Source: an uncultured Kiloniellaceae bacterium
GTDB lineage: Bacteria; Pseudomonadota; Alphaproteobacteria; Kiloniellales; Kiloniellaceae
NCBI GenBank assembly: GCA_947493695.1
Contig: CANLSF010000003.1
Coordinates: 124,001-188,000, forward strand
Length of the DNA stretch: 64,000 bases
Direction: 5' to 3'
This document shows, in pieces, positions 1-64,000 of the stretch. Numbering within the stretch: the first letter of the stretch is position 1; every line of letters begins with the position of its first letter. The notes under the pieces are model-generated. The model was not told where the DNA came from. It saw nothing but the letters and a program-made list of their open reading frames with translations, and made no database searches. Both the position numbers and the translations under genes were made by a program.

Positions 1-288
1 GGCCCTTACGTCAAGCACGGCAAGCTGATTGCCTCACTGCCGAAGACCGCCGATATGGACAGCTTCACGCTTGAAGCCGCTGTCGAACTGCTGAAAGTTC
101 AAGCCGAAAAGACGAAAAGCAAAAAGGGTGGCAAGAAAGCGCCGGCCAAGAAGGCAGCCGCCAAAAAGACGACAGCTAAAAAGCCTGCTGCAAAGAAAGC
201 CCCTGCGAAGAAGGCTGCGGCGAAAAAAACTGCTGCAAAGAAGAAAGCGCCTGCCAAGAAGACGGCAAGCAGTTCAGATTCGGATTAG
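1..288 (+). CDS. topA: DNA topoisomerase I, C-terminal fragment
   Basis: The window opens inside this gene; only the last 95 codons are present. The first residues, GPYVKHGKLIASLPKT, are the typical C-terminal topoisomerase zinc-finger/toprim-associated repeat of bacterial TopA ('GPYVKHG' motif). They are followed by about 60 residues of KK(A/T)AAKK-type lysine/alanine repeats ending in SSSDSD. Lysine-rich tails of this kind are common on alphaproteobacterial TopA and are thought to bind DNA and help processivity. The enzyme relaxes negative supercoils by single-strand passage; the catalytic tyrosine lies upstream of the window. rnr follows on the same strand 85 bp downstream, the usual topA-rnr order. 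Confidence 0.93.
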   Translation, partial: GPYVKHGKLIASLPKTADMDSFTLEAAVELLKVQAEKTKSKKGGKKAPAKKAAAKKTTAKKPAAKKAPAKKAAAKKTAAKKKAPAKKTASSSDSD

Positions 289-373
289 ACAGGTCGACAT
301 AGGCAATCTGTCGTTCCGATGACACTGCTCGGACTATCTGATCCGATCTAGCGACGCGTAAATCGAGACTCAC

Positions 374-2722
374 TTGGCAAGAATCAAACCCAAGGCGACA
401 CCTTTCCCCTCCAAGGACGAGGTTCTCGCCTTTATCCGCGAAAGCCCGGTTCCCGTCGGCAAGCGCGAGATTGCGCGCGCCTTTCACATCAAGGGCAGCG
501 AACGCATTCCCCTCAAGGCCATGCTGAAGGAGTTGGAACGCGAAGGTCACCTGGAGCTCAGGGAAAAGAAGAAAGTCATGCTACCGGGCCACCTCCCCTC
601 TGTGCTGGTGATCGAAGTCGCAGATATCGATGAGGATGGTGAGCAGCTCGCGAAACCTGGCACCTGGGATCAGGACACTCCACCTCCGCGCATTTTCCTG
701 GCGCCGGACAAACGCAGCCGCGCAGCCTTTACGGCCGGCGAACATATTCTTGCACGCTTGTCGCGGAACGAAGACGGCAGCTACGACGCACAGGTCATCC
801 GTCGGATCGGTAAATCACCGGACCGGGTCCTTGGCATCTATCAGGTAGGACGTGAAGGCGGTCGCCTGCATCCGACCGACCGGCGGGCCAAGAACGATTT
901 CATCATTCGTGCGGAAGACGCGCGTGGCGCGGTAAGCGGCGAACTGGTCGTGGCGACCGTAAAGTCGACCCGTCATCGCAGCTCTCAACGTGAGGCCCGG
1001 GTCCTGGAGCGCATCGGCGCCATCGATACGCCGCGCTCGCTCAGCCTGATCGCGCTCTACGAACATGACGTTCCCATGAATTTCTCCAGCGAAGCCCAGG
1101 ATGCCGCCAAGGCAGCTAAGGCAGCCGGTCTGGGATCACGAGAGGACCTGCGAGGACTGCCCCTCGTCACTATCGACGGATCTGATGCGCGGGACTTCGA
1201 TGACGCGGTCTGGGCCGAGACCGACGATGACAAGGAGAATCTCGGCGGCTGGCATCTGATGGTGGCCATCGCCGACGTCGCACATTATGTGACCGATGGC
1301 AGTGCTCTTGATCGAGACGCCTACAAGCGTGGCAACTCGACCTATCTGCCAAATCAGGTCGTACCCATGCTGCCTGAAGAGCTGTCCAATGGCTGGTGCT
1401 CGCTTAAGCCCGGCGTGGATCGGCCTTGCCTCGCTGTTCATATGTGGATCGATGCCGAAGGCAACCCGCTGCGGCATAAGTTCATCCGGGGTTTGATGCG
1501 CTCAGCCGCACGCCTGACCTATGAAGAGGTTCAGGCAGCAAGAGACGGCGAAACGACGGACATTGCCGGACAATTGAGCGATCTGGTCATCAAGCCCCTT
1601 TACGGTGCCTACGCCGCGCTCCTCGCCGCCCGCGAGGCCCGCGGCACGCTGGAGCTTGATCTGACGGAACGCCGCGTGGTGGTCGATGACGAGGGTCAGG
1701 TCACCGGTATCGTGCCGAGAGACAGGCTGGATAGCCATAAGCTGATCGAAGAGTTCATGATTGCCGCGAATGTCGCTGCAGCCGCGGAGCTGGAACGACT
1801 GCGGCGTCCCTGTATGTATCGGGTTCATGAGCAGCCAGATCCGGTCAAGATCGAAGCCCTTGCGGGTGTCCTGGCTTCCATGGATCTGCACCTTGCGCGT
1901 GGCCAGGTCATCAGACCCAAGGTCCTGACCCAGATCCTCGCAAAGGCAGAGAAGCGGCCCGAGAAGCCGATGATCAACGAGATGATCCTGCGCACCCAGA
2001 GCCAGGCGGTCTACGCACCAGAAAACATCGGCCACTTCGGCCTCGCCCTGGCTCGCTATGCGCACTTTACCTCCCCGATCCGACGCTACTCGGATCTTCT
2101 GGTGCATCGTGCCCTGATCTCAGGCTTGAAACTCGGCGATGACGGCCTTCCACCGGATGCTGCAGAGCGTTTCGAAGAAATTGCGCAACACATCAGCAAG
2201 ACTGAACGGCGATCGTCGGCGGCGGAACGCGATGCAGTCGACCGGCTGACTGCAGCCTTCATGTCGGACAAGGTCGGAGGCATCTTTCAAGGCCGTGTTA
2301 ACGGCGTCACCCGTTTCGGCCTCTTCGTCACCCTGGATGACAGTGGCGCTGACGGGCTGGTTCCCATGAGCTCCCTGCCCGATGACAGATACGATCATAA
2401 CGAAGCCAAACACTGCCTGGTAGGACGCCGCTGGGGTAGAATCTACCGTTTGGGCGATCGGGTGGCAGCAAGGTTAATGGAGGCTACACCGGTAACCGGT
2501 GGGCTGGTGCTTCAGATCATCGAAGGCGATGAGGACGCGGACGACCAATCCGGCAACGACACGGAAACGCAGAGCCCCTTATGGGATCCTTTGAAAAAAG
2601 CGAGCGCAAACAAAAAGCTGGCCGACCGCAATTCCCGGGGCAAGGGCAGCCGCACACCCGGCAAAGCGAAAAACCGCAAGAAAACGACCGGATCCAGGGC
2701 TTCGCGCCGTCGATCAAAATGA
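374..2722 (+). CDS. rnr: Ribonuclease R
   Basis: A 3'-5' processive exoribonuclease of the RNB/RNase II family that degrades structured RNA, rRNA fragments and mRNA. The product is 782 residues, normal for RNase R. The N-terminal winged helix/cold-shock part covers about residues 1-230; the RNB active site motif TIDGSDARDFDDAV, whose aspartates bind Mg, lies near residues 265-280; an S1 RNA-binding domain (GRVNGVTRFGLFV) is near 635-720; and the last 40 residues are strongly basic, as expected for the helicase-like tail of RNase R. The chosen start is TTG at 374; no ATG precedes the conserved N-terminal domain in frame. It follows topA and precedes an S41 protease gene. Confidence 0.95.
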   Translation: MARIKPKATPFPSKDEVLAFIRESPVPVGKREIARAFHIKGSERIPLKAMLKELEREGHLELREKKKVMLPGHLPSVLVIEVADIDEDGEQLAKPGTWDQDTPPPRIFLAPDKRSRAAFTAGEHILARLSRNEDGSYDAQVIRRIGKSPDRVLGIYQVGREGGRLHPTDRRAKNDFIIRAEDARGAVSGELVVATVKSTRHRSSQREARVLERIGAIDTPRSLSLIALYEHDVPMNFSSEAQDAAKAAKAAGLGSREDLRGLPLVTIDGSDARDFDDAVWAETDDDKENLGGWHLMVAIADVAHYVTDGSALDRDAYKRGNSTYLPNQVVPMLPEELSNGWCSLKPGVDRPCLAVHMWIDAEGNPLRHKFIRGLMRSAARLTYEEVQAARDGETTDIAGQLSDLVIKPLYGAYAALLAAREARGTLELDLTERRVVVDDEGQVTGIVPRDRLDSHKLIEEFMIAANVAAAAELERLRRPCMYRVHEQPDPVKIEALAGVLASMDLHLARGQVIRPKVLTQILAKAEKRPEKPMINEMILRTQSQAVYAPENIGHFGLALARYAHFTSPIRRYSDLLVHRALISGLKLGDDGLPPDAAERFEEIAQHISKTERRSSAAERDAVDRLTAAFMSDKVGGIFQGRVNGVTRFGLFVTLDDSGADGLVPMSSLPDDRYDHNEAKHCLVGRRWGRIYRLGDRVAARLMEATPVTGGLVLQIIEGDEDADDQSGNDTETQSPLWDPLKKASANKKLADRNSRGKGSRTPGKAKNRKKTTGSRASRRRSK

Positions 2723-2888
2723 TTCCGCGTTCGTGACGGCGAATATTTACGAATCCTTGACGGCCTTGCGGTTCAATCACGGCTTATCCAGCCGGATAAA
2801 TAAATTGTGTGTTTGCGATATTAACTATGGTGAAGTAGACCAAACATCACTTAGTGTTTGATTGTACTCAAATTAAGGAAACTGACGG

Positions 2889-4562
2889 TTGGCTGAACCA
2901 TCGGTGCCAAAGCATGTTCCCGGCGATCACGCGCCGGTAGAACCAAGAGGCAAACACCGGGCATTACGAACGGCTTCTCGCAGCACGTTACTTCCGCTTG
3001 CATTTCTCATGGCTGCCTGCGCTTCGCAGGACACTACCAAATCCTCCGGTTTCGATACTTCCAGGGCCGATCGTTTCTTTGTCGCCAGCTATCGTGACGT
3101 CGCCGGCAGCTACATCGATGAAGTCGAAATGGACAGGTTGGCGATTGCCGGACTGGAAGGCCTCGCAACAATCGATCCGGACATTTCCGTCGAGATTGAG
3201 CGCAAGGAACTCCGCATTGCGCTGGAGGGCGGCGAAGCTTTCAGCTTTCAACAGCCGAAACCGAACGACATCGATGCTTGGGCTCATTTGACCGCCAAAG
3301 CCATATCGGTGGCTCGGTCAAAGTCGGAAGAACTCCAAGAGAGCAACACGGAACGTCTCTATGAAACCGTGTTCGACGGGCTATTGGCGGAACTCGATCC
3401 CTTTTCGCGCTACTCCGGTCGGGAGCAGGCACGTAAAAACCGTGCAAACCGAGAGGGTTTTGGCGGCGTCGGCATTCGGATCGATATCTCCGACGAAGGC
3501 ATTCGGGTTCTCTCGGTCATGGAAAGAACCCCTGCCGAGAAAGCCGGCGTTAAGGCCCGGGACCTGATTTTGAAGATCGACGGCGTCGATACCCGGGAAT
3601 TATCGGAAAAAGAAGCGATTAAACGCCTGCGTGGCCGCCTTTACAGCGAAGTCACGCTGGACATCGAACGCGCGGGGCGCAAGAGCCTCCTGCCGATCAA
3701 GGTGACGCGCGCCCGGATTGTGCCTCAGACAGTCCGCCTCAAGAAGGTTGACCAGATTGCCCATATTGTCGTCAGTGGCTTCAATCAGAATACAAGCCTG
3801 ACACTTCGACAGAAGGTTAAGGAAGTCGCGCAAAGACTTGGGTCTGATCTAAAAGGTTACGTCATCGATCTGCGCGGTAATCCGGGCGGATTACTTGATC
3901 AGGCTGTCGAGGTGTCTGACCTTTTCATCAATGACGGCCGCATCGTCTCAACACATGGACGTCATCCGGACAGCGAACAGTTTTTTGATGCCGAACCGGG
4001 CGACATTGCCAATGGCCTGCCTATCGTCGTGCTGATCAACAGCAATTCGGCCTCAGCATCCGAAATTGTTGCGGCGGCGCTTCAGGACGCGGGGCGCGCC
4101 GTGGTTATCGGCAGTAACTCCTACGGCAAGGGTACGGTTCAAAATGTATTCCCCTTGCCGAATCAGGGCGAACTGGCTCTCACCTGGGCCCGGTTTCATG
4201 CCCCATCCGGCTATGCCCTGCACCAGCGCGGCGTCTTGCCGGACATCTGTACGACCGGCGTGATCGACTCTGCAGAAGATGTTCTGAAGGCCCTGCGACA
4301 GGGAACCATGCCGATCGACCATGACATCCGGAATGTTTCCCCAGATTTCGATGATCCGGCTGCCATAAAGCTTCTGAGGGACAACTGCCCTCCCCGCCGG
4401 ACCGCTGCGAACATAGATCTGGAAGTCGCCGAACGGCTTCTGAGCGAACCTTCGCTCTATGTCAGAGCTCTCGGTGACGTGGCCCCTGCCAGCACCGCGC
4501 AAGCCTTCAGCTATCAGATGTCCGCACAGTCAGATAAGCCGGCGGCCAAAGAAGCCCGCTAA
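2889..4562 (+). CDS. S41 family C-terminal processing protease, putative lipoprotein
   Basis: A serine protease of the tail-specific/CtpA family acting in the periplasm. The product has 557 residues. A PDZ domain spans about residues 190-265. The Ser-Lys dyad is visible: serine in NSNSASASEI near residue 387 and lysine in SYGKGTVQN near 412. The N terminus carries a long basic n-region, a hydrophobic stretch (LLPLAFLMAA) and then Cys44 in a lipobox-like LMAAC context, so it is probably a lipoprotein rather than a freely secreted enzyme. The start used is TTG at 2889, 8 bp after AAGGAAA-type purines; a shorter start would cut the n-region. Substrates cannot be read from the sequence; cleavage of envelope proteins or of peptidoglycan hydrolases is the family norm. 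Confidence 0.88.
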   Translation: MAEPSVPKHVPGDHAPVEPRGKHRALRTASRSTLLPLAFLMAACASQDTTKSSGFDTSRADRFFVASYRDVAGSYIDEVEMDRLAIAGLEGLATIDPDISVEIERKELRIALEGGEAFSFQQPKPNDIDAWAHLTAKAISVARSKSEELQESNTERLYETVFDGLLAELDPFSRYSGREQARKNRANREGFGGVGIRIDISDEGIRVLSVMERTPAEKAGVKARDLILKIDGVDTRELSEKEAIKRLRGRLYSEVTLDIERAGRKSLLPIKVTRARIVPQTVRLKKVDQIAHIVVSGFNQNTSLTLRQKVKEVAQRLGSDLKGYVIDLRGNPGGLLDQAVEVSDLFINDGRIVSTHGRHPDSEQFFDAEPGDIANGLPIVVLINSNSASASEIVAAALQDAGRAVVIGSNSYGKGTVQNVFPLPNQGELALTWARFHAPSGYALHQRGVLPDICTTGVIDSAEDVLKALRQGTMPIDHDIRNVSPDFDDPAAIKLLRDNCPPRRTAANIDLEVAERLLSEPSLYVRALGDVAPASTAQAFSYQMSAQSDKPAAKEAR

Positions 4563-4772
4563 TCCTGCGCAATTCCTGCCCCAGCAAGAAAGCTGCGGTT
4601 TTACTGAAAGCTTATTGATGGCAGAATAAGTCCTCAGTTTTCGTTCCCTGCCCCTCCAGAGCGCCAGCCCCTGCCAAGCTTCCCCCCTCACCCTGCCTCC
4701 CATAAGCAGCAACCCGTCCGGCCCGTTCCGGCGGCTGCGCTTGTACTGCTGCGCGAGAACCGTGCCTCATCC

Positions 4773-5426
4773 ATGGAGGTTCTGCTGGGCCGGCGGCACG
4801 ACAGTGCCAGATTCATGCCTGGGATCTATGTGGTCCCGGGTGGCCGTGTCGAGCCGGAGGACGGTCAACTTTCCGGCTTTGAGGAAGAACTCCCGCCGCT
4901 GCCACAGGGACTTGATAAGGCCACCCATGAGCGCGCAACGGCGATTGCGCGCGCCGCCCTGCGCGAGACCTACGAGGAAACCGGTCTCCTCTACGGAAGT
5001 GAGACCAAGATAGGGAAGCCGACCTCCAGAGTGGTGATGCCGAGCCACCAGATCTGGAACTGTTACGCCGAAGCCAGCATCCGTCCGGTCTTCGAGCAGC
5101 TCTGGTTCATCGCGCGGGCCATTACGCCCACCTTTTCTCCGCGCCGTTTCCACACGCGCTTTCTCCTCGGCGATGGCCGATTCGCCCAAGGGGAAATCGC
5201 TGGCGACGGTGAGCTGGAGGATATCAACTGGTATCCGCTTGGCGATATCAGTGGCCTTCCGATGGCCAATATTACCAAACTGGTTCTGGAAGAGGCACTA
5301 AGTCATTATAATATAATAAAAAATGATAACATCTCCGGCAAAACCCGCCCTGCAGCGATGTTTCGATGGACCGGCTCGAAGCATCAGGGCGGCGTTTCCG
5401 CCACCCGAACGACACTCCAGACTTGA
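4773..5426 (+). CDS. NUDIX hydrolase, start codon unclear
   Basis: A NUDIX pyrophosphohydrolase of the subgroup with a large insertion inside the Nudix box: GGRVEPED, about 35 residues, then REtyEEtGLL (roughly residues 64-72), which supplies the Mg-binding glutamates. The first ATG in frame is 4773, but conserved family sequence (VPAAALVLLRENRASS, the first beta strand of the fold) is encoded immediately upstream, and the frame stays open back to a stop at 4605. No ATG, GTG or TTG exists in that upstream stretch, so the true start is either non-standard (for example CTG at 4671 or ATT at 4614) or there is a sequence change. The substrate is unknown (nucleoside diphosphate derivative or CoA ester). 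rpmG follows, a common alphaproteobacterial neighbour. Confidence 0.8.
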   Translation: MEVLLGRRHDSARFMPGIYVVPGGRVEPEDGQLSGFEEELPPLPQGLDKATHERATAIARAALRETYEETGLLYGSETKIGKPTSRVVMPSHQIWNCYAEASIRPVFEQLWFIARAITPTFSPRRFHTRFLLGDGRFAQGEIAGDGELEDINWYPLGDISGLPMANITKLVLEEALSHYNIIKNDNISGKTRPAAMFRWTGSKHQGGVSATRTTLQT

Positions 5427-5555
5427 CTTAACCGCTTCTGTCGCTATTTTGCGCGCTGACTTTAGGTTTTCTAGGGCCTGATCGTTTCATGATTCTTAAG
5501 AAATGAAGCGCGAATCAGTCTCTTACTCAACAGGTGAAGGGCGATTTTCCTTCCT

Positions 5556-5568
5556 GATTGGACCAATC
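5556..5568. repeat. Short perfect palindrome upstream of rpmG
   Basis: GATTGG-A-CCAATC is a 6-1-6 inverted repeat about 30 bp before the rpmG start. It could be an operator or an RNA hairpin in the rpmG leader. Function is unknown. Confidence 0.3.
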
Positions 5569-5597
5569 GGGAATGAACACGCTACGAGGATTGCGCC

Positions 5598-5765
5598 ATG
5601 GCTAAGCCAGCTACACAGCTCATCCGGATGGTCAGCACGGCCGATACGGGTTACTTCTACGTCACCAAGAAGAATCCACGGACCTTGACCGAGAAGCTTG
5701 AGCTCAAGAAGTACGACCCGCGCGCACGCAAGCATGTCGTCTTCAAGGAAGCGAAGATTAAGTAA
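5598..5765 (+). CDS. rpmG: 50S ribosomal protein bL33
   Basis: A 55-residue basic protein beginning [18 protein letters not shown] and containing [10 protein letters not shown] and the [19 protein letters not shown] ending, which identify bL33 of the large ribosomal subunit. It has no zinc-binding cysteines (no CxxC pairs), so it is the zinc-independent C- form. An AGGA-type ribosome-binding sequence lies about 9 bp before the ATG. It is followed by a strong hairpin and T tract, so it is probably the end of its transcript. Confidence 0.96.
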
Positions 5766-5794
5766 GTTCTCCGGATCTTACGGAATGACAAGCG

Positions 5795-5825
5795 GCCGCC
5801 CTATCGGGCGGCTGTTTTGTTTTGA
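5795..5825 (+). terminator. Rho-independent terminator of rpmG
   Basis: GCCGCCC (5795-5801), a TATC loop and GGGCGGC (5806-5812) form a 7-bp GC stem followed by CTGTTTTGTTTTG. It lies 30 bp after the rpmG stop and also separates rpmG from the convergent pleD. Confidence 0.85.
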
Positions 5826-5921
5826 GCAGGTTCCGGTTTCTGACCAGGCGAAGTCGTCAGAACAGCTCCACGAAAATACGCGGCCATCAACGCTCATGAC
5901 TTGTGGCAGATAAGATAGGTT

Positions 5922-7364
5922 TCAGGAAACTTTAGACTGGTCGTTCGGAACGATCTGCGCAATGACCGGCTCCCGTTCCGCCTGACTGAGCGGTTGAGCC
6001 GAAACCACGCGGTTACGGCCGGAGCGCTTGGCCTGGTAAAGCGCCGCATCTGAACGCGCCAGGAGACTATCGGCGATCTCCATCGGGTCAGTAGTCGTCG
6101 CCACGCCGATCGAGATGGTGACCTCAAGCGGATCCCCCAGTTCAACCGTCTGGAATTTTTCCTCGGCCACCCGTCTGCGAACACGTTCGGCGATGGTAAT
6201 TGCAATCACCGAGGCTGTATCGGGCATAATGACTACGAACTCTTCACCGCCGTATCTGGCCAGAAGATCAAAATCGCGGATAGAATCTGCAACACGTAAC
6301 GACAAGGACTTTAGAATGGCGTCGCCCGCGGCGTGACCGTGGTTGTCGTTGACGTCTTTAAACTTATCGATATCGAACAACATGACCGAGACCGGCTTCG
6401 CGCTCTCTGCGATCTCCATGATCTTGCGGTCCAGGTGCGCGTTCATATAGCGCCGGTTATAGACCCCTGTCAGGCCATCTGTGTAAGCCAGGGATACAGA
6501 CTGCTGCAGCATTTCGCGTAGCATATCGTGATACCGCCTGCGCCTGATCTGGGTGCGGGAGCGCGCCCGAAGCTCGTTACTGTCAATCGGCTTGATCAGA
6601 TAGTCTGTGACCCCGAGATCAAGCCCTTTGGCAAGCTGCGGCAGGTTCTCTTCTTCCAGCACAAGCAAGATCGGTACATGTCGCGTTTCTTCCTGGGTCC
6701 GGAACTGCGAACAGAGCCTCAGCCCGTCTTCGTCGCCAAGGAACAGGCTGACAATCATCAAGTCGTAGGATTCGCTGCACCCCAGTTCGAGCGCTTCGGC
6801 GACATTTGTCCGCCGATCGATGGTATGCCCGGCTTCGCCCAGATATCCGATGACCTTTTCCGCAACCAGCTCGTTGGCTTCCGCCAGGAGAATGCGCGCG
6901 TTGGCTGTTTCTTCGTCGCTACCGAGTTTCTTCTGTTCCAGGACCGGATCACGTCCGGACGCAGCCTGACGGACACGCAACTCGTCCATCATGACCTTCA
7001 GGCGCGCGAGCGAGCGCACCCGGGCAAAAAGCGCAATGTCGTTAACGGGTTTTGTCAGAAAATCGTCGGCGCCGGCTTCGAGCCCACGCACCCGATCGCT
7101 GACATCACTCAGCGCCGTCACCATGACCACGGGGATGTGGCTGGTCTCAGGCGAGGATTTCAGGCGCGTGCAGACCTCGAACCCGTCCATGCCAGGCATC
7201 ATGACGTCCAGCAGAACGAGGTCAGGCATCTCCTGCGTCGCCACTTCCAACGCAGTCGGGCCATCGGAGGCGGTAAGAACCTCGAAGTACTCCGCCATCA
7301 GCTTAGCTTCAAGCAGCTTCACATTGGCGGGTATATCATCAACAACGAGAATTCTGGCAGTCAT
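5922..7364 (-). CDS. pleD: PleD-type diguanylate cyclase response regulator (REC-REC-GGDEF)
   Basis: A cell-pole differentiation regulator that makes c-di-GMP when phosphorylated. The 480 residues divide into a first receiver domain with Asp53 in LVLLDVMMPGMDG as phospho-acceptor and Lys in FLTKPV; a second, degenerate receiver adaptor domain (about 155-275) in which the acceptor position is serine (MIVSLFLGDEDG); and a GGDEF domain (about 290-460) with active-site GGEEF at 372-376. The product-inhibition I-site RxxD (RDFD, 363-366) lies exactly five residues before it. This matches Caulobacter PleD in order and spacing. It lies downstream of divK on the same strand, about 100 bp apart, so the two are probably co-transcribed. 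Confidence 0.96.
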   Translation of the reverse strand: MTARILVVDDIPANVKLLEAKLMAEYFEVLTASDGPTALEVATQEMPDLVLLDVMMPGMDGFEVCTRLKSSPETSHIPVVMVTALSDVSDRVRGLEAGADDFLTKPVNDIALFARVRSLARLKVMMDELRVRQAASGRDPVLEQKKLGSDEETANARILLAEANELVAEKVIGYLGEAGHTIDRRTNVAEALELGCSESYDLMIVSLFLGDEDGLRLCSQFRTQEETRHVPILLVLEEENLPQLAKGLDLGVTDYLIKPIDSNELRARSRTQIRRRRYHDMLREMLQQSVSLAYTDGLTGVYNRRYMNAHLDRKIMEIAESAKPVSVMLFDIDKFKDVNDNHGHAAGDAILKSLSLRVADSIRDFDLLARYGGEEFVVIMPDTASVIAITIAERVRRRVAEEKFQTVELGDPLEVTISIGVATTTDPMEIADSLLARSDAALYQAKRSGRNRVVSAQPLSQAEREPVIAQIVPNDQSKVS

Positions 7365-7466
7365 TAGGGGCCCGGTTTATGACAAACGAAAAACTTTGCA
7401 GGCGATATGGACCTGTTGAGGTTTATCTCTGAGGAAACCCGGTAGTATCCTGAACCTCAGCAAACC

Positions 7467-7850
7467 TTAGCTCAGGAAACGTTCGACGGTCTCAAGAAAA
7501 TTGGTTACCGAGATCGGCTTCGCGATATAGGCCTCGCAGCCTCCTTCACGGATCTTCTCTTCATCGCCCTTCATGGCGAAGGCCGTAACCGCGATCACGG
7601 GAATCGATCTCAGATTGTCATCTTCCTTGATCCATTTGGTCACCTCAAGTCCTGAGACTTCAGGTAGCTGAATATCCATCAGGATCAAATCGGGATGGTG
7701 TTCGCGTGCTATGCGAAGGGCTTCCATACCATCCTTGGACTGCAGAATGTTATATCCGTGGGCTTCGAGCAGATCATGAAAGAGCTTCATATTCAGCTCG
7801 TTGTCTTCGACCACCAAGACCGTCTTGGCATCGTTCTTGCCGTTTTGCAT
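7467..7850 (-). CDS. divK: Single-domain response regulator DivK
   Basis: A 127-residue stand-alone receiver domain with acidic pocket VVEDNELN, phospho-acceptor Asp59 in [13 protein letters not shown], switch Thr in VIAVTAF and Lys in YIAKPIS. The sequence and its position directly upstream of pleD match DivK, which controls DivJ/PleC/DivL-CckA signalling and hence CtrA in alphaproteobacteria. No output domain is present. No kinase gene for it is in the window. Confidence 0.95.
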
Positions 7851-8003
7851 GTTCGCGTCGCCTCAACCTTTGACTAAAGTCACGGGTTTTGTTCCAACCG
7901 ATATGACATTTGCCGCCGCAATAAAACTACTGTCGACCCCGAGCTGCCGACCGGCCCACAGGAAATGCGGGCCTATGGAATGTACTCTGAGAGATCTATA
8001 CGA

Positions 8004-8018
8004 TTAAAGTTAATTTAG
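8004..8018. promoter_or_regulatory. Possible CtrA-like box between divK and ROK kinase
   Basis: TTAA-N7-TTAG, one base off the CtrA consensus TTAA-N7-TTAA, lies 150 bp before divK and 70 bp before the ROK gene in an AT-rich patch with two further TTAA words (8010, 8028). A regulatory link is inference from the motif and the divK context only. Confidence 0.3.
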
Positions 8019-8088
8019 AGTAACCAATTAAGTCGAAGGTGGCGAGTGCGCAATACATTTAGACGATACTGGCTAGGAAGATTTCGCT

Positions 8089-9075
8089 GTGCGAATAGGA
8101 ATTGATCTGGGTGGAACTAAAATCGAGGGAATTGTTCTATCAAGTGACGGCGCGGAAGTCTTACGCCGACGAATCGATACACCGGCAGGCAATTACCAGG
8201 CAACCATCGCTGCAGTAGCGTCACTGACCCGGGCCCTCGAGCAAGAGCTTGGCGCACACGGCACGATCGGCGTCGGAATTCCAGGCGCCATCTCGTTGAT
8301 CACGGGACGGGTTAAAAATGCCAATTCGACCTGCCTGATCGGCCATCCGATCCAACAGGATCTCGCCGCTGCCGTAGGCCGGCCCGTGCGGGTGATGAAC
8401 GATGCCAATTGTTTCGTTCTTTCCGAAGCCTCGGACGGAGCGGCTTCCCCGACGTTCTTTCCCGATGCCCAGATGATTTTCGGCATTATCCTTGGGACTG
8501 GCGTTGGCGGTGGTCTCGTGACCCGCGGTCACGCCCTGTCGGGTCGCAACGCCATCGCCGGCGAATGGGGGCACAATCCCCTGCCCTGGCCCAATCCCGA
8601 CGAAATCCCCGGCCCCACCTGCTATTGCGGCAAATCGGGCTGTATCGAGACGTTTCTTTGCGGCCCATCCTTGTACGAGGATTACGTAGCGCAGGGCGGC
8701 AGCGCCGGATCGACAAAAGAGATGGTCTTGCGGGCCAAGAATCTGGAAGACGATCCAGCAGAAGCTGCTTTATCGCGCTACGAAGACCGCCTGGCCCGCG
8801 CGCTGGCAATGGTGGTCAACATTCTGGATCCGGATGTCATAGTGCTCGGCGGCGGAATATCCAACATATCCCGCCTATACGATTCCGTACCGCAGCGGCT
8901 TCGCCACTACGTTTTTTCGGATTCATGTGATACTGTGATCGTTCCCCCGAAACATGGCGATTCCAGCGGCGTCAGAGGCGCAGCCTGGCTTTGGAGTGAG
9001 GAAGAATCAGAGCGTTTGAGCTTACTCTGGTCAGCGGAAGGCCTCCCTGAATCGGCTGCGAACGAACTGTCATAA
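8089..9075 (+). CDS. ROK family sugar kinase (fructokinase-like)
   Basis: An ATP-dependent hexose kinase of the ROK family. The 328 residues begin with the phosphate-binding loop GIDLGGTKIEG; the catalytic aspartate lies in RVMNDANCF; the ROK zinc motif GEWGHNPLPW...CYCGKSGCIETFLCG (His plus three Cys) sits near residues 165-190; and GTGVGGG marks the second nucleotide contact. The zinc motif with the PWPNPDE insertion resembles fructokinase/Mak-type enzymes more than repressors, and there is no N-terminal HTH. The start is GTG at 8089 with AGGAAG eight bases before. The exact sugar is not readable. dinB follows 13 bp later and may be co-transcribed. Confidence 0.88.
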   Translation: MRIGIDLGGTKIEGIVLSSDGAEVLRRRIDTPAGNYQATIAAVASLTRALEQELGAHGTIGVGIPGAISLITGRVKNANSTCLIGHPIQQDLAAAVGRPVRVMNDANCFVLSEASDGAASPTFFPDAQMIFGIILGTGVGGGLVTRGHALSGRNAIAGEWGHNPLPWPNPDEIPGPTCYCGKSGCIETFLCGPSLYEDYVAQGGSAGSTKEMVLRAKNLEDDPAEAALSRYEDRLARALAMVVNILDPDVIVLGGGISNISRLYDSVPQRLRHYVFSDSCDTVIVPPKHGDSSGVRGAAWLWSEEESERLSLLWSAEGLPESAANELS

Positions 9076-9088
9076 TCAGACGGGACCT

Positions 9089-10360
9089 ATGACAACACTG
9101 TGCCGAGACTGTTTTCTGGTCGGAAAAGACGCTGTATCCGAAAAACGGCGCCATCCGCGCTGCCCGTCCTGTGGATCGCCGCGTGTCGTCGCCCACCCGG
9201 AACTGGAAAGCCTCACCATCGCGCATATCGATTGCGACGCTTTTTACGCCAGTGTCGAAAAGCGCGACAATCCGGAGCTCCAGGACAAGCCGGTCATCGT
9301 CGGTGGTGGACATCGCGGCGTTGTCTCCGCCGCCTGCTATCTGGCCAGGATGTACGGCGTAGGGTCCGCCATGCCGATGTTCAAGGCGTTGAAAGCCTGT
9401 CCCGATGCTATCGTCATCAAACCGGATATGGCAAAATACAGCAGTGTCGGCCGCCAGGTTCGTGCTCTGATGGAAGCTGTCACGCCACTGGTTGAACCAA
9501 TCTCAATCGATGAAGCCTTCCTGGATCTCTCAGGCACCGCCCAACTACACGGTGGTTGCGCGGCAAGAACACTGGCCCATCTCGTCAAGCGCATCGAGGA
9601 CGAAATCGGCGTAACGGCGTCGGTCGGGCTCAGCTACAGCAAGTTTCTGGCAAAGATAGCATCGGACCTGGATAAACCCCGCGGCTTTGCAATGATTGGC
9701 GAGGCGGAAGCTCCGGCGTTCCTCGCCGAAAAGCCGATCGGCATCATCTGGGGCGTCGGCAAAGCCTTTCGAAAGCAGTTGACCAACGACGGCATCCGTC
9801 ACGTGCGCGATCTGCTGCCTTACGACGAAGCTCAGTTGATCGCGCGATACGGACGGATCGGCAGCCGTCTGTATTTTTTCGCGCGGGGAATCGATGACCG
9901 AAAGGTCGAGCCTCACTCCGCGATGAAAAGCATCTCTGCCGAGACGACCTTCAACGATGACATCAACGACCTTGCGCCACTGGAAAAGCAGCTATGGCCG
10001 CTTTGTGAAAAAGTCTCGAAGCGCCTGAAGGCCAAGGCACTGGCCGGAGGCAATATCATTCTCAAGCTCAAGACGTCGGACTTTAAACAGATCACCCGAA
10101 GCCGAACCCTGGAGAATCCGACGCAGCTTTCCGAGGTCATCTACCAGGAAAGCAGGCGCATGCTGGAGAATACCGCAGACGGACGGCACTTCCGGCTGAT
10201 CGGTGTCGGCACCAGCGACCTACAGGACGGGGAAACGGCAGATCCGCCGAGCCTATTGGTTCCTGAACTGGCCCAGGTCGCGAAGGTTGAGCGTGCCATG
10301 GATGCTGTGCGCCTCAAACTCGGCGACGATGCGATCAAGAAAGGTAGAAGCCTGAAATAA
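9089..10360 (+). CDS. dinB: DNA polymerase IV with N-terminal zinc ribbon
   Basis: A Y-family translesion polymerase. The catalytic core shows IDCDAFYASVEKR (first metal aspartate and steric gate region), SIDEAFLDLSG (second acidic pair) and GLSYSKFLAKIASDLDKPRGF (fingers), then the little-finger domain to residue 423. In front of the usual start of DinB (about residue 43) there is an extra segment with four cysteines, CRDC near residue 5 and CPSC near residue 28, which looks like a zinc ribbon; this extension occurs in a group of alphaproteobacterial DinB proteins. ATG at 9089 includes it. No obvious LexA box was recognised in the 13-bp gap, so it may be read from the ROK promoter. Confidence 0.95.
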   Translation: MTTLCRDCFLVGKDAVSEKRRHPRCPSCGSPRVVAHPELESLTIAHIDCDAFYASVEKRDNPELQDKPVIVGGGHRGVVSAACYLARMYGVGSAMPMFKALKACPDAIVIKPDMAKYSSVGRQVRALMEAVTPLVEPISIDEAFLDLSGTAQLHGGCAARTLAHLVKRIEDEIGVTASVGLSYSKFLAKIASDLDKPRGFAMIGEAEAPAFLAEKPIGIIWGVGKAFRKQLTNDGIRHVRDLLPYDEAQLIARYGRIGSRLYFFARGIDDRKVEPHSAMKSISAETTFNDDINDLAPLEKQLWPLCEKVSKRLKAKALAGGNIILKLKTSDFKQITRSRTLENPTQLSEVIYQESRRMLENTADGRHFRLIGVGTSDLQDGETADPPSLLVPELAQVAKVERAMDAVRLKLGDDAIKKGRSLK

Positions 10361-10388
10361 CCGCTGCTCCACCCCACTAAGATGTCAT

Positions 10389-11216
10389 TCAGCAGTTCGG
10401 TGCTTCGAAGGGCTTGAGCTCACGCAATCGCGCCTTCACCACGAAGTCCCCGTAGTCGAGTTCCAATTCATCGACAATGCCGTTAGCAAAAATGCGCAGC
10501 GCCTGTTCCTGCTCGGGTGCGCCGGTTTGATTCTTGATATCGAAGAATGCGAGCTGCAAGCGCCAGGAAGACTCCGCTGCCACCGCGTCGGCGATCTCCC
10601 CCAGGTCCTCGCCCGGTGCAAGCGGACGCGCCAGCGCCGCCGAAATCCCAAAGAAGCCGTCATCCCCGGAACCATCGAACACGACACGCCATAGCGGCAG
10701 GCTCTCGCCTTCTGCGGCACTCAAGAGCTCCAGACTGTGCTGTGTGGGAAAGATAGCCCCCTTCGGCAGAGTGATTTCTCGCTCTTCCGGAATGCTGTAG
10801 GTGGCGATTCCAGGTTTATCACCTTCCCCGCGTTGAGCTTCACCGCGCACCTCTTCAGTCGCGCCGCCATTGTAATCCCGCTTGATGAAAAACTGATAGC
10901 TCGTGCCATCTTTGGCTTCCCAGGATTTATGCGAAGCTCCGAAATCGAGACTGCGTCCATCGGCGTAATCCACCTTTAGGCGCGTCTTGTGCAGCACCGT
11001 CCAACCTGAACAGGCATCCTCCCACTCAAACTCAAAGAACCCGCTCGCATGCGTCACATTGCTGTTTGCCTGCGTTTTACTCAGCTTAAGGTCATAGATC
11101 GCCCGATGCGGCAAAATCTGACTCATCGCAGCCGAAGGAAGTACAAAAATAGCCGCCAGCGCCGCGGCCATAAAAAGCTGAACCGAGGACGTTCCTGAAC
11201 CGGTGCGATCGATCAT
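10389..11216 (-). CDS. eipB: Periplasmic envelope protein EipB (DUF1849)
   Basis: A conserved alphaproteobacterial periplasmic beta-spiral protein needed for cell envelope integrity in Brucella. The 275-residue product has a signal peptide (MAAALAAIFVLPSAAMSQ region) and mature start ILPHRAIYDLKL, the usual EipB motif. Two cysteines, one in EDACSGW and one as the very last residue, match the conserved disulfide that staples the two ends of the domain. It is convergent with dinB, 28 bp apart, and divergent from the dehydrogenase gene. Confidence 0.9.
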   Translation of the reverse strand: MIDRTGSGTSSVQLFMAAALAAIFVLPSAAMSQILPHRAIYDLKLSKTQANSNVTHASGFFEFEWEDACSGWTVLHKTRLKVDYADGRSLDFGASHKSWEAKDGTSYQFFIKRDYNGGATEEVRGEAQRGEGDKPGIATYSIPEEREITLPKGAIFPTQHSLELLSAAEGESLPLWRVVFDGSGDDGFFGISAALARPLAPGEDLGEIADAVAAESSWRLQLAFFDIKNQTGAPEQEQALRIFANGIVDELELDYGDFVVKARLRELKPFEAPNC

Positions 11217-11378
11217 GTATCGGAGTACTCCCAGACAAAAAGCTATCTCAACTAAAATAGGACGTCGGGAGTCTAGCAGGCCACTCCTTCAGCGTGTACT
11301 AATTTGTCCGCGCCAAATGCGCGCCGTCTGCTAACTCTCAGTATGATCGATTCTCTAAATTCACGGAGCGCCTTTTTA

Positions 11379-12344
11379 ATGCCGAACAAGCCAAGCCTTC
11401 TCGTGACCCGAGCCATGCCGACCGACGTGATCAGCCGTCTCAAGCAGGATTACGATCCTCGCCTGAATGAAGACGACACGCTCTGGGCCAAAGAAGAGTT
11501 GCTCCAACGCGCAACCGGTTGCCAGGCCATCCTCTGCACCTCGACGGAGAAGATGGACGCGGAAACCATTGCCGCCCTGCCCGAAGAGGTAAAGATCATC
11601 GCGACCTACTCGGTTGGGTTCGAGCACATCGATTTGGCCGCGGCCAAGGAGAAGGGCGTTGTCGTTACCAACACCCCGGACGTGCTGACCAACGCCACCG
11701 CGGACGTGGCGATGCTGCTGATCCTGGCCGCCGCGCGCCGTGCCTATGAAGGGGAACGACTGGTACGTGAGGACAAATGGACCGGGTGGAAGCCGAACTT
11801 CATGGTCGGCACCGAAGTCACCGGGAAGCGTCTGGGCATATTCGGCATGGGACGTATCGGTGAAGCTGTGGCCAGGCGCGCCCGCGGGTTCGATATGAAG
11901 ATCCACTATAGTAAACGCCAGCGTCTCTCGGCAGAACAGGAACAGGGCGCGACCTATCACGAAACGCTTGAGGCCATGCTGCCGCACTGCGACTTCCTCT
12001 CCATCCACTGCCCTTCGACCCCGGAAACCCATCATATTCTCGACAAAGCGCATCTGGCGCTGATGCCCGATGGCGCCATCGTTGTGAACACAGCGCGCGG
12101 CAATGTCGTCGACGACGCGGCTTTGATCGATGCCCTCAAGAGCGGAAAGATCGCAGCAGCCGGTCTGGACGTCTTCGAGAATGAGCCGAACATAAACCCC
12201 GCCTACCGTGACTTGCCCAACACGTTCCTTCTGCCGCACGTCGGAAGCGCGACGGTCGAAACCCGCAACGCCATGGGCTTTAAATGCCTCGATAACCTGG
12301 ATGCCTTCTTCAAAGGTGCGCCTCCACCCGACCGTCTGGCGTAA
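11379..12344 (+). CDS. D-isomer 2-hydroxyacid dehydrogenase (glyoxylate/hydroxypyruvate reductase-like)
   Basis: An NAD(P)H-dependent oxidoreductase of the D-2-hydroxyacid family, about 321 residues. Visible are the Rossmann motif GIFGMGRIGEAVARRA, the catalytic Arg in VNTARGNV (near 240), Glu in FENEP (near 266) and His in LLPHVGSAT (near 287). Similarity is strongest to glyoxylate/hydroxypyruvate reductases. ATG at 11379 begins directly before the first beta strand (SLLVTRAMP); an in-frame start at 11304 would add 25 unconserved residues. It is followed by a 203-bp regulatory gap before the diguanylate cyclase gene. Confidence 0.9.
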   Translation: MPNKPSLLVTRAMPTDVISRLKQDYDPRLNEDDTLWAKEELLQRATGCQAILCTSTEKMDAETIAALPEEVKIIATYSVGFEHIDLAAAKEKGVVVTNTPDVLTNATADVAMLLILAAARRAYEGERLVREDKWTGWKPNFMVGTEVTGKRLGIFGMGRIGEAVARRARGFDMKIHYSKRQRLSAEQEQGATYHETLEAMLPHCDFLSIHCPSTPETHHILDKAHLALMPDGAIVVNTARGNVVDDAALIDALKSGKIAAAGLDVFENEPNINPAYRDLPNTFLLPHVGSATVETRNAMGFKCLDNLDAFFKGAPPPDRLA

Positions 12345-12389
12345 AACCCGCCGGGCGGGGAAATATTGCCCCTGCGAAGGACCTATAGT

Positions 12390-12452
12390 CAGGGCGGTTT
12401 CCGACCCGCCAAGTAGGATTTTTTTACCGCCCTGGCAAAAACTGCCGCCCTG
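12390..12452. promoter_or_regulatory. Three copies of octamer CCGCCCTG upstream of a sigma-54 promoter
   Basis: CCGCCCTG occurs at 12427-12434 and 12445-12452 in direct orientation, 18 bp apart, and in inverted orientation at 12390-12397 (CAGGGCGG). They lie 36-98 bp before the -24 element, a usual place for enhancer sites of sigma-54 activators. The binding protein is not identifiable here. Confidence 0.45.
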
Positions 12453-12487
12453 AGACTTCGAAATGTCACAAAAATAGCCCATTTTCC

Positions 12488-12503
12488 TGGCACGCGGTTT
12501 GCT
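12488..12503 (+). promoter_or_regulatory. Sigma-54 (RpoN) promoter of the diguanylate cyclase gene
   Basis: TGGCACG-N4-TTGCT matches the -24/-12 consensus TGGCACG-N4-TTGC(A/T) at every defined base, with GG and GC correctly spaced. Predicted transcription starts near 12514, giving a leader of about 34 nt with GGGG before the GTG start at 12548. It implies dependence on an AAA+ activator. Confidence 0.78.
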
Positions 12504-12547
12504 TGGTGTTAGACGCACACCAACATTGACTAAGGGGAATAGGTGCC

Positions 12548-13288
12548 GTGCCAGCATCACAAGTCCTGAAGCCTGAGATCGAGCAAGACGACCAAAACCA
12601 GATCACAGATTTCTGTGAAGTCAGCAAGCGGCTGCAAAAACTTTCGGAGCCGCGAAGGTGGAAAGTCGACCCCGCATCCAAAGAGCTGCTGGAAGAGCTT
12701 CTTGCCCTCGCAGCTGAGGCGGAACAGACCGTGGCGGAACAGAGTAAACGCATCCGTTATCTGGAGAGTCTCTCGGTTACCGACGAACTGACCGGTCTGC
12801 TCAACAGGCGCGGCTTCGAAGCGGAATTCAGTCGGGCTATGGCGCGTGCAGATCGTTCAAAAGAGAGCGGTTTGCTTGTGCTCTGCGATCTGGACCACTT
12901 CAAGGCAATCAATGACACCTATGGTCATCTGGCTGGAGACGCCGTTTTGAGTGCAATTGGCGGAAAGTTGTCCCGAAACACACGGCAGTGCGACGCGGTT
13001 GCGCGGATCGGCGGAGACGAATTCGCCGTCCTCTTCACTCAGGCAGACCCGGAAATGGCGGCAAATCTCGCGACCAAACTCAACAGAATGCTCAATACCC
13101 TGGTTGTCACCTGGAACGGCCACCAGATTCCGGTTTCCGCGAGCCTGGGCTTCGATGCCTACGGTCCGGGTAAAACCAGCGACACGGTCATGTTCCTGGC
13201 GGATCGTGCGCTTTACGCACGAAAGAACAAAATGCGTGAGTCGCTCGCATCACCGGCCAAGCCCAGCCGACGCCAGAAAGCCAGATAA
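12548..13288 (+). CDS. Stand-alone GGDEF diguanylate cyclase
   Basis: A predicted cytoplasmic enzyme that condenses two GTP into c-di-GMP. The 246-residue product has an N-terminal part of about 75 residues that ends in a likely coiled coil (LLEELLALAAEAEQTVAEQ), then a complete GGDEF domain beginning SVTDELTGLLNRRGF, with active site GGDEF near 155-160 and I-site RQCD five residues before it, so feedback inhibition is expected. No transmembrane or known sensor domain is seen. GTG at 12548 is the only start that fits. Its expression is probably under sigma-54 control, given the promoter at 12488-12503. Confidence 0.92.
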   Translation: MPASQVLKPEIEQDDQNQITDFCEVSKRLQKLSEPRRWKVDPASKELLEELLALAAEAEQTVAEQSKRIRYLESLSVTDELTGLLNRRGFEAEFSRAMARADRSKESGLLVLCDLDHFKAINDTYGHLAGDAVLSAIGGKLSRNTRQCDAVARIGGDEFAVLFTQADPEMAANLATKLNRMLNTLVVTWNGHQIPVSASLGFDAYGPGKTSDTVMFLADRALYARKNKMRESLASPAKPSRRQKAR

Positions 13289-13330
13289 GCCGGCGTCCGG
13301 AGATCCTTCGCTAAAGAGCCGTTCCTCCAA

Positions 13331-13356
13331 GCGGTGGTTTCAACCGGGACCACCGC
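13331..13356. terminator. Hairpin between convergent genes
   Basis: GCGGTGGT (13331-13338) and ACCACCGC (13349-13356) form a perfect 8-bp stem with a 10-nt loop between the convergent diguanylate cyclase and agmatine deiminase genes. No T tract follows on either strand, so terminator function is uncertain. Confidence 0.4.
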
Positions 13357-13378
13357 TGACGCTTACGCCTGAGTCCCG

Positions 13379-14398
13379 TCAGACCAGGGGTTGCTGCTGG
13401 GTAATGCAGTGAATGCCGCCGCCGCCAAACGCAATGTCGTTTGCATCCACGCTCACGACCGAACGGTTCGAAAAGACTTCAGAAATAATCTCGAAAGCGC
13501 GTGTGTCCTGCGAGTCTTCGAAGGACGGCATCACAATCCCGCCATTCGCAATATAGAAGTTGATGTAGGACCGGCTCAGCCGCCTTCCGTGATCGTCATT
13601 CATCCGATCAGGCTGAGGCACCTCGATCACCTCAAGGGCGCGGCCTTTTGCATCCACCGATGCTCTAAGGCGGCTCACGTTATCTTGCAGCGCAGTGTAG
13701 TTCTCGTCGCTCGGGTCGTCGCTTGAAAGCGCCAGGACCACGCCCGGCGCGGCAAAACAGGCGAGGTTATCGATGTGACCATCGGTCTCGTCATCAATCA
13801 GTCCCTCATTCAGCCAGATCACCGTCGAAACACCCAGATAAGCCTGCAGTTTCGCTTCGATATCAGAACGCGACATCTCCGGGTTACGATTAGGGTTCAA
13901 CAGGCACTGTTCAGTCGTCAGTAGCGTGCCCTCCCCGTCCACATGGATCGAACCGCCTTCCAGAACCATGTCCGCGCTGAACACGGGAAGGTCCAGATGT
14001 TCCAGGATCGCCGTGGCCGTCTGCTGGTCCTTGGCGTAGTCGCTGTATTTTTCGCCCCAGGCATTGAAGCCCCAGGCCACGCCCGCCAACTCACTGCGCT
14101 CGTTTGCCAAAAAGCTGGGACCGGTGTCCCGGGTCCAGGAATCGTCATGCGGGATCGGCAGGCAGCCGACACCCGATCCGCATCGCAGAGACACCTCTGC
14201 GAGGTCCTGCGGATTCGCAATCATCGTGACCGGTTCAAACTGAGCTATTGCATTGGCGACTTCGGCATAGGCTTCCTGGGCCACCTCCAAACGGTCGCCC
14301 CAAAGAGCCTCTCGGCACGGCCATGCCATCCAGCATCTACTGTGGGGCATCCACTCGGCGGGCATGAAATACCCGTCATCACGTGGCAGTGTCATCAA
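13379..14398 (-). CDS. aguA: Agmatine deiminase
   Basis: A member of the peptidyl-arginine deiminase/agmatine deiminase family that converts agmatine to N-carbamoylputrescine and ammonia in polyamine synthesis. The 339 residues begin with PAEWMPHSRCWMAWPC and contain DDSWTRDTGPSF, the substrate guanidinium contacts, EGGSIHVDGEGTLLTTEQC, and the catalytic cysteine in GGGGIHCITQQQP near the C terminus. Length is close to the 350-370 typical of the family. No N-carbamoylputrescine amidase (aguB) gene is adjacent, so the second step would be encoded elsewhere. Confidence 0.93.
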   Translation of the reverse strand: MMTLPRDDGYFMPAEWMPHSRCWMAWPCREALWGDRLEVAQEAYAEVANAIAQFEPVTMIANPQDLAEVSLRCGSGVGCLPIPHDDSWTRDTGPSFLANERSELAGVAWGFNAWGEKYSDYAKDQQTATAILEHLDLPVFSADMVLEGGSIHVDGEGTLLTTEQCLLNPNRNPEMSRSDIEAKLQAYLGVSTVIWLNEGLIDDETDGHIDNLACFAAPGVVLALSSDDPSDENYTALQDNVSRLRASVDAKGRALEVIEVPQPDRMNDDHGRRLSRSYINFYIANGGIVMPSFEDSQDTRAFEIISEVFSNRSVVSVDANDIAFGGGGIHCITQQQPLV

Positions 14399-14518
14399 TG
14401 CAATCCCTGACGTATGAGTAAGCAGCGGCAGACTCTAGGTGAGCAAAGTACGAATAGCAATTGGATCAAATGGCCTAATCGACGCATTTATGCAGAATAA
14501 CGCAAACACCAATAGGTT

Positions 14519-14620
14519 GGATAGATAGAAAAAATACAGTCTATCCGGGCAGCGCCACATTCCGCTCCGGCACTCAAGCCGTTCGCCAGGAGACTGCTGC
14601 GAAACAGCAGCAAGTCTCCT
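14519..14620. repeat. Two inverted repeats between aguA and aspS
   Basis: GGATAGA (14519-14525) pairs with TCTATCC (14540-14546), and AGGAGACT (14588-14595) with AGTCTCCT (14613-14620), the latter extended by CTGCTG/CAGCAG around CGAAA. The second one lies 20 bp after the aspS stop and may end the aspS transcript, though no T run follows. No gene is seen in this 240-bp gap. Confidence 0.4.
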
Positions 14621-14640
14621 ATAGAAACGCCTGCCACCTC

Positions 14641-16416
14641 TTATTCGGGCGGCAGGTTCAGTTTCAGATGAAGCTCGCGCAAACGCTCCATGGGTACTTC
14701 GGCGGGCGCGTGCATCATCAGGTCTTCCGCCTTCTGATTCATCGGGAAGGCTACGATTTCGCGGATATTTGGCTCGTCCGCCAGCAGCATCACGATCCGG
14801 TCGATGCCAGGTGCTGAACCGCCATGCGGCGGGGCGCCGAACTTGAGAGCCGAGAGCAGACCGGAGAAGCGTTCTTCAACCTCTTCCTGCGCATAACCGG
14901 CAATAGCGAAGGCCTTATACATGACTTCCGGCAGATGGTTCCGGATGGCTCCCGACGAGAGCTCCACGCCGTTGCAGACGATGTCGTACTGATAGGCCTT
15001 GATCGTCAGGGGGTCCTGGTTCTCAAGCGCATCCATTCCGCCCTGTGGCATGGAGAAAGGATTATGGCTGAATTCGATCTTGCCCGTGTCTTCATCCAGC
15101 TCGAACATCGGGAAGTCGACAATCCAGCAGAACTTGAAGCAGTTCTTCTCCAGCAGGTCCAGGTCATCGCCCAGCTTGGTGCGGACCGTACCGGCAAACT
15201 TGGCAGCAGCGCCGGCCTTGTCGCAGGCGAAGAAGACGGCATCACCATCGGCAACGCCCGTTGCCGCTTTAATCTGCTCAATGCGCTCGGCATCGAGGTT
15301 CTTGGCAATCGGACCTTTGGCCTCACCGTCGGCAAAATTGATGTAACCGAGTCCAGCCGCGCCATTGCCGCGCGCCCAGTCGTTCAGCTTATCGAAGAAG
15401 CTGCGCGGCTTGCCGCCAGCGCCCGGCGCCGGGATTGCCCGCACCACCGCGCCTGCATCGACCTGTTTGGCGAAGATGCCGAATCCGGAACCGCGGAAGG
15501 CTTCGGTCACATCGATAATTTCAATCGGGTTCCGCAAGTCGGGCTTGTCGGAACCGTACTTCATCATCGCCTCGTCAAAGGGAATGCGCGGGAAAGGCGC
15601 CGGTGTGATCACGCGGTCACTGGCGAATTCCTCGAAGACTCCATGCAGGACCGGCTCAATCGCCGCGAAAACATCGTCCTGGGTAACGAAGCTCATCTCA
15701 AAGTCGAGCTGGTAGAACTCGCCGGGTGAACGGTCGGCACGGCTGTCTTCATCGCGGAAGCAAGGTGCGATCTGGAAGTAGCGGTCAAAACCGGCCACCA
15801 TCAGCAGCTGCTTGAACATCTGCGGTGCCTGCGGCAAGGCGTAGAACTTGCCCGGATGGATCCGGCTCGGCACCAGATAGTCGCGTGCACCCTCCGGGCT
15901 GCTGGCGGTCAGGATCGGTGTCTGGAACTCGGTAAAGTTCTGCTCGATCATGCGGCGGCGGATCGAAGAAATGACCCGGCTGCGCAGCAGGATCTTCTCG
16001 TGCATCTTTTCCCGGCGCAGATCCAGATAGCGATAGCGCAGGCGAATGTCCTCGCCGGCGTCTTCATCAGCATTCACCTGGAGTGGCAGCATATCCGCGG
16101 TCGACTGAACCGTCAGCTCGTCCACACCAATCTCGATCTGGCCGGTCGGCAGCCTGTCGTTCGTGGTCTCGGCGGTCCGCTCGATGACCCGGCCGGTCAC
16201 AGTAATCACACTTTCGTTACGGGCCGACTCGAGTTTCTGGAACAGCGGGCTCGAAATATCGATCACACACTGGGTCAGACCGAAGTTATCCCGCAGATCG
16301 ACGAACAGAAGTTGGCCATGATCGCGCTTGCGATGGACCCATCCGGAGAGGCGTACGGTCTCGCCAGCGTGCGACAAGCGCAGTTCTGCACAATTATGCG
16401 TGCGATAGGGGTGCAT
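14641..16416 (-). CDS. aspS: Aspartyl-tRNA synthetase
   Basis: A class II aminoacyl-tRNA synthetase that charges tRNA-Asp (in many bacteria of this class also tRNA-Asn, to be amidated by GatCAB). The 591 residues include the N-terminal OB anticodon-binding domain ([21 protein letters not shown]), motif 2 ([20 protein letters not shown]), the bacterial-type GAD insertion (about 290-420) and motif 3 ([14 protein letters not shown]). The start [13 protein letters not shown] is the normal family start. Charging specificity cannot be settled by eye. A hairpin lies 60 bp upstream. Confidence 0.96.
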
Positions 16417-16477
16417 ATCAGGTCCTCTGGAACTCTTGGTAGCATCAATGGAAAGCGGGGCGAAAGAGGCATCTAAC

Positions 16478-16498
16478 CAGCCCTTTTGTCAAGGGCTG
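16478..16498. repeat. Hairpin in the aspS-rnd intergenic region
   Basis: CAGCCCTT-TTGTC-AAGGGCTG is a perfect 8-bp stem with a 5-nt loop, 60 bp upstream of aspS and 100 bp upstream of rnd. On the minus strand it includes TTGACA. It may be an operator or leader element; no function is assigned. Confidence 0.35.
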
Positions 16499-16598
16499 CA
16501 GGCCGAAAACCCGCTGTTCACCCCCAGGAAAAATACTCTGACACCCGGATAGCCGACCTTGGCTTTTATCCCCGGGCATTACCGTGTATATCGGTTCC

Positions 16599-17768
16599 AT
16601 GACAATCATAGCCGACAGTAACGAACTCGCCGCCTTCTGCGCCAGACAGGCCACGGCGGACTATCTCGCGGTCGATACCGAATTCCTGCGGGACACGACC
16701 TACTGGCCACAACTCTGCCTGGTGCAGGTCGGTGGCCCCGACGAAGTTGCCGCCATCGACACCCTGGCGCCGGGGATAGATCTCGCCCCGCTTTACGAGC
16801 TGATGGACAACCCGGATATCCTGAAGGTCTTCCATTCCGCCCGTCAGGATCTTGAGATCTTCTATAATCTCATGGGCCACGTACCCGGTCCGGTGTTCGA
16901 TACCCAGGTCGCCGCCATGGTCTGTGGCTTCGGCGATTCTGTCGGCTACGACACCATGATCCGAAAGTTGACCGGCGAGCACATCGACAAATCCTCGCGT
17001 TTCGCCGACTGGTCGCACCGACCGCTTTCGCCCAAGCAGTTGAACTACGCCCTTTCCGACGTCATCCATCTGCGCCCGGCCTTCGAAAAGCTTAAGAATC
17101 GGGTCGACAACTCCGGTCGCGCCGCCTGGCTGGACGAGGAAATGGCGACCCTGACCAGTGACAACACCTACAAGATGGACCCGGAGAATGCCTGGGCGCG
17201 CCTGAAGACCCGCTCCAACGATCCGCGTTATTTTGCCATTTTGAAGGAACTCGCGGCCTGGAGAGAGCGCGAAGCCCAGCGCCGGAACACACCGCGCAAC
17301 CGGGTATTACGCGATGAACAGCTCTTTGACATTGCGGCGCACCGTCCGACAACCGCCGACGCTTTGGGCCGGACACGCGGACTCTCCCGGGACGTCGCCA
17401 ATGGCCGGATCGGACAGGGCATCCTGACGGCGATCAATCAGGGCCTAGCCATACCAAAGGCCGATTGCCCCTCGCCGCCCAGTAAACCCGATCTGCCGAA
17501 CGGATTGGGTCCGGTCATCGATCTGTTGAAAGTTCTGCTGAAAATGAAGTGTGAGAAACACGACGTCGCGCAGAAACTGATCGCCAATACCGCGGACCTG
17601 GAATACATCGCCGCAGACGACAACGCCCCCGTTGCGGCCCTGAACGGTTGGCGCCGGGAGCTTTTCGGCAACGACGCCCTCGCCTTGAAAAACGGCCGCC
17701 TCGCCCTGACCACGCGCAATCGAAAAATACGCGTCGTGCCGCTGGGATCCGGCGAGGAAGCGCAGTAG
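16599..17768 (+). CDS. rnd: Ribonuclease D
   Basis: A DEDDy 3'-5' exoribonuclease that trims tRNA and other small RNA 3' ends. The 389 residues contain the exonuclease motifs AVDTEFLRDTTYWP (first Asp and Glu), FHSARQDLEIF (second Asp) and LNYALSDVIHL (Tyr and last Asp), followed by HRDC domains in the C-terminal half. ATG at 16599 begins MTIIADSNELAAFC, where the family begins; a GTG five codons earlier (16584) is possible. It is divergent from aspS, an order widely kept in alphaproteobacteria. Confidence 0.93.
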   Translation: MTIIADSNELAAFCARQATADYLAVDTEFLRDTTYWPQLCLVQVGGPDEVAAIDTLAPGIDLAPLYELMDNPDILKVFHSARQDLEIFYNLMGHVPGPVFDTQVAAMVCGFGDSVGYDTMIRKLTGEHIDKSSRFADWSHRPLSPKQLNYALSDVIHLRPAFEKLKNRVDNSGRAAWLDEEMATLTSDNTYKMDPENAWARLKTRSNDPRYFAILKELAAWREREAQRRNTPRNRVLRDEQLFDIAAHRPTTADALGRTRGLSRDVANGRIGQGILTAINQGLAIPKADCPSPPSKPDLPNGLGPVIDLLKVLLKMKCEKHDVAQKLIANTADLEYIAADDNAPVAALNGWRRELFGNDALALKNGRLALTTRNRKIRVVPLGSGEEAQ

Positions 17769-17775
17769 AGCAGCA

Positions 17776-18828
17776 ATGCGGTGGCTCTCCGGCTTCCCTG
17801 CCCTGATAGCCTGTGCGGTCAGCAGCATAGCAGCGGCGGATACGGCTAAGACGCCAGATTACCCGCTGGAGGATGCGCCAGAATTAAGTGTTCCGGTCGA
17901 CTGCAGCGAACGGGGCCTCTGTTCCGTACAGAACTACGTGGACTTTGCACCGGGACCGAATGCCCTTGATCATACCTGCGGTCCACTGACCTACAACGGT
18001 CACAGCGGTATCGATATCCGATTGAAATCCATCGCCGCCATGGAACGCGGTGTCGCCGTATTGGCGGCGGCGGATGGCAAGGTCATTGCGAACCGGAATA
18101 ATATGCAGGACCGGTTCCTGAGCGGCCCCGAAGTCCGCCTGGCGCTCAACGGCAAGCGCAAGCTGAGCAATACCGTCTCCCTCTATCACGGCAACGGCTG
18201 GACGACCCATTACGGGCATCTGCGCAAAGGCAGTTCCACTCTCAAGAACGGTCAGTCGGTAAAGCGCGGCCAGCAGATCGGGCTTATCGGGGCATCCGGC
18301 AACACAAACTTTCCCCATCTTCACTTTACGCTCAAACACCGTGAAGAGACGATTGATCCCTACAGCGGCCGCCTTCCCGACAGCGGCTGCGGCGCGCAGA
18401 TCCATCATTCCTTCTGGGATGCGGAAGCAGCCAGAATCCTGACCTATCGTCCTTCGGGTCTTCTTGATGCCGGTATTTCCGAAGCCGTTCCGCCGCGTAC
18501 AGAACTCCACGGGGACAGGCGAAGCAGGGAAGCCTTGTCTGTCAGCGCCAAGCGACTCGTCTTCTGGACACATATCTGGGGCCTGCGCCGCAACGACCGT
18601 ATCCGCATGCGGCTTTACGCAGCCGACGGGACTCTCCTGTCCGAAATACTGCGGAACGCGAAAGATCACGTGCCCATCGAACTAAGGTCCTTGTCGGTGA
18701 CTCGTGATACCAATCCCTGGCCAGCGGGAACCTACAAAGGCGAATACCTGCTGGAACGCGAGAACTCATCGAAAACCGGAAGCTTCGATGAGGTTCTCAG
18801 AGTCACCCGAAGGGTCGAGGTTCGCTAG
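17776..18828 (+). CDS. M23 family (LytM-type) metallopeptidase, secreted
   Basis: A predicted periplasmic zinc endopeptidase or peptidase-like protein acting on peptidoglycan cross-bridges. A signal peptide (LSGFPALIACAVSSIAAA) starts the 350-residue product. The M23 domain holds all zinc ligands: HSGID (HxxxD near residue 75-79) and HLHF (HxH near 180), with the intermediate HYGHLRKG loop. A C-terminal beta-rich domain of about 130 residues is of unknown type. The gene starts 7 bp after rnd, so it may be co-transcribed. Confidence 0.87.
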   Translation: MRWLSGFPALIACAVSSIAAADTAKTPDYPLEDAPELSVPVDCSERGLCSVQNYVDFAPGPNALDHTCGPLTYNGHSGIDIRLKSIAAMERGVAVLAAADGKVIANRNNMQDRFLSGPEVRLALNGKRKLSNTVSLYHGNGWTTHYGHLRKGSSTLKNGQSVKRGQQIGLIGASGNTNFPHLHFTLKHREETIDPYSGRLPDSGCGAQIHHSFWDAEAARILTYRPSGLLDAGISEAVPPRTELHGDRRSREALSVSAKRLVFWTHIWGLRRNDRIRMRLYAADGTLLSEILRNAKDHVPIELRSLSVTRDTNPWPAGTYKGEYLLERENSSKTGSFDEVLRVTRRVEVR

Positions 18829-18866
18829 GTCAGATCCAGCGTTCCGAAAACATCCCAGGCCAGCGC

Positions 18867-20372
18867 TTAATCCTCGACGACAACGCCTGCCTTTAACTCA
18901 AGAACATCCGCGAGAGCCTTCAAGCGCCGCTCGACAACGTCACCGGCCAGGACCGAGCCGTCCGACGGCAGTATGAGGTTCACACGATTGGTCTTCACCG
19001 CCAGCGATGTGCGTTCCAGAATATTGCGCATCCCCCCGGACAACATGAACGCCAGTCGCAAGCTCAAGCCCAGGATCTGAGCCCGGCGCAGCATCTTCGG
19101 TTTCATGAGCGGCAGAATGGAGGCAACCCGCCGCGAATTCAGTGATCCGCCATAGCGCAGGAACACCGCGTAGGCCATGAAAGCGCGGCCGCTGTGATTC
19201 ACGCCGACAAAGGGATGGTGGAGGATCCGGAACAAGGCCTGTTCCGCCCGGTATTCCGGGTGTTCACGCCAGGCGAAATCCGAAAGATGACAAGTGGCCA
19301 ACCGCAGCAGTTCAATCTCTTCATCGTCCTGGCTGAAGAGAGGCGCGGACCACTCGGCAAGCGGATCGCCCAGGTCGGCGAAGCGCCCTTCACGCGCGGC
19401 AATGTCCTGCGCGATTGCGATGAGCGGATCCTGAGCCTGCTCTTTTTTGCTCAAGAGGTCGAAGACATGGCCTTCACGCAAACCACAGGACGAAAAGACA
19501 ATACGTTTGAAACGGCTGCGCCTCAGCACCTGTCCAAGGACAAGCGCACCGAATGGCAAGGTCTCAACCCGCCGGCGGTTCACACCGGAAGTTTGCGACA
19601 GAGACTCGGACCCCAGGCCGCTGACCAGCGATGCGAGGCTTTCAAGTTCGTCGCTCTGCATCTCGTAACCGTGTACGACCGTCAGAGGATATTTGGTTTG
19701 TCTGATATGAATGCGCGCAAGGCCACGCCAGGAACCACCGACCGGGAAAAAGGTCCGGCCTTTGGCTTCCTTCAACCAATTAACGGTCTCGAGCTGACGA
19801 TCGATCTCCGCTTTGGCCACCTTGCGGTCACCGTGACAGTGTTCGATCAGGCGCAAGGGTCCCAGTCCCAGGGTCGCGGAGCGGCCAATCTTACCGCCGT
19901 TCAGCTCTACCAGCTCGAGACTGCCACCGCCGAGATCCCCCATGATGCCGTCTGCCGCGGGCATGCCCGAGACAACGCCAAGCGCGGATAACCGGGCCTC
20001 CGACTTGCCGCTGAGAACCTGTACCTCCAAGCCGAAGCGCTCCGCGATCTGCTCGACAAAGGCAGCACCGTTATCGGCCTCGCGTACCGCCGCCGTCGCC
20101 AGAAGGGTCAGCTGTTTTACCCCCATGGAACGGACAAGGCCGGTGAAACGTGCAAGGTTGGTCAGCGCGGATGTCACGCCGTCCTCGTCCAGACTGCCCG
20201 TTCGTTTCAGACCGCGCCCGAGACCACAGAATACTTTTTCGTTAAAAACCGGCGCCGGTGCCCGTTTGAGAGCATCGAACACGACCAAACGCATCGAGTT
20301 AGACCCGATGTCGATCACTGCCACTCGCTCCCCGTTTACGAACGGCACAGACTCGACTGCGTGCAAAACCAA
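18867..20372 (-). CDS. ppx: Exopolyphosphatase (Ppx/GppA family)
   Basis: It removes terminal phosphate from polyphosphate, and family members also hydrolyse pppGpp. The 501-residue product has the ASKHA-fold phosphate motifs VIDIGSNSMRLVVFD near the N terminus and GDLGGGSLELVEL near residue 145, and a C-terminal HD-like helical domain. It follows ppk directly (14-bp gap) on the same strand, so synthesis and breakdown of polyphosphate are encoded together. Confidence 0.93.
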   Translation of the reverse strand: MVLHAVESVPFVNGERVAVIDIGSNSMRLVVFDALKRAPAPVFNEKVFCGLGRGLKRTGSLDEDGVTSALTNLARFTGLVRSMGVKQLTLLATAAVREADNGAAFVEQIAERFGLEVQVLSGKSEARLSALGVVSGMPAADGIMGDLGGGSLELVELNGGKIGRSATLGLGPLRLIEHCHGDRKVAKAEIDRQLETVNWLKEAKGRTFFPVGGSWRGLARIHIRQTKYPLTVVHGYEMQSDELESLASLVSGLGSESLSQTSGVNRRRVETLPFGALVLGQVLRRSRFKRIVFSSCGLREGHVFDLLSKKEQAQDPLIAIAQDIAAREGRFADLGDPLAEWSAPLFSQDDEEIELLRLATCHLSDFAWREHPEYRAEQALFRILHHPFVGVNHSGRAFMAYAVFLRYGGSLNSRRVASILPLMKPKMLRRAQILGLSLRLAFMLSGGMRNILERTSLAVKTNRVNLILPSDGSVLAGDVVERRLKALADVLELKAGVVVED

Positions 20373-20386
20373 ATTCCCTCTAACAA

Positions 20387-22579
20387 CTAACTTTTTTTCT
20401 TCAACACCAGCCGAGGCGCTTTCTTGCCTCGCTTGGTTTTCAGCAGGGCCGACCCCCGTCCGGACAGGCTCGGGTTGGTCATGAAGTAGGTGTGCGCTGA
20501 AAACGGCTTGCGGCCGGGGAGTATGCGTCGATATTCGCCATCGGATTCCAGCACCCAGCTTTGAGCATCGTCGTTCAGATTGGCGATCATGATCTGTTCG
20601 ACGATCTGCTTGTGAGCCGTCGAATTCTCCACAGGGATACAGGTTTCAACCCGGCGATCCAGGTTGCGGGGCATCAGATCGGCCGAGGAAATGTAAACCT
20701 TCGCTTCAGTCGAGGGCAGTCCCTTGCCCGCACCGAAACAGAAAATCCGGCTGTGCTCGAGGAAACGTCCGACGATAGACTTCACCCGGATGTTTTCCGA
20801 CAGGCCCTTTACGCCTGGGCGCAGGCAGCAGATCCCGCGGATGACCAGATCAATAGATACGCCCGCCTTGGAGGCATTATAGAGGCGGTCGATAATCTCC
20901 GCATCGACCAGAGAATTGACTTTGAGCCAGATTGCTGCGGGCCGTTTGGCCTTGGCGTGTTCGATCTCGTCGTCAATCAGGCTCAAGAGTCGCTGACGCA
21001 GTGTCAAAGGCGCAAAGGCGATCTTCTCCATCGGTTTTGGCTTGGCATAGCCTGTCATGTGATTGAACAGACGCGAGGCGTCCCGGCAAAGGGCCGGATC
21101 GGTGGAGAAGAAGGAGATATCCGTGTAGATCCGCGCGGTGATCGGGTGATAATTGCCGGTGCCGTAGTGCACGTAAGTGCGCAGCTGTGATCCCTCCCGC
21201 CGTGCCACCAGCGAGATCTTTGCGTGGGTCTTAAGCTGAATGAATCCATAGACGACCTGCACGCCCGCGCGCTCCAGATTTCGGGCCCAGCGAATATTGC
21301 GCTCTTCGTCAAAGCGGGCTTTCAGTTCAACCAGCGCCGTCACCGATTTACCCGCCTCTGCTGCTTCGGTCAGCGCCTTGATAATGGGCGAGTCTTCGCT
21401 GGTCCGATAGAGCGTCTGCTTGATGGCCACAACTGCGGGGTCTTGTGCTGCCTGGCGGATGAACTGCACAACAACGTCGAAGCTCTCGTAGGGGTGATGA
21501 ACGACGAAGTCCTTGGCACGGATCGCGGCAAAGCAGTCGCCACCGAAATCCCGGACCCGCTCTGGAAAGCGGGGATTGTATGGCGGAAACACCAGATCAG
21601 GCCGGTCTCGCGCGATTACCTGGGAGGCATCGGCTAATCCAAGCAGACCATCGAGCTGAAAGACATCCGCGTAGTCCACGTCCAGCTCCCGAACCACGAA
21701 CTCCAGGAGGTCCGGCGGCAGGTTTTTGTCCACCGTCAGACGAATCACGGAGCCGCGCCGACGGCGCTTGAGCGCGGTCTCGAACACGCGCACCAGATCC
21801 TCGGCCTCTTCCTCGACTTCGATGTCACTGTCGCGGAGAATTCGGAAATAGCCGTGTCCGGTGACAATGAAACCGGGAAACAGCATATCGAGATAGAGCT
21901 GGACGACCTGCTCCAGACGAATGTAGCGCGGACTGTCACCCGGCAGGCGGATGAAACGCTGAATCTGCGACGGCAGGGGTATCAGGCCGTTGATGTGCGC
22001 ACTGTCTTCGGCCCGGTCCAGTTCCAGGACCATGGAGAAACCACGGTTGGGCATGAAGGGAAAAGGATGCGCGGGATCGATGGCGATCGGCGTGAGAACC
22101 GGGAAAATCTGATCGGTGAAATAATCGTCGAGCCAGCTCTTTTCTTCAGGGGTTAGCTCTTCACTGCTGAGGACAGCCACCCCTTCCTGCCGGAGTTCCT
22201 TTACAAGAGTCCGCCACGCCGCTTGCTGATTCTCGAGCAGGCGGACAATCCGCGCGTTGATGGACAGCAGCTGCTGTTCCGGCGTCGCGCCTTCAGGTGT
22301 GCGGGTAGTGACATCCGCGCGCAGCTGACCTTTGAGGCCGGCAACGCGGACCATGTAGAATTCGTCAAGGTTACTCGAAGAGATCGCCAGAAACCGGACA
22401 CGCTCCGAGAGAGGATGTCGCTTGTTGCCGGCCTCCTCAAGAACGCGCTCGTTGAACGCAAGCCAGGAGAGTTCACGGTTTATGAAGCGTTCCGGCGAGG
22501 TAATATCAATACCGGTCCCGGCTTCGACCTGAGATTCGTTTTTGTCTTCTGTCACAACAATCTGCGCTGATTCGTCCAC
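20387..22579 (-). CDS. ppk: Polyphosphate kinase 1
   Basis: It makes inorganic polyphosphate from ATP reversibly. The 730 residues begin with the N domain ([19 protein letters not shown]) and carry the phospholipase D-like catalytic parts, with the autophosphorylated histidine in [10 protein letters not shown] near residue 450 and the second histidine region near [10 protein letters not shown]. Length and motif order are those of PPK1. A 190-bp gap separates it from the SDR gene upstream; ppx is immediately downstream. Confidence 0.96.
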
Positions 22580-22769
22580 GATTTACCCCGTTCGTTCGAA
22601 ACGCTCTGGGTTCGATCCAGCTAATAGCACACGAGTCTACAAATATTATTACCGTTTTATGTCAGTCTTGCGAGCAAAAGCACCCGCCTGGAACCTGACA
22701 TGATGTCGCGCTGCCATCTTCTGCAGAGACACTGCGCTCCCGGCGAAAATCACCGGGAGCGCAAGTCCT

Positions 22770-23549
22770 TTAAAGTGTGCCCGGGAACGCGCCGCCATCC
22801 AGCAGAATGTTCTGTCCGGTGATGAAACCGGCATGCTGACCGCACAGGAAAGCGCAGGCTTCGCCGAATTCTTCGGGATAACCGAAACGCCCGGCCGGAT
22901 TTGTCGCAATCCGCTCATCCCGGACTTCTTCAAGCGGGCGCCCGGTCTTTTTCGAGACCGCCGCAAGCGTGCCCTGCAGACGATCCGTATCGAAAGGTCC
23001 AGGCAGCAAACCGTTGATCGTGACGTTGTGACGCACCGTGTTGCGGGCAACGCCGGCAACAAATCCGGTCAGACCGGCGCGGGCGCCATTGGACAGGCCA
23101 AGAATATCGATCGGCGCTTTAACAGCCCCGGACGTGATATTGATGATCCGACCGAACCGCCGTTCGATCATGCCGTCAACCGTCGCCTTGATCAGTTCAA
23201 TCGGCGTCAGCATGTTGGCATCGATCGCCTTGATCCAGTGTTCCCGCTCCCAATCGCGGAAGTCGCCCGGCGGCGGACCACCGGCGTTGTTCACCAGGAT
23301 ATCTGGATTTGGGCAGGCTTCCAGCGCGGCCGCCCGTCCCTCCGGAGTCGTAATATCGATGGCCACGGCCTTTACGGTCACGCCGGTCGCCTGACGGATT
23401 TCCTCTGCAGTCGCCTCCAGCGGCCCAGCGGTCCGCGCAACGATCGTTACGTCCACACCTTCGCGCGCCAGCGACAGGGCACAGGCCTTGCCAAGCCCTT
23501 TACTCGCCGCACATACCAGCGCGGATTTACCGCGAATTCCGAGATCCAT
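22770..23549 (-). CDS. SDR-like protein with altered catalytic motifs
   Basis: It has the short-chain dehydrogenase fold: 259 residues with NNAGG and ITSGAV motifs. The nucleotide loop is CAASKGLGKAC instead of TGxxxGxG, and the YxxxK active site is replaced by SNGAR (LGLSNGARAGLTG), so both the tyrosine and the lysine are missing. This pattern is known for the beta-ketoacyl reductase-like SDR subgroup without a perfect catalytic tetrad. It may bind nucleotide without the usual chemistry, or use other residues. Annotating it as FabG would be misleading. It is flanked by ppk and hdaA on the same strand, but with gaps of over 140 bp. Confidence 0.85.
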   Translation of the reverse strand: MDLGIRGKSALVCAASKGLGKACALSLAREGVDVTIVARTAGPLEATAEEIRQATGVTVKAVAIDITTPEGRAAALEACPNPDILVNNAGGPPPGDFRDWEREHWIKAIDANMLTPIELIKATVDGMIERRFGRIINITSGAVKAPIDILGLSNGARAGLTGFVAGVARNTVRHNVTINGLLPGPFDTDRLQGTLAAVSKKTGRPLEEVRDERIATNPAGRFGYPEEFGEACAFLCGQHAGFITGQNILLDGGAFPGTL

Positions 23550-23696
23550 GGATTTTCTCCCAATACAAACTTAAACACCCTGCCCGACGTTGAGCCGGTG
23601 CAGGTCGGCAGACCTGCCGTGACGTAACCCGTGAGCCCGTTCTCTCGAACTGCACAGACTTTTCCTCCAAGAGTCGCTCTTCCCTAACCCAAAGCA

Positions 23697-24395
23697 TCAG
23701 GAATGCGTTTCGCTCTCGGCCTCCAGGACATCACGCACCAAGGGTACGGTGATGTCGCGTCGTAGCTCCAGCGATGAAGTATCGATTGCGGTGACAAGAG
23801 CCCGCGCAGATTCGAAGGAGCGCTCCATTCTGGGCAGAATGTACCGCAGGACCTCCGGGCTGACTTTGAGTTGGCGATCCGAAAACATCTTCACCAGAAC
23901 AGCCTCGATCAGCATATCGTCCGGCGCGCCCAATTCAAACACAGGGAGTGTCGAGAGGCGTGATTGCAGGTCGGCAAGATTGCACCGCCAGCGCGCAGGT
24001 GCTTCGCGCCCGCTGACCAGAAGATAGCCATTACGTTCGCGCATCATGTTGTAGAGATGAAACAGCCGACGCTGTATCTCCGGGTTATCGGGCAGTGCCT
24101 CCTCAACGCCGTCCACAACGCAGCAGACGGCATCGCCGACCAGCTCCGGCGGCTCGTGCTGCGCCAGCGCCGTGGCGTCAACTTCAGCAGCGCCGCTGCT
24201 GGCGCGCCAGACCTGACAGAGGTGGGATTTGCCACTGCCGGGCGGGCCGCAGAGCGCGATGGCGGACGCCTGCCACTGCGGCCAGCTGTCAATCACCTCC
24301 ACCGCGAGCTGGTTGCTCGGCATGACCAGGAAATCGTCGCGTCCGAGCGCCGGTCGATGTCCTAGATCAAGCGGTATCTGTGCTGGGCGGCTCAT
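23697..24395 (-). CDS. hdaA: DnaA-related regulatory protein HdaA
   Basis: A DnaA-like AAA+ protein that with the sliding clamp promotes hydrolysis of ATP on DnaA and so limits initiation. The 232-residue product carries a clamp-binding motif QIPLDL at residues 6-11, Walker A GPPGSGKS near 50-57, and the sensor region RLSTLPVFEL. The C-terminal DNA-binding domain of DnaA is absent, as in Hda. It overlaps the end of the upstream permease gene by 4 bp (ATGA), so translation is probably coupled. The same order (pgsA-type, AI-2E, hdaA) occurs widely in the class. Confidence 0.9.
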   Translation of the reverse strand: MSRPAQIPLDLGHRPALGRDDFLVMPSNQLAVEVIDSWPQWQASAIALCGPPGSGKSHLCQVWRASSGAAEVDATALAQHEPPELVGDAVCCVVDGVEEALPDNPEIQRRLFHLYNMMRERNGYLLVSGREAPARWRCNLADLQSRLSTLPVFELGAPDDMLIEAVLVKMFSDRQLKVSPEVLRYILPRMERSFESARALVTAIDTSSLELRRDITVPLVRDVLEAESETHS

Positions 24396-25498
24396 GGTTC
24401 GACCGTTTCGTCTCGTTCATCTTCGGGTACGGGCTCTTTTGGTCGCGTCCCCTGGTAGTAGTGACTCGTCAAATATTGCCCCAGGCCGAAGCGCACGCCG
24501 ACTCCGATCACGGCCGCAACCGGAACCGCCAGCAAGATCCCGACAAAGCCAAAGAGCGTGCCACCGGCCAAGAGGCCGAAAATCAGCCAGACCGGATGCA
24601 GGCCGACTTTATCGCCAACCAGATTGGGGGTGAGGATGTAGCCCTCGAGTATCTGCCCAGCGAAAAAGACCGCAGCCACGGCAACAACAGCCGTCAGGCT
24701 GTCGAACTGCCCGAGCGCGAGACCGACCGACAAAGCGAGCCCGACGATGGAGCCGACATAGGGCACAATCGAGAGGATGCCCGCTGTCATTCCCACGATC
24801 AGCCCGAAATCGAGACCGGCGATACTCAGGCCAACCGCATAGAAGACCCCCAGGACGAGGCACACCATCCCCTGCCCGCGCAGAAAACCGGACAGGGTCG
24901 TGTCGACTTCGCTGACCAGTCCGCGAATGACATCGGCATGATCCCGGGGCAGCCAGCCGTCAACCCGTTCCACGATGCGATCCCAGTCGCGCAGCAGATA
25001 AAAGGCAACCACCGGTGTGATCACCAGCAGGGAAAGCAGATTTACAACGGCCACACCGCCGCTCAGGACGCCGACAAATGCTGTGGTCAGCCAGGAAATG
25101 ACGTTGTCCGCCGAACCCAGGACTGCAGAGCGGAGCTTCTCCAGCATCTGATCGTCGACCCGCATCTCGATCATATTGAGCAGCATCGCGATCTTGGTCC
25201 GCAGGAATTCGAAATAGCCCGGCAGGTTTTCGAGCAGCCGCGCGGCCTGACCAACGATCAGCGGCACCAGCAGCACGATGGCGAGTAAAACCAGAATCAG
25301 GAAGATCAGCGTCACGATCGACGTTGCGATGGTGCGCGAGGCCCCCATCGCCTCAAGCCGATCGCAAATCGGGTCGAGCAGGTAGGCGATCGCCATGCCC
25401 GCGACAAAAGGAAGAAGAACACTGCTCAGAAAAAACAGCAGAACCAGAAAGGCCAGCAAGCCGAAAAACCAGAACCGGATCTGCCGTTCCGCCGTCAT
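24392..25498 (-). CDS. AI-2E family (PerM-type) membrane transporter
   Basis: A polytopic inner-membrane protein of 368 residues with paired hydrophobic segments near the N terminus (about 10-45), a soluble stretch of about 80 residues, and five or so further segments after 150. It has the family hallmark PYVGSIVG and the PVWLIFGLLAGG segment. Family members have been linked to autoinducer-2 export or to ion antiport; substrate here is unknown. The tail after residue 350 is charged. It overlaps hdaA by 4 bp. Confidence 0.88.
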   Translation of the reverse strand: MTAERQIRFWFFGLLAFLVLLFFLSSVLLPFVAGMAIAYLLDPICDRLEAMGASRTIATSIVTLIFLILVLLAIVLLVPLIVGQAARLLENLPGYFEFLRTKIAMLLNMIEMRVDDQMLEKLRSAVLGSADNVISWLTTAFVGVLSGGVAVVNLLSLLVITPVVAFYLLRDWDRIVERVDGWLPRDHADVIRGLVSEVDTTLSGFLRGQGMVCLVLGVFYAVGLSIAGLDFGLIVGMTAGILSIVPYVGSIVGLALSVGLALGQFDSLTAVVAVAAVFFAGQILEGYILTPNLVGDKVGLHPVWLIFGLLAGGTLFGFVGILLAVPVAAVIGVGVRFGLGQYLTSHYYQGTRPKEPVPEDERDETVEP

Positions 25499-25632
25499 CG
25501 CGCCAATCCCGTGATCATAAAACCCAGTATCTCAATCAGTCTCTTACAGAGCGGTTCGGACCCGATGACAAAACACTCGCAATCCAGACTGTCGTTATAG
25601 TGCGGCAATTCTCTCCGGTCACGAGCTTCTGT

Positions 25633-26187
25633 TCACGCTCTGCGCTGCATCATGACAACGCGCCTGCTCCAAAGATAAATATACGCGGCACCCGAGGCAA
25701 AGGTGGTGGCGGCAACGGTGTAGATCGCAATATCGCAGGCCAGATCGAGTTTGCTCCCCAAATTGAAGGCCTGCGCCGCCAGGACCAGGCCAACCAGAAG
25801 GATCTGCGCCAGGGTATTGAGCTTGCTCACGGTCAGGGGTTCCATGGAGAGACTGCCGGTCACCATCAGAACAAAAAGGGCTCCACTCAGGATCAGGACG
25901 TCGCGCAGTACGACGAAACTCACCAGCCAGCCGGGGATTTCACCAAGGAACCCAAGAGTAAGACAAAGTCCGACCAGCAGCACTTTATCGGCCAGAGGAT
26001 CGAGGTACGCACCAAGCTCGGTCTTCGCCTTCAGCTTGATCGCCAGGTAGCCGTCCAATGCATCTGACAGGCCGGCAATGGCAAACACCCAGAATGCGGA
26101 AGCGTATTCCTCAAAAAGAATGAGACCAATAATGACCGGAACAGCGCAGATCCGCGCAACGGTTATAACATTGGGTAGCCAGGACAT
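25633..26187 (-). CDS. CDP-alcohol phosphatidyltransferase (PgsA-like)
   Basis: A membrane enzyme of phospholipid synthesis with 184 residues and several transmembrane segments. The metal-binding family motif D-x2-D-G-x2-A-R-x8-G-x3-D-x3-D is present as DALDGYLAI...LGAYLDPLAD, with all aspartates kept, but the usual arginine after the alanine is isoleucine. ATG at 26187 (MSWLPNVITVARI) matches the family start and lies 13 bp after the DUF2066 gene; a longer frame from 26295 would overlap that gene. Glycerol-phosphate or cardiolipin-type activity is likely, but specificity is not settled. Confidence 0.85.
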   Translation of the reverse strand: MSWLPNVITVARICAVPVIIGLILFEEYASAFWVFAIAGLSDALDGYLAIKLKAKTELGAYLDPLADKVLLVGLCLTLGFLGEIPGWLVSFVVLRDVLILSGALFVLMVTGSLSMEPLTVSKLNTLAQILLVGLVLAAQAFNLGSKLDLACDIAIYTVAATTFASGAAYIYLWSRRVVMMQRRA

Positions 26188-26200
26188 ATAGCGCGGTTGC

Positions 26201-27511
26201 TCACTCCACAGGTTGCGGGCTGATCGCGCCGGCTGTGCCTCCCACTGCAGAAACCCCTTCAGGTTGAATACTCTCATCAGGGTTTGTCGAAGCACCCGAG
26301 CCTGGGACCAGTTGTTCTTCTTGTTGCAGGGAATTGGGATTTTGCAACCCGGTCGGCGAAGAAGGGATTATAGATCCGCCGTTTACCGGACCATCCAGGC
26401 CGCTCAACCGCAATTCCCACACAAGAACTTCGTTCAGGGATAATGTGAGATCATTCTGCCGTAATGCAAGACTCAGTTGCTTTTCATCACCCGCATAGGT
26501 GAGCGACATATCAACTTGCTGTTTCGAAATGGAGCGCACGCGGCTACTGACAACCGCGGGAACGTTCTTCAAACGCTGCTGGATTTTCACCCAGTCACCG
26601 AGCCCGGTCAGGGGCACATCCACCTCGATCACACTCTGCACGCCGAACTGGAGCACATTGCTGGCTTTCCAGCTTTCCTGGATCACGCTCTCCAGGGCAT
26701 TGGAGGCCCGCAGCATAAAGTCTTCCAACGTCTCGCCCGGTTCCTGGCGGTAGGTCTCGGCTAGGAAAGGCTGCGCAGATCCATCCGTATCGAATCGGGT
26801 GGTGCTCAAATCAAGCTCGGCGGTTTCGGTTTGCGCATCGCCACGCAAAACAGCCCGGCTGACCAATACCGAACCGGCACCGTAGCGTTGCGCCAGACCC
26901 GACAGGCGCTGCACGTCGCCCGCAATCGCCTCGTCCGCCGATATCGACAGAATGTCGCTGAGATCACCCAACGGCACGATCAGCGGAACCAGACCGTCAC
27001 TCACCTCTCTCAGCGACCAGACGTCCCGCCAGGCGTTGCCGTCTTCCCAAAGGATCTCTGTCCCACCGGCTTCCTGCAGCGGCAGCACGATCACGGGCTT
27101 GCTTTTGGTTTCTGCAAAACCGACGCCGTTATCCCGCAGGAGGCGCCGCATTTCATCGGGCCGGAAACGATAGGTGATGTCGGCCAGGTAGCGGACCGTG
27201 GAGGTTCGTTCACGCGCCACCGAAAAGTCCACCGTATAGTTGGCGATCTGACTCGACGTCAGCTGAGGGATCTTCGACAGCTCCTCCCGGGGCACCAGGC
27301 GCTGCATCAGGAGCGCATAGGCGTCGAGATAGCCCTTGGCCACGGCCTCGTCGCGGGCATTGGCCGCCGCTGCCGCCGTCGCATCAACCGGCACATTCCT
27401 GACCGTAAAGACCTCAGCGGCCTGGGTAGATCCCAGAGGAACCAGGGCCAGGATCAAGACCAGTGCCGAAAAAAACCTGCTAAAGCTCGTATTAAAGCGG
27501 CGAAACCGCAT
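26201..27511 (-). CDS. DUF2066 family secreted protein
   Basis: A 436-residue protein with a clear signal peptide ([18 protein letters not shown], cut before AEVFTV). The following [20 protein letters not shown] and [19 protein letters not shown] segments are typical of the DUF2066 domain found in alpha- and gammaproteobacteria; function is unknown. The last 60 residues are rich in Ser, Gln, Gly and Pro and look disordered. ATG at 27511 was chosen because it starts the signal peptide; the open frame runs further into purM but that part is antisense. It heads the pgsA-like/AI-2E/hdaA set and is divergent from purM. Confidence 0.85.
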
Positions 27512-27565
27512 TGCAAACCGTCCCGGATAAAGTATTTTCGCGTCGCAACGACGATACAAGGCCTT

Positions 27566-28744
27566 TTGCCCCACGTCGAACAACCTTACTACGCGAAGAC
27601 GCCGGAGGACACCATAACAAGCGGATCGAAGCAGGACACCCCGCTGCGCAATACGACACAGCAAAGTTACAAGGCCGCTGGAGTCGACATTGATGCGGGC
27701 AACGCCTTGGTTGAAGCCATCAAACCGCTGGCGAAATCCACGTCCCGGCCCGGATCCAACGCGGGTTTGGGTGGATTCGGCGCTCTCTTCGACCTCAAAG
27801 CCGCGGGATTCAAGGATCCGCTGCTGGTCGCTTGCAATGACGGCGTCGGCACAAAACTGATGATCGCCATCGCCGCGGGACAGCACGACAAGGTCGGGAT
27901 CGATCTGGTCGCCATGTGCGTCAACGACCTCGTGGTCCAGGGTGCGGAACCTTTGCTGTTCCTGGATTACTACGCCACCGGCAAGCTTGACGTTCAAACC
28001 GGCAGAGACATCATCGCAGGGATCGCCGAAGGCTGTAAGCAGGCCAATTGCGCCCTGATCGGTGGCGAAACGGCTGAAATGCCGGGCATGTACGACGGCG
28101 AAGACTACGATCTTGCCGGCTTCGCTGTCGGGGCCGTGGAGCGGGACCAGGTTCTGAGCGAAGACCGCGTGTCCGAGGGCGACGTTGTTTTGGGCCTGGC
28201 CTCAAGCGGCCTGCATTCCAACGGCTTTTCGCTGGTGCGCAAGGTGATCAGCGACAATGGCCTGGACTACGCCTCCCCCTGCCCCTTTGCGCCCGAACTG
28301 AGTCTGGGTGAAGCCCTCCTGGAGCCCACACGGATCTATGTCCGCAGCTGCCTGGATGCTGTTCGCGGCGGCGGTGTAACCGCGTTGGCACACATTACGG
28401 GCGGTGGTTTTACCGAGAATCTTCCCCGGGTGCTGCCGGATCATCTGGCAATTGAGATCGACGGCCTGCCCTGGCAGATACCGGGTGTCTTTCCCTGGCT
28501 TGCGGAAGTCGGCGGAATCGTGCCGGACGAGATGGTCCGAACCTTCAACTGCGGAATCGGCATGGCCGTCGCCTGTGAAGCGGCGACGGCCGACGACATC
28601 AAGAAAACCCTGGAAGCAGCAGGAGAAACGGTGTTCCCAGTCGGTAAAGTCGTCAAAAAGGACAATGATGGGCCCGCCGTTGTCTTCCATGATCTCTATG
28701 ACGCCTGGCCAGCCGCAAAAGACAGCTCTCAGGCCGGGAAATGA
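27566..28744 (+). CDS. purM: Phosphoribosylformylglycinamidine cyclo-ligase, start uncertain
   Basis: The fifth step of purine synthesis: ATP-dependent ring closure of FGAM to AIR. Conserved family sequence starts at [16 protein letters not shown] and includes GGFGALFDL, the ATP/Mg motif [20 protein letters not shown] and [13 protein letters not shown]. No ATG or GTG lies close before this. TTG at 27566 gives 392 residues, about 45 more than usual. An alternative is ATA at 27614, which has a full GGAGG five bases before it. purN overlaps the stop by 4 bp. It is divergent from DUF2066 with under 60 bp between the starts. Confidence 0.93.
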
Positions 28745-29397
28745 GCGATCCACTCAAGGTCGGCGTGGTCATTTCCGGCCGCGGCAGCAACCTGCAGGCA
28801 CTGCTCGACGCCTGTAACGCAGCCGGTTTTCCTGCTGATATCGTGCTTGTCATATCCAACAATCCGGATGTGGAGGGCCTGCGACGCGCCGAGCGGGCCG
28901 GTGTCGCCACGGAAACAATCAATCATCGCGATTTCGACGACCGGCAGAGCTTCGAACGCGCCCTGACCGCCTCCATGGAGCGTGCCGGGGCCGAAATAAT
29001 CTGTCATGCCGGTTTCATGCGGATCGTGACCGCTGAATACCTCGCACACTGGCACGACCGGCTGATTAACATCCATCCCTCTTTATTACCCGCATTTCCG
29101 GGCCTGGATACACATCAGCGGGCTCTCGACGCCGGCGTAAAACTGCACGGTTGCACCGTCCACTATGTCCGCGAGGAGGTCGATGTCGGCCCGATCATCG
29201 GGCAGGCCGCCGTTCCGGTTTTAGACGATGACAGCGAAGAGAGCCTCGCCGCCCGTGTGTTGGGGGCCGAGCATCAACTCTATCCGCTCTGCCTCAAACT
29301 TGTCGCCGAAGGGCGCGTGAAGGTGGAGGGAGACACCGCCACGATAAAAAGTGCCGAGGGCGCGGACTCACAGATTCTCTTAAGCCCTGCGCACTAA
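28741..29397 (+). CDS. purN: Phosphoribosylglycinamide formyltransferase
   Basis: It transfers formyl from 10-formyl-THF to GAR, the third purine step. The 218 residues contain the phosphate loop [11 protein letters not shown], the catalytic Asn-His-Asp set ([13 protein letters not shown] and the following HGCTVHYV and DVGPIIGQ), and normal length. ATG overlaps the purM stop (ATGA), giving coupled translation. The final 20 residues extend slightly past the fold. Confidence 0.96.
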
Positions 29398-29511
29398 ACT
29401 AATATCCAACAATGCGATGTCTCACAGGGACTTGCGCAGATAATCGGTGCCGGTTAAGTTCCGGCATATTATTCAAGCGGCGATAATGCCTTAGCGAGGG
29501 GAAACCGTTCC

Positions 29512-29634
29512 ATGAATGAAGATGAAATGCTTGCCGAACATCAGCGCGCCTGGGAGGGTTTTGTCCGCGTATCAACGATTTCAACAGCGGTCGTGATCGT
29601 TCTGCTGATTCTTTTGGCCGTGGTAACGCTTTAA
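29512..29634 (+). CDS. aa3-type cytochrome c oxidase subunit IV (small)
   Basis: A 40-residue protein, MNEDEMLAEHQRAWEGFVRV followed by a single hydrophobic helix (STAVVIVLLILLAVVTL). The layout of a short acidic/amphipathic N terminus with H-x-x-x-W/Y-x-G-F and one transmembrane helix is that of the bacterial aa3 oxidase subunit IV family. GAGGGG lies ten bases before the ATG. It stands alone between purN and ndk, away from other oxidase genes. It is easily missed because of its size. Confidence 0.8.
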   Translation: MNEDEMLAEHQRAWEGFVRVSTISTAVVIVLLILLAVVTL

Positions 29635-29664
29635 CGAAAATTCTCAATCACTTGAGAAAACAAT

Positions 29665-29705
29665 AAAAAAAAGGGTGGAGACCTGTCAGGCTCCACCCTT
29701 TTTCG
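29665..29705. terminator. Bidirectional Rho-independent terminator
   Basis: AAGGGTGGAG (29671-29680) pairs with CTCCACCCTT (29691-29700), with TTTTT after it and a run of eight A before it, so it can end both the oxidase-subunit transcript and the convergent ndk transcript. Confidence 0.9.
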
Positions 29706-29725
29706 TGCGTTCAGCTCTTTAGTGT

Positions 29726-30148
29726 TCAGCCAACCAGCTCAGCGTCGGTGAAGAAGAATTTGATTTCCTCAGCCGCTGTTTCCGGTGCATCGGAGCCATG
29801 GACTGAATTTGCTTCGATGGATTCGGCGAATTCAGCGCGAATGGTGCCCGCAGCTGCGTCCGCTGGATTGGTTGCGCCCATCACTTCACGGTTCTTGGCA
29901 ATCGCGTTCTCGCCTTCCAGCACCTGAACCACAACCGGACCGGAAACCATGTAACTGCAGAGATCGCCGTAGAAGGGGCGCTCTTTATGCACTGCATAGA
30001 AACCTTCAGCCTGAGCCTGGCTCATCTGAATGCGCTTGGAAGCGACGACACGCAGTCCGGCATCTTCGAACTTGCTGATGATCTTACCCGTCAGGTTCCG
30101 CTTGGTGGCATCCGGCTTGATGATGGAAAAAGTACGCTCGATGGCCAT
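29726..30148 (-). CDS. ndk: Nucleoside diphosphate kinase
   Basis: It transfers phosphate between NTPs and NDPs by a phospho-histidine. The 140 residues show the start [18 protein letters not shown], the Kpn loop region and the active-site His in [12 protein letters not shown]. Length is exactly that of bacterial Ndk. AGGAG-type sequence precedes the ATG. It is divergent from the ABC-F gene with 230 bp between the starts, in which I see no other gene. Confidence 0.97.
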
Positions 30149-30380
30149 GGTCTTGGCTCTCCTCGTTTGGATGGACCCTTGATTGACGAGGTCCAGGTAT
30201 GAATAGGGCGTTGAATTTCGCGCGCGTTATAACCGTCGGGGCGTGCCACTGCAATAACCGCGTCGTATTAACCTGCACCAGAAATCACCATAGGCCTGAA
30301 ATCGCGCCTGCAACGAAGTTCTTTAGGGGCACAGAGGGTCTTTCGCGACCTTCGTTCGTCGTGCTATCACCCCGCCTATC

Positions 30381-32315
30381 ATGCTGCATATCAAAGAAAT
30401 AACCCAACGGGTTGAAGGCCGCCTGCTGTTCGACAAGGCCACAGCTGTTGTTCACAAGGGCGAACGCGTCGGCTTCGTCGGTCGGAATGGTTCCGGAAAA
30501 TCCACGCTTCTGCGCCTGATTATGGGCACAACACCGCTCGATGGCGGCGATATAGCGATCCCGCGCGGCGCCAGCGTCGGCACCGTCGCTCAGGATGCCC
30601 CCTCTGGCTCGACAAGCCTGATCGACACGGTTCTGGCCGCAGACGTCGAGCGGGCATCCCTGCTGGCCGAAGCTGAAACCGCCGAAGATCCCGGCCGTAT
30701 TGCGGAGATCCACGAGCGCCTGGCAACCATTAAGGCCGAAACCGCGCCCGCGCGCGCCGCCCGCATTCTGGCGGGTCTCGGTTTCAGCGAAGAAGCCCAG
30801 CAGCAGCCCTGCTCTTCGCTTTCGGGTGGTTGGCGTATGCGTGTGGCCCTGGCCGCCTTGCTGTTCACGGAACCCGACCTGCTGCTGCTCGATGAGCCGA
30901 CCAACCATCTGGATCTTGAAGCCACGCTGTGGCTGGAGGGTTATCTCAAAGGTTATCCCGGAACCTTGTTGCTGGTTTCGCATGATCGGAATCTCCTGAA
31001 CAATATTGCGCAGAGAACCCTGCATTTAGAGCAACTTAAGCTGAACATCTACAACGGAAACTACGATCGCTTCGAACGGACCCGGCGTGAAAACCAGGAA
31101 CGCCAGATGGCGATGCGTACCAAGCAGATCGCCGAACGCCGTCATATCGAGAGCTTCGTGGAACGGTTCCGGGCCAAGGCAAGTAAAGCCCGTCAGGCAC
31201 AGTCGCGCCTCAAGGCCCTGGCGCGGATGGAGCCAATCGCCAGTGCGATCGAGGAACGCACGACGACTTTCGACTTTCCGACACCGGTTCAGCTTTCGCC
31301 GCCTCTGATTAATCTGGAAGACGCTTCGGTCGGATACAGTGTCGATACACCGGTTCTCACGAACCTCAATCTGCGCATCGATATGGATGACCGGATTGCA
31401 TTGCTTGGCGCAAACGGCAACGGTAAATCTACTTTTATCAAGCTCTTAGCCACACGTCTTAAACCCATGAACGGACGACTTGTGAAGTCTTCCAAGCTGA
31501 AGGTCGGTTATTTTTCCCAGGATCAGGCCGACGAGCTGGATCTGAACGGGACGCCGCTTGAGCACATGGCACGAGCGCTACCCATGGAGACCGAGACCAG
31601 ACTGCGCAGCCATCTCGGTCGCTTCGGCTTCGGTCAGGAACATGCCACCACTAAGGTCGGTAAACTCTCGGGCGGAGAGAAGGCCCGGCTGCTTTTTGCC
31701 CTCATGACCCGCGACAAGCCGCACGTGCTCCTGCTCGATGAGCCGACCAACCATTTGGACGTCGATGCTCGTCAGGCCCTGATTCAGGCAATCAACGGCT
31801 TTGATGGCGCGGTCATACTGGTTTCGCATGACCCTCATCTGATTGAGCTCTCGGCGGACCGGCTGTGGATTGTGAACAACGGTGGCGTCAACAGCTACGA
31901 CGGCGACATGGACAGCTATCGACAACTCCTGCTGGACCAACGCCGGGATGAACGCGCCAAGGCCCGCAGCGACCGGCGCGAGCGCGATTCAGGTGAGAAC
32001 GGGGCGAGCAAAAGCAAACAGCAGAATCTGAGCAAGAAGGATAAGCGCAAGGCCGCTGCGGATGCGCGCGCCGCAGCCTCCGACCTGCGCAAGAAAGTGA
32101 AGTCAGCCGAGCAGAAAGTCGAGCGGCTGGAACAGCAGAAGAAGGATCTGGAGATAAAGCTGGCGGATCCAAAGATGTACGACGCTTCAACGGCGGACCT
32201 GGAAGCCCTGCAGATCAAGTTCGGGCAGATATCAAAGGCCATCGCTGACGCCGAACGGATCTGGCTGGAAGCCCAAAGCTCGCTGGAGAGCGATCCTACT
32301 CTTCAGGGCAACTGA
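30381..32315 (+). CDS. ABC-F family ATPase (Uup-like)
   Basis: A soluble protein with two ABC domains and no membrane domain, of the ABC-F class that acts on ribosomes. The 644 residues hold Walker A motifs GRNGSGKST (about 36-44) and GANGNGKST (about 350), signatures SSLSGGWRMR and GKLSGGEKAR, two LLLDEPTNHLD Walker B boxes, a charged linker (about 230-300), and a C-terminal coiled coil from about 540 (AASDLRKKVKSAEQKVERLEQ). The C-terminal coiled coil points to Uup rather than EttA. Uup-type proteins help resolve stalled or misassembled ribosomes and have been tied to precise transposon excision. Confidence 0.92.
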   Translation: MLHIKEITQRVEGRLLFDKATAVVHKGERVGFVGRNGSGKSTLLRLIMGTTPLDGGDIAIPRGASVGTVAQDAPSGSTSLIDTVLAADVERASLLAEAETAEDPGRIAEIHERLATIKAETAPARAARILAGLGFSEEAQQQPCSSLSGGWRMRVALAALLFTEPDLLLLDEPTNHLDLEATLWLEGYLKGYPGTLLLVSHDRNLLNNIAQRTLHLEQLKLNIYNGNYDRFERTRRENQERQMAMRTKQIAERRHIESFVERFRAKASKARQAQSRLKALARMEPIASAIEERTTTFDFPTPVQLSPPLINLEDASVGYSVDTPVLTNLNLRIDMDDRIALLGANGNGKSTFIKLLATRLKPMNGRLVKSSKLKVGYFSQDQADELDLNGTPLEHMARALPMETETRLRSHLGRFGFGQEHATTKVGKLSGGEKARLLFALMTRDKPHVLLLDEPTNHLDVDARQALIQAINGFDGAVILVSHDPHLIELSADRLWIVNNGGVNSYDGDMDSYRQLLLDQRRDERAKARSDRRERDSGENGASKSKQQNLSKKDKRKAAADARAAASDLRKKVKSAEQKVERLEQQKKDLEIKLADPKMYDASTADLEALQIKFGQISKAIADAERIWLEAQSSLESDPTLQGN

Positions 32316-32322
32316 GGAAAAA

Positions 32323-33018
32323 ATGACCGGCCTCGCGCTCTGCCATGTTTTTGTCTTTGTCGAGCCGGAGGCACCTGAAGCCAGGCAGCTGGATGATCTT
32401 GGTCTGTGTGAGAGTTGCCGGCGGGACCACCCCGGGCAGGGTACGGCGAACGTCTGCTATTGCTTCGACAATGCCTATCTGGAGCTGCTCTGGGTTACGG
32501 ACCAGGCCGCTGTATCTTCGCCAATCATCTCGCGAACTGGTCTGGCGGAGCGCGCCGACTGGCGAAACAACGGTGCAAACGCTTTCGGCATCGCGCTGCG
32601 TGGAGACAACCCGGCACCCTACCCGACGTGGGACTATACGCCCCCCTATCTGCCGGACGGTGTGTCGATCCCGGTCGCGCTTTCGAGTGACGATCCCACG
32701 CAACCCCTCCTCTTTATGTCTCCCGGCAATGCACGGCCAGATCAATGGAAAGACGGCCGGGCCGGAGAGCGTCAGCGCGCAGTCGGACTGACCGAGATCT
32801 CAGCGCTGGAACTCACACTCGCACACGGCGTTACACCCTCGCCGGATCTACAGAATCTGGTGGATCTGGGGATTCTTACGCTTGCCGACAGAGAACCTGA
32901 TGCGAAGCCGACGCTGGTTCTGAGCATTTCACAAAGCAACGGCGGCCCGGATCGACGTCTGGAGCTGCCGACAATGAAATGGCTGGAAGGCGCGGAGAAG
33001 CCGGAAAACCGGCGTTAA
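32323..33018 (+). CDS. Glyoxalase-like domain protein
   Basis: A 231-residue protein with an N-terminal segment ALCHVFVFVEPEAPEA...NVCYCFDNAYLELLWVTD that matches the glyoxalase-like (VOC fold) domain, where the first beta strand ends with HVFVFV and the later acidic residue sits in YLELLWV. Substrate and metal are unknown. It begins 7 bp after the ABC-F gene and is probably in the same transcript. It is convergent with holC and overlaps its end by 4 bp. Confidence 0.7.
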   Translation: MTGLALCHVFVFVEPEAPEARQLDDLGLCESCRRDHPGQGTANVCYCFDNAYLELLWVTDQAAVSSPIISRTGLAERADWRNNGANAFGIALRGDNPAPYPTWDYTPPYLPDGVSIPVALSSDDPTQPLLFMSPGNARPDQWKDGRAGERQRAVGLTEISALELTLAHGVTPSPDLQNLVDLGILTLADREPDAKPTLVLSISQSNGGPDRRLELPTMKWLEGAEKPENRR

Positions 33019-33464
33019 GCCTTCTGGCTCCAGCGGCCTTCGTCGTCCTGCTGCCAATAGGTCACCTTGTGTCCGGCGTCCTTATAGCCGGTCCACTGCT
33101 CCCGGGCCGCCTGCACGGCTTCCTGAGCTTTACCATCGAACAGGACAGCACAGAGCTGAAAATCCTCCAGTTTTGCCGAGGTCGCCCCATCCGTCAGAAA
33201 CAGAACCTCGGCCTGGTTTGGGCGCTCGTCCTCAAGCGTCAGCCACACGGGCTGACGCTCGGGATAGCCATCCTTCTTGGATCCATGGGGCAGGAACGAG
33301 CGGTCGTGATAGCTCCAGAGATAACCGTTCAAGGCCTCGACCCTGGCATCAGATCCGGCCATCACGACAGCTTTCTGGCCACGCTCGAGCGTTTTCTCCA
33401 GCATCTGCGGCAGCGCCGCTTCCAGCGTGCTGCGCGTCATATGATAGAAGCGAACCTCGGTCAT
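33015..33464 (-). CDS. holC: DNA polymerase III subunit chi
   Basis: A small clamp-loader accessory protein that links the polymerase to SSB. The 149-residue product begins MTEVRFYHMTRSTLEAALP and ends with the WTGYKDAGHKVTYWQQDDEGRW motif of HolC. The position directly after pepA is the standard arrangement in Proteobacteria. The start is ATG at 33464, 23 bp after the pepA stop; longer frames run into pepA and were not used. Confidence 0.9.
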   Translation of the reverse strand: MTEVRFYHMTRSTLEAALPQMLEKTLERGQKAVVMAGSDARVEALNGYLWSYHDRSFLPHGSKKDGYPERQPVWLTLEDERPNQAEVLFLTDGATSAKLEDFQLCAVLFDGKAQEAVQAAREQWTGYKDAGHKVTYWQQDDEGRWSQKA

Positions 33465-33487
33465 AGCCCCGGCGCCCTGCCCAGCTC

Positions 33488-34987
33488 TCAGCCCTCGTAG
33501 TGATCGGCGACCAGACGATCCAGTAAACGGACGCCAAAAGCCGTGGCGCCGCGCGGTACGGTCGGCGCATCCTTCGAGGACCAGGTGACACCTGCGATGT
33601 CCATATGCGCCCAGGGCACGTCCTTCTGGATAAAGCGCTGCAGGAACTGCGCGGCCGTGATTGAGCCCGCGCCCCGGCCACCGATATTCTTCATATCGGC
33701 CGCATCGCAATCGATCAGCTTGTCGTAATCCTCGCTCAAAGGCATCCGCCAGACATTCTCGCCAACCGCGCTTCCCGCCTTGCTCAGAGACTCAGCGAGA
33801 TCGTCGTCGTTGGAGAAGATGCCTGCATGGCTGTTGCCCAATGCGACGATAATCGCACCGGTCAGGGTGGCCAGGTCGATCACCATACGGGGTTTGAACT
33901 TCTCCTGGGTGTACCAAAGAGCATCTGCAAGGACCAGACGGCCCTCGGCATCCGTGTTCAGAACCTCGATGGTCTGCCCGGACATGGAGGTCACGATGTC
34001 GCCGGGCCGCTGTGCGTTCCCCGAAGGCATATTCTCCACCAGTCCACACACCGCGACGACGTTGGTCTTGGCTTTCCGGCCCGCCAGCGCCTTCATGAGA
34101 CCGACAACGACGCCTGAGCCGCCCATATCCCACTTCATGTCTTCCATGCCGCCCGCAGGCTTGATGGAAATACCACCGGTATCGAAGGTCACGCCCTTGC
34201 CGACAAAGGCGATGGGCCGCTTGTCCTTGGCTTTGGGAGCGCCCTCCCAGCGCATTACCAGCAACTGCGATTCCCGTTCAGACCCCTGCCCGACCCCGAG
34301 CAAGGCCCCCATGCCCAGCTTGGCCATTTCCTTTTCGCCCAGGACCTGAACCTTCACACCAAGCGAGCTCAGCTCTTTGGCCTGCTGCGCGAGAGTCTTG
34401 GGATAAAGAATGTTTGCGGGCTCGGAGACAAGGTCGCGGGTCATGAACACGCCATCGGCAACCTTACTCAGAGTTCCATAGAGCTTCCTGGCTTTCGCCG
34501 CTCCGCCCAGCATAAAGGTCAGCTTGGCGAGCTTCGGTTTCTTTTCGGGCTTTTCCTTGGTCTTGTACTTGTCGAACCGGTAAGAGCGCAGCAATGCACC
34601 GTAAGCAGTGCGCGCCGCACGATCGGCGGGATCGAGCACACCAGCGCCGACATCATCAACCATCACGGCCGCGTCTTTCTCACCAGCCGAAACCAGATGC
34701 TTGTAGATGGATCCCCCGAGATTTTCGAGATCACGCTCCGTCATCTCAGCCGGGTTCCCGACGCCAGCGAGCAATATCCGGCTGTTCGCGATGTTGGCGG
34801 GAGCCAGAATCTCAAGAAATTCGCCCTTTTTACCGCCGTAGGCATTGGCCTTGATGGCTTTGGAGAGCGCACCACCAGTGGATTTATCCAGTTGCGCGGC
34901 AGTCGGAGACAGCTTGCCGCCTTTCATGACAGCTGTAACGATTGCGGCACTTTTGGGGAGGGCCGACGCAGCGAAGGAAATTTTCAT
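33488..34987 (-). CDS. pepA: Leucyl aminopeptidase (cytosol aminopeptidase)
   Basis: A family M17 two-metal aminopeptidase of 499 residues that trims N-terminal residues from peptides. The catalytic domain shows GKGVTFDTGGISIKPAGGM (metal Lys and Asp), NTDAEGRLVLADAL (metal Asp/Glu and catalytic Arg) and MPLSEDYDKLI near the C terminus. ATG at 34987 begins MKISFAASALPKSAAIV, a natural start; a longer frame from 35050 has no conservation. It leads the pepA-holC pair and is divergent from lptF. Confidence 0.96.
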   Translation of the reverse strand: MKISFAASALPKSAAIVTAVMKGGKLSPTAAQLDKSTGGALSKAIKANAYGGKKGEFLEILAPANIANSRILLAGVGNPAEMTERDLENLGGSIYKHLVSAGEKDAAVMVDDVGAGVLDPADRAARTAYGALLRSYRFDKYKTKEKPEKKPKLAKLTFMLGGAAKARKLYGTLSKVADGVFMTRDLVSEPANILYPKTLAQQAKELSSLGVKVQVLGEKEMAKLGMGALLGVGQGSERESQLLVMRWEGAPKAKDKRPIAFVGKGVTFDTGGISIKPAGGMEDMKWDMGGSGVVVGLMKALAGRKAKTNVVAVCGLVENMPSGNAQRPGDIVTSMSGQTIEVLNTDAEGRLVLADALWYTQEKFKPRMVIDLATLTGAIIVALGNSHAGIFSNDDDLAESLSKAGSAVGENVWRMPLSEDYDKLIDCDAADMKNIGGRGAGSITAAQFLQRFIQKDVPWAHMDIAGVTWSSKDAPTVPRGATAFGVRLLDRLVADHYEG

Positions 34988-35084
34988 GATGGGGTTCTCG
35001 AGCTGTTGGAATGGAAGGTCGGGAAACGATTTTGTGATGACCAGGGACAAACTAGCTTAACTATGCGATATCGGTCACTCAATT

Positions 35085-35140
35085 CCCTGTCAATGACGAG
35101 TTTGTTACGCTAAGCGTAATCGAGAGCGTCAATGACAGGG
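35085..35140. promoter_or_regulatory. Nested palindromes between pepA and lptF
   Basis: CCCTGTCA (35085-35092) and TGACAGGG (35133-35140) form an outer perfect inverted repeat; in the middle sits TTACGCT-A-AGCGTAA (35105-35119), a 7-1-7 palindrome. They lie 98-153 bp before pepA and 114-169 bp before lptF in a 266-bp gap with no gene. A regulator binding site for one or both divergent operons is the simplest reading. Confidence 0.45.
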
Positions 35141-35253
35141 CAAACGTTATAGCTTTGAAGATCCAAAGGCTTGCCTTAAGCGTTCAAAAGGTCTGGACGT
35201 CAGGAGTCTGTTCCGGCTATTCCTCTAGCTGTATCGGGCTGATCGTAGAGTAA

Positions 35254-36378
35254 ATGCATACGCTTACACGCCATATTTTGGGGCAGCTGACCGGCGCTAC
35301 CCTTTCCGTCACCCTGGCATTGACCGCCGCCATATGGCTCATGCAGTCCCTTCGGCTGCTTGACTATATTGTTAACCGTGGTCTGCATGCGACGACGTTT
35401 CTCTATTTCGTTGCGCTTTTGCTCCCCTCCTTTCTGAGCATCGTTCTCCCGATTGCGGCCTTTTGCGCCACACTCTTTGTTTATTACAAGCTGACTGCGG
35501 ACCGGGAACTGATCGTCATGCGCTCCGCCGGGTTCTCCCAACTCGACCTGGCTCGCCCCGCCCTCATTCTGGCCGTGAGCATCACCGCCGTCGGTTACTT
35601 GATTTCCGTTTACCTCCTGCCGGTCTCACACCGTGAATTCCGGGACCTGAAGTATCAGCTCAGCAACGAGTATTCTGCGGCAATCCTTCAGGAAGGCGTA
35701 TTCAACACCCTGACTGACGGCATTACGATTTTCGTCCGCGAACGCAGTCTGAACGGTGCTCTCAAAGGCATTCTGGCCCATGATAATCGGGATCTGGATA
35801 ACCCGGTTACAATGATGGCGGAGTCGGGCACGCTCCAACGCAGCAATGAAGGCCCTCACATCGTTTTAGAGAACGGGAACAGGCAGGTTGTTGATATCAA
35901 GAACGGCCGGCTGCAGATGCTCTATTTCGACAAATACTCCTTTAACCTCAGCCAGTTCGAAACAGCCTCGAAGGAGCGGGATCTGACCCGGCGGGAGCAG
36001 ACGATCATTCAGTTGCTCAACCCCGACCCCGCTCTGCCTGCCCGGACCCAGCGCACCAACATCGCCGAAGCGCATCAAAGGATGGCGTATCCGATCTACA
36101 CCCTCGCCTTTGTGCTTGTGGCGCTCGCCTGCCTTCTTTCGGGTGAATTCTCGCGGCGTGGACAGGTCAAACGGGTTGTGGTGGCAATTTTCTGTGTGGC
36201 GTTGCTGCAGATTACCCTGCTCACACTGAACGATGTCGCCAGATCCACCTTGACGGTCATCCCCGCAATCTACGCAACACCGCTCAGCGCAGTTGCCGTC
36301 TCCCTGATATTCGTGTTGCGGGCCGGCAGAAGGAAAGCCGTGTCGCCCCCAAGCAATCCGGCACTGGCAGGCACATGA
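35254..36378 (+). CDS. lptF: LPS export permease LptF
   Basis: An inner-membrane part of the LptB2FG ABC transporter that pulls lipopolysaccharide from the membrane. The 374 residues give six predicted transmembrane segments, three near the N terminus (about 10-130) and three at the C terminus (about 275-360), around a periplasmic jellyroll domain; the start MHTLTRHILGQLTGATLSVT is typical of YjgP/YjgQ proteins. It overlaps lptG by 4 bp (ATGA). Confidence 0.93.
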   Translation: MHTLTRHILGQLTGATLSVTLALTAAIWLMQSLRLLDYIVNRGLHATTFLYFVALLLPSFLSIVLPIAAFCATLFVYYKLTADRELIVMRSAGFSQLDLARPALILAVSITAVGYLISVYLLPVSHREFRDLKYQLSNEYSAAILQEGVFNTLTDGITIFVRERSLNGALKGILAHDNRDLDNPVTMMAESGTLQRSNEGPHIVLENGNRQVVDIKNGRLQMLYFDKYSFNLSQFETASKERDLTRREQTIIQLLNPDPALPARTQRTNIAEAHQRMAYPIYTLAFVLVALACLLSGEFSRRGQVKRVVVAIFCVALLQITLLTLNDVARSTLTVIPAIYATPLSAVAVSLIFVLRAGRRKAVSPPSNPALAGT

Positions 36379-37499
36379 TACCGACAGCTATTCCATTACC
36401 GCGCAACATGCGGTTGTCACCGACTCTCTCATGGTACATAGGCCGGCAATACCTCAGCCTGTTCATGATGTTCTTTTTCGGACTGGCGACCGTAATCCTC
36501 TTGCTCACGGTGGTCGATGTGATCGACCGCGTGTCCGGGAAAGGTGCCGATCTCGTCACCATGCTGAAGCTCGCCTTCATGAAACTCCCCTACCTGACCC
36601 AGGAAGTCATGCCCTTCACCGCACTCTTTGCGGCGCTGACGACCTTCTGGCGCCTGACCCGGCATCATGAACTGGTGGTGACGCGTTCGGCGGGTGTTTC
36701 GGTCTGGCAGTTCCTGCTGCCCGTGCTGGTCGCAGGCCTGTTGCTGGGGGTTGTCACGACGACTCTCCTAAACCCGGTCGCCTCGATCCTGCTCAGCCGC
36801 TATGAGGCTCTCGAGAGCACCTTTAAAGGTAAATCGAGCTCAATTTTTGCGATCTCCAAAACCGGTCTATGGCTTCGGCAACGCAGTGACCAGGGCCAGT
36901 CCGTGATCCATGCGGTCTCGGTGACGCCAAATAGTATGGTCCTGAACAATGTGATCGTGTTCGATTACGAGGACGATGATCGCTTTACCGGGCGTATCGA
37001 TGCACAGTCTGCGGAACTGAGAGAAGGACGGTGGGTTCTCTTTGAAGCCTGGAAAACCGCGCCGGGTGTTGCCGCCGAATTCTTTGATACCATCGATCTC
37101 GAAACCGACCTGACGATCGAAAAAATCCAGGAGAGTCTGGCCGATCCGCAGACGATTTCCTTCTGGAGCCTGCCAAGCTTTATAGCCCTGATGACAGAGG
37201 CCGGGTTTTCCGCCGTCCGTCATCAGCTTCAACTTCACCGCCTGCTGGCCACTCCCTTCCTGTTAATTGCAATGATCCTTCTTGCGGCAAGCTTTTCTTT
37301 AAGGCCTCAGCGTCGGGGCCGTGTCGGCCTGATCCTTCTGGGCGGCGTTATGACCGGATTTCTGTTCTACTTCGTTTCAAACTTCGTGTTTACACTTGGG
37401 TTATCGGGCAAAATTCCGGTCATCCTGGCGGCGTGGCTGCCGTCGGGTGTAAGCATGATGCTCGGCGTTGCAGCACTCCTGCACTTGGAGGATGGTTAG
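36375..37499 (+). CDS. lptG: LPS export permease LptG
   Basis: Partner of LptF in the LPS transporter, also 374 residues with the same six-segment plus periplasmic domain layout. The family start region LSWYIGRQYLSLFMMFFFG and the E-V-M-P-F-T-A-L-F segment near 80 are visible. It is translated from an ATG overlapping the lptF stop, and its own last 8 bases overlap the start of lptD, so the three form one operon. Confidence 0.93.
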   Translation: MIPTAIPLPRNMRLSPTLSWYIGRQYLSLFMMFFFGLATVILLLTVVDVIDRVSGKGADLVTMLKLAFMKLPYLTQEVMPFTALFAALTTFWRLTRHHELVVTRSAGVSVWQFLLPVLVAGLLLGVVTTTLLNPVASILLSRYEALESTFKGKSSSIFAISKTGLWLRQRSDQGQSVIHAVSVTPNSMVLNNVIVFDYEDDDRFTGRIDAQSAELREGRWVLFEAWKTAPGVAAEFFDTIDLETDLTIEKIQESLADPQTISFWSLPSFIALMTEAGFSAVRHQLQLHRLLATPFLLIAMILLAASFSLRPQRRGRVGLILLGGVMTGFLFYFVSNFVFTLGLSGKIPVILAAWLPSGVSMMLGVAALLHLEDG

Positions 37500-39696
37500 A
37501 ATAGTGGTGGTTCGGGGGAACACTTACAGGCGTCACCTTGCGGTCGCCTTTGCAACAGCTTTTGTATTCTTCGCACAGCCTGCTTCCGCACAGCTTTCCG
37601 TTGATGAACTCAACACAGATACGCCAGCGCTGATCAGCGCTGATCAGGTGACGTTCGATGAAGAACTGAACATCGTAACAGCGTCAGGCAATGTAGAGAT
37701 TTCCCAGGGTGACAGGATCGTCAAGGCCGACGCGGTATCCTACAATGTGAACACCAACGTGGTTTCGGCGACCGGCAACGTTGCCCTTCTCGAGCCCTCG
37801 GGAGATGTGCTGTTCGCCGAGTACGTCGAACTCACCGATGATCTGGGCGAAGGCTTCATCCGCGACATCAGGGTCCTCCTCTCCGATCGGAGCAGGATGG
37901 CCGCCGTGAGTGGTCAGCGCAGCGGCGGCAACCGAACGGTTCTGAACAGGGCGATCTTCAGCCCTTGTGAGCTCTGCAAAGAAGATCCCACGAAAGCGCC
38001 CCTGTGGCAGCTCAAGGCGAACAAAATTGTCCACGATCAGGCAGAGCAGGAGATCCGTTACTACGACGCCAGGATGGAGATCTTCGGTATTCCGGTGGCC
38101 TACACCCCGTACCTCTCTCATCCTGATCCCACGGTCAAAAAGAAGAGCGGTTTCCTGGCGCCGACGTTCCGGAACTCCGATACGCTCGGCTTCAGTGCTC
38201 AGGTGCCCTACTTCTGGAACATCGCCTCCAACCAGGATCTGACTTTTGCCCCCATCATCACGTCGGAACAGGGTCCAGTGGCCGCGGGTGAGTATCGGCA
38301 TCTCTTTACAAACGGAACTCTCGATATCAGCGGCAGCGCGACAATTGCCGATCGTGAGGACAGCGGTGGCGAGGTCGAGGAAAACCGCTTTCGAGGGCAC
38401 ATTGATGCCGAGGGGCGCTTTGACATCGATGAAACCTGGCGCTGGGGGTTCGATGCAAAACGCAGCAGTGACGACACCTACCAGCGCGTTTACGATTTCG
38501 GATCAGATCGCACCTTAACCAGCCGCGCCTTCGTCGAAGGCTTCAGAGGGCGGAATTATGCTGCGGTGAACAGCTTCGCCTATCAGGGTCTTCGAGAAAG
38601 CGACGTCAACGATGAATCGCCCATTATTCTGCCGCTGGCCGACTACAACTTCACGAGTGAGCCCCTCTTTGCCAATAGCGTTGCGCGCCTTGACGCCAAC
38701 GTCCTCGCCTTGACCCGGACCGAGGGCCGGGACAGCCGTCGCGCATCGATCATCGGCGGCTGGGATTTGCCGTTCATTTCGCCACTCGGCGACAGCTACA
38801 AATTCACCGCTCAGGTGCAGGCAGACGGATACTGGGTAAATGGCGTGGACCCAGACAGTGACGAGGTTAATCCTGACGGCTCGACCTTTGACGGCTTTAC
38901 CGGCCGCGTCTTTCCCCAGTTGGCCGCGGAGTGGCGTTATCCCTGGGTTCAGGCCAATGAAAGCTTCAGTCAGGTCGTGGAACCGATCGTACAGGTTATT
39001 GCCGCCCCTAACGGTTCCAATCCGGGTGAAATCCCGAATGAAGACAGCCGCGATTTCGAATTCGACGACACAAATCTCTTTAGCCTGAACCGCTTCGCGG
39101 GACTGGATCGCGTCGATTCAGGCAGCCGGGTGAACTATGGTTTTAAATGGAACATCTTCCAGGGGGCCAGTTCCAGCGAAGCCTTCATCGGACAGAGTTA
39201 CGCACTGAAAGAAAACGATGATTTCAGTGAAAACTCGGGGCTGGCCGATAATTTTTCCGATTTCGTCGGACGGGTTCGCATCAATCCGATTGATGAAATC
39301 GACCTGCTGTACCGCTTCAGGGTTGATGACGAAGATTTCGAAGCCAGGCGCAACGAACTTGATTTAAGGGTTGGTCCTCCTCTGCTCAATGTCGGCGTCA
39401 ATTATCTCTTCCTGAAAAATACGAATGAACTCGATGAGTTTGACGACCGAGAGGAAGTCACAGTCCGCGTGAGTTCTCAGTTGAGCCAATACTGGTCCAC
39501 CTTCGCATCCCATCGGCGCGACCTCGAAGAAAAGAGTTCACTGGAGACCCGGGTCGGTCTGACCTACCAGGATGAGTGTTTCCTGATTGAGGGATTGGTG
39601 GAGCGGACCTTCTTCACCGATCGCGATCTTGAACCCGAAGATACCTTTGCGGTACGCTTTGTTTTCAAACACTTAGGTGAGTTCTCTACGAACTGA
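37492..39696 (+). CDS. lptD: LPS assembly protein LptD
   Basis: The outer-membrane barrel that with LptE inserts LPS into the outer leaflet. A signal peptide (LAVAFATAFVFFAQPASA) is followed by the OstA/LptA-like jellyroll with repeats such as VTFDEELNIVTASGNVEI and VSYNVNTNVVSATGNVALLE, then the LptD barrel domain. Cysteines occur as CELC near residue 160 and one near the C terminus (DECFLIE), candidates for the stabilising disulfides. ATG at 37492 overlaps lptG; GTG codons at 37504 and 37507 are alternatives with better spacing to GGAG, so the start is uncertain by a few residues. Confidence 0.94.
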   Translation: MVRIVVVRGNTYRRHLAVAFATAFVFFAQPASAQLSVDELNTDTPALISADQVTFDEELNIVTASGNVEISQGDRIVKADAVSYNVNTNVVSATGNVALLEPSGDVLFAEYVELTDDLGEGFIRDIRVLLSDRSRMAAVSGQRSGGNRTVLNRAIFSPCELCKEDPTKAPLWQLKANKIVHDQAEQEIRYYDARMEIFGIPVAYTPYLSHPDPTVKKKSGFLAPTFRNSDTLGFSAQVPYFWNIASNQDLTFAPIITSEQGPVAAGEYRHLFTNGTLDISGSATIADREDSGGEVEENRFRGHIDAEGRFDIDETWRWGFDAKRSSDDTYQRVYDFGSDRTLTSRAFVEGFRGRNYAAVNSFAYQGLRESDVNDESPIILPLADYNFTSEPLFANSVARLDANVLALTRTEGRDSRRASIIGGWDLPFISPLGDSYKFTAQVQADGYWVNGVDPDSDEVNPDGSTFDGFTGRVFPQLAAEWRYPWVQANESFSQVVEPIVQVIAAPNGSNPGEIPNEDSRDFEFDDTNLFSLNRFAGLDRVDSGSRVNYGFKWNIFQGASSSEAFIGQSYALKENDDFSENSGLADNFSDFVGRVRINPIDEIDLLYRFRVDDEDFEARRNELDLRVGPPLLNVGVNYLFLKNTNELDEFDDREEVTVRVSSQLSQYWSTFASHRRDLEEKSSLETRVGLTYQDECFLIEGLVERTFFTDRDLEPEDTFAVRFVFKHLGEFSTN

Positions 39697-39813
39697 TCCA
39701 AACGTAAGCCAAAGCCAAACCAGAAAGTGACTCTTTCAAGACCGCTGGAACCTGTAGTTAGCTGAGCTTATACTGTATATCGATGTAACATGGCTCATAG
39801 CGGCGCAGACATA

Positions 39814-41070
39814 ATGAAGTTTTTCCGAACGAGTTTCTTACTCACATTCGCCTTCTGGCTGACGGTTTCCCTTGAATCGCCGACTTCAGCGCAAGATATG
39901 CTGCGCCCTGCAGCCGTCGTAAACGATGAGGTTATCTCGGTTCTCGATCTGACGCAGAGAGCCAGGCTTACCCTGCTTGCAACCCGTCAGGAAGACGGCC
40001 CGGAAGTTCGTCGGCGCCTGATCCCACAGGTTTTACGACGTCTGGTCGACGAACGTCTTCAGTTGCAGGAAGCTGAACGGCTGGAAGTCATTGTGAACGA
40101 CCGGCAAGTGGAAGCCGCGCTCACGGATCTTGCAAAGCAGAACAAGATGAGCCGTGACCAGTTTGTCAGTTTCCTCCGGCGCAAAGGCGTGCTGGCAACA
40201 ACGATTTCAGACCAGATCCGCGCCCAGATCGCCTGGTCCGTGGTGGTTTCCCGGCGGCTGCGTCCCTCGGTGACCATTTCGGACGAGGAAGTGCAGGAAG
40301 TGGTCGACCGCGTCTCTACGACCGCAGGCGCTACCCAGCGCCGGATCGGGGAGATTTTTCTGGCCGTGGAAAACGCCCAGCGCGAGGCCGAAGTCAGAGA
40401 GAACGCCCAGCGGCTTATCACCCGTCTTCGAGAGGGCGCTAATTTTGGAACGCTGGCGCGACAGTTCTCGCAGGCTGCCAGTGCCTCACTTGGCGGAGAT
40501 CTGGGCTGGGTGTCTCAGGGAGAGCTCCTGCCCGAGCTGGATCAGGCGCTGTCATCCTCGCCTCCCAACAATATAGTCGGCCCCATTCAAACAACTTCCG
40601 GATTTTACCTCCTCAATTTCATTGAGCAGAGACAGAGCGGCCAGGAAGAGACGCTTAGTCTCAAGCAGGTCCTCTTCGCCCTGCCCGCAAATCCAACCGC
40701 GGAACAGCTTGAAGGCGCGCGAACCCGCGCCACAGGCGTTCGCGCGCAGCTGGTCAGTTGCGAAGCAGTCGACGAAGTTGCGTCAGCTATTGGCAGCCCG
40801 GGATCCGGTGATCTGGGAACCGTCAAAACCAGCGAGCTTCCGGCAGCACTTCGGGCCGCGGTTCAAGACCTGGCGACTGGCGAACCCAGCCAGCCCGTCG
40901 AGGTTTCTGGCGGCATCTCAGTTCTGGTGGTTTGCAGCCGTACCGGCAGCGACGCCGGTGTTGATCGCGCAAAGATCATCACCACACTCACCAACCAGAG
41001 GCTCGACGTTCTGGCGCAGCGTTATCTTCAAGATCTGCGCAGAACAGCCAACGTGGATATCCGTATATGA
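39814..41070 (+). CDS. surA: SurA-type periplasmic peptidyl-prolyl isomerase/chaperone
   Basis: It helps fold outer-membrane proteins such as LptD. The 418 residues start with a signal peptide (FLLTFAFWLTVSLESPTSA), followed by the SurA N-terminal helical domain (VVNDEVISVLDLTQRARL), then one clear PpiC rotamase domain (GEIFLAVENAQ...GGDLGWVSQGELLPEL) and a second, weaker one toward the C terminus. ATG at 39790 would add eight residues. Its stop overlaps the ATG of the pdxA remnant, which shows the original operon lptD-surA-pdxA-rsmA. Confidence 0.92.
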   Translation: MKFFRTSFLLTFAFWLTVSLESPTSAQDMLRPAAVVNDEVISVLDLTQRARLTLLATRQEDGPEVRRRLIPQVLRRLVDERLQLQEAERLEVIVNDRQVEAALTDLAKQNKMSRDQFVSFLRRKGVLATTISDQIRAQIAWSVVVSRRLRPSVTISDEEVQEVVDRVSTTAGATQRRIGEIFLAVENAQREAEVRENAQRLITRLREGANFGTLARQFSQAASASLGGDLGWVSQGELLPELDQALSSSPPNNIVGPIQTTSGFYLLNFIEQRQSGQEETLSLKQVLFALPANPTAEQLEGARTRATGVRAQLVSCEAVDEVASAIGSPGSGDLGTVKTSELPAALRAAVQDLATGEPSQPVEVSGGISVLVVCSRTGSDAGVDRAKIITTLTNQRLDVLAQRYLQDLRRTANVDIRI

Positions 41071-41275
41071 GCGCAGAGGCCGGACTCCACAGTACGCCGG
41101 AGCCTGGACAAGCCTTGGTCGTGACGTTGGACACACCAGCGCGTATTGGCGGCGACGTCGCTCTAAAAGCCCGGCAGACAACATGATCGCGGCGTTGCAG
41201 ATGACGGGTGCCATGGCGGCGAACCGCTCGCGTTGCGGAACCTCAGTTCCACCTCACTCGATCCAGAGTCCATAG
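41067..41275 (+). pseudogene. pdxA: pdxA remnant with large internal deletion
   Basis: 4-hydroxythreonine-4-phosphate dehydrogenase (vitamin B6 synthesis) normally lies between surA and rsmA. Here an ATG overlapping the surA stop starts a 39-codon frame whose residues 16-36 contain ALVVTLDTPARIGGDVALKA, a clear match to the PdxA N terminus (ALTMGEPAGIGGEIALKAW type), then stops at 41184-41186. From 41174, in another frame, ADNMIAALQMTGAMAANRS matches the usual PdxA C terminus (SLIAALRMAAxMAARR type). About 280 middle residues, with all metal and substrate ligands, are gone. The junction is near 41169-41176. The gene cannot make an enzyme. Confidence 0.85.
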
Positions 41276-41286
41276 GATACACGGCC

Positions 41287-42150
41287 ATGCCGTCATCATC
41301 CGACACACCGCCGCAGACTGCCAAGTTACCGCCTTTGCGCGAAACCATTGCCAAATATGGTCTGGGCGCCCGCAAAGCGCTTGGTCAGCACTTCCTGCTC
41401 GATATCAATCTGACACGCCGTATCGCGCGTTCAGCCGCGCCGCTGGATCAGGGTACCGTGATTGAAATAGGCCCTGGGCCGGGCGGATTGACACGCGGGC
41501 TTCTGGAAGAAGGCGCCCGTAAGGTCATCGCCATAGAAAAAGACAGTCGCTGCCTGGAAGCGTTACGGGAGCTTGCCGAGGCCTATCCGGGACGACTTGA
41601 ACTGATCGCCGGTGATGCGCTGGAAATCGACATCAGTCAGCTTGGCGAAGGCCCGCGCCAGATCGTCGCCAACCTGCCCTACAACGTCTCCACGGCCCTG
41701 CTGGTTCAATGGTTGGCGCTTTTGAACAAAGATCCCTCTACCCTTACTGCGATGACCCTGATGTTCCAGAAGGAAGTCGCCGAGCGCCTTCACGCAGTAC
41801 CACGCAGTAAGGATTATGGCCGTTTGTCGATTCTGACGCAGTGGCTGTGCGAGATCAGCCTACTCTTCGATGTGCCGAAGCAGGCGTTTACACCGCCCCC
41901 TAAAGTGGTCTCGACAATCGCTGGCTTGAGACCGCGACCCAAACCGCTTTCACCAGCAGACATGCCAAGCCTCGAACGGATTACCGCGGCGGCATTCGGC
42001 CAGCGTCGAAAGATGCTGAGACAGAGCCTGAAGAGTGTTGCAGAGAACCCGTCCAGCCTGCTCGCTGGCTGCGATATCGAAGAAACCAAGCGGGCCGAAG
42101 AGCTCTCGGTCGAGGATTTTTGCGCCCTCGCCCGGGCGGTGAAGCAGTAG
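41287..42150 (+). CDS. rsmA: 16S rRNA (adenine1518/1519-N6) dimethyltransferase
   Basis: KsgA/RsmA dimethylates two adenines near the 3' end of 16S rRNA during small-subunit assembly. The 287 residues show AKYGLGARKALGQHFLLD, the SAM motif VIEIGPGPGGLTRGLL, and the catalytic NLPYNVSTALL. ATG at 41287 was chosen; the frame runs back to 41233 through the pdxA scar. It is convergent with gmk. Confidence 0.95.
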   Translation: MPSSSDTPPQTAKLPPLRETIAKYGLGARKALGQHFLLDINLTRRIARSAAPLDQGTVIEIGPGPGGLTRGLLEEGARKVIAIEKDSRCLEALRELAEAYPGRLELIAGDALEIDISQLGEGPRQIVANLPYNVSTALLVQWLALLNKDPSTLTAMTLMFQKEVAERLHAVPRSKDYGRLSILTQWLCEISLLFDVPKQAFTPPPKVVSTIAGLRPRPKPLSPADMPSLERITAAAFGQRRKMLRQSLKSVAENPSSLLAGCDIEETKRAEELSVEDFCALARAVKQ

Positions 42151-42210
42151 TAACCCGCAAACGACCCACCTCAGACGCGAAGCTGAACGCGTAGCGGAAG
42201 ACGCGAAAGT

Positions 42211-42222
42211 AGACCCGGGTCT
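42211..42222. repeat. 12-bp palindrome at the rsmA-gmk junction
   Basis: AGACCCGGGTCT is a perfect palindrome that touches the gmk stop codon, in the 70-bp gap between convergent genes. It is too short and lacks a T tract to be called a terminator. Confidence 0.25.
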
Positions 42223-42872
42223 CAGGGTGCCCGCAGTGTTTCGACAAAGTCCCGAAGCCCTACCCGGCGCTCGCGCCTGAGCCGCTCAGCATTCAGGATC
42301 GATTGAACATCCGACAGGCTTTTATCAATGTCATGATTCACGATGATGTAGTCGTACTCGGCCCAGTGGCTGAGTTCGTCTGCAGCCTTAGCCATGCGGC
42401 TGCGCACCACGTCTTCAGGATCCCGCGCACGGGCGTAGAGGCGACGCTCAAGTTCCTGCACCGATGGCGGTAGCACAAATACGCGCACCAGGTCCCTCGG
42501 GGCTTTGTCCGCGACCTGCTGCGTTCCCTGCCAATCGATATCGAACAAAACATCGCGACCGGCCTGTAGGGCCTTTTCCACCGGTTCGCGGGGCGTCCCG
42601 TAGCGATGGTCGAATACCTGTGCATGCTCAAGCATCTCGCCGCGCGCAACCATGGCTTCGAACTGTTCGGAAGAAACGAAAAAGTAATCTTTGCCATTCA
42701 CCTCGCCTGGGCGCCGCGGGCGCGTGGTCGCCGAGATGGAAAGTTCGAGATTATCGTCTTTTTCAAGCAGCTTGCGCGAGATCGTCGTCTTACCGGCACC
42801 GGACGGTGAAGAAAAAACGAGCATCAGCCCCCGACGCTGGATATCCCCGTGCTGCATTTTGGCCCCAACCAT
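42222..42872 (-). CDS. gmk: Guanylate kinase
   Basis: It phosphorylates GMP to GDP. The 216 residues include the P-loop FSSPSGAGKTT, the GMP-binding SISATTRPRRPGEVNGKDYFFV segment and the lid R-R-L-Y-A-R-x-R-D. The first in-frame ATG at 42872 lies 4 bp after the yicC stop; ATG codons at 42857 and 42824 are alternatives, the last one being nearest the fold. yicC-gmk is a conserved pair. Confidence 0.95.
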   Translation of the reverse strand: MVGAKMQHGDIQRRGLMLVFSSPSGAGKTTISRKLLEKDDNLELSISATTRPRRPGEVNGKDYFFVSSEQFEAMVARGEMLEHAQVFDHRYGTPREPVEKALQAGRDVLFDIDWQGTQQVADKAPRDLVRVFVLPPSVQELERRLYARARDPEDVVRSRMAKAADELSHWAEYDYIIVNHDIDKSLSDVQSILNAERLRRERRVGLRDFVETLRAP

Positions 42873-42876
42873 AGTG

Positions 42877-43749
42877 CTATTCCAGATTCTGTATCTGCTC
42901 GCGGAACTGCTCGATCGTGGCTTTAAGTTCCAAGCCGATCCGAGTCAATTCCACGTCCGAAGATTTCGAGCAAAGCGTGTTGGCTTCGCGATTGAACTCC
43001 TGACAGAGGAAATCCAGACGCCTGCCGCAAGGCCCTGCATGATCCAACAGTTCCTGTGCTGCTTCCACATGCGAGCGTAAACGATCGAGTTCCTCGCGAA
43101 TGTCCGCTTTGGTGATCAGAATAGCAGCTTCCTGGGCCAAACGCTCTTCAGGCAGGGCCGGTGATGCCTCCAGAAGCGCTGCCACCTGCTCGCGCAGTCG
43201 GGCCCGCAGAGCATCGGGTTGTGCGACAGCAAGGGCCGTCGCGCTCGAAACCAGTTCCGAAACGCGCGTTAGCATACCGCGCACCACGCTATCCAGGCGC
43301 TTTCCTTCTTCTTGTCGCGCGTCACGCAACTTGGAGACCGCCGCAATCAGGTCTTCATTGATCGCCTGCTTGCGCGCCTGGATCTGCTCTTCGGTCTCAA
43401 CGTCCTCGACGGCTTCGATAACACCGCGCAGTCCAAGTAAACCGTCAAGCCGCGCCGGAGCACTCGGCACTTCGGTTTCCAGTTCCGCGATCACGTCTTT
43501 GAGCTGTGCGAGGACTTCGCGGTTAACCTGAAAGCTCGTGTTCTGCTTGCCGAGATCCACCGACAGGTTCAACTGAATGTTTCCCCTGGCAAAGGTCTCG
43601 GACAAGGTGGAGCGCACAATTGGATCGAGATCCTCGTATCCATTCGGCAATCTGCATCGAAGATCCAGGTTGCGGCCGTTCACACTCTTGATTTCCCAGG
43701 ACCAGGTCGCTGACCCGTCGCCACCGTCCGCACGGGAGAACCCCGTCAT
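42877..43749 (-). CDS. yicC: YicC family endoribonuclease
   Basis: A 290-residue protein starting MTGFSRADGGDGSATWSWE, the hallmark of the YicC family, with IKSVNGRNLDLRCRLP and a C-terminal DFLCQEFNREANTLCSKS motif. E. coli YicC has been described as an RNase acting on small RNA such as RyhB; the role here is by family only. A longer frame to 43860 has no conservation. It leads gmk. Confidence 0.92.
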   Translation of the reverse strand: MTGFSRADGGDGSATWSWEIKSVNGRNLDLRCRLPNGYEDLDPIVRSTLSETFARGNIQLNLSVDLGKQNTSFQVNREVLAQLKDVIAELETEVPSAPARLDGLLGLRGVIEAVEDVETEEQIQARKQAINEDLIAAVSKLRDARQEEGKRLDSVVRGMLTRVSELVSSATALAVAQPDALRARLREQVAALLEASPALPEERLAQEAAILITKADIREELDRLRSHVEAAQELLDHAGPCGRRLDFLCQEFNREANTLCSKSSDVELTRIGLELKATIEQFREQIQNLE

Positions 43750-43900
43750 GCTGGACAGAACACCTGTATTTTCCGACACTCGACACGCCCTAACGCTAAT
43801 ATGGCTCCAATGCGGAGCCTTTATATACGTGGCATCGGTCGACAACAACAATTGCCCCAAAACTCGGCGAAGTCCAATTTCTCAAAAGCCTCAGGCGAAT

Positions 43901-44662
43901 ATGCAAAAACCGAAATCGATCCTCATCACCGGTGCGTCCAGCGGAATTGGCGAAGCACTCGCGCGGCTCTACGCAGCATCCGGCGTAAACCTCGCGATTA
44001 CAGGCCGGGACTCTGAGCGCCTGGAAGGCGTGGCATCCCAATGCCGTTCACAGGGCGCCCAGGTTGTCGCCAAGACGATCGACGTGCAGGACAGCGAGAG
44101 TATGAAGCAGTGGATCGGTGAAATTGACAATGAGGCACCGCTTGAACTTGTGATCGCCAATGCGGGGATTTCAGCCGGTACCGGCAAAGGCGGAGAGACC
44201 GCGGAACAGGCCCGCAGGATCATGGCCGTCAATGTCGATGGCGTCTTCAACACCCTTCTACCTGCTATAGAACGCATGAAAGTGCGGCGCGCAGGACAGG
44301 TCGCCATCATGTCATCCCTGGCCGGGTTCCGTGGTTTTCCGGGCGCACCTGCCTATTGCGCCAGTAAGGCCGCCGTTCGGTTATGGGGCGAGAGTCTGCG
44401 CGGTGAGCTCTTCACACACAATGTTGAGGTATCGGTGATCTGTCCCGGTTTCGTGCGCAGCCGTATGACCGCGGTCAACGAATTTCCCATGCCGTTTCTG
44501 ATGGATGGAGATCGTGCCGCGAAGATTATTCAACGGGGTCTCTCAAAGAACCGACCGAGGATCGCATTTCCAATTCGGCTCTACAGCGTGGTCTGGATGC
44601 TGGCCCTACTGCCCTCAATCGTGATCGACCCGATCTTGCGCCGCTTGCCGCAAAAAACCTGA
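43901..44662 (+). CDS. Short-chain dehydrogenase/reductase
   Basis: A classical SDR of 253 residues: nucleotide loop TGASSGIGEA, NAGISAG motif, Ser in IMSSLAGF and the catalytic YCASK (about 150-154), so all key residues are present. Toward the C terminus a hydrophobic stretch (LYSVVWMLALLPSIVI) suggests membrane association, as in DltE/YqjQ-like SDRs. Substrate is unknown. ATG at 43901 begins MQKPKSILITGASSG; an upstream in-frame extension to 43577 lies over yicC and was rejected. It sits between yicC and a histidine kinase gene. Confidence 0.87.
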   Translation: MQKPKSILITGASSGIGEALARLYAASGVNLAITGRDSERLEGVASQCRSQGAQVVAKTIDVQDSESMKQWIGEIDNEAPLELVIANAGISAGTGKGGETAEQARRIMAVNVDGVFNTLLPAIERMKVRRAGQVAIMSSLAGFRGFPGAPAYCASKAAVRLWGESLRGELFTHNVEVSVICPGFVRSRMTAVNEFPMPFLMDGDRAAKIIQRGLSKNRPRIAFPIRLYSVVWMLALLPSIVIDPILRRLPQKT

Positions 44663-44692
44663 TCGGCACGCAACAGCGCAGATACGAAAGCC

Positions 44693-46207
44693 TCAGTTGG
44701 CAATCGCATTGGAGGCAAGGGAAATTCGAACCTCGGTGCCCTGCCCCAGCTCCGACTGCAGATCAAAACTGCCACCCAGAAGTTTCGTGAATTCGGCAAT
44801 CAACGGCAGGCCCAGGCCTGAGCCACGGTATTTCGAGGAGAGGCCGCTTCGGATTTGTCCGAATGGCTTCATAATCTTTTCCATATCTTCGCGGGCGATC
44901 CCGATACCGGTATCCTTGACTTCGATCACCAGCCGCTGTGAAGCGTCGCAGGAAATTCGCAACGTAACCAGCCCGTCTGCCGGTGTGAACTTCACGGCAT
45001 TGGAGAGCATGTTGAGTATGATCTGTTTGATCACGCGCGGATCGCTCTCAATCGGTGGAAGATTGGGATCAACTTCCCTTTTCAGCGCGACACCTGCCTT
45101 TTCCGCCTCGCCGCGTATCAGATCGCAGCATTCGACGGTCAACCTGTCGACATCGACTTCCTGCTTGTGCAGTTCGAACTTGCCTGCCTCAATTCGGTTC
45201 ATGTCGAGAAGGTCGTTGATCAGCGCCAGCAGATGCAGGCCGCTCTGGTGGATATCAGCCGCATATTCGACATAGCGTGGCTTGTCGATTTCCCCCAGCG
45301 CTTCTGTTTTGATCATCTCGGAAAAACCGATAATCGCGTTAAGCGGCGTCCGCAGCTCATGGCTGACGTTCGACAGGAAAACGGTTTTGGAGGCGTTGGC
45401 GTCTTCCGCAGCTTGTTTCTCCTTGGCCAGGATGTGCCGCTCGGCTTCCTGGCGATCCGCCATACGCTGTTCATCTCTTACGAAACGCTGCACTTTTATG
45501 TAGAGAAAGCCAAAGAGACTGAGAATGCCGCCCACCGAACCCAACAGCATCAGGTAGTACCCCGGATTCCCCACCGGATCCAATGGCGGCAGGAACAGCG
45601 CGACACTTTGCACCCCGCGAATATCACCGATCTGCCAATCGGTTTTTGTACTTTCCTCATGGCTGTTGTGACAGGCGACACAACTCTCTTTCATGTTAAC
45701 CGGAACCGCGTGTCGCAGCACATCCTTCCCGTCAATGCTGGTCAGCTGCGTATAGCTTTCCTGCTCACCATCTCTGAGAGCCTGGAGCGCCGCACGTTCG
45801 AAGTCATCTATCGGTCCACCGTCCGCCCGGTTCGTAAAAGGATAATCACTGTAAAACCGGAAGCCGGTTTCCAGCCTGCTCGACGAAAGTTCCTGTCCCA
45901 GCTCAATAGCCAGGGTGGCAGGAATGGGAATCGCGTTTTCTTCTTCCAGATAGCGATGCGACGCCGCCACGCCCATATCTGTCGCCCGACTGACAACAAC
46001 AGACGAGTAATACTCCCGAAAGGTCGTAATGGAATGCGCATAGGTCGAAGCCATCGCCACTGCGGCCTCTGCGCGGATGTGTCGGCCGCCTTGGATCAGA
46101 ATGAACGCAAGAACAGCACCGGCCAGCAGGATGTAGGCAAAGAGAATGCTTTTCGGGTAGCGGAGCAGATATAAAAAAATTCTATGCTGCTGAATCATAG
46201 CCACCAT
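44693..46207 (-). CDS. Membrane histidine kinase with periplasmic DUF3365 (CxxCH) sensor
   Basis: A two-component sensor of 504 residues. A first membrane helix (about 20-40) precedes a periplasmic domain of about 175 residues ending in CVACHNSH (Cys176-His180), a c-type haem attachment motif, and GDIRGVQSVALF, together typical of Tll0287-like/DUF3365 domains. A second helix is near 217-237, then a coiled coil, HisKA with His283 in SNVSHELRTPLNA, and a HATPase domain with N box NMLSNAVKF, G1 DTGIGI, F box PFGQI and G2 GSGLGLP. It is therefore a full kinase, likely sensing redox, NO, O2 or a small ligand. No response regulator gene is adjacent. Confidence 0.9.
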   Translation of the reverse strand: MVAMIQQHRIFLYLLRYPKSILFAYILLAGAVLAFILIQGGRHIRAEAAVAMASTYAHSITTFREYYSSVVVSRATDMGVAASHRYLEEENAIPIPATLAIELGQELSSSRLETGFRFYSDYPFTNRADGGPIDDFERAALQALRDGEQESYTQLTSIDGKDVLRHAVPVNMKESCVACHNSHEESTKTDWQIGDIRGVQSVALFLPPLDPVGNPGYYLMLLGSVGGILSLFGFLYIKVQRFVRDEQRMADRQEAERHILAKEKQAAEDANASKTVFLSNVSHELRTPLNAIIGFSEMIKTEALGEIDKPRYVEYAADIHQSGLHLLALINDLLDMNRIEAGKFELHKQEVDVDRLTVECCDLIRGEAEKAGVALKREVDPNLPPIESDPRVIKQIILNMLSNAVKFTPADGLVTLRISCDASQRLVIEVKDTGIGIAREDMEKIMKPFGQIRSGLSSKYRGSGLGLPLIAEFTKLLGGSFDLQSELGQGTEVRISLASNAIAN

Positions 46208-46226
46208 CAGTAGAATCGTTTCAGTA

Positions 46227-46244
46227 CGAACATTTCAGTGTTCG
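46227..46244. promoter_or_regulatory. Inverted repeat upstream of the histidine kinase
   Basis: CGAACA-TTTCAG-TGTTCG is a perfect 6-6-6 inverted repeat 20 bp before the kinase start, where an operator would sit. No family is assigned. Confidence 0.3.
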
Positions 46245-46329
46245 ACGTTACGGTATGGTTAAGAGGCCATTACCTATTACAGGCAGGATTTATAGGGTTC
46301 TATTCTAATTCAATTGGCCAAAAGAGCGT

Positions 46330-47319
46330 TTACTTGCTGCCTGATCGCTGAAATTTGCGCCACTTGGCAACGTTCCGATTATGCTCTTTTAGACTCTTCG
46401 CGAAGGCATGGCCACCCGTGCCATCGGCAACAAAGTACAAGTAACTGGTTGTTTCAGGGTTCAACACGGCCTCAAGCGCAGCGCGCCCGGCATTCGCAAT
46501 CGGCCCCGGAGGCAAACCTTTGATAACATATGTATTATAGGCAGACGGCTTCTTCAAATCCGAGCGTCTAAGCTCCCGCCCCAAAGGACCCGCGCCAAGC
46601 GTGATGCCGTAGCTGACCGTGGGATCGGATTGCAACCGCATCCCCTTTCTCAGGCGATTGACAAAAACGCCCGCCACCAGCCCGCGCTCATCGGCTATGC
46701 CGGTTTCTTTTTCCACAATGGATGCCAGAACGACGGCTTCTTCAGGCGTGTTGATCGGAAGACCCTCGGCCCGTGCCTCCCAGAGCTCCGACAGAACCTT
46801 GTCACGGGATGCCGTCATTCGGCTCAACAGAGCCTGACGGCTGTCACCACGGCGGTAATGATAGGTCTCGGGCAACAGAGCGCCTTCCGGCGGCAAATCC
46901 GTCAGAACGCCTTCGAGTCCGTCAGCCGCTTCAATAAGGCTGATGGCTTCTCGTGTGGTCACCCCTTCGACAATGGTCAGACGGCGCACAACGACGTTGC
47001 CACTTGCAAGAATTTCAAGGGCATCGCGCATGGAAACTTTCGCAGGGAAAGCGTACTCACCCGCCTTTAACGAGCGCGCCTGCCCGAGAACGCGCACACC
47101 GACGCGAAAAATGCGTTGATCTTCAATGACGTTCTGATCTTCAAGCAATTGAGCGATCCCGACGAGACCGCTGCCAGCTGGAATAAATACGACCGATTGC
47201 TCAGGCAAAGGGCCGGGCCGCTCAAAGCGATCCCGGCCCTCGATCCAGACAACACCAGCTGCTATCGCCAATACGGCGACGGTGGTCACGACAAGGCCGC
47301 AAACCCGTCTCCAGCTCAT
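46330..47319 (-). CDS. mltG: Endolytic murein transglycosylase MltG
   Basis: An inner-membrane anchored enzyme that cleaves nascent glycan strands and sets their length. The 329 residues have one N-terminal membrane helix (VCGLVVTTVAVLAIAAGVVWI), a LysM-like region, and the YceG domain with the catalytic Glu in LASIVEKETGIADERGLVAGVFVNRL-type sequence (ExxT context). It is 5 bp downstream of fabF and ends the fatty-acid cluster. Confidence 0.95.
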   Translation of the reverse strand: MSWRRVCGLVVTTVAVLAIAAGVVWIEGRDRFERPGPLPEQSVVFIPAGSGLVGIAQLLEDQNVIEDQRIFRVGVRVLGQARSLKAGEYAFPAKVSMRDALEILASGNVVVRRLTIVEGVTTREAISLIEAADGLEGVLTDLPPEGALLPETYHYRRGDSRQALLSRMTASRDKVLSELWEARAEGLPINTPEEAVVLASIVEKETGIADERGLVAGVFVNRLRKGMRLQSDPTVSYGITLGAGPLGRELRRSDLKKPSAYNTYVIKGLPPGPIANAGRAALEAVLNPETTSYLYFVADGTGGHAFAKSLKEHNRNVAKWRKFQRSGSK

Positions 47320-47324
47320 AGCAC

Positions 47325-48590
47325 CTAGTTATTTGCTGCGAGCACCAGGCTCGCGTTGGTGCCACCAAATCCGAAGGAATTGGAAAGTGCGTATTTCACA
47401 CTTCGTTTCTTGGCCTCATGGGGCACCAGATCAACGCCTTCACAGCCTTCGGAGGGCTTATCCAGGTTCAAAGTCGGTGGAACAACCTGATCCCGAAGCG
47501 CGAGGATGCAGAAAATCGATTCTACAGCTCCGGCAGCGCCCAGAAGATGGCCGATGGCCGATTTGGTCGACGACATGCTCACATCAGTGATATCGCTTCC
47601 GAACAGCCGTTTAACCGCCCCCAGTTCAATCTCGTCTCCAAGCGGAGTCGAGGTACCGTGCGCATTGATGTAATCAATATCGCCCGGGTTCAGGTTTGCA
47701 CGGGACAGGGCCGCGGACATCGCACGGAAGCCACCGTTTCCATCGGGCGGTGGCGCCGTAATGTGATGGGCGTCTCCCGAAAGTCCATACCCCACAACCT
47801 CGGCATAGATCTTCGCTCCACGCTTTTTTGCGTGCTCGTAGTCTTCCAGAACGACAACCCCGGAGCCTTCGCCGATGACGAAGCCATCCCGGTCAACGTC
47901 CCAGGGACGCGATGCCCGCTCAGGCGTATCGTTAAAGCCGGTGGAGAGTGCGCGAGAGGCGGCGAACCCGGCCATACCGAGGCGGCAGACAGCTGCTTCC
48001 GCTCCGCCTGCCACCATGACATCAGCATCACCGAGCATGATCAGGCGTGCCGCGTCACCGATCGCATGTGCGCCGGTAGAACAGGCCGTGACGGCAGAAT
48101 GATTAGGGCCGCGGAAGCCGTAGCGGATGGAAACCTGACCCGAGATCAGATTAATCAGTGCGGCTGGAATGAAGAAGGGAGACAGCCTTCTGGCGCCCCG
48201 CTCTTTAAGGGTCACGGCACCGTCGGCGATCGTCTGGAGACCGCCGATGCCCGATCCGATCATGACACCAGTACGCAGCAGGCCTTCTTCGTCTTCCGGC
48301 TTCCAGCCGGAGTCCTCAACCGCCTGCTGAGCGGCAGCCATACCGTAGACGATGAAACGGTCGACCTTACGCTGATCCTTCGGCGCCATGTAGTCGTCGG
48401 CGTTAAAGCGACCTTCGTTAGTCTCTCCGCCCCAAACCGCTCCTGCGACTCGCGACGGAATATCCGATACATCGAACTCTGTGACAGTCCGTATGCCTGA
48501 GTTACCGTTTAGCAGGCGATCCCAAACATACGAGACGCCTGCTCCCAGCGGAGTAACAAGTCCGAGACCTGTGACGACGACTCGTCTCAT
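47325..48590 (-). CDS. fabF: 3-oxoacyl-ACP synthase II
   Basis: A condensing enzyme of fatty acid elongation. The 421 residues carry the Cys-His-His triad: TACSTGAHAIGDA (nucleophile), NAHGTSTPLGD and GHLLGAAGAVE. The start MRRVVVTGLGLVTPLGAG is typical. It lies about 80 bp after acpP on the same strand. Confidence 0.97.
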   Translation of the reverse strand: MRRVVVTGLGLVTPLGAGVSYVWDRLLNGNSGIRTVTEFDVSDIPSRVAGAVWGGETNEGRFNADDYMAPKDQRKVDRFIVYGMAAAQQAVEDSGWKPEDEEGLLRTGVMIGSGIGGLQTIADGAVTLKERGARRLSPFFIPAALINLISGQVSIRYGFRGPNHSAVTACSTGAHAIGDAARLIMLGDADVMVAGGAEAAVCRLGMAGFAASRALSTGFNDTPERASRPWDVDRDGFVIGEGSGVVVLEDYEHAKKRGAKIYAEVVGYGLSGDAHHITAPPPDGNGGFRAMSAALSRANLNPGDIDYINAHGTSTPLGDEIELGAVKRLFGSDITDVSMSSTKSAIGHLLGAAGAVESIFCILALRDQVVPPTLNLDKPSEGCEGVDLVPHEAKKRSVKYALSNSFGFGGTNASLVLAANN

Positions 48591-48671
48591 AATTTACATT
48601 CAATAATTACAGGAAACTGCATTCTTCGGATGCGGTACCGGGAAAAGCCCGGCACCGTCAGTCCCGAATCT

Positions 48672-48908
48672 TCAGGCATTGTCCTGAATGAAGTCAATCG
48701 CGTCCTTGACGGTCACGATCTTCTCCGCAGCATCGTCAGGGATTTCACACCCGAACTCTTCCTCGAAAGCCATTACGAGTTCGACGGTATCGAGACTGTC
48801 AGCCCCAAGATCGTCAATAAAACTCGCGGTGTCGGAAACTTTTGCCTCATCAACACCCAGGTGTTCGACGACAATCTTTTTTACACGTTCTGCAGTATCG
48901 TTGCTCAT
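48672..48908 (-). CDS. acpP: Acyl carrier protein
   Basis: A 78-residue acidic four-helix protein with the phosphopantetheine attachment serine in [13 protein letters not shown]. It carries growing acyl chains for fabD, fabG and fabF in the same cluster. A 164-bp gap before it may hold its own promoter; this fits the usual need for high ACP levels. Confidence 0.97.
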
Positions 48909-49072
48909 AAACCTTAGCCCTCAGATTTCGCTAGCGCTTCGTGGCGGGAAGCGGGGACCGATTCCGGTCGTTTTGTCTCCTGCGGTGCAGCAGCGCGCCG
49001 CCTCATATCATAGTTTTTCCGGGTTTGCCAACGGTCACGGATAAGAATATCCGAAACGCCCCCAAAACTCGG

Positions 49073-49810
49073 TTATATCATGGCCATTCCGCCGTTTACA
49101 TGCAAGGTCTGGCCGGTCACGTAAGCCGCTTCGTCGCTGGAGAGGTAAACCACAGACGCTGCGATGTCCTCCGGCGAGCCCAGGCGGCCAGCTGGTATTC
49201 CGTTCAAAAGAAGTTCGTGTTGCTTTTCGTCCAGCGCGTCCGTCATCGGGGTTTTGATAAAGCCCGGCGCCACGCAATTGACCGTAATCCCGCGTGAGGC
49301 AATTTCCTGCGCGAGGGACTTCGACATGCCGATCATACCCGCCTTTGAAGCGGCATAGTTGGTCTGTCCCGGATTTCCCGTAACGCCCACGATTGAGGTG
49401 ATTCCAACGATGCGGCCCCAGCGGCGCTTCATCATCCCGCGCAGGCAGGCCTTGGCCAGACGGAAGCTGGAGGTCAGATTGACTTCGATGACCTGATCCC
49501 AATCGTCGTCCTTGAGGCGCATGGCCAGATTGTCCCGGGTCAGACCCGCATTGTTGATCAGGATGTCCAGGCTACCCAGCGCTGCTTCAGCTTGCCCGGG
49601 CAGAGCCGCAACGGCGTCCCGATCCGACAGATTACAGGGTAGAACCGCCGTACGGTCACCCAATTCAGCCGCAAGCGTTTCCAGCGCTTCGGCCCGGGTT
49701 CCGGTCAGGCCGACCGTCGCGCCGCGCGCATGCAGTGCTTTGGCAATGGCACCGCCGATGCCCCCCGAAGCACCGGTGACGAGTGCCGCTTTACCGGTTA
49801 AATCAAACAT
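49073..49810 (-). CDS. fabG: 3-oxoacyl-ACP reductase
   Basis: An NADPH-dependent SDR of 245 residues with TGASGGIGGAI, NNAGLTRD, the Ser in GITSIVG and catalytic YAASK, and the C-terminal VTGQTLHVNGGMAMI ending typical of FabG. ATG at 49810 gives MFDLTGKAALVTG. It reduces the beta-keto group in each elongation round. It is positioned between fabD and acpP. Confidence 0.96.
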   Translation of the reverse strand: MFDLTGKAALVTGASGGIGGAIAKALHARGATVGLTGTRAEALETLAAELGDRTAVLPCNLSDRDAVAALPGQAEAALGSLDILINNAGLTRDNLAMRLKDDDWDQVIEVNLTSSFRLAKACLRGMMKRRWGRIVGITSIVGVTGNPGQTNYAASKAGMIGMSKSLAQEIASRGITVNCVAPGFIKTPMTDALDEKQHELLLNGIPAGRLGSPEDIAASVVYLSSDEAAYVTGQTLHVNGGMAMI

Positions 49811-49917
49811 AGGTCTTACTCCGATTACTTTGCTTTTTAGGCCGCCCCTGCCGTGCGACTGCAATATCAGGGTGCGTGGTATCAGCTTGCAGATGCCAAA
49901 TCCACACTGCAGTTCGC

Positions 49918-50859
49918 TTAGAGTTCCTTGAGTGCCGTCTCGATATCGGCAGGTGTCCCGACAGCCTGGCCGGTCATTTCCCGGTCAATGCGGCGGGTCA
50001 GGCCTGCGAGAACCTTTCCGGCACCCAGTTCGAACAAGCCGGATACGCCCTGTCCTTTGAGATAAAGCACCGATTCGCGCCAACGCACCGCGCCGGTCAC
50101 CTGTTCGACCAGTAAACGGCGAATCGCCTCGGGATCGTTCACAGAGCCTGCAGTCACATTGGCGACCAGAGACATTTTCGGAGCCTGCATTGTGACATTG
50201 GCCAATGCCTCTTTCATCTCATCTGCCGCGGGAGCCATCAGGCTGCAATGGAACGGCGCGCTGACCGGCAGCAGCAAAGAGCGTTTGGCACCGCGCTCCT
50301 TGGCCAGTTCAATCGCCCGTTCGACGGCTGCAGTATTGCCGCTCACCACCACTTGGCCCGGCGCGTTATCGTTCGCAGGAGCACAGACCTCGCCCTGAGC
50401 GGCTTCTTCAGCGACTTCCCGGACGACTTCCAGGTCCAGCCCGAGAACCGCCGCCATAGCGCCCTCACCCACTGGAACCGCACGCTGCATGGCCTGGCCA
50501 CGCAGCTTAAGCAGACGGGCGGCGTCTGAAAGCGTAAAGGTGCCGGCAGCCGCGAGCGCCGAGTATTCCCCCAAAGAATGCCCGGCGACAAAGGCCGATT
50601 TATCAGCCAGGGCAATCCCGGCTTCAGCCTCGAGAACCCGCACAACGGCGAGGCTGACCGCCATCAGCGCCGGCTGGGCGTTCTCCGTCAGGGTCAGATC
50701 CTCGATCGGCCCTTCGAACATGAGCTTTGCCAGATGCTGCCCGAGCGCATCGTCGACTTCCTCGAAGACCTGCCTGGCAACCGGAAAGGCATCAGCCAGA
50801 TCCTTTCCCATTCCAACGGCCTGCGATCCCTGACCAGGAAAGACAAACGCCCGGCTCAT
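49918..50859 (-). CDS. fabD: Malonyl-CoA:ACP transacylase
   Basis: It loads malonyl groups on ACP. The 313 residues start with AFVFPGQGSQAVGMG and show the nucleophile in GHSLGEYSALAA and the active-site His in SAPFHCSLM. It is the first gene of the fabD-fabG-acpP-fabF-mltG set and is divergent from rpsF. Confidence 0.97.
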   Translation of the reverse strand: MSRAFVFPGQGSQAVGMGKDLADAFPVARQVFEEVDDALGQHLAKLMFEGPIEDLTLTENAQPALMAVSLAVVRVLEAEAGIALADKSAFVAGHSLGEYSALAAAGTFTLSDAARLLKLRGQAMQRAVPVGEGAMAAVLGLDLEVVREVAEEAAQGEVCAPANDNAPGQVVVSGNTAAVERAIELAKERGAKRSLLLPVSAPFHCSLMAPAADEMKEALANVTMQAPKMSLVANVTAGSVNDPEAIRRLLVEQVTGAVRWRESVLYLKGQGVSGLFELGAGKVLAGLTRRIDREMTGQAVGTPADIETALKEL

Positions 50860-50971
50860 ACATCATACTCCAGTTCGGTTTTTATGCTTAATATGGCGCT
50901 CAGACATACTCGCACCCGTCCCCCTGTCAAGCTTTCCCCCCCTCAGTCGCGATTTTCTCGCGCCCGGGGCC

Positions 50972-51000
50972 GAAAAAAGCCGAGATTTCCGGGCTTTTTC
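50972..51000. repeat. Hairpin in the fabD-rpsF intergenic region
   Basis: GAAAAAAGCC (50972-50981) and GGGCTTTTTC (50991-51000) pair almost fully. Lying 19 bp upstream of the predicted rpsF -35 box, it is probably a DNA element or a leader hairpin of the divergent fabD, not a terminator of a known gene. This 328-bp gap holds no protein gene that I can support. Confidence 0.35.
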
Positions 51001-51018
51001 GCAGGAGAGACTCGGTGC

Positions 51019-51046
51019 TTGCACCACTGGGCCATTTCTGTATATT
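51019..51046 (+). promoter_or_regulatory. Predicted sigma-70 promoter of the rpsF operon
   Basis: TTGCAC (51019-51024) and TATATT (51041-51046) separated by 16 bp, with transcription expected near 51053. That leaves a leader of about 135 nt before rpsF. Confidence 0.5.
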
Positions 51047-51085
51047 CCCGCTCTTCGAAGTATCCGCTAGTAAGACCTACTCCTT

Positions 51086-51180
51086 GCCGGCAAGCGTGCG
51101 CGGAACACGTCACTGCCGGCTAGGGCCGAACGGCTGAGTTTTAAGACGACCAGCTCCGGCCCGATAACAGCCGTGAGGAG
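51086..51180 (+). promoter_or_regulatory. Structured rpsF leader, possible S6:S18 autoregulatory element
   Basis: GCCGGCA (51086-51092) and TGCCGGC (51114-51120) form a 7-bp stem in the leader, followed by further GGCCG/CGGCC-type pairings up to the ribosome-binding GAGGAG. Many bacteria carry a leader bound by the bS6-bS18 complex in front of rpsF; identity with that motif is inferred from position and not proven. Confidence 0.35.
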
Positions 51181-51187
51181 TTCAAAC

Positions 51188-51655
51188 ATGGCATTATATG
51201 AGTGCGTGTTCATCGCGCGCCAAGACATTGCGTCGACCCAGGTTGAAGGCCTGGTCGAACAGTTCAGCACCATCCTTACCGATAATCAGGGTTCTGTGGC
51301 CAAACAGGAATACTGGGGCCTGCGTAACCTTGCTTACCGGATCAAAAAGAATCGCAAGGGACATTACGTCCTGCTCAACATCGATGCTCCTGCAGAGGCG
51401 GTCCATGAAATGGAACGCAACATGCGGCTGAACGACGATGTGCTGCGTTATCTCACAACACGGGTCGACGAGATTGAAGAAGGCCCCTCCATTGTGATGC
51501 AGAACCGCAACAGCCGTGACGATCGCGGTGGCCGCGGTGGCCGTGGTGGCCGTGACGATCGCGGAGGCCGTGACGGTGGCCGCGACAGCCGTCCGCCCCG
51601 TTCGCATGACTCGGCACCCAAGCCAGCCGCCAGCCCTGAAGGAGAAAGCGCATGA
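51188..51655 (+). CDS. rpsF: 30S ribosomal protein bS6 with RGG-rich tail
   Basis: A small-subunit protein that pairs with bS18. The first 100 residues are standard ([56 protein letters not shown]). The last 50 residues are a low-complexity extension of [15 protein letters not shown] repeats ending in [10 protein letters not shown], making 155 residues against about 135 in E. coli. GTGAGGAG lies before the ATG. It overlaps rpsR by 4 bp. Confidence 0.96.
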
Positions 51656-51909
51656 CCATTCGTGTTGTCAGCCAGGGTTCAGGTGGACGCCGTCCCTTCT
51701 TCCGCCGCCGCAAAAGCTGTCCTTTCTCGGGCCCCAATTCGCCCAAGATCGACCACAAGGACGTTCGGCTTCTGCAGCGTTTCGTTTCCGAGCGCGGCAA
51801 GATCGTGCCGAGCCGGATCACCGCGGTTTCGACGAAGAAGCAGCGCGAGCTCGCCAAGGCGATCAAGCGTGCCCGCTTCCTCGCGCTTCTGCCGTACGTT
51901 CTCAAGTAA
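51652..51909 (+). CDS. rpsR: 30S ribosomal protein bS18
   Basis: An 85-residue basic protein: [57 protein letters not shown] in normal family order. The ATG overlaps the rpsF stop (ATGA). It forms a heterodimer with bS6 on the platform of the 30S subunit. Confidence 0.97.
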
Positions 51910-51927
51910 GACGCAAGGACGATTATA

Positions 51928-52551
51928 ATGGATATCATTCTACTCGAGCGCGTTGAGAAACTTGGTCAGATGGGTGAAGTCGTCAGCGTCAAGCCTGGCT
52001 TTGCGCGCAACTTCCTCCTGCCGCAGAAGAAAGCTCTTCGGGCGACCAAAGCCAATCTGGAGCAGTTTCAGAACCAGCGCGTACAGCTCGAAGCCGAAAA
52101 CCTCGAGCGTAAAAGCGAAGCCGAGAAGGTTGCCGAGACGATTGATGGCCTCAAAGTCATCATCATCCGTCAGGCAGGCGAATCGGGTCAGCTCTACGGA
52201 TCTGTCTCAAACCGGGACATCTCCGACGCTGTGGCTGAAGCAGGCTTCACGATTGACCGCAAGCAGGTCATTCTGAGCGCAGTGATCAAGACTCTGGGTA
52301 TGCACACCGTCAAAGTCGTGCTGCACCCGGAAGTTTCGGTCGAGGTTACCGCAAACGTTGCCCGCTCCACCGAAGAAGCCGAAACGCAGGCTGAAACCGG
52401 TTCGGCGTTCAATGCTGCAGAACTGCGTGACGCTGAAGATGCAGCCGTCGCTCAGGAAATCGCCGCAGAAGCAGCCCAGTCCCGTGCCGAGGCAGAAGCC
52501 GAAGCCGAGAGCCAGGCCCCTGCTTCCGATGAGGATGAGGCCAACGCCTGA
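51928..52551 (+). CDS. rplI: 50S ribosomal protein bL9 with acidic C-terminal extension
   Basis: A large-subunit protein with 207 residues, about 55 longer than the usual 150. The N domain ([36 protein letters not shown]) and C domain ([29 protein letters not shown]) are complete; the extension is rich in Glu, Ala and Gln ([11 protein letters not shown]...DEDEANA) and looks disordered. Acidic tails on bL9 are seen in other alphaproteobacteria. A terminator follows. Confidence 0.96.
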
Positions 52552-52573
52552 TCTTCCATCGTACTGATTAAAG

Positions 52574-52610
52574 AAACGGCGGTCCTTCATCGGGCCGCCG
52601 TTTCTCTTTC
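52574..52610 (+). terminator. Rho-independent terminator of the rpsF-rpsR-rplI operon
   Basis: AAACGGCGGTCC (52574-52585) pairs with GGGCCGCCGTTT (52592-52603), followed by CTCTTTCT. It lies 23 bp after the rplI stop. Confidence 0.85.
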
Positions 52611-52729
52611 TGCGGCATGAAATCGCCGCAATCCTCGTTCAAGTTATCCCCACTGTTTTAGGTTACCCACAGCAAGAATGGCATTTCGAATCGTGTGATT
52701 CGCTGCCTGATCTGTTAATTTCTGACGCT

Positions 52730-54265
52730 ATGGAAAACACACAGCCCACTGCATTTGAGCCCCTGTCCCTTGCCGGGGAAGACAGCGAGAACGATCTTCT
52801 GCGCAGTCCGCCGGTCAATTACGAGGCCGAGCAGGCCCTGCTTGGCGCGATTCTGGCAAACAACCGCGCCTATGAACGCGTCTCGGATTTCGTCCACGCG
52901 GAGCACTTCGCAGACCCGGTTCATGGCCGGATTTACGATGCCTGCGGACGGATCATCGAGCGCGGGCAAATCGCGAATGCAGTCACGCTCAAGAATCTTT
53001 TTGAAGGCGACGAAGGCCTGACAGAAGTTGGTGGGGCCCAATACCTCGCCAAACTGCAGAGCAGCTACGTCACCATCATCAATGCGCTGGATTATGGTAA
53101 GACGATCCACGACCTCTTCCTACGCCGGGAACTGATCGACCTGGGCAGCGACGTGGTCAATGACGCCTACGATCACGACCTGGATCTGAGCGCTTCCCAA
53201 CAGATCGAGGCGACCGAGGCAAAGCTCTACAGCCTGGCAGAGGTCGGTCAGACCGAAGGCGGTTTTACCAGCTTCAAGGACGCTGTGGTCGAATCGCTTC
53301 ACATGACCGAGACTGCCATGCAGCAGGATACCGGCGTCGCCGGTGTTCCGACTGGTTTTCGCGATCTCGACAAGCTGATGGGCGGCCTCCATAACTCGGA
53401 TCTGATCATCCTGGCCGCCCGGCCTTCCATGGGTAAGACCACCTTTGCGACCAATGTCGCGTTCCACGCGGCCTCAAACAAGAAGCTCGCCAAGGACGCG
53501 ACGGGTGAACTCGTTGAGATTCCCCATGTCGTTGCCTTCTTCTCACTGGAGATGTCCGCCGAGCAGCTAGCCACCCGTATTCTTTCCGAACAGGCTCATG
53601 TGCGATCCGATTCCATGCGGCGTGGTGAAATTCATGACACCGAGTTCGAGCGCCTGTTCCAGGCCAGCCGCAAGCTTCACAGCTACAAGATGTTCATCGA
53701 CGACACGCCGGCCCTGAACATTCCCGCGCTCAGAACACGAACCCGACGGCTCAAGCGACAGCATGGCCTGGACCTGATCGTAATCGACTACCTCCAGCTC
53801 ATGTCCGGTCCGCCGGGACGGCGCAGTGAAAACCGGGTGCAGGAAGTCTCGGAGATCACCCGTGGCCTGAAAGGCATCGCCAAGGAGCTGGATGTTCCGG
53901 TCATTGCGCTTTCCCAGCTGTCGCGACAAACCGAGCAACGCGATGATAAACGGCCTCAGCTCTCGGATCTGCGTGAATCCGGGTCGATCGAGCAGGATGC
54001 GGATATGGTCGTGTTCCTTTACCGGGAAGAATACTACCTCGCCCGGGAAAAACCGGGTCCGCGCGCCAACGAGACCCCGGACAAGTTCCGGGAGCGCATG
54101 GCGCAATACGACGAGAATCTGGAGGCGGCCCGGAACAAAGCAGAGGTCATTATCGCGAAACAGCGCCACGGACCGATTGGCACGGTCGAACTTGGTTTTA
54201 ACGGCGAATTTACCCAGTTCAGCGATCTAATAACCGACGATCACCTGCCCGACTCCAATTATTAG
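52730..54265 (+). CDS. dnaB: Replicative DNA helicase
   Basis: A hexameric 5'-3' helicase at the replication fork. The 511 residues comprise the N-terminal helical domain (NYEAEQALLGAILANNRAYE), a linker and the RecA-like domain with Walker A RPSMGKTT, Walker B DLIVIDYLQLM, and the arginine finger/loop SQLSRQTEQRDDKRPQLSDLRESGSIEQDAD. No intein is present. It is followed 15 bp later by alr, a common pair. Confidence 0.97.
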   Translation: MENTQPTAFEPLSLAGEDSENDLLRSPPVNYEAEQALLGAILANNRAYERVSDFVHAEHFADPVHGRIYDACGRIIERGQIANAVTLKNLFEGDEGLTEVGGAQYLAKLQSSYVTIINALDYGKTIHDLFLRRELIDLGSDVVNDAYDHDLDLSASQQIEATEAKLYSLAEVGQTEGGFTSFKDAVVESLHMTETAMQQDTGVAGVPTGFRDLDKLMGGLHNSDLIILAARPSMGKTTFATNVAFHAASNKKLAKDATGELVEIPHVVAFFSLEMSAEQLATRILSEQAHVRSDSMRRGEIHDTEFERLFQASRKLHSYKMFIDDTPALNIPALRTRTRRLKRQHGLDLIVIDYLQLMSGPPGRRSENRVQEVSEITRGLKGIAKELDVPVIALSQLSRQTEQRDDKRPQLSDLRESGSIEQDADMVVFLYREEYYLAREKPGPRANETPDKFRERMAQYDENLEAARNKAEVIIAKQRHGPIGTVELGFNGEFTQFSDLITDDHLPDSNY

Positions 54266-54280
54266 TCCGATAAGCCCTGA

Positions 54281-55444
54281 ATGCAGAACCAACGCTCAAG
54301 TTCCTCCCTGGAAAACTCCATTGCTTTGCGCGCCGGCGGGCTGCTGACGATCGACCTGGCAGCGCTGCAATCCAACTACCGAAGGCTCTGCGATGAGATC
54401 GGCCAGAATGTGGCTTGCGCCGCGGCTGTAAAGGCCGATGCTTACGGTCTAGGTGTGGTCAGAGTTGGACCAGCCCTAGCGGAAGCAGGGGCGCGGAGGT
54501 TTTTTGTCGCTCATTTCGACGAAGCTTTGACTTTAAAGAGCGCGTTGGCAGCGCAGACTGCGGTCGACGTCCATACTGGTTGCGAGATTTTTGTGCTGAA
54601 CGGCCTCATCGCAGCCCCTGCAGAGGAGTTTGTGGCTCACAACATCCGGCCGGTCCTCAACAGCCTCGGCGAAGTCGACAGCTGGCAGGGCCTCGCCAGG
54701 GCCAAAAATCAGATCTTGCCCGCCGCCCTTCATGTGGATACCGGCATGTGCCGGCTCGGCCTGCCCGATAGCGAGTATCAGGCATTACAATCGTCGAAAG
54801 AGCAGCTCGAAGGCATAGATCTTCGTGTAATCATGAGCCACCTGGCCTGCGCAGACATGCCCGATCATCCTTTGAACCGACAGCAGCTAACGGCCTTTCA
54901 GCAGATCCGTGCAGCCTTTCCGGACACTCCGGCAAGCTTTGCAAACTCTTCAGGTATCTTCCTGGGACCTGAGTATCACTTTGATGTCGCCCGGCCCGGT
55001 GTCGCGCTCTATGGCATAAATCCCTTGCCGGGACATGTGAACCCGATGAGACAAGTGGTTCGTCTAAAAGGTAAAATCCTGCAACTGCGCGAGATTGACG
55101 CCTCTCAGAGCGTTGGGTATGGTGCGGCTTATCAGGCAGCCGGTCCGATGCGGATTGCAACGGTGGCTGTGGGTTACGCGGATGGTTACCTGCGTGCCTT
55201 ATCTGACCGAGGGCACGCCTGGATCGGCGATCGCCGTGTGAATGTGGTGGGACGCGTATCCATGGATCTCCTGGCTTTAGACGTAACCGCGATCCCCGCA
55301 GATGACGTGGTTCCGGGTACTTTTGTGGATCTGTTCGATCCGGAAATTGGCGCCGACGCGCTCGCCGCTGAGGCAGGCACAATCGGTTACGAAATCCTGA
55401 CCGCGCTCGGACAGCGCTATCACCGCGAATACCTGGGCACCTGA
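54281..55444 (+). CDS. alr: Alanine racemase
   Basis: A PLP enzyme that makes D-alanine for peptidoglycan. The 387 residues have the PLP lysine in CAAAVKADAYGLG, the second catalytic tyrosine region in SVGYGAAYQA, HVDTGMCRLGL and the C-terminal domain GRVSMDLLALDVT. The first 18 residues are an unconserved extension. It depends on PLP, of interest since pdxA is broken in this window. Confidence 0.95.
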   Translation: MQNQRSSSSLENSIALRAGGLLTIDLAALQSNYRRLCDEIGQNVACAAAVKADAYGLGVVRVGPALAEAGARRFFVAHFDEALTLKSALAAQTAVDVHTGCEIFVLNGLIAAPAEEFVAHNIRPVLNSLGEVDSWQGLARAKNQILPAALHVDTGMCRLGLPDSEYQALQSSKEQLEGIDLRVIMSHLACADMPDHPLNRQQLTAFQQIRAAFPDTPASFANSSGIFLGPEYHFDVARPGVALYGINPLPGHVNPMRQVVRLKGKILQLREIDASQSVGYGAAYQAAGPMRIATVAVGYADGYLRALSDRGHAWIGDRRVNVVGRVSMDLLALDVTAIPADDVVPGTFVDLFDPEIGADALAAEAGTIGYEILTALGQRYHREYLGT

Positions 55445-55447
55445 TAT

Positions 55448-56221
55448 ATGCCGATTCTTCAACCTATCGGCCGTACTTTTATCGCGTTTCTTGGCGCGGC
55501 GGGGCGTCTGACGATCTTTGCCTTTATGGCAATCATGCACAGTTTCCGCCCGCCCTTCTATCCCCGCCTGGTCATCCGCCAGATGATGGCTGTGGGATAC
55601 TACTCGCTGCCGGTCGTTGGCCTGACGGCGATCTTCACCGGCATGGTCCTCGCGCTGCAGAGTTATACGGGCTTCGCGCGCTTCTCTGCCGAGAGTGCCA
55701 TTCCCAATGTCGTCATCGTGTCGATCACGCGCGAGCTGGGCCCTGTCCTGGCAGGACTGATGGTCGCCGGACGCGTCGGCGCCTCGATGGCGGCCGAGAT
55801 CGGGACCATGCGCGTAACCGAACAGATTGACGCGCTCTATACGCTTTCGACCAATCCCTTCAAGTATCTGGTCGCGCCACGCTTGATCGCCGGTGTGGTC
55901 ACCCTGCCGATCCTGGTGCTGATTGCCGACATCATCGGTGTTTTCGGCGGTTATCTGGTCTCGGTCTATAAACTGGGCTTCAATCCCGCAACCTACATCG
56001 CGAACACGGTAGATTTCGTCCAGGTTCAGGATGTGGTCTCCGGGCTGGTTAAAGCCGCGGTATTCGGTTTTCTGGTCACCCTGATGGGCTGCTACCACGG
56101 CTATCATTCCCGCGGTGGCGCACAGGGCGTCGGAACGGCCACCACCAATGCTGTGGTGTCCGCGTCGATCCTGATCCTCTGCTTCAACTACTTCATCACT
56201 GAATTGTTCTTTGCCCAATGA
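55448..56221 (+). CDS. mlaE: MlaE family ABC transporter permease
   Basis: A permease of the phospholipid-trafficking Mla-type transporter that keeps outer-membrane lipid asymmetry. The 257 residues have several hydrophobic segments and the MlaE signature ELGPVLAGLMVAGRVGASMAAEIGTMRVTEQIDAL. It begins 3 bp after alr and overlaps the ATPase gene by 4 bp. Confidence 0.93.
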   Translation: MPILQPIGRTFIAFLGAAGRLTIFAFMAIMHSFRPPFYPRLVIRQMMAVGYYSLPVVGLTAIFTGMVLALQSYTGFARFSAESAIPNVVIVSITRELGPVLAGLMVAGRVGASMAAEIGTMRVTEQIDALYTLSTNPFKYLVAPRLIAGVVTLPILVLIADIIGVFGGYLVSVYKLGFNPATYIANTVDFVQVQDVVSGLVKAAVFGFLVTLMGCYHGYHSRGGAQGVGTATTNAVVSASILILCFNYFITELFFAQ

Positions 56222-57012
56222 ACGAGCCCACGCCCTTGAAGCAGACGCCTAAAATTCAGATCCGCGGTCTGAGGAAGGTCTTTGGTGACAAAGTCATCCT
56301 GGACGGCGTGGATCTCGATGTCGGCTCAGGCGAATCCGTGCTGGTGATCGGTGGCTCCGGATCCGGCAAATCCGTATTGCTGAAATGTATTCTGGGGCTC
56401 CTGCACCCGGACAGCGGCAGTATCCTGGTTGATGGACAGGAAGTCGTCGGTTTGTATGGGTCGGCCCTGGAAGAGGTCCGCAGCAAGTTCGGGATGCTGT
56501 TCCAGAACGCGGCGCTCTTCGATTCACTGCCGGTCTGGGAAAACGTGGCCTTCGGTCTTATCCAGGGCAAAGGCATGAAGCGCGCGGAAGCCAAGGCGGT
56601 CGCGCTTGAGAAACTTGCCTCAGTCGGCTTGAACGCAGATGTCGCGGAACTCTCTCCCGCCGAGCTTTCCGGCGGTATGCGCAAGCGCGTCGGACTGGCA
56701 CGCGCCATTGCCGGCAATCCGGAAATCATCTTTTTCGACGAACCGACCACCGGCCTGGACCCTATCATGGGAGATGTGATCGACCGCCTGATCGTCAGTT
56801 GCGTCAAGGAGCTAGGCGCATCCGCACTTTCGATTACACATGACATGGCAAGTGCACGCCGTATTTCCGACCGAATCGCTATGCTTTATAAGGGCAAAAT
56901 CATCTGGTCGGGACCGACCGCTTCTATCGATAGCTCCGACAATCCCTACGTCGAACAATTTATCAATGGGAACTCCGAAGGTCCGATCCAGATGCAGGTC
57001 CGCTCGCTATGA
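56218..57012 (+). CDS. mlaF: MlaF family ABC transporter ATP-binding protein
   Basis: The ATPase of the same system: 264 residues with Walker A GGSGSGKSVLLK, Q-loop FQNAALFDSLPVWENVAF, signature LSGGMRKRVGLARAI and Walker B IIFFDEPTTGLDP. No mlaD-type substrate-binding gene follows; radA does, which is a normal alphaproteobacterial layout with mlaD found elsewhere. Confidence 0.94.
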   Translation: MNEPTPLKQTPKIQIRGLRKVFGDKVILDGVDLDVGSGESVLVIGGSGSGKSVLLKCILGLLHPDSGSILVDGQEVVGLYGSALEEVRSKFGMLFQNAALFDSLPVWENVAFGLIQGKGMKRAEAKAVALEKLASVGLNADVAELSPAELSGGMRKRVGLARAIAGNPEIIFFDEPTTGLDPIMGDVIDRLIVSCVKELGASALSITHDMASARRISDRIAMLYKGKIIWSGPTASIDSSDNPYVEQFINGNSEGPIQMQVRSL

Positions 57013-57077
57013 CCGGCACGCGATCGAGCCGGAACTGCGTGGCCACGCGACAGAAAATATAAGGTATGCCTCGCTGA

Positions 57078-58520
57078 ATGGCTAAATCTCAGTCCCGCTA
57101 CGTCTGCCAGTCCTGCGGAGCCGTCACGGCAAAATGGAGCGGCCGCTGCGAATCCTGCAGCGAATGGAACTCAATCATCGAGGAAGCGCCGCGCGAGACG
57201 GTTCCGGGTGGTCTCGGTCAGAGCAAAGGCCTGACAGGCGGACGGCGCAGCGCGGGCCAGCGCCTGGAGTTCGTTGAGCTTCAGGGCACCAGCGAGCAAG
57301 CGCCCCGTCTACCAACCGGGATCGCAGAATTCGACCGGGTCTGCGGTGGCGGACTGGTCAATGGCTCGGCGGTCCTGATCGGCGGTGACCCCGGCATCGG
57401 AAAATCCACTCTCCTGACCCAGGCGGTGGCGGCACTTGGGGCCGGCACCGGCGGTCCGGCAGCAAAATGCGTCTATATTTCGGGAGAAGAGGCCGTCGAC
57501 CAGGTGCGCTTGCGCGCCCAACGGCTAGGATTAGGCAGCTCCAACATCCTGTTGGCGGCAGCGACCTCGGTTCGGGACATCGCCACAAGCCTCGACAACG
57601 CCGATGCTCCGCGAATCGTGGTCGTGGACTCAATCCAGACCATGTACGTCGACAGCCTCGACTCGGCGCCCGGAACCGTAACACAGGTCCGCGCCTCGGC
57701 GCAGGAGCTGATCCGGATCGCGAAAAGGCGCGGCTTTGCGCTGCTTCTGGTCGGGCACGTCACGAAGGAAGGTGTGATCGCCGGACCTAAAGTACTGGAA
57801 CATATGGTCGATACGGTTCTGACCTTCGAGGGCGAACGCGGGCATCCCTTCCGGATCCTGCGCGCGGTCAAAAACCGTTTCGGGCCAACCGATGAAATAG
57901 GCGTCTTCGAAATGACCGAGGACGGCTTGAGCGAAGTCGCCAATCCCTCGGCCCTGTTTTTGGCGGAACGGCGCGGCAATGTCTCAGGCTCAGCCGTCTT
58001 TGCCGGTCTAGAAGGCTCCCGCCCCGTGCTGGTCGAGATACAAGCCTTGGTTTCACCCTCTCCGCAGGCAACACCACGACGGGCTGTAATCGGCTGGGAC
58101 ACCGGCCGGTTGGCGATGGTTTTAGCTGTTCTGGAGGCCAGATGCGGGCTGGCATTGGCGGGCAATGAGGTATATTTAAACGTGGCTGGCGGGTTACGGA
58201 TTGGTGAACCCGCCGCGGATTTGGCGGTGGCCGCGGCTTTGGTCTCCGCAGCGACGGATCAGGCGGTAACGGATGAAACGGTGGTTTTTGGCGAAATCGG
58301 CCTCTCCGGCGAAGTTCGTGCGGTCAGCCAAGCGGATACGCGCTTGAAAGAGGCCGCAAAACTGGGCTTCACGCGCGCTCTCATTCCACCCAGGCGGGCC
58401 AGAACCAAGAAACGTGAGTCGGACCACGGCCTGGAGATCAGGGAAATCGAACACCTACAGGATCTCGTTGCGATGTTTGCTGCAAAATCTGTCCAACGGC
58501 AGGACACCGGGGACGAATGA
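57078..58520 (+). CDS. radA: DNA repair protein RadA
   Basis: A RecA-related branch-migration helicase. The 480 residues show the C4 zinc finger CQSC...CESC at residues 8-30, Walker A GGDPGIGKST near 100, the RadA motif KNRFGPTDEIGVFEM, and the Lon-like C-terminal domain (GEIGLSGEVRAV). It lies between mlaF and cvpA. Confidence 0.96.
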   Translation: MAKSQSRYVCQSCGAVTAKWSGRCESCSEWNSIIEEAPRETVPGGLGQSKGLTGGRRSAGQRLEFVELQGTSEQAPRLPTGIAEFDRVCGGGLVNGSAVLIGGDPGIGKSTLLTQAVAALGAGTGGPAAKCVYISGEEAVDQVRLRAQRLGLGSSNILLAAATSVRDIATSLDNADAPRIVVVDSIQTMYVDSLDSAPGTVTQVRASAQELIRIAKRRGFALLLVGHVTKEGVIAGPKVLEHMVDTVLTFEGERGHPFRILRAVKNRFGPTDEIGVFEMTEDGLSEVANPSALFLAERRGNVSGSAVFAGLEGSRPVLVEIQALVSPSPQATPRRAVIGWDTGRLAMVLAVLEARCGLALAGNEVYLNVAGGLRIGEPAADLAVAAALVSAATDQAVTDETVVFGEIGLSGEVRAVSQADTRLKEAAKLGFTRALIPPRRARTKKRESDHGLEIREIEHLQDLVAMFAAKSVQRQDTGDE

Positions 58521-58553
58521 CGCACCACATGAATAGAGCCTGAGACAAGAAGC

Positions 58554-59255
58554 ATGGATAGTCTGCCTATTAACGTTGCGGATATCGCCGTCATCGCAGT
58601 TGTTGTGATTTCCGGCATCCTCGCGCTCTTTCGAGGCCTCGTGCATGAGGTCCTAGCCGTAGGATCCTGGATCGGCGCAGGTTTTGCGACGCTCTACGGC
58701 TTTTCCCACGCCCTGCCCTACGTCAAACAGGTGATCACTGTCGATCTCTTCGCCGAGGTCACCACCGCGATCCTGCTCTTCATATCGGTCTTGGTTGTGC
58801 TGACGATCTTTACCCGCATGTTTTCTCAGCGCGTCAAGGACAGTGGCCTAGGGCCGCTTGACCGCACATTGGGTATGTTGTTCGGTTTTGCCCGTGGCGC
58901 CGTGATCGTCTGTGTCGCCTGGGGTGTCTACACCTTCGCCATTCCACAGCAGGACCGTCCTGCCTGGATTGAAGAAGCCAGAACCAAGCCGCTGGTCGAG
59001 CACGGCTCCTACGTCCTCAAAGCGCTGCTGCCGGAGCGTTATCGCACCGAAGCAGAAGGTGCGGCGCGCGATACGCTGAACCAGGCGCAGGACCTTCAGG
59101 ACGCAAGCCAGACGTTCCAGGATATCGTTTCACCGCGCCCCAAGGCGGAAGCCAGTGAGGGTGAACCCGAATACAACCGGCTGATGCGCGAGCAGATGCG
59201 CCGTGCCATCGAGGCCGCCGGAGACAATGAGCCAGTGCGGGAGCAGGCCCAATGA
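58554..59255 (+). CDS. cvpA: CvpA family membrane protein
   Basis: A 233-residue inner-membrane protein with four hydrophobic segments in the first 140 residues and the motif VIAVVVISGILALFRGLVHEVLAVGSW in parts, typical of CvpA, the colicin V production protein linked to envelope homeostasis. The C-terminal 80 residues are charged and probably cytoplasmic. It overlaps purF by 4 bp; cvpA-purF is conserved in Proteobacteria. Confidence 0.92.
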   Translation: MDSLPINVADIAVIAVVVISGILALFRGLVHEVLAVGSWIGAGFATLYGFSHALPYVKQVITVDLFAEVTTAILLFISVLVVLTIFTRMFSQRVKDSGLGPLDRTLGMLFGFARGAVIVCVAWGVYTFAIPQQDRPAWIEEARTKPLVEHGSYVLKALLPERYRTEAEGAARDTLNQAQDLQDASQTFQDIVSPRPKAEASEGEPEYNRLMREQMRRAIEAAGDNEPVREQAQ

Positions 59256-60706
59256 TGACTACCGATCCCTTCGACGACGACAAGCTGCGCGAGGAATGCG
59301 GCGTTTTCGGCATTTACGGCAATACCGATGCAGCAGCCCTCGCCGCGCTGGGACTTCATGCCCTGCAGCACCGCGGTCAGGAAGCCGCCGGTATCGTTGC
59401 GTACGACGGCGAGCAGTTCAACGCGCACCGGGACCTGGGGCACGTGGGCGACATCTTTTCCTCCGGCGATGTCATGACCCGTCTGGGCGGGCAGTCGGCC
59501 ATCGGTCATGTCCGCTATTCCACGACGGGGGAGACGGCTCTGCGAAACGTGCAGCCGCTCTTTGCCGATCTGCACTACGGCGGTTTTGCACTGGCGCATA
59601 ACGGCAATCTGACCAATGCCCGGCACCTGCGCACGGATCTGGTCCGCAACGGCTCACTGTTCCAGTCGACCATGGACACCGAGGTCATCATTCACCTGAT
59701 TGCCATGTCCCGGGGTGTCACGCTGATTGACCGCATGGTCGAAGCGGTCCGCAAAATCGAAGGCGCCTACTCCCTGGTGGCTATCACCGATAGCAGCGTC
59801 ATCGCAGTGCGCGATCCCCTGGGCGTGCGCCCTCTGGTTCTCGGCAAGCTCGGCGAAGCCTACGTCGTTGCCTCCGAGACCTGCGCCCTGGATATCATCG
59901 GCGCCGACTTCGTCCGCGACGTTGAGGCTGGTGAGATGATCGTGCTCGACGCTAATGGATTACGCTCGATGCGCCCCTTCCCGCCGATGAAGCAGCGTGC
60001 CTGTATTTTCGAGTTCATATACTTCGCCCGTCCCGATTCGGTGATGGAAGGTCACAGCATCTACGAGGCGCGCAAACGCATCGGTGTCGAACTGGCGAAA
60101 GAAAACCCGCTCGACGTCGACGTGGTCATCCCGGTTCCGGATTCCGGCGTTCCCGCCGCAATCGGTTATGCGGCCGCGGCAAATGTTCCTTTTGAGCTGG
60201 GGATCATCCGAAACCATTACGTCGGCAGAACCTTTATCGAACCCGGGCAGCAGATCCGACATCTCGGCGTGCGTCTGAAGCACAACGCCAACCGCGGAAT
60301 GATTGAGGGAAAACGGGTCGTTCTGGTTGACGATTCCATCGTGCGCGGCACGACCTCCATCAAGATCGTGGAGATGGTCCGCGCTGCTGGCGCCAGCGAG
60401 GTTCATATGCTGATCGCCGCACCACCGACGGCACACTCCTGCTTCTACGGGATTGATACGCCGGAAAGCAGTGAGCTGCTGGCGTCGCGCATGAACGTCG
60501 AAGAAATGGCGACCCACATCGGTGTCGACAGCCTGGCCTTTATCTCGATGGACGGTCTCTATCGGGCCATGCGTGAAGAGGGCCGCGATAACGACTCGCC
60601 ACAGTTCTGCGACGCATGCTTTACCGGTGATTACCCGACACGACTGACAGACCATGCCGAGCCCGCCAGCGTGCCACAGCTTTCCCTGCTGGCAGAGCTC
60701 GCCTGA
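59252..60706 (+). CDS. purF: Amidophosphoribosyltransferase, Fe-S type
   Basis: The first committed step of purine synthesis, making phosphoribosylamine from PRPP and glutamine. The 484 residues begin with a short propeptide, and the N-terminal nucleophile is Cys16 in EECGVFGIYG. The PRPP loop is VVLVDDSIVRGTTS. Four cysteines of the [4Fe-4S] class are present: RACIFEF, HSCFYG and FCDACFTG, as in the Bacillus subtilis type enzyme. The ATG overlaps the cvpA stop. Confidence 0.97.
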   Translation: MMTTDPFDDDKLREECGVFGIYGNTDAAALAALGLHALQHRGQEAAGIVAYDGEQFNAHRDLGHVGDIFSSGDVMTRLGGQSAIGHVRYSTTGETALRNVQPLFADLHYGGFALAHNGNLTNARHLRTDLVRNGSLFQSTMDTEVIIHLIAMSRGVTLIDRMVEAVRKIEGAYSLVAITDSSVIAVRDPLGVRPLVLGKLGEAYVVASETCALDIIGADFVRDVEAGEMIVLDANGLRSMRPFPPMKQRACIFEFIYFARPDSVMEGHSIYEARKRIGVELAKENPLDVDVVIPVPDSGVPAAIGYAAAANVPFELGIIRNHYVGRTFIEPGQQIRHLGVRLKHNANRGMIEGKRVVLVDDSIVRGTTSIKIVEMVRAAGASEVHMLIAAPPTAHSCFYGIDTPESSELLASRMNVEEMATHIGVDSLAFISMDGLYRAMREEGRDNDSPQFCDACFTGDYPTRLTDHAEPASVPQLSLLAELA

Positions 60707-60748
60707 CGTCTTGTCGCAGGAGGGGTCACAACTGATTGAGGGCATCAA

Positions 60749-61252
60749 ATGCCGATGATAGCGCGGGTCGTGTATCTGAGCGCTGCTGCTGCAGGCGGAT
60801 CGGCGACCTCGCAATTTCCCGAGTTCTTTCAACAGTACCTGCAGCGCCTGGGAGGTCATGTCGACCAGGCAAAGATACAGGCAATCCGCATTCAGGAAGC
60901 CGCTGCTGCAGAGAAGCTCTCAATTCAGGAGTATCTGGGCAGCTTTCTGAATAGCCAGATCTCGGCGCACCGCCGACAGGGGGAAATTCTGCAACTGGAA
61001 CTCGGCGAAGCGGATCGCCTGAACCAGAGCCTGGAACAACTCACACAAGCTCCGATCTGGCAGCGGCCCTTCCTGATGGCCAGCCACGCCGAGACGGATA
61101 TATTACAAGCTGCGGCGACGGCCTATCAGCCTGCCGTTCCCATAACGCCGGAAGGTTTCGTCTATGCCGGTGTTGGCGCTCTGCTCGGTATCTTCCTGCT
61201 TCGCTCACTCCGTTCCATACCTTCCCTCTTTCGTCGAAAAGCACCGCAATGA
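60749..61252 (+). CDS. DUF2937 family protein
   Basis: A 167-residue protein whose N terminus AAAAGGSATSQFPEFFQQYLQRLGG is the signature of the DUF2937 family: a hydrophobic start, then a helical part with QQYLQRLGGHVDQ. A second membrane helix is near residues 135-155 (GFVYAGVGALLGIFLL). Function is unknown. It follows purF by 42 bp and overlaps the SDR gene by 4 bp (ATGA), so it is co-translated with it. Confidence 0.8.
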   Translation: MPMIARVVYLSAAAAGGSATSQFPEFFQQYLQRLGGHVDQAKIQAIRIQEAAAAEKLSIQEYLGSFLNSQISAHRRQGEILQLELGEADRLNQSLEQLTQAPIWQRPFLMASHAETDILQAAATAYQPAVPITPEGFVYAGVGALLGIFLLRSLRSIPSLFRRKAPQ

Positions 61253-62004
61253 CTGAAAACACACCAGAAACCCTCTCCCAAACAACAGGCACCGGGCGTC
61301 TCGCAGGTCGTATCGCAGTCATTACCGGCGCGTCGCGGGGCATTGGCGCCGCCGTGGCGAAACGCTTCGGGGCTGAGGGTGCACATCTCATTCTGGTGGC
61401 GAAGACGGTGGGCGGCCTTGAGGAAATCGATGACGAGATTCGCGCTGCCGGCGGCGCGGCCTCCACACTGGTCCCGCTCGATCTGCGCAACTTCGACGCC
61501 ATCGATCAGATGGGAGCATCTTTGTACGAACGCTTTGGCCGACTGGATATTCTGGTTGGCAACGCCGGACTGCTGGGCACGCTCTCGCCGGTCGGACATA
61601 TCGACCCAAAGGTCTGGAGCGAAACGCTGGACATCAACCTGACTGCCAACTGGCGGCTGTTGCGGAGTTTCGATCCCCTGCTGAAACTTTCGGATGCCGG
61701 ACGCGCCATCTTCGTGACTTCCGGGGCCGCTTCGAAAGCCAACGCTTACTGGGCAACCTACAGCGCCACCAAGGCAGCCCTCGACGTCCTGGTAAAGACC
61801 TACGCGGCAGAGAACGAGAAAACCAATATCTGCGCCAACCTGCTTTCGCCCGGCCCGATCCGTACGACCATGCGTGCCAAAGCCTTTCCAGGCGAAGATC
61901 CCAACACCTTGCGCACACCGGAAGAAATCACCGATCTCTTTGTCGAACTGGCTTCTGCTGAATGCCAGCGCAATGGCGAGATCGTACGAGTGCCAGGCGC
62001 TTAG
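61249..62004 (+). CDS. Short-chain dehydrogenase/reductase (YciK-like)
   Basis: An SDR of 251 residues with TGASRGIGAAV, NAGLLG, Ser in VTSGAASK and catalytic YSATK, so all of the catalytic tetrad is visible. The C-terminal region matches the YciK-like subgroup next to purF in the class. Substrate is unknown. Confidence 0.88.
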   Translation: MTENTPETLSQTTGTGRLAGRIAVITGASRGIGAAVAKRFGAEGAHLILVAKTVGGLEEIDDEIRAAGGAASTLVPLDLRNFDAIDQMGASLYERFGRLDILVGNAGLLGTLSPVGHIDPKVWSETLDINLTANWRLLRSFDPLLKLSDAGRAIFVTSGAASKANAYWATYSATKAALDVLVKTYAAENEKTNICANLLSPGPIRTTMRAKAFPGEDPNTLRTPEEITDLFVELASAECQRNGEIVRVPGA

Positions 62005-62111
62005 TCTGATCGACGCCTCTGGTCTATGTTGGCGAAAACACTTTACCTGTCGCAATGTGATCCGGGTTAAACTGCGGCCAAACAATCCGGAAACGCAGTC
62101 GAGGTGCAGGC

Positions 62112-62873
62112 TTGGAGTCTCTAAACCGTTGCTACGAGGATGTTCGTTTTCATAATGAACTCGTCGAACTGACAGGTGCAACGACGAACTCTCATGTACT
62201 GGATGTCGGCTGCGGCGCGGGTAAAACACTTCGATCGCTATTGGAAACCGGTGCGCAAGTCGTTGGCTTGGATTACAAAGATGAGCCTCTAGAAGCGGCA
62301 TACAATGCCTTTGAAGCTGCGGTGACCGGCAAGAGACTTGAGCTTCTTAGAGTTGACCTGAACAATGAAGCGATACCGTTTCCCGACACCAATTTTGACA
62401 TAATCATCTGCCAGAATGTTCTGGAATGCATAGAAGACAAACAGCAGCTCATTGCAGACTGCTTCCGCTGCCTTAAAGCCGATGGTGTGTTCATGCTGGC
62501 GCATCACGATTACGGCGGCGTGATGATCAACAGTTCGAAGTCCACTCTCACACGCACGATTGTTGCCGCCTACGCTGACGAGACACAGAACTGGATGAAG
62601 GTCTCCGATGGGGAAATCGGTCGCAAGTTGCCAGCACTTACGCGCTCCTCAAGCTTTTCACGCATGACGACGGAAACCCGTCAGTTTGTCGACCTCAGTT
62701 TTGGAGAAGGCACATATGCCAGAAGCTACTGCCAGGACGCCGCACATGCAGCGCTTCGGGCCGGGATCAGCAAAAACGACACGAGGGAATGGCTCTGCGA
62801 ACTCGAAGAAAAAGATCAACAAGGGTCGTTTTATTTCAGTGTCCCATGGATTTACGTAAAAGCAGTCAAATAG
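62112..62873 (+). CDS. Class I SAM-dependent methyltransferase
   Basis: A 253-residue protein with the SAM motif VLDVGCGAGKTLRSL, the acidic end of strand 2 (VVGLDYKDEP), a motif III-like FDIIICQNVLECIEDKQQL and a variable C-terminal half. The start is TTG at 62112 with GAGGTGCAGG before it. The substrate is unknown; similarity to ubiquinone/menaquinone-type methyltransferases is general only. It follows the SDR by about 107 bp and is the last gene of the plus-strand series. Confidence 0.8.
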   Translation: MESLNRCYEDVRFHNELVELTGATTNSHVLDVGCGAGKTLRSLLETGAQVVGLDYKDEPLEAAYNAFEAAVTGKRLELLRVDLNNEAIPFPDTNFDIIICQNVLECIEDKQQLIADCFRCLKADGVFMLAHHDYGGVMINSSKSTLTRTIVAAYADETQNWMKVSDGEIGRKLPALTRSSSFSRMTTETRQFVDLSFGEGTYARSYCQDAAHAALRAGISKNDTREWLCELEEKDQQGSFYFSVPWIYVKAVK

Positions 62874-62906
62874 AGAAACGCTCTGCCGAGGCGAATTCAA
62901 TGAACG

Positions 62907-63539
62907 CTATGGCCTGTCGCAGCAACTGCCTCGCGGTCTGTAGTTGATGATGCCGCCACGCCGGTCCAGCTCCAATTCGCAACAACGCAAAAGCGCTTGC
63001 TTGAGCTTCGCGCGCCCTCTTTGGACGCGGGATTTCACCGCAGAAAGCGATACATTAAGCTGCCGGGCTGCTTCGGACTGTTTCATACCGCCTATATCGG
63101 TGAGTATCAGTGTTTCAGCGTAGGCCGCCGGCAGGTTTTGGATGAAGGGAGTCAAACAGCCGGAGATTTCCCGGGTCGACGTGTCGCTGCTTTCCCCCTC
63201 CTTTTCCATGGAAAGAAGGTACTCATGGTCAAGCGACGCGCGTTTCGCCTTTTCGCTCGACCTGGTCCGGTAATAGTCTGTGACAGTGTTTGCAGCGACC
63301 CGCAGTATCCACGCGGAGAGGTTCGACGCAGCCTCAAGAGCCTCTCTCGAGCGCACCAGCTTGACGAGGACATCGCCAACGACATCGTCAACGTCTTCTG
63401 CAGGAACCCGCTTGCTAACGTAGCAACGTAATCGAGTCCGGAACGCTCCCCACGTAACTTCGCTCAGGTCGTGACGATCAGTTTCCAATTTTTCCGTCAA
63501 TCTCTCTTGCTGTTTCACAATCCTATCGACAGCTTTCAC
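62907..63539 (-). CDS. ECF sigma factor, SigZ-like, with cysteine-rich tail
   Basis: A 210-residue sigma-70 family factor of the extracytoplasmic function class. Region 2 is near residues 30-110 (EDVDDVVGDVLVKLVRS, NLSAWILRVAANTVTDYYR) and region 4 near 140-190 (LPAAYAETLILTDIGGMKQSEAARQLNVSLSAVKSRVQRGRAKL). The C-terminal end continues with RCCELELDRRGGIINY and a final CC pair, resembling SigZ-type proteins. No anti-sigma gene is seen nearby. GTG at 63539 has GAGGGGG just before it and overlaps the upstream gene by 17 bp; GTG at 63518 is the alternative. The two Cys pairs may sense metal or arsenite (inference). Confidence 0.82.
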   Translation of the reverse strand: MKAVDRIVKQQERLTEKLETDRHDLSEVTWGAFRTRLRCYVSKRVPAEDVDDVVGDVLVKLVRSREALEAASNLSAWILRVAANTVTDYYRTRSSEKAKRASLDHEYLLSMEKEGESSDTSTREISGCLTPFIQNLPAAYAETLILTDIGGMKQSEAARQLNVSLSAVKSRVQRGRAKLKQALLRCCELELDRRGGIINYRPRGSCCDRP

Positions 63540-63951
63540 GCGCCCCCTCGGCACAGCAGCTGCTCTGCCCCAAGTGCTGTTCTGCGTCCGGCGCATCGTC
63601 GGTGATACGATACCACTCCCATCCCAGGCCTTGCGGTTCCCGGCTCCAGACCTTGTCTTGTGCTGCATGACAGCAGACCTGATCGCGCTCCACACGCGCC
63701 ACTAAGTCAGCCTGTTCAAGGCGCTTTGTTACATCATTTAGAGTTTCAGCATCCGAAACCTCGACCCCCAGATGATTCAGACGTTCCGAAGCGCCGGTGT
63801 TTTCGAAGAGCACGAGCTTCAACGGCGGCTGGGATAGCGCGAAGTTGGCATACCCCGGCTTGCGCTTGTGTGGTGGAGAATCGAAAAGCTTGCTGTAGAA
63901 ATCGACAGCCTCATCGATATCACGGACGTTTAGGGCCAACTGAAGACGCAT
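63523..63951 (-). CDS. ArsI/CadI family metalloenzyme (VOC fold)
   Basis: A 142-residue VOC protein: LALNVRDIDEAVDFYSKLFDS, KRKPGYANFALSQPPLKLVLFE, LNHLGVEV and the cysteine pair in QVCCHAAQDKVW, followed by WEWY with a metal-ligand Glu. The vicinal Cys pair and the layout match the ArsI (C-As lyase) and CadI proteins; at the first metal position Gln4 replaces the His of ArsI, as is usual for the CadI side. Extra Cys residues occur at the C terminus (SSCCAEGARESC). Its end overlaps the sigma-factor start, so the two are coupled. The promoter lies near or beyond the window edge. Confidence 0.82.
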   Translation of the reverse strand: MRLQLALNVRDIDEAVDFYSKLFDSPPHKRKPGYANFALSQPPLKLVLFENTGASERLNHLGVEVSDAETLNDVTKRLEQADLVARVERDQVCCHAAQDKVWSREPQGLGWEWYRITDDAPDAEQHLGQSSCCAEGARESCR

Positions 63952-64000
63952 AGTCTCACCTCCTAGAAAGTTTCTTTCACTTCATAAGACGTAGAGAGTC

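Follow-up and report, generated by a model that had tools for sequence, protein, structure and literature searches.

The closest described counterpart of the locus reported here is the canonical PdxA system (TIGR00557, NF003699, PF04166), in which pdxA occurs in the gene order lptD-surA-pdxA-rsmA. The remnant studied here resembles it in position, in its overlap with the surA stop codon and in the presence of alignable ends, but differs in that about 865 bp are missing, the frame is shifted and motif residues are altered, so that it is not functional. A second system of relevance is that of the PdxA2-type proteins, for which the role used in our comparison is taken from two publications (PMC9997740 and PMC7954711). 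Denise et al. 2023 (PMC9997740) suggest that PdxA2 serves B6 synthesis where PdxA is missing, and state that PdxA2-type proteins are hard to annotate from sequence as B6 or catabolic enzymes. Their case, as presented there, and ours have in common that canonical PdxA is lost while a paralogue and PdxJ are retained; ours differs from theirs in that the deleted gene can still be seen, and that two lineages of one genus appear to be without pdxA separately. The idea of a takeover is already in print in that paper; the present case contributes a scar that can be seen alongside intact congeners, two probable losses within one genus, and a named candidate for the replacement. None of the entries listed in our literature searches showed this scar.

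The window, i.e. the whole stretch of 64,000 nucleotides that was analysed, corresponds to C3:124001-188000 of genome G000, which measures 6.46 Mb in 20 contigs and is 99.86% complete. Three congeners (G001, G002 and G003) were used for locus comparison, and the genus of all four is taken to be Pelagibius. The gene order in the window is lptD-surA-[pdxA remnant]-rsmA, and gmk and yicC are encoded on the opposite strand (the names lptD, gmk and yicC were assigned by eye). The upstream neighbour surA (39790..41070, plus strand, as are all parts of the locus given below) is an open reading frame with SurA_N and PPIC rotamase domains (PF09312, 7.7e-17; PF00639, 4.3e-26), and the downstream neighbour rsmA (41287..42150), encoding the 16S rRNA dimethyladenosine transferase, matches PF00398 (5e-53). 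Elsewhere the window encodes alr (54281-55444), as the original prediction had it, and on the minus strand, at 13379-14398, a Porphyromonas-type peptidyl-arginine deiminase family protein (PF04371, 8.6e-127), which is presumably an agmatine deiminase.

Between surA and rsmA, an ATG at 41067 overlaps the surA stop codon, and the same arrangement is found for the intact pdxA genes that occupy the orthologous position in G002 and G003. This ATG opens a reading frame of 39 codons (41067-41186) that translates to ...VVTLDTPARIGGDVALKARQTT*, with the stop ending at 41186; its part from 41067 to 41180 is the 5' arm of the remnant, identified by alignment to the pdxA genes of G002 and G003, in which the GEPAGIG motif is altered at three residues. 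A second frame, from 41165, translates to ...NMIAALQMTGAMAANRS..., a PdxA-like C terminus, and contains the 3' arm (41169..41228; MIAALQMTGAMAANRS), the frame of which differs from that of the 5' arm. The two arms meet at the deletion junction (41169..41180), an imperfect direct repeat of which the relatives carry two copies: GCCTGGCAG near the start of pdxA and GCCCGGCCAG near its end, at a distance of 864 bp in each of G002 and G003. The window retains a single copy, GCCCGGCAG, which lacks one base relative to the 3' copy and therefore leaves the PdxA C terminus out of frame. Compared with G002 and G003, the locus has thus lost about 865 bp by one internal deletion, which removed the catalytic body, as had been predicted, and shifted the frame. 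The ribosome-binding region of rsmA survives: sequences compared by eye show a non-aligning stretch followed by the rsmA leader (41229..41286), with an AGGA-type ribosome-binding site that is common to all four congeners.

The original prediction named a lack of PdxA similarity for both fragments in profile searches as a refutation, and with curated profiles this is formally the outcome. The two remnant pieces (39 and 33 residues) matched no family in Pfam and none in NCBIfam at E<=10, so that the proof rests on DNA orthology with the congeners, which decides for pdxA. Alignment to G002 pdxA gives scores of 25 for the 5' arm and 35 for the 3' arm, compared with maxima of 18 and 16.5, respectively, among 1000 mononucleotide shuffles of each; both the N-terminal remnant and the C-terminal remnant in another frame are thereby upheld, except that the latter had been extended over 41174-41275, whereas PdxA homology on this side is recognisable only to near 41228. 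Among 26 loci with pdxA beside rsmA, G002 and G003 give the best scores for the 3' arm (35 each, the next being 23). For the 5' arm across the same loci G002 leads with 25, but L015 ties with G003 at 23 and L027 reaches 22, which makes this arm by itself a weak witness of orthology. Compared with the loci of the two other PdxA genes of G000 itself, the arms score 11.5-15. The motif pattern TxGxPxGxG is present in 22 of the 26 intact PdxA pieces; the first 60 residues of the other four contain no match, in at least one case because the piece starts past the motif. The three altered GEPAGIG residues of the remnant point to decay and speak against a mis-assembly. On these comparisons, the surA-rsmA region is almost certainly a deletion scar, i.e. 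a pseudogene, of canonical alphaproteobacterial pdxA.

Among the matches listed, the best 80 named rsmA loci were surveyed for the intact order; pdxA was found just upstream of rsmA in 69 and was missing in 10, the remaining locus being too short to judge, in agreement with the ancestral order surA-pdxA-rsmA that had been assumed. Within the order, canonical-type PdxA (scoring over the NF003699 cut-off) is encoded in 45 of 61 genomes, which include neither G000 nor G001. A comparison by hand placed 42 of these 45 relative to rsmA, all of them within 1 kb of it; the comparison gave no placement for those of G007, G079 and G080, and in G007 surA lies upstream of pdxA. The originally suggested comparison of close relatives, which found the gene intact in G002 and G003, revealed only 63 bp between surA and rsmA in G001, with neither pdxA nor the start codon of the remnant. 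Phylogenetic analysis of 36 proteins (13,313 columns) recovers the order (G001,(G000,(G002,G003))) with full support, and the data reject a grouping of G000 with G001 (AU p 0.00014). A six-gene tree shows the same within-genus order, which a three-gene tree (RsmA, Gmk and YicC) does not resolve. The branching order of the 36-gene tree implies that pdxA was probably lost separately in G000 and in G001, unless the gene was lost once, early on, and then regained by the ancestor shared by G000, G002 and G003. An AU test with PdxA rejects g1+g2 as a single clade (p 0.015), but RsmA, Gmk and YicC reject this clade likewise (p 0.039), so that we deduce no transfer of pdxA from it.

The original prediction reasoned that the organism must have another PdxA, a salvage route or PdxS/PdxT, and called for a search of the remaining genome. 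This search yielded two further PdxA-family genes, two pdxJ genes and a PdxH C-terminal domain, but no PdxS; the latter (PF01680) was detected in none of 58 genomes, and in 10 of 14 controls. The product of the first PdxA-family gene, C4 (L033; G000:C4:190270), scores 376.9 with TIGR00557, over the cut-off of 290.35, and 347 with NF003699, the alphaproteobacterial PdxA model, below the cut-off of 378, and is therefore not canonical by this model. In an alignment it keeps PGHTE, NPHAGE, YHDQG, the asparagine of VNIT and the arginine of RTS, which we take to be the substrate and metal motifs of PdxA. The product of the second gene, C5 (L034), remains under the TIGR00557 cut-off with 245.8. PGHTE is absent both from C5 and from a comparable G001 gene, and in both the asparagine of VNIT and the arginine of RTS are altered; a C5-type protein was judged unlikely as a replacement, since PGHTE is absent, the asparagine is replaced by S and the arginine is lost. 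C5 adjoins DapA-like and enolase-superfamily genes (by eye from translations).

The neighbours of C4 encode a LysR regulator, a DUF1537-type kinase (PF07005, PF17042) and a protein that carries a cupin at its C terminus and weakly matches a TIM barrel. The solved structures nearest to C4 by phmmer are D-threonate 4-phosphate dehydrogenase and PdxA2 (6e85, 2hi1), which suggests a catabolic origin of C4. C4 is thus like the PdxA2-type system in its nearest structures and in its adjoining kinase. The C4 clade differs from that system in grouping with canonical PdxA rather than with two PdxA2 references, at moderate support (SH-aLRT 91 and 86) and with long-branch warnings, in the TIM-barrel partner, which adjoins the C4-type gene in seven of eight clade members (the exception being G034), and in that no kinase was found beside the C4-type genes of G001, G034 and G063 (loci of 7.5, 7.0 and 3.9 kb). 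The sole DUF1537 match of G001 lies on another contig than its C4-type gene. More distant PdxA paralogues have this type of kinase nearby in G036 and G056, both of which also encode canonical pdxA, and for such a paralogue in G044 none was present in the fetched locus.

The TIM-barrel-like protein is encoded just 3' of the C4-type gene (L033:4176-5234, L035:4078-5136, L061-L064, and L185:2397 onward). Its barrel part weakly resembles phosphoribosyl isomerase A, and a C-terminal cupin is present in six of seven loci; the protein of G063 has no cupin and continues into a PALP-type PLP-dependent enzyme domain, and that of G000 gave no NCBIfam match.

In the trees, one branch (SH-aLRT 99) sets off 26 canonical PdxA proteins (25 encoded beside rsmA, and that of G007 next to surA at the end of a contig), and another (99) sets off six C4-type proteins. 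Neither of the pdxA-keeping congeners, G002 and G003, has a C4-type gene. In genus g4 such a gene occurs in four of nine genomes, all nine of which keep canonical pdxA, and in these four, as in G000, it adjoins the DUF1537-type kinase. Between G000 and G001 the C4-type proteins share 69% identity, less than 35 of 36 core proteins do, and their genes may for this reason be separate acquisitions. Two other genomes, G034 and G063, have surA directly before rsmA, no pdxA at that place, and a retained PdxJ. Their single PdxA match each joins the C4 clade (SH-aLRT 96), and lacking any other PdxA they are counted in favour of a takeover by C4-type proteins. We infer that a catabolic gene of the C4 clade became a B6 dehydrogenase in some lineages.

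We propose the following explanation. The removal of about 865 bp from between two imperfect short repeats took away the catalytic body of pdxA and shifted its frame, and the loss of the gene would have been tolerated through a second PdxA-family dehydrogenase, C4. The latter would oxidise 4-phosphohydroxy-L-threonine to supply two PdxJ enzymes and PdxH, by which de novo B6 synthesis via the deoxyxylulose-phosphate route would continue. That C4 covers the PdxA step in G000 is a prediction towards which we lean slightly, from motif conservation and clade membership; the explanation as a whole, i.e. a pdxA scar with a paralogue sustaining de novo B6 synthesis, we regard as modestly favoured. Counting against the part ascribed to C4 are its nearest solved structures, its score below the NF003699 cut-off, the low identity of the G000 and G001 proteins, the moderate support for the position of the clade, and the genomes, described below, that encode PdxJ but gave no PdxA match.

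An alternative, which we consider unlikely, is that de novo B6 synthesis has been lost and the organism lives by salvage, PdxJ and PdxH being leftovers or salvage enzymes. In its favour, twelve other genomes, six of the order and six named, have PdxJ and no PdxA match, and G027, in which PdxA and PdxJ are both missing, still has the PdxH domain. G000, however, has two pdxJ genes without internal stops, its pdxJ2 protein is 85% identical to that of G001, and the genome is large and nearly complete. G001 likewise has two pdxJ genes, and G002 and G003 have one each. In G000 and G001 the second pdxJ (L046:10224-10985; L047:8695-9690, reverse) lies between purC and a gene taken by eye for a chemotaxis receptor; the corresponding site of G002 and G003 cleanly lacks it. 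A tie between the second pdxJ and the loss of pdxA is not claimed, as G007 has two pdxJ matches together with canonical pdxA. Near the other pdxJ type, a GntR/MocR-like regulator gene was seen by eye in G033 and G009 (L056:7800-9299, L057:4171-5601). Two further genomes, G032 (L075) and G045, have a distant PdxA-family protein and neither a PdxJ match nor canonical PdxA, and are possible B6 auxotrophs with a catabolic paralogue.

Less probable still is that PdxJ receives its substrate from an enzyme that bears no relation to PdxA, both here and in PdxA-free relatives, with the C4 paralogue being catabolic only. The six members of the order that encode PdxJ yet gave no PdxA match (G025, G026, G042, G046, G048 and G057; 59-100% complete) accord with this possibility, in particular G025, a single contig of 100% completeness, as do six of the nine named genomes lacking pdxA at surA-rsmA (L146, L150, L151, L159, L170 and L172). 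PdxS is absent from the six genomes of the order, and in four of them (G025, G026, G046 and G048) surA directly precedes rsmA. In such genomes, the step making the PdxJ substrate would appear to have no known enzyme. Among the genomes of the order with PdxJ but without canonical PdxA, ten in number when G039 and G043 (PdxA fragments at contig edges) and G078 (for its PdxJ status) are set aside, three have a C4-clade member, six have no PdxA match and one has a C5-type protein only; loss of pdxA does not, therefore, require a C4-type paralogue. On the other hand, the fetched pdxJ neighbourhoods of the PdxA-free genomes, examined by eye, contained no consistent extra gene that could be a candidate, and the sole PdxA of both G034 and G063 is of the C4-clade type.

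It is very improbable that the remnant is retained as a leader of 39 codons coupling translation of surA to that of rsmA. Its start overlaps the surA stop and the ribosome-binding region of rsmA is retained, as such a role would have it, but the short G001 spacer lacks that start codon and conserved residues of the 5' arm have decayed. An assembly error with pdxA intact in the cell is scarcely credible, for although short repeats flank the deletion, the locus is internal to a contig of 697 kb, the altered GEPAGIG residues are those expected of a decayed gene, no other canonical pdxA was found in G000, and the congener G001 is also without the gene.

A deletion scar of pdxA with C4 taking over its step is thus the reading we prefer. 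More tentatively, and with low confidence, the PdxA step may have been displaced repeatedly in alphaproteobacteria, by a C4-type protein with its TIM-barrel partner in some lineages and by an unrecognised enzyme in the PdxA-free ones. The C4-type paralogue would then once have belonged to a kinase-bearing catabolic operon, and Pelagibius would show both stages. A genus with two pdxA-less lineages and congeners that keep pdxA is a natural knockout with matched controls. Such a genus allows a specific paralogue, C4, to be tested as the replacement, and it directs attention to relatives for which no enzyme of the PdxA step is known.
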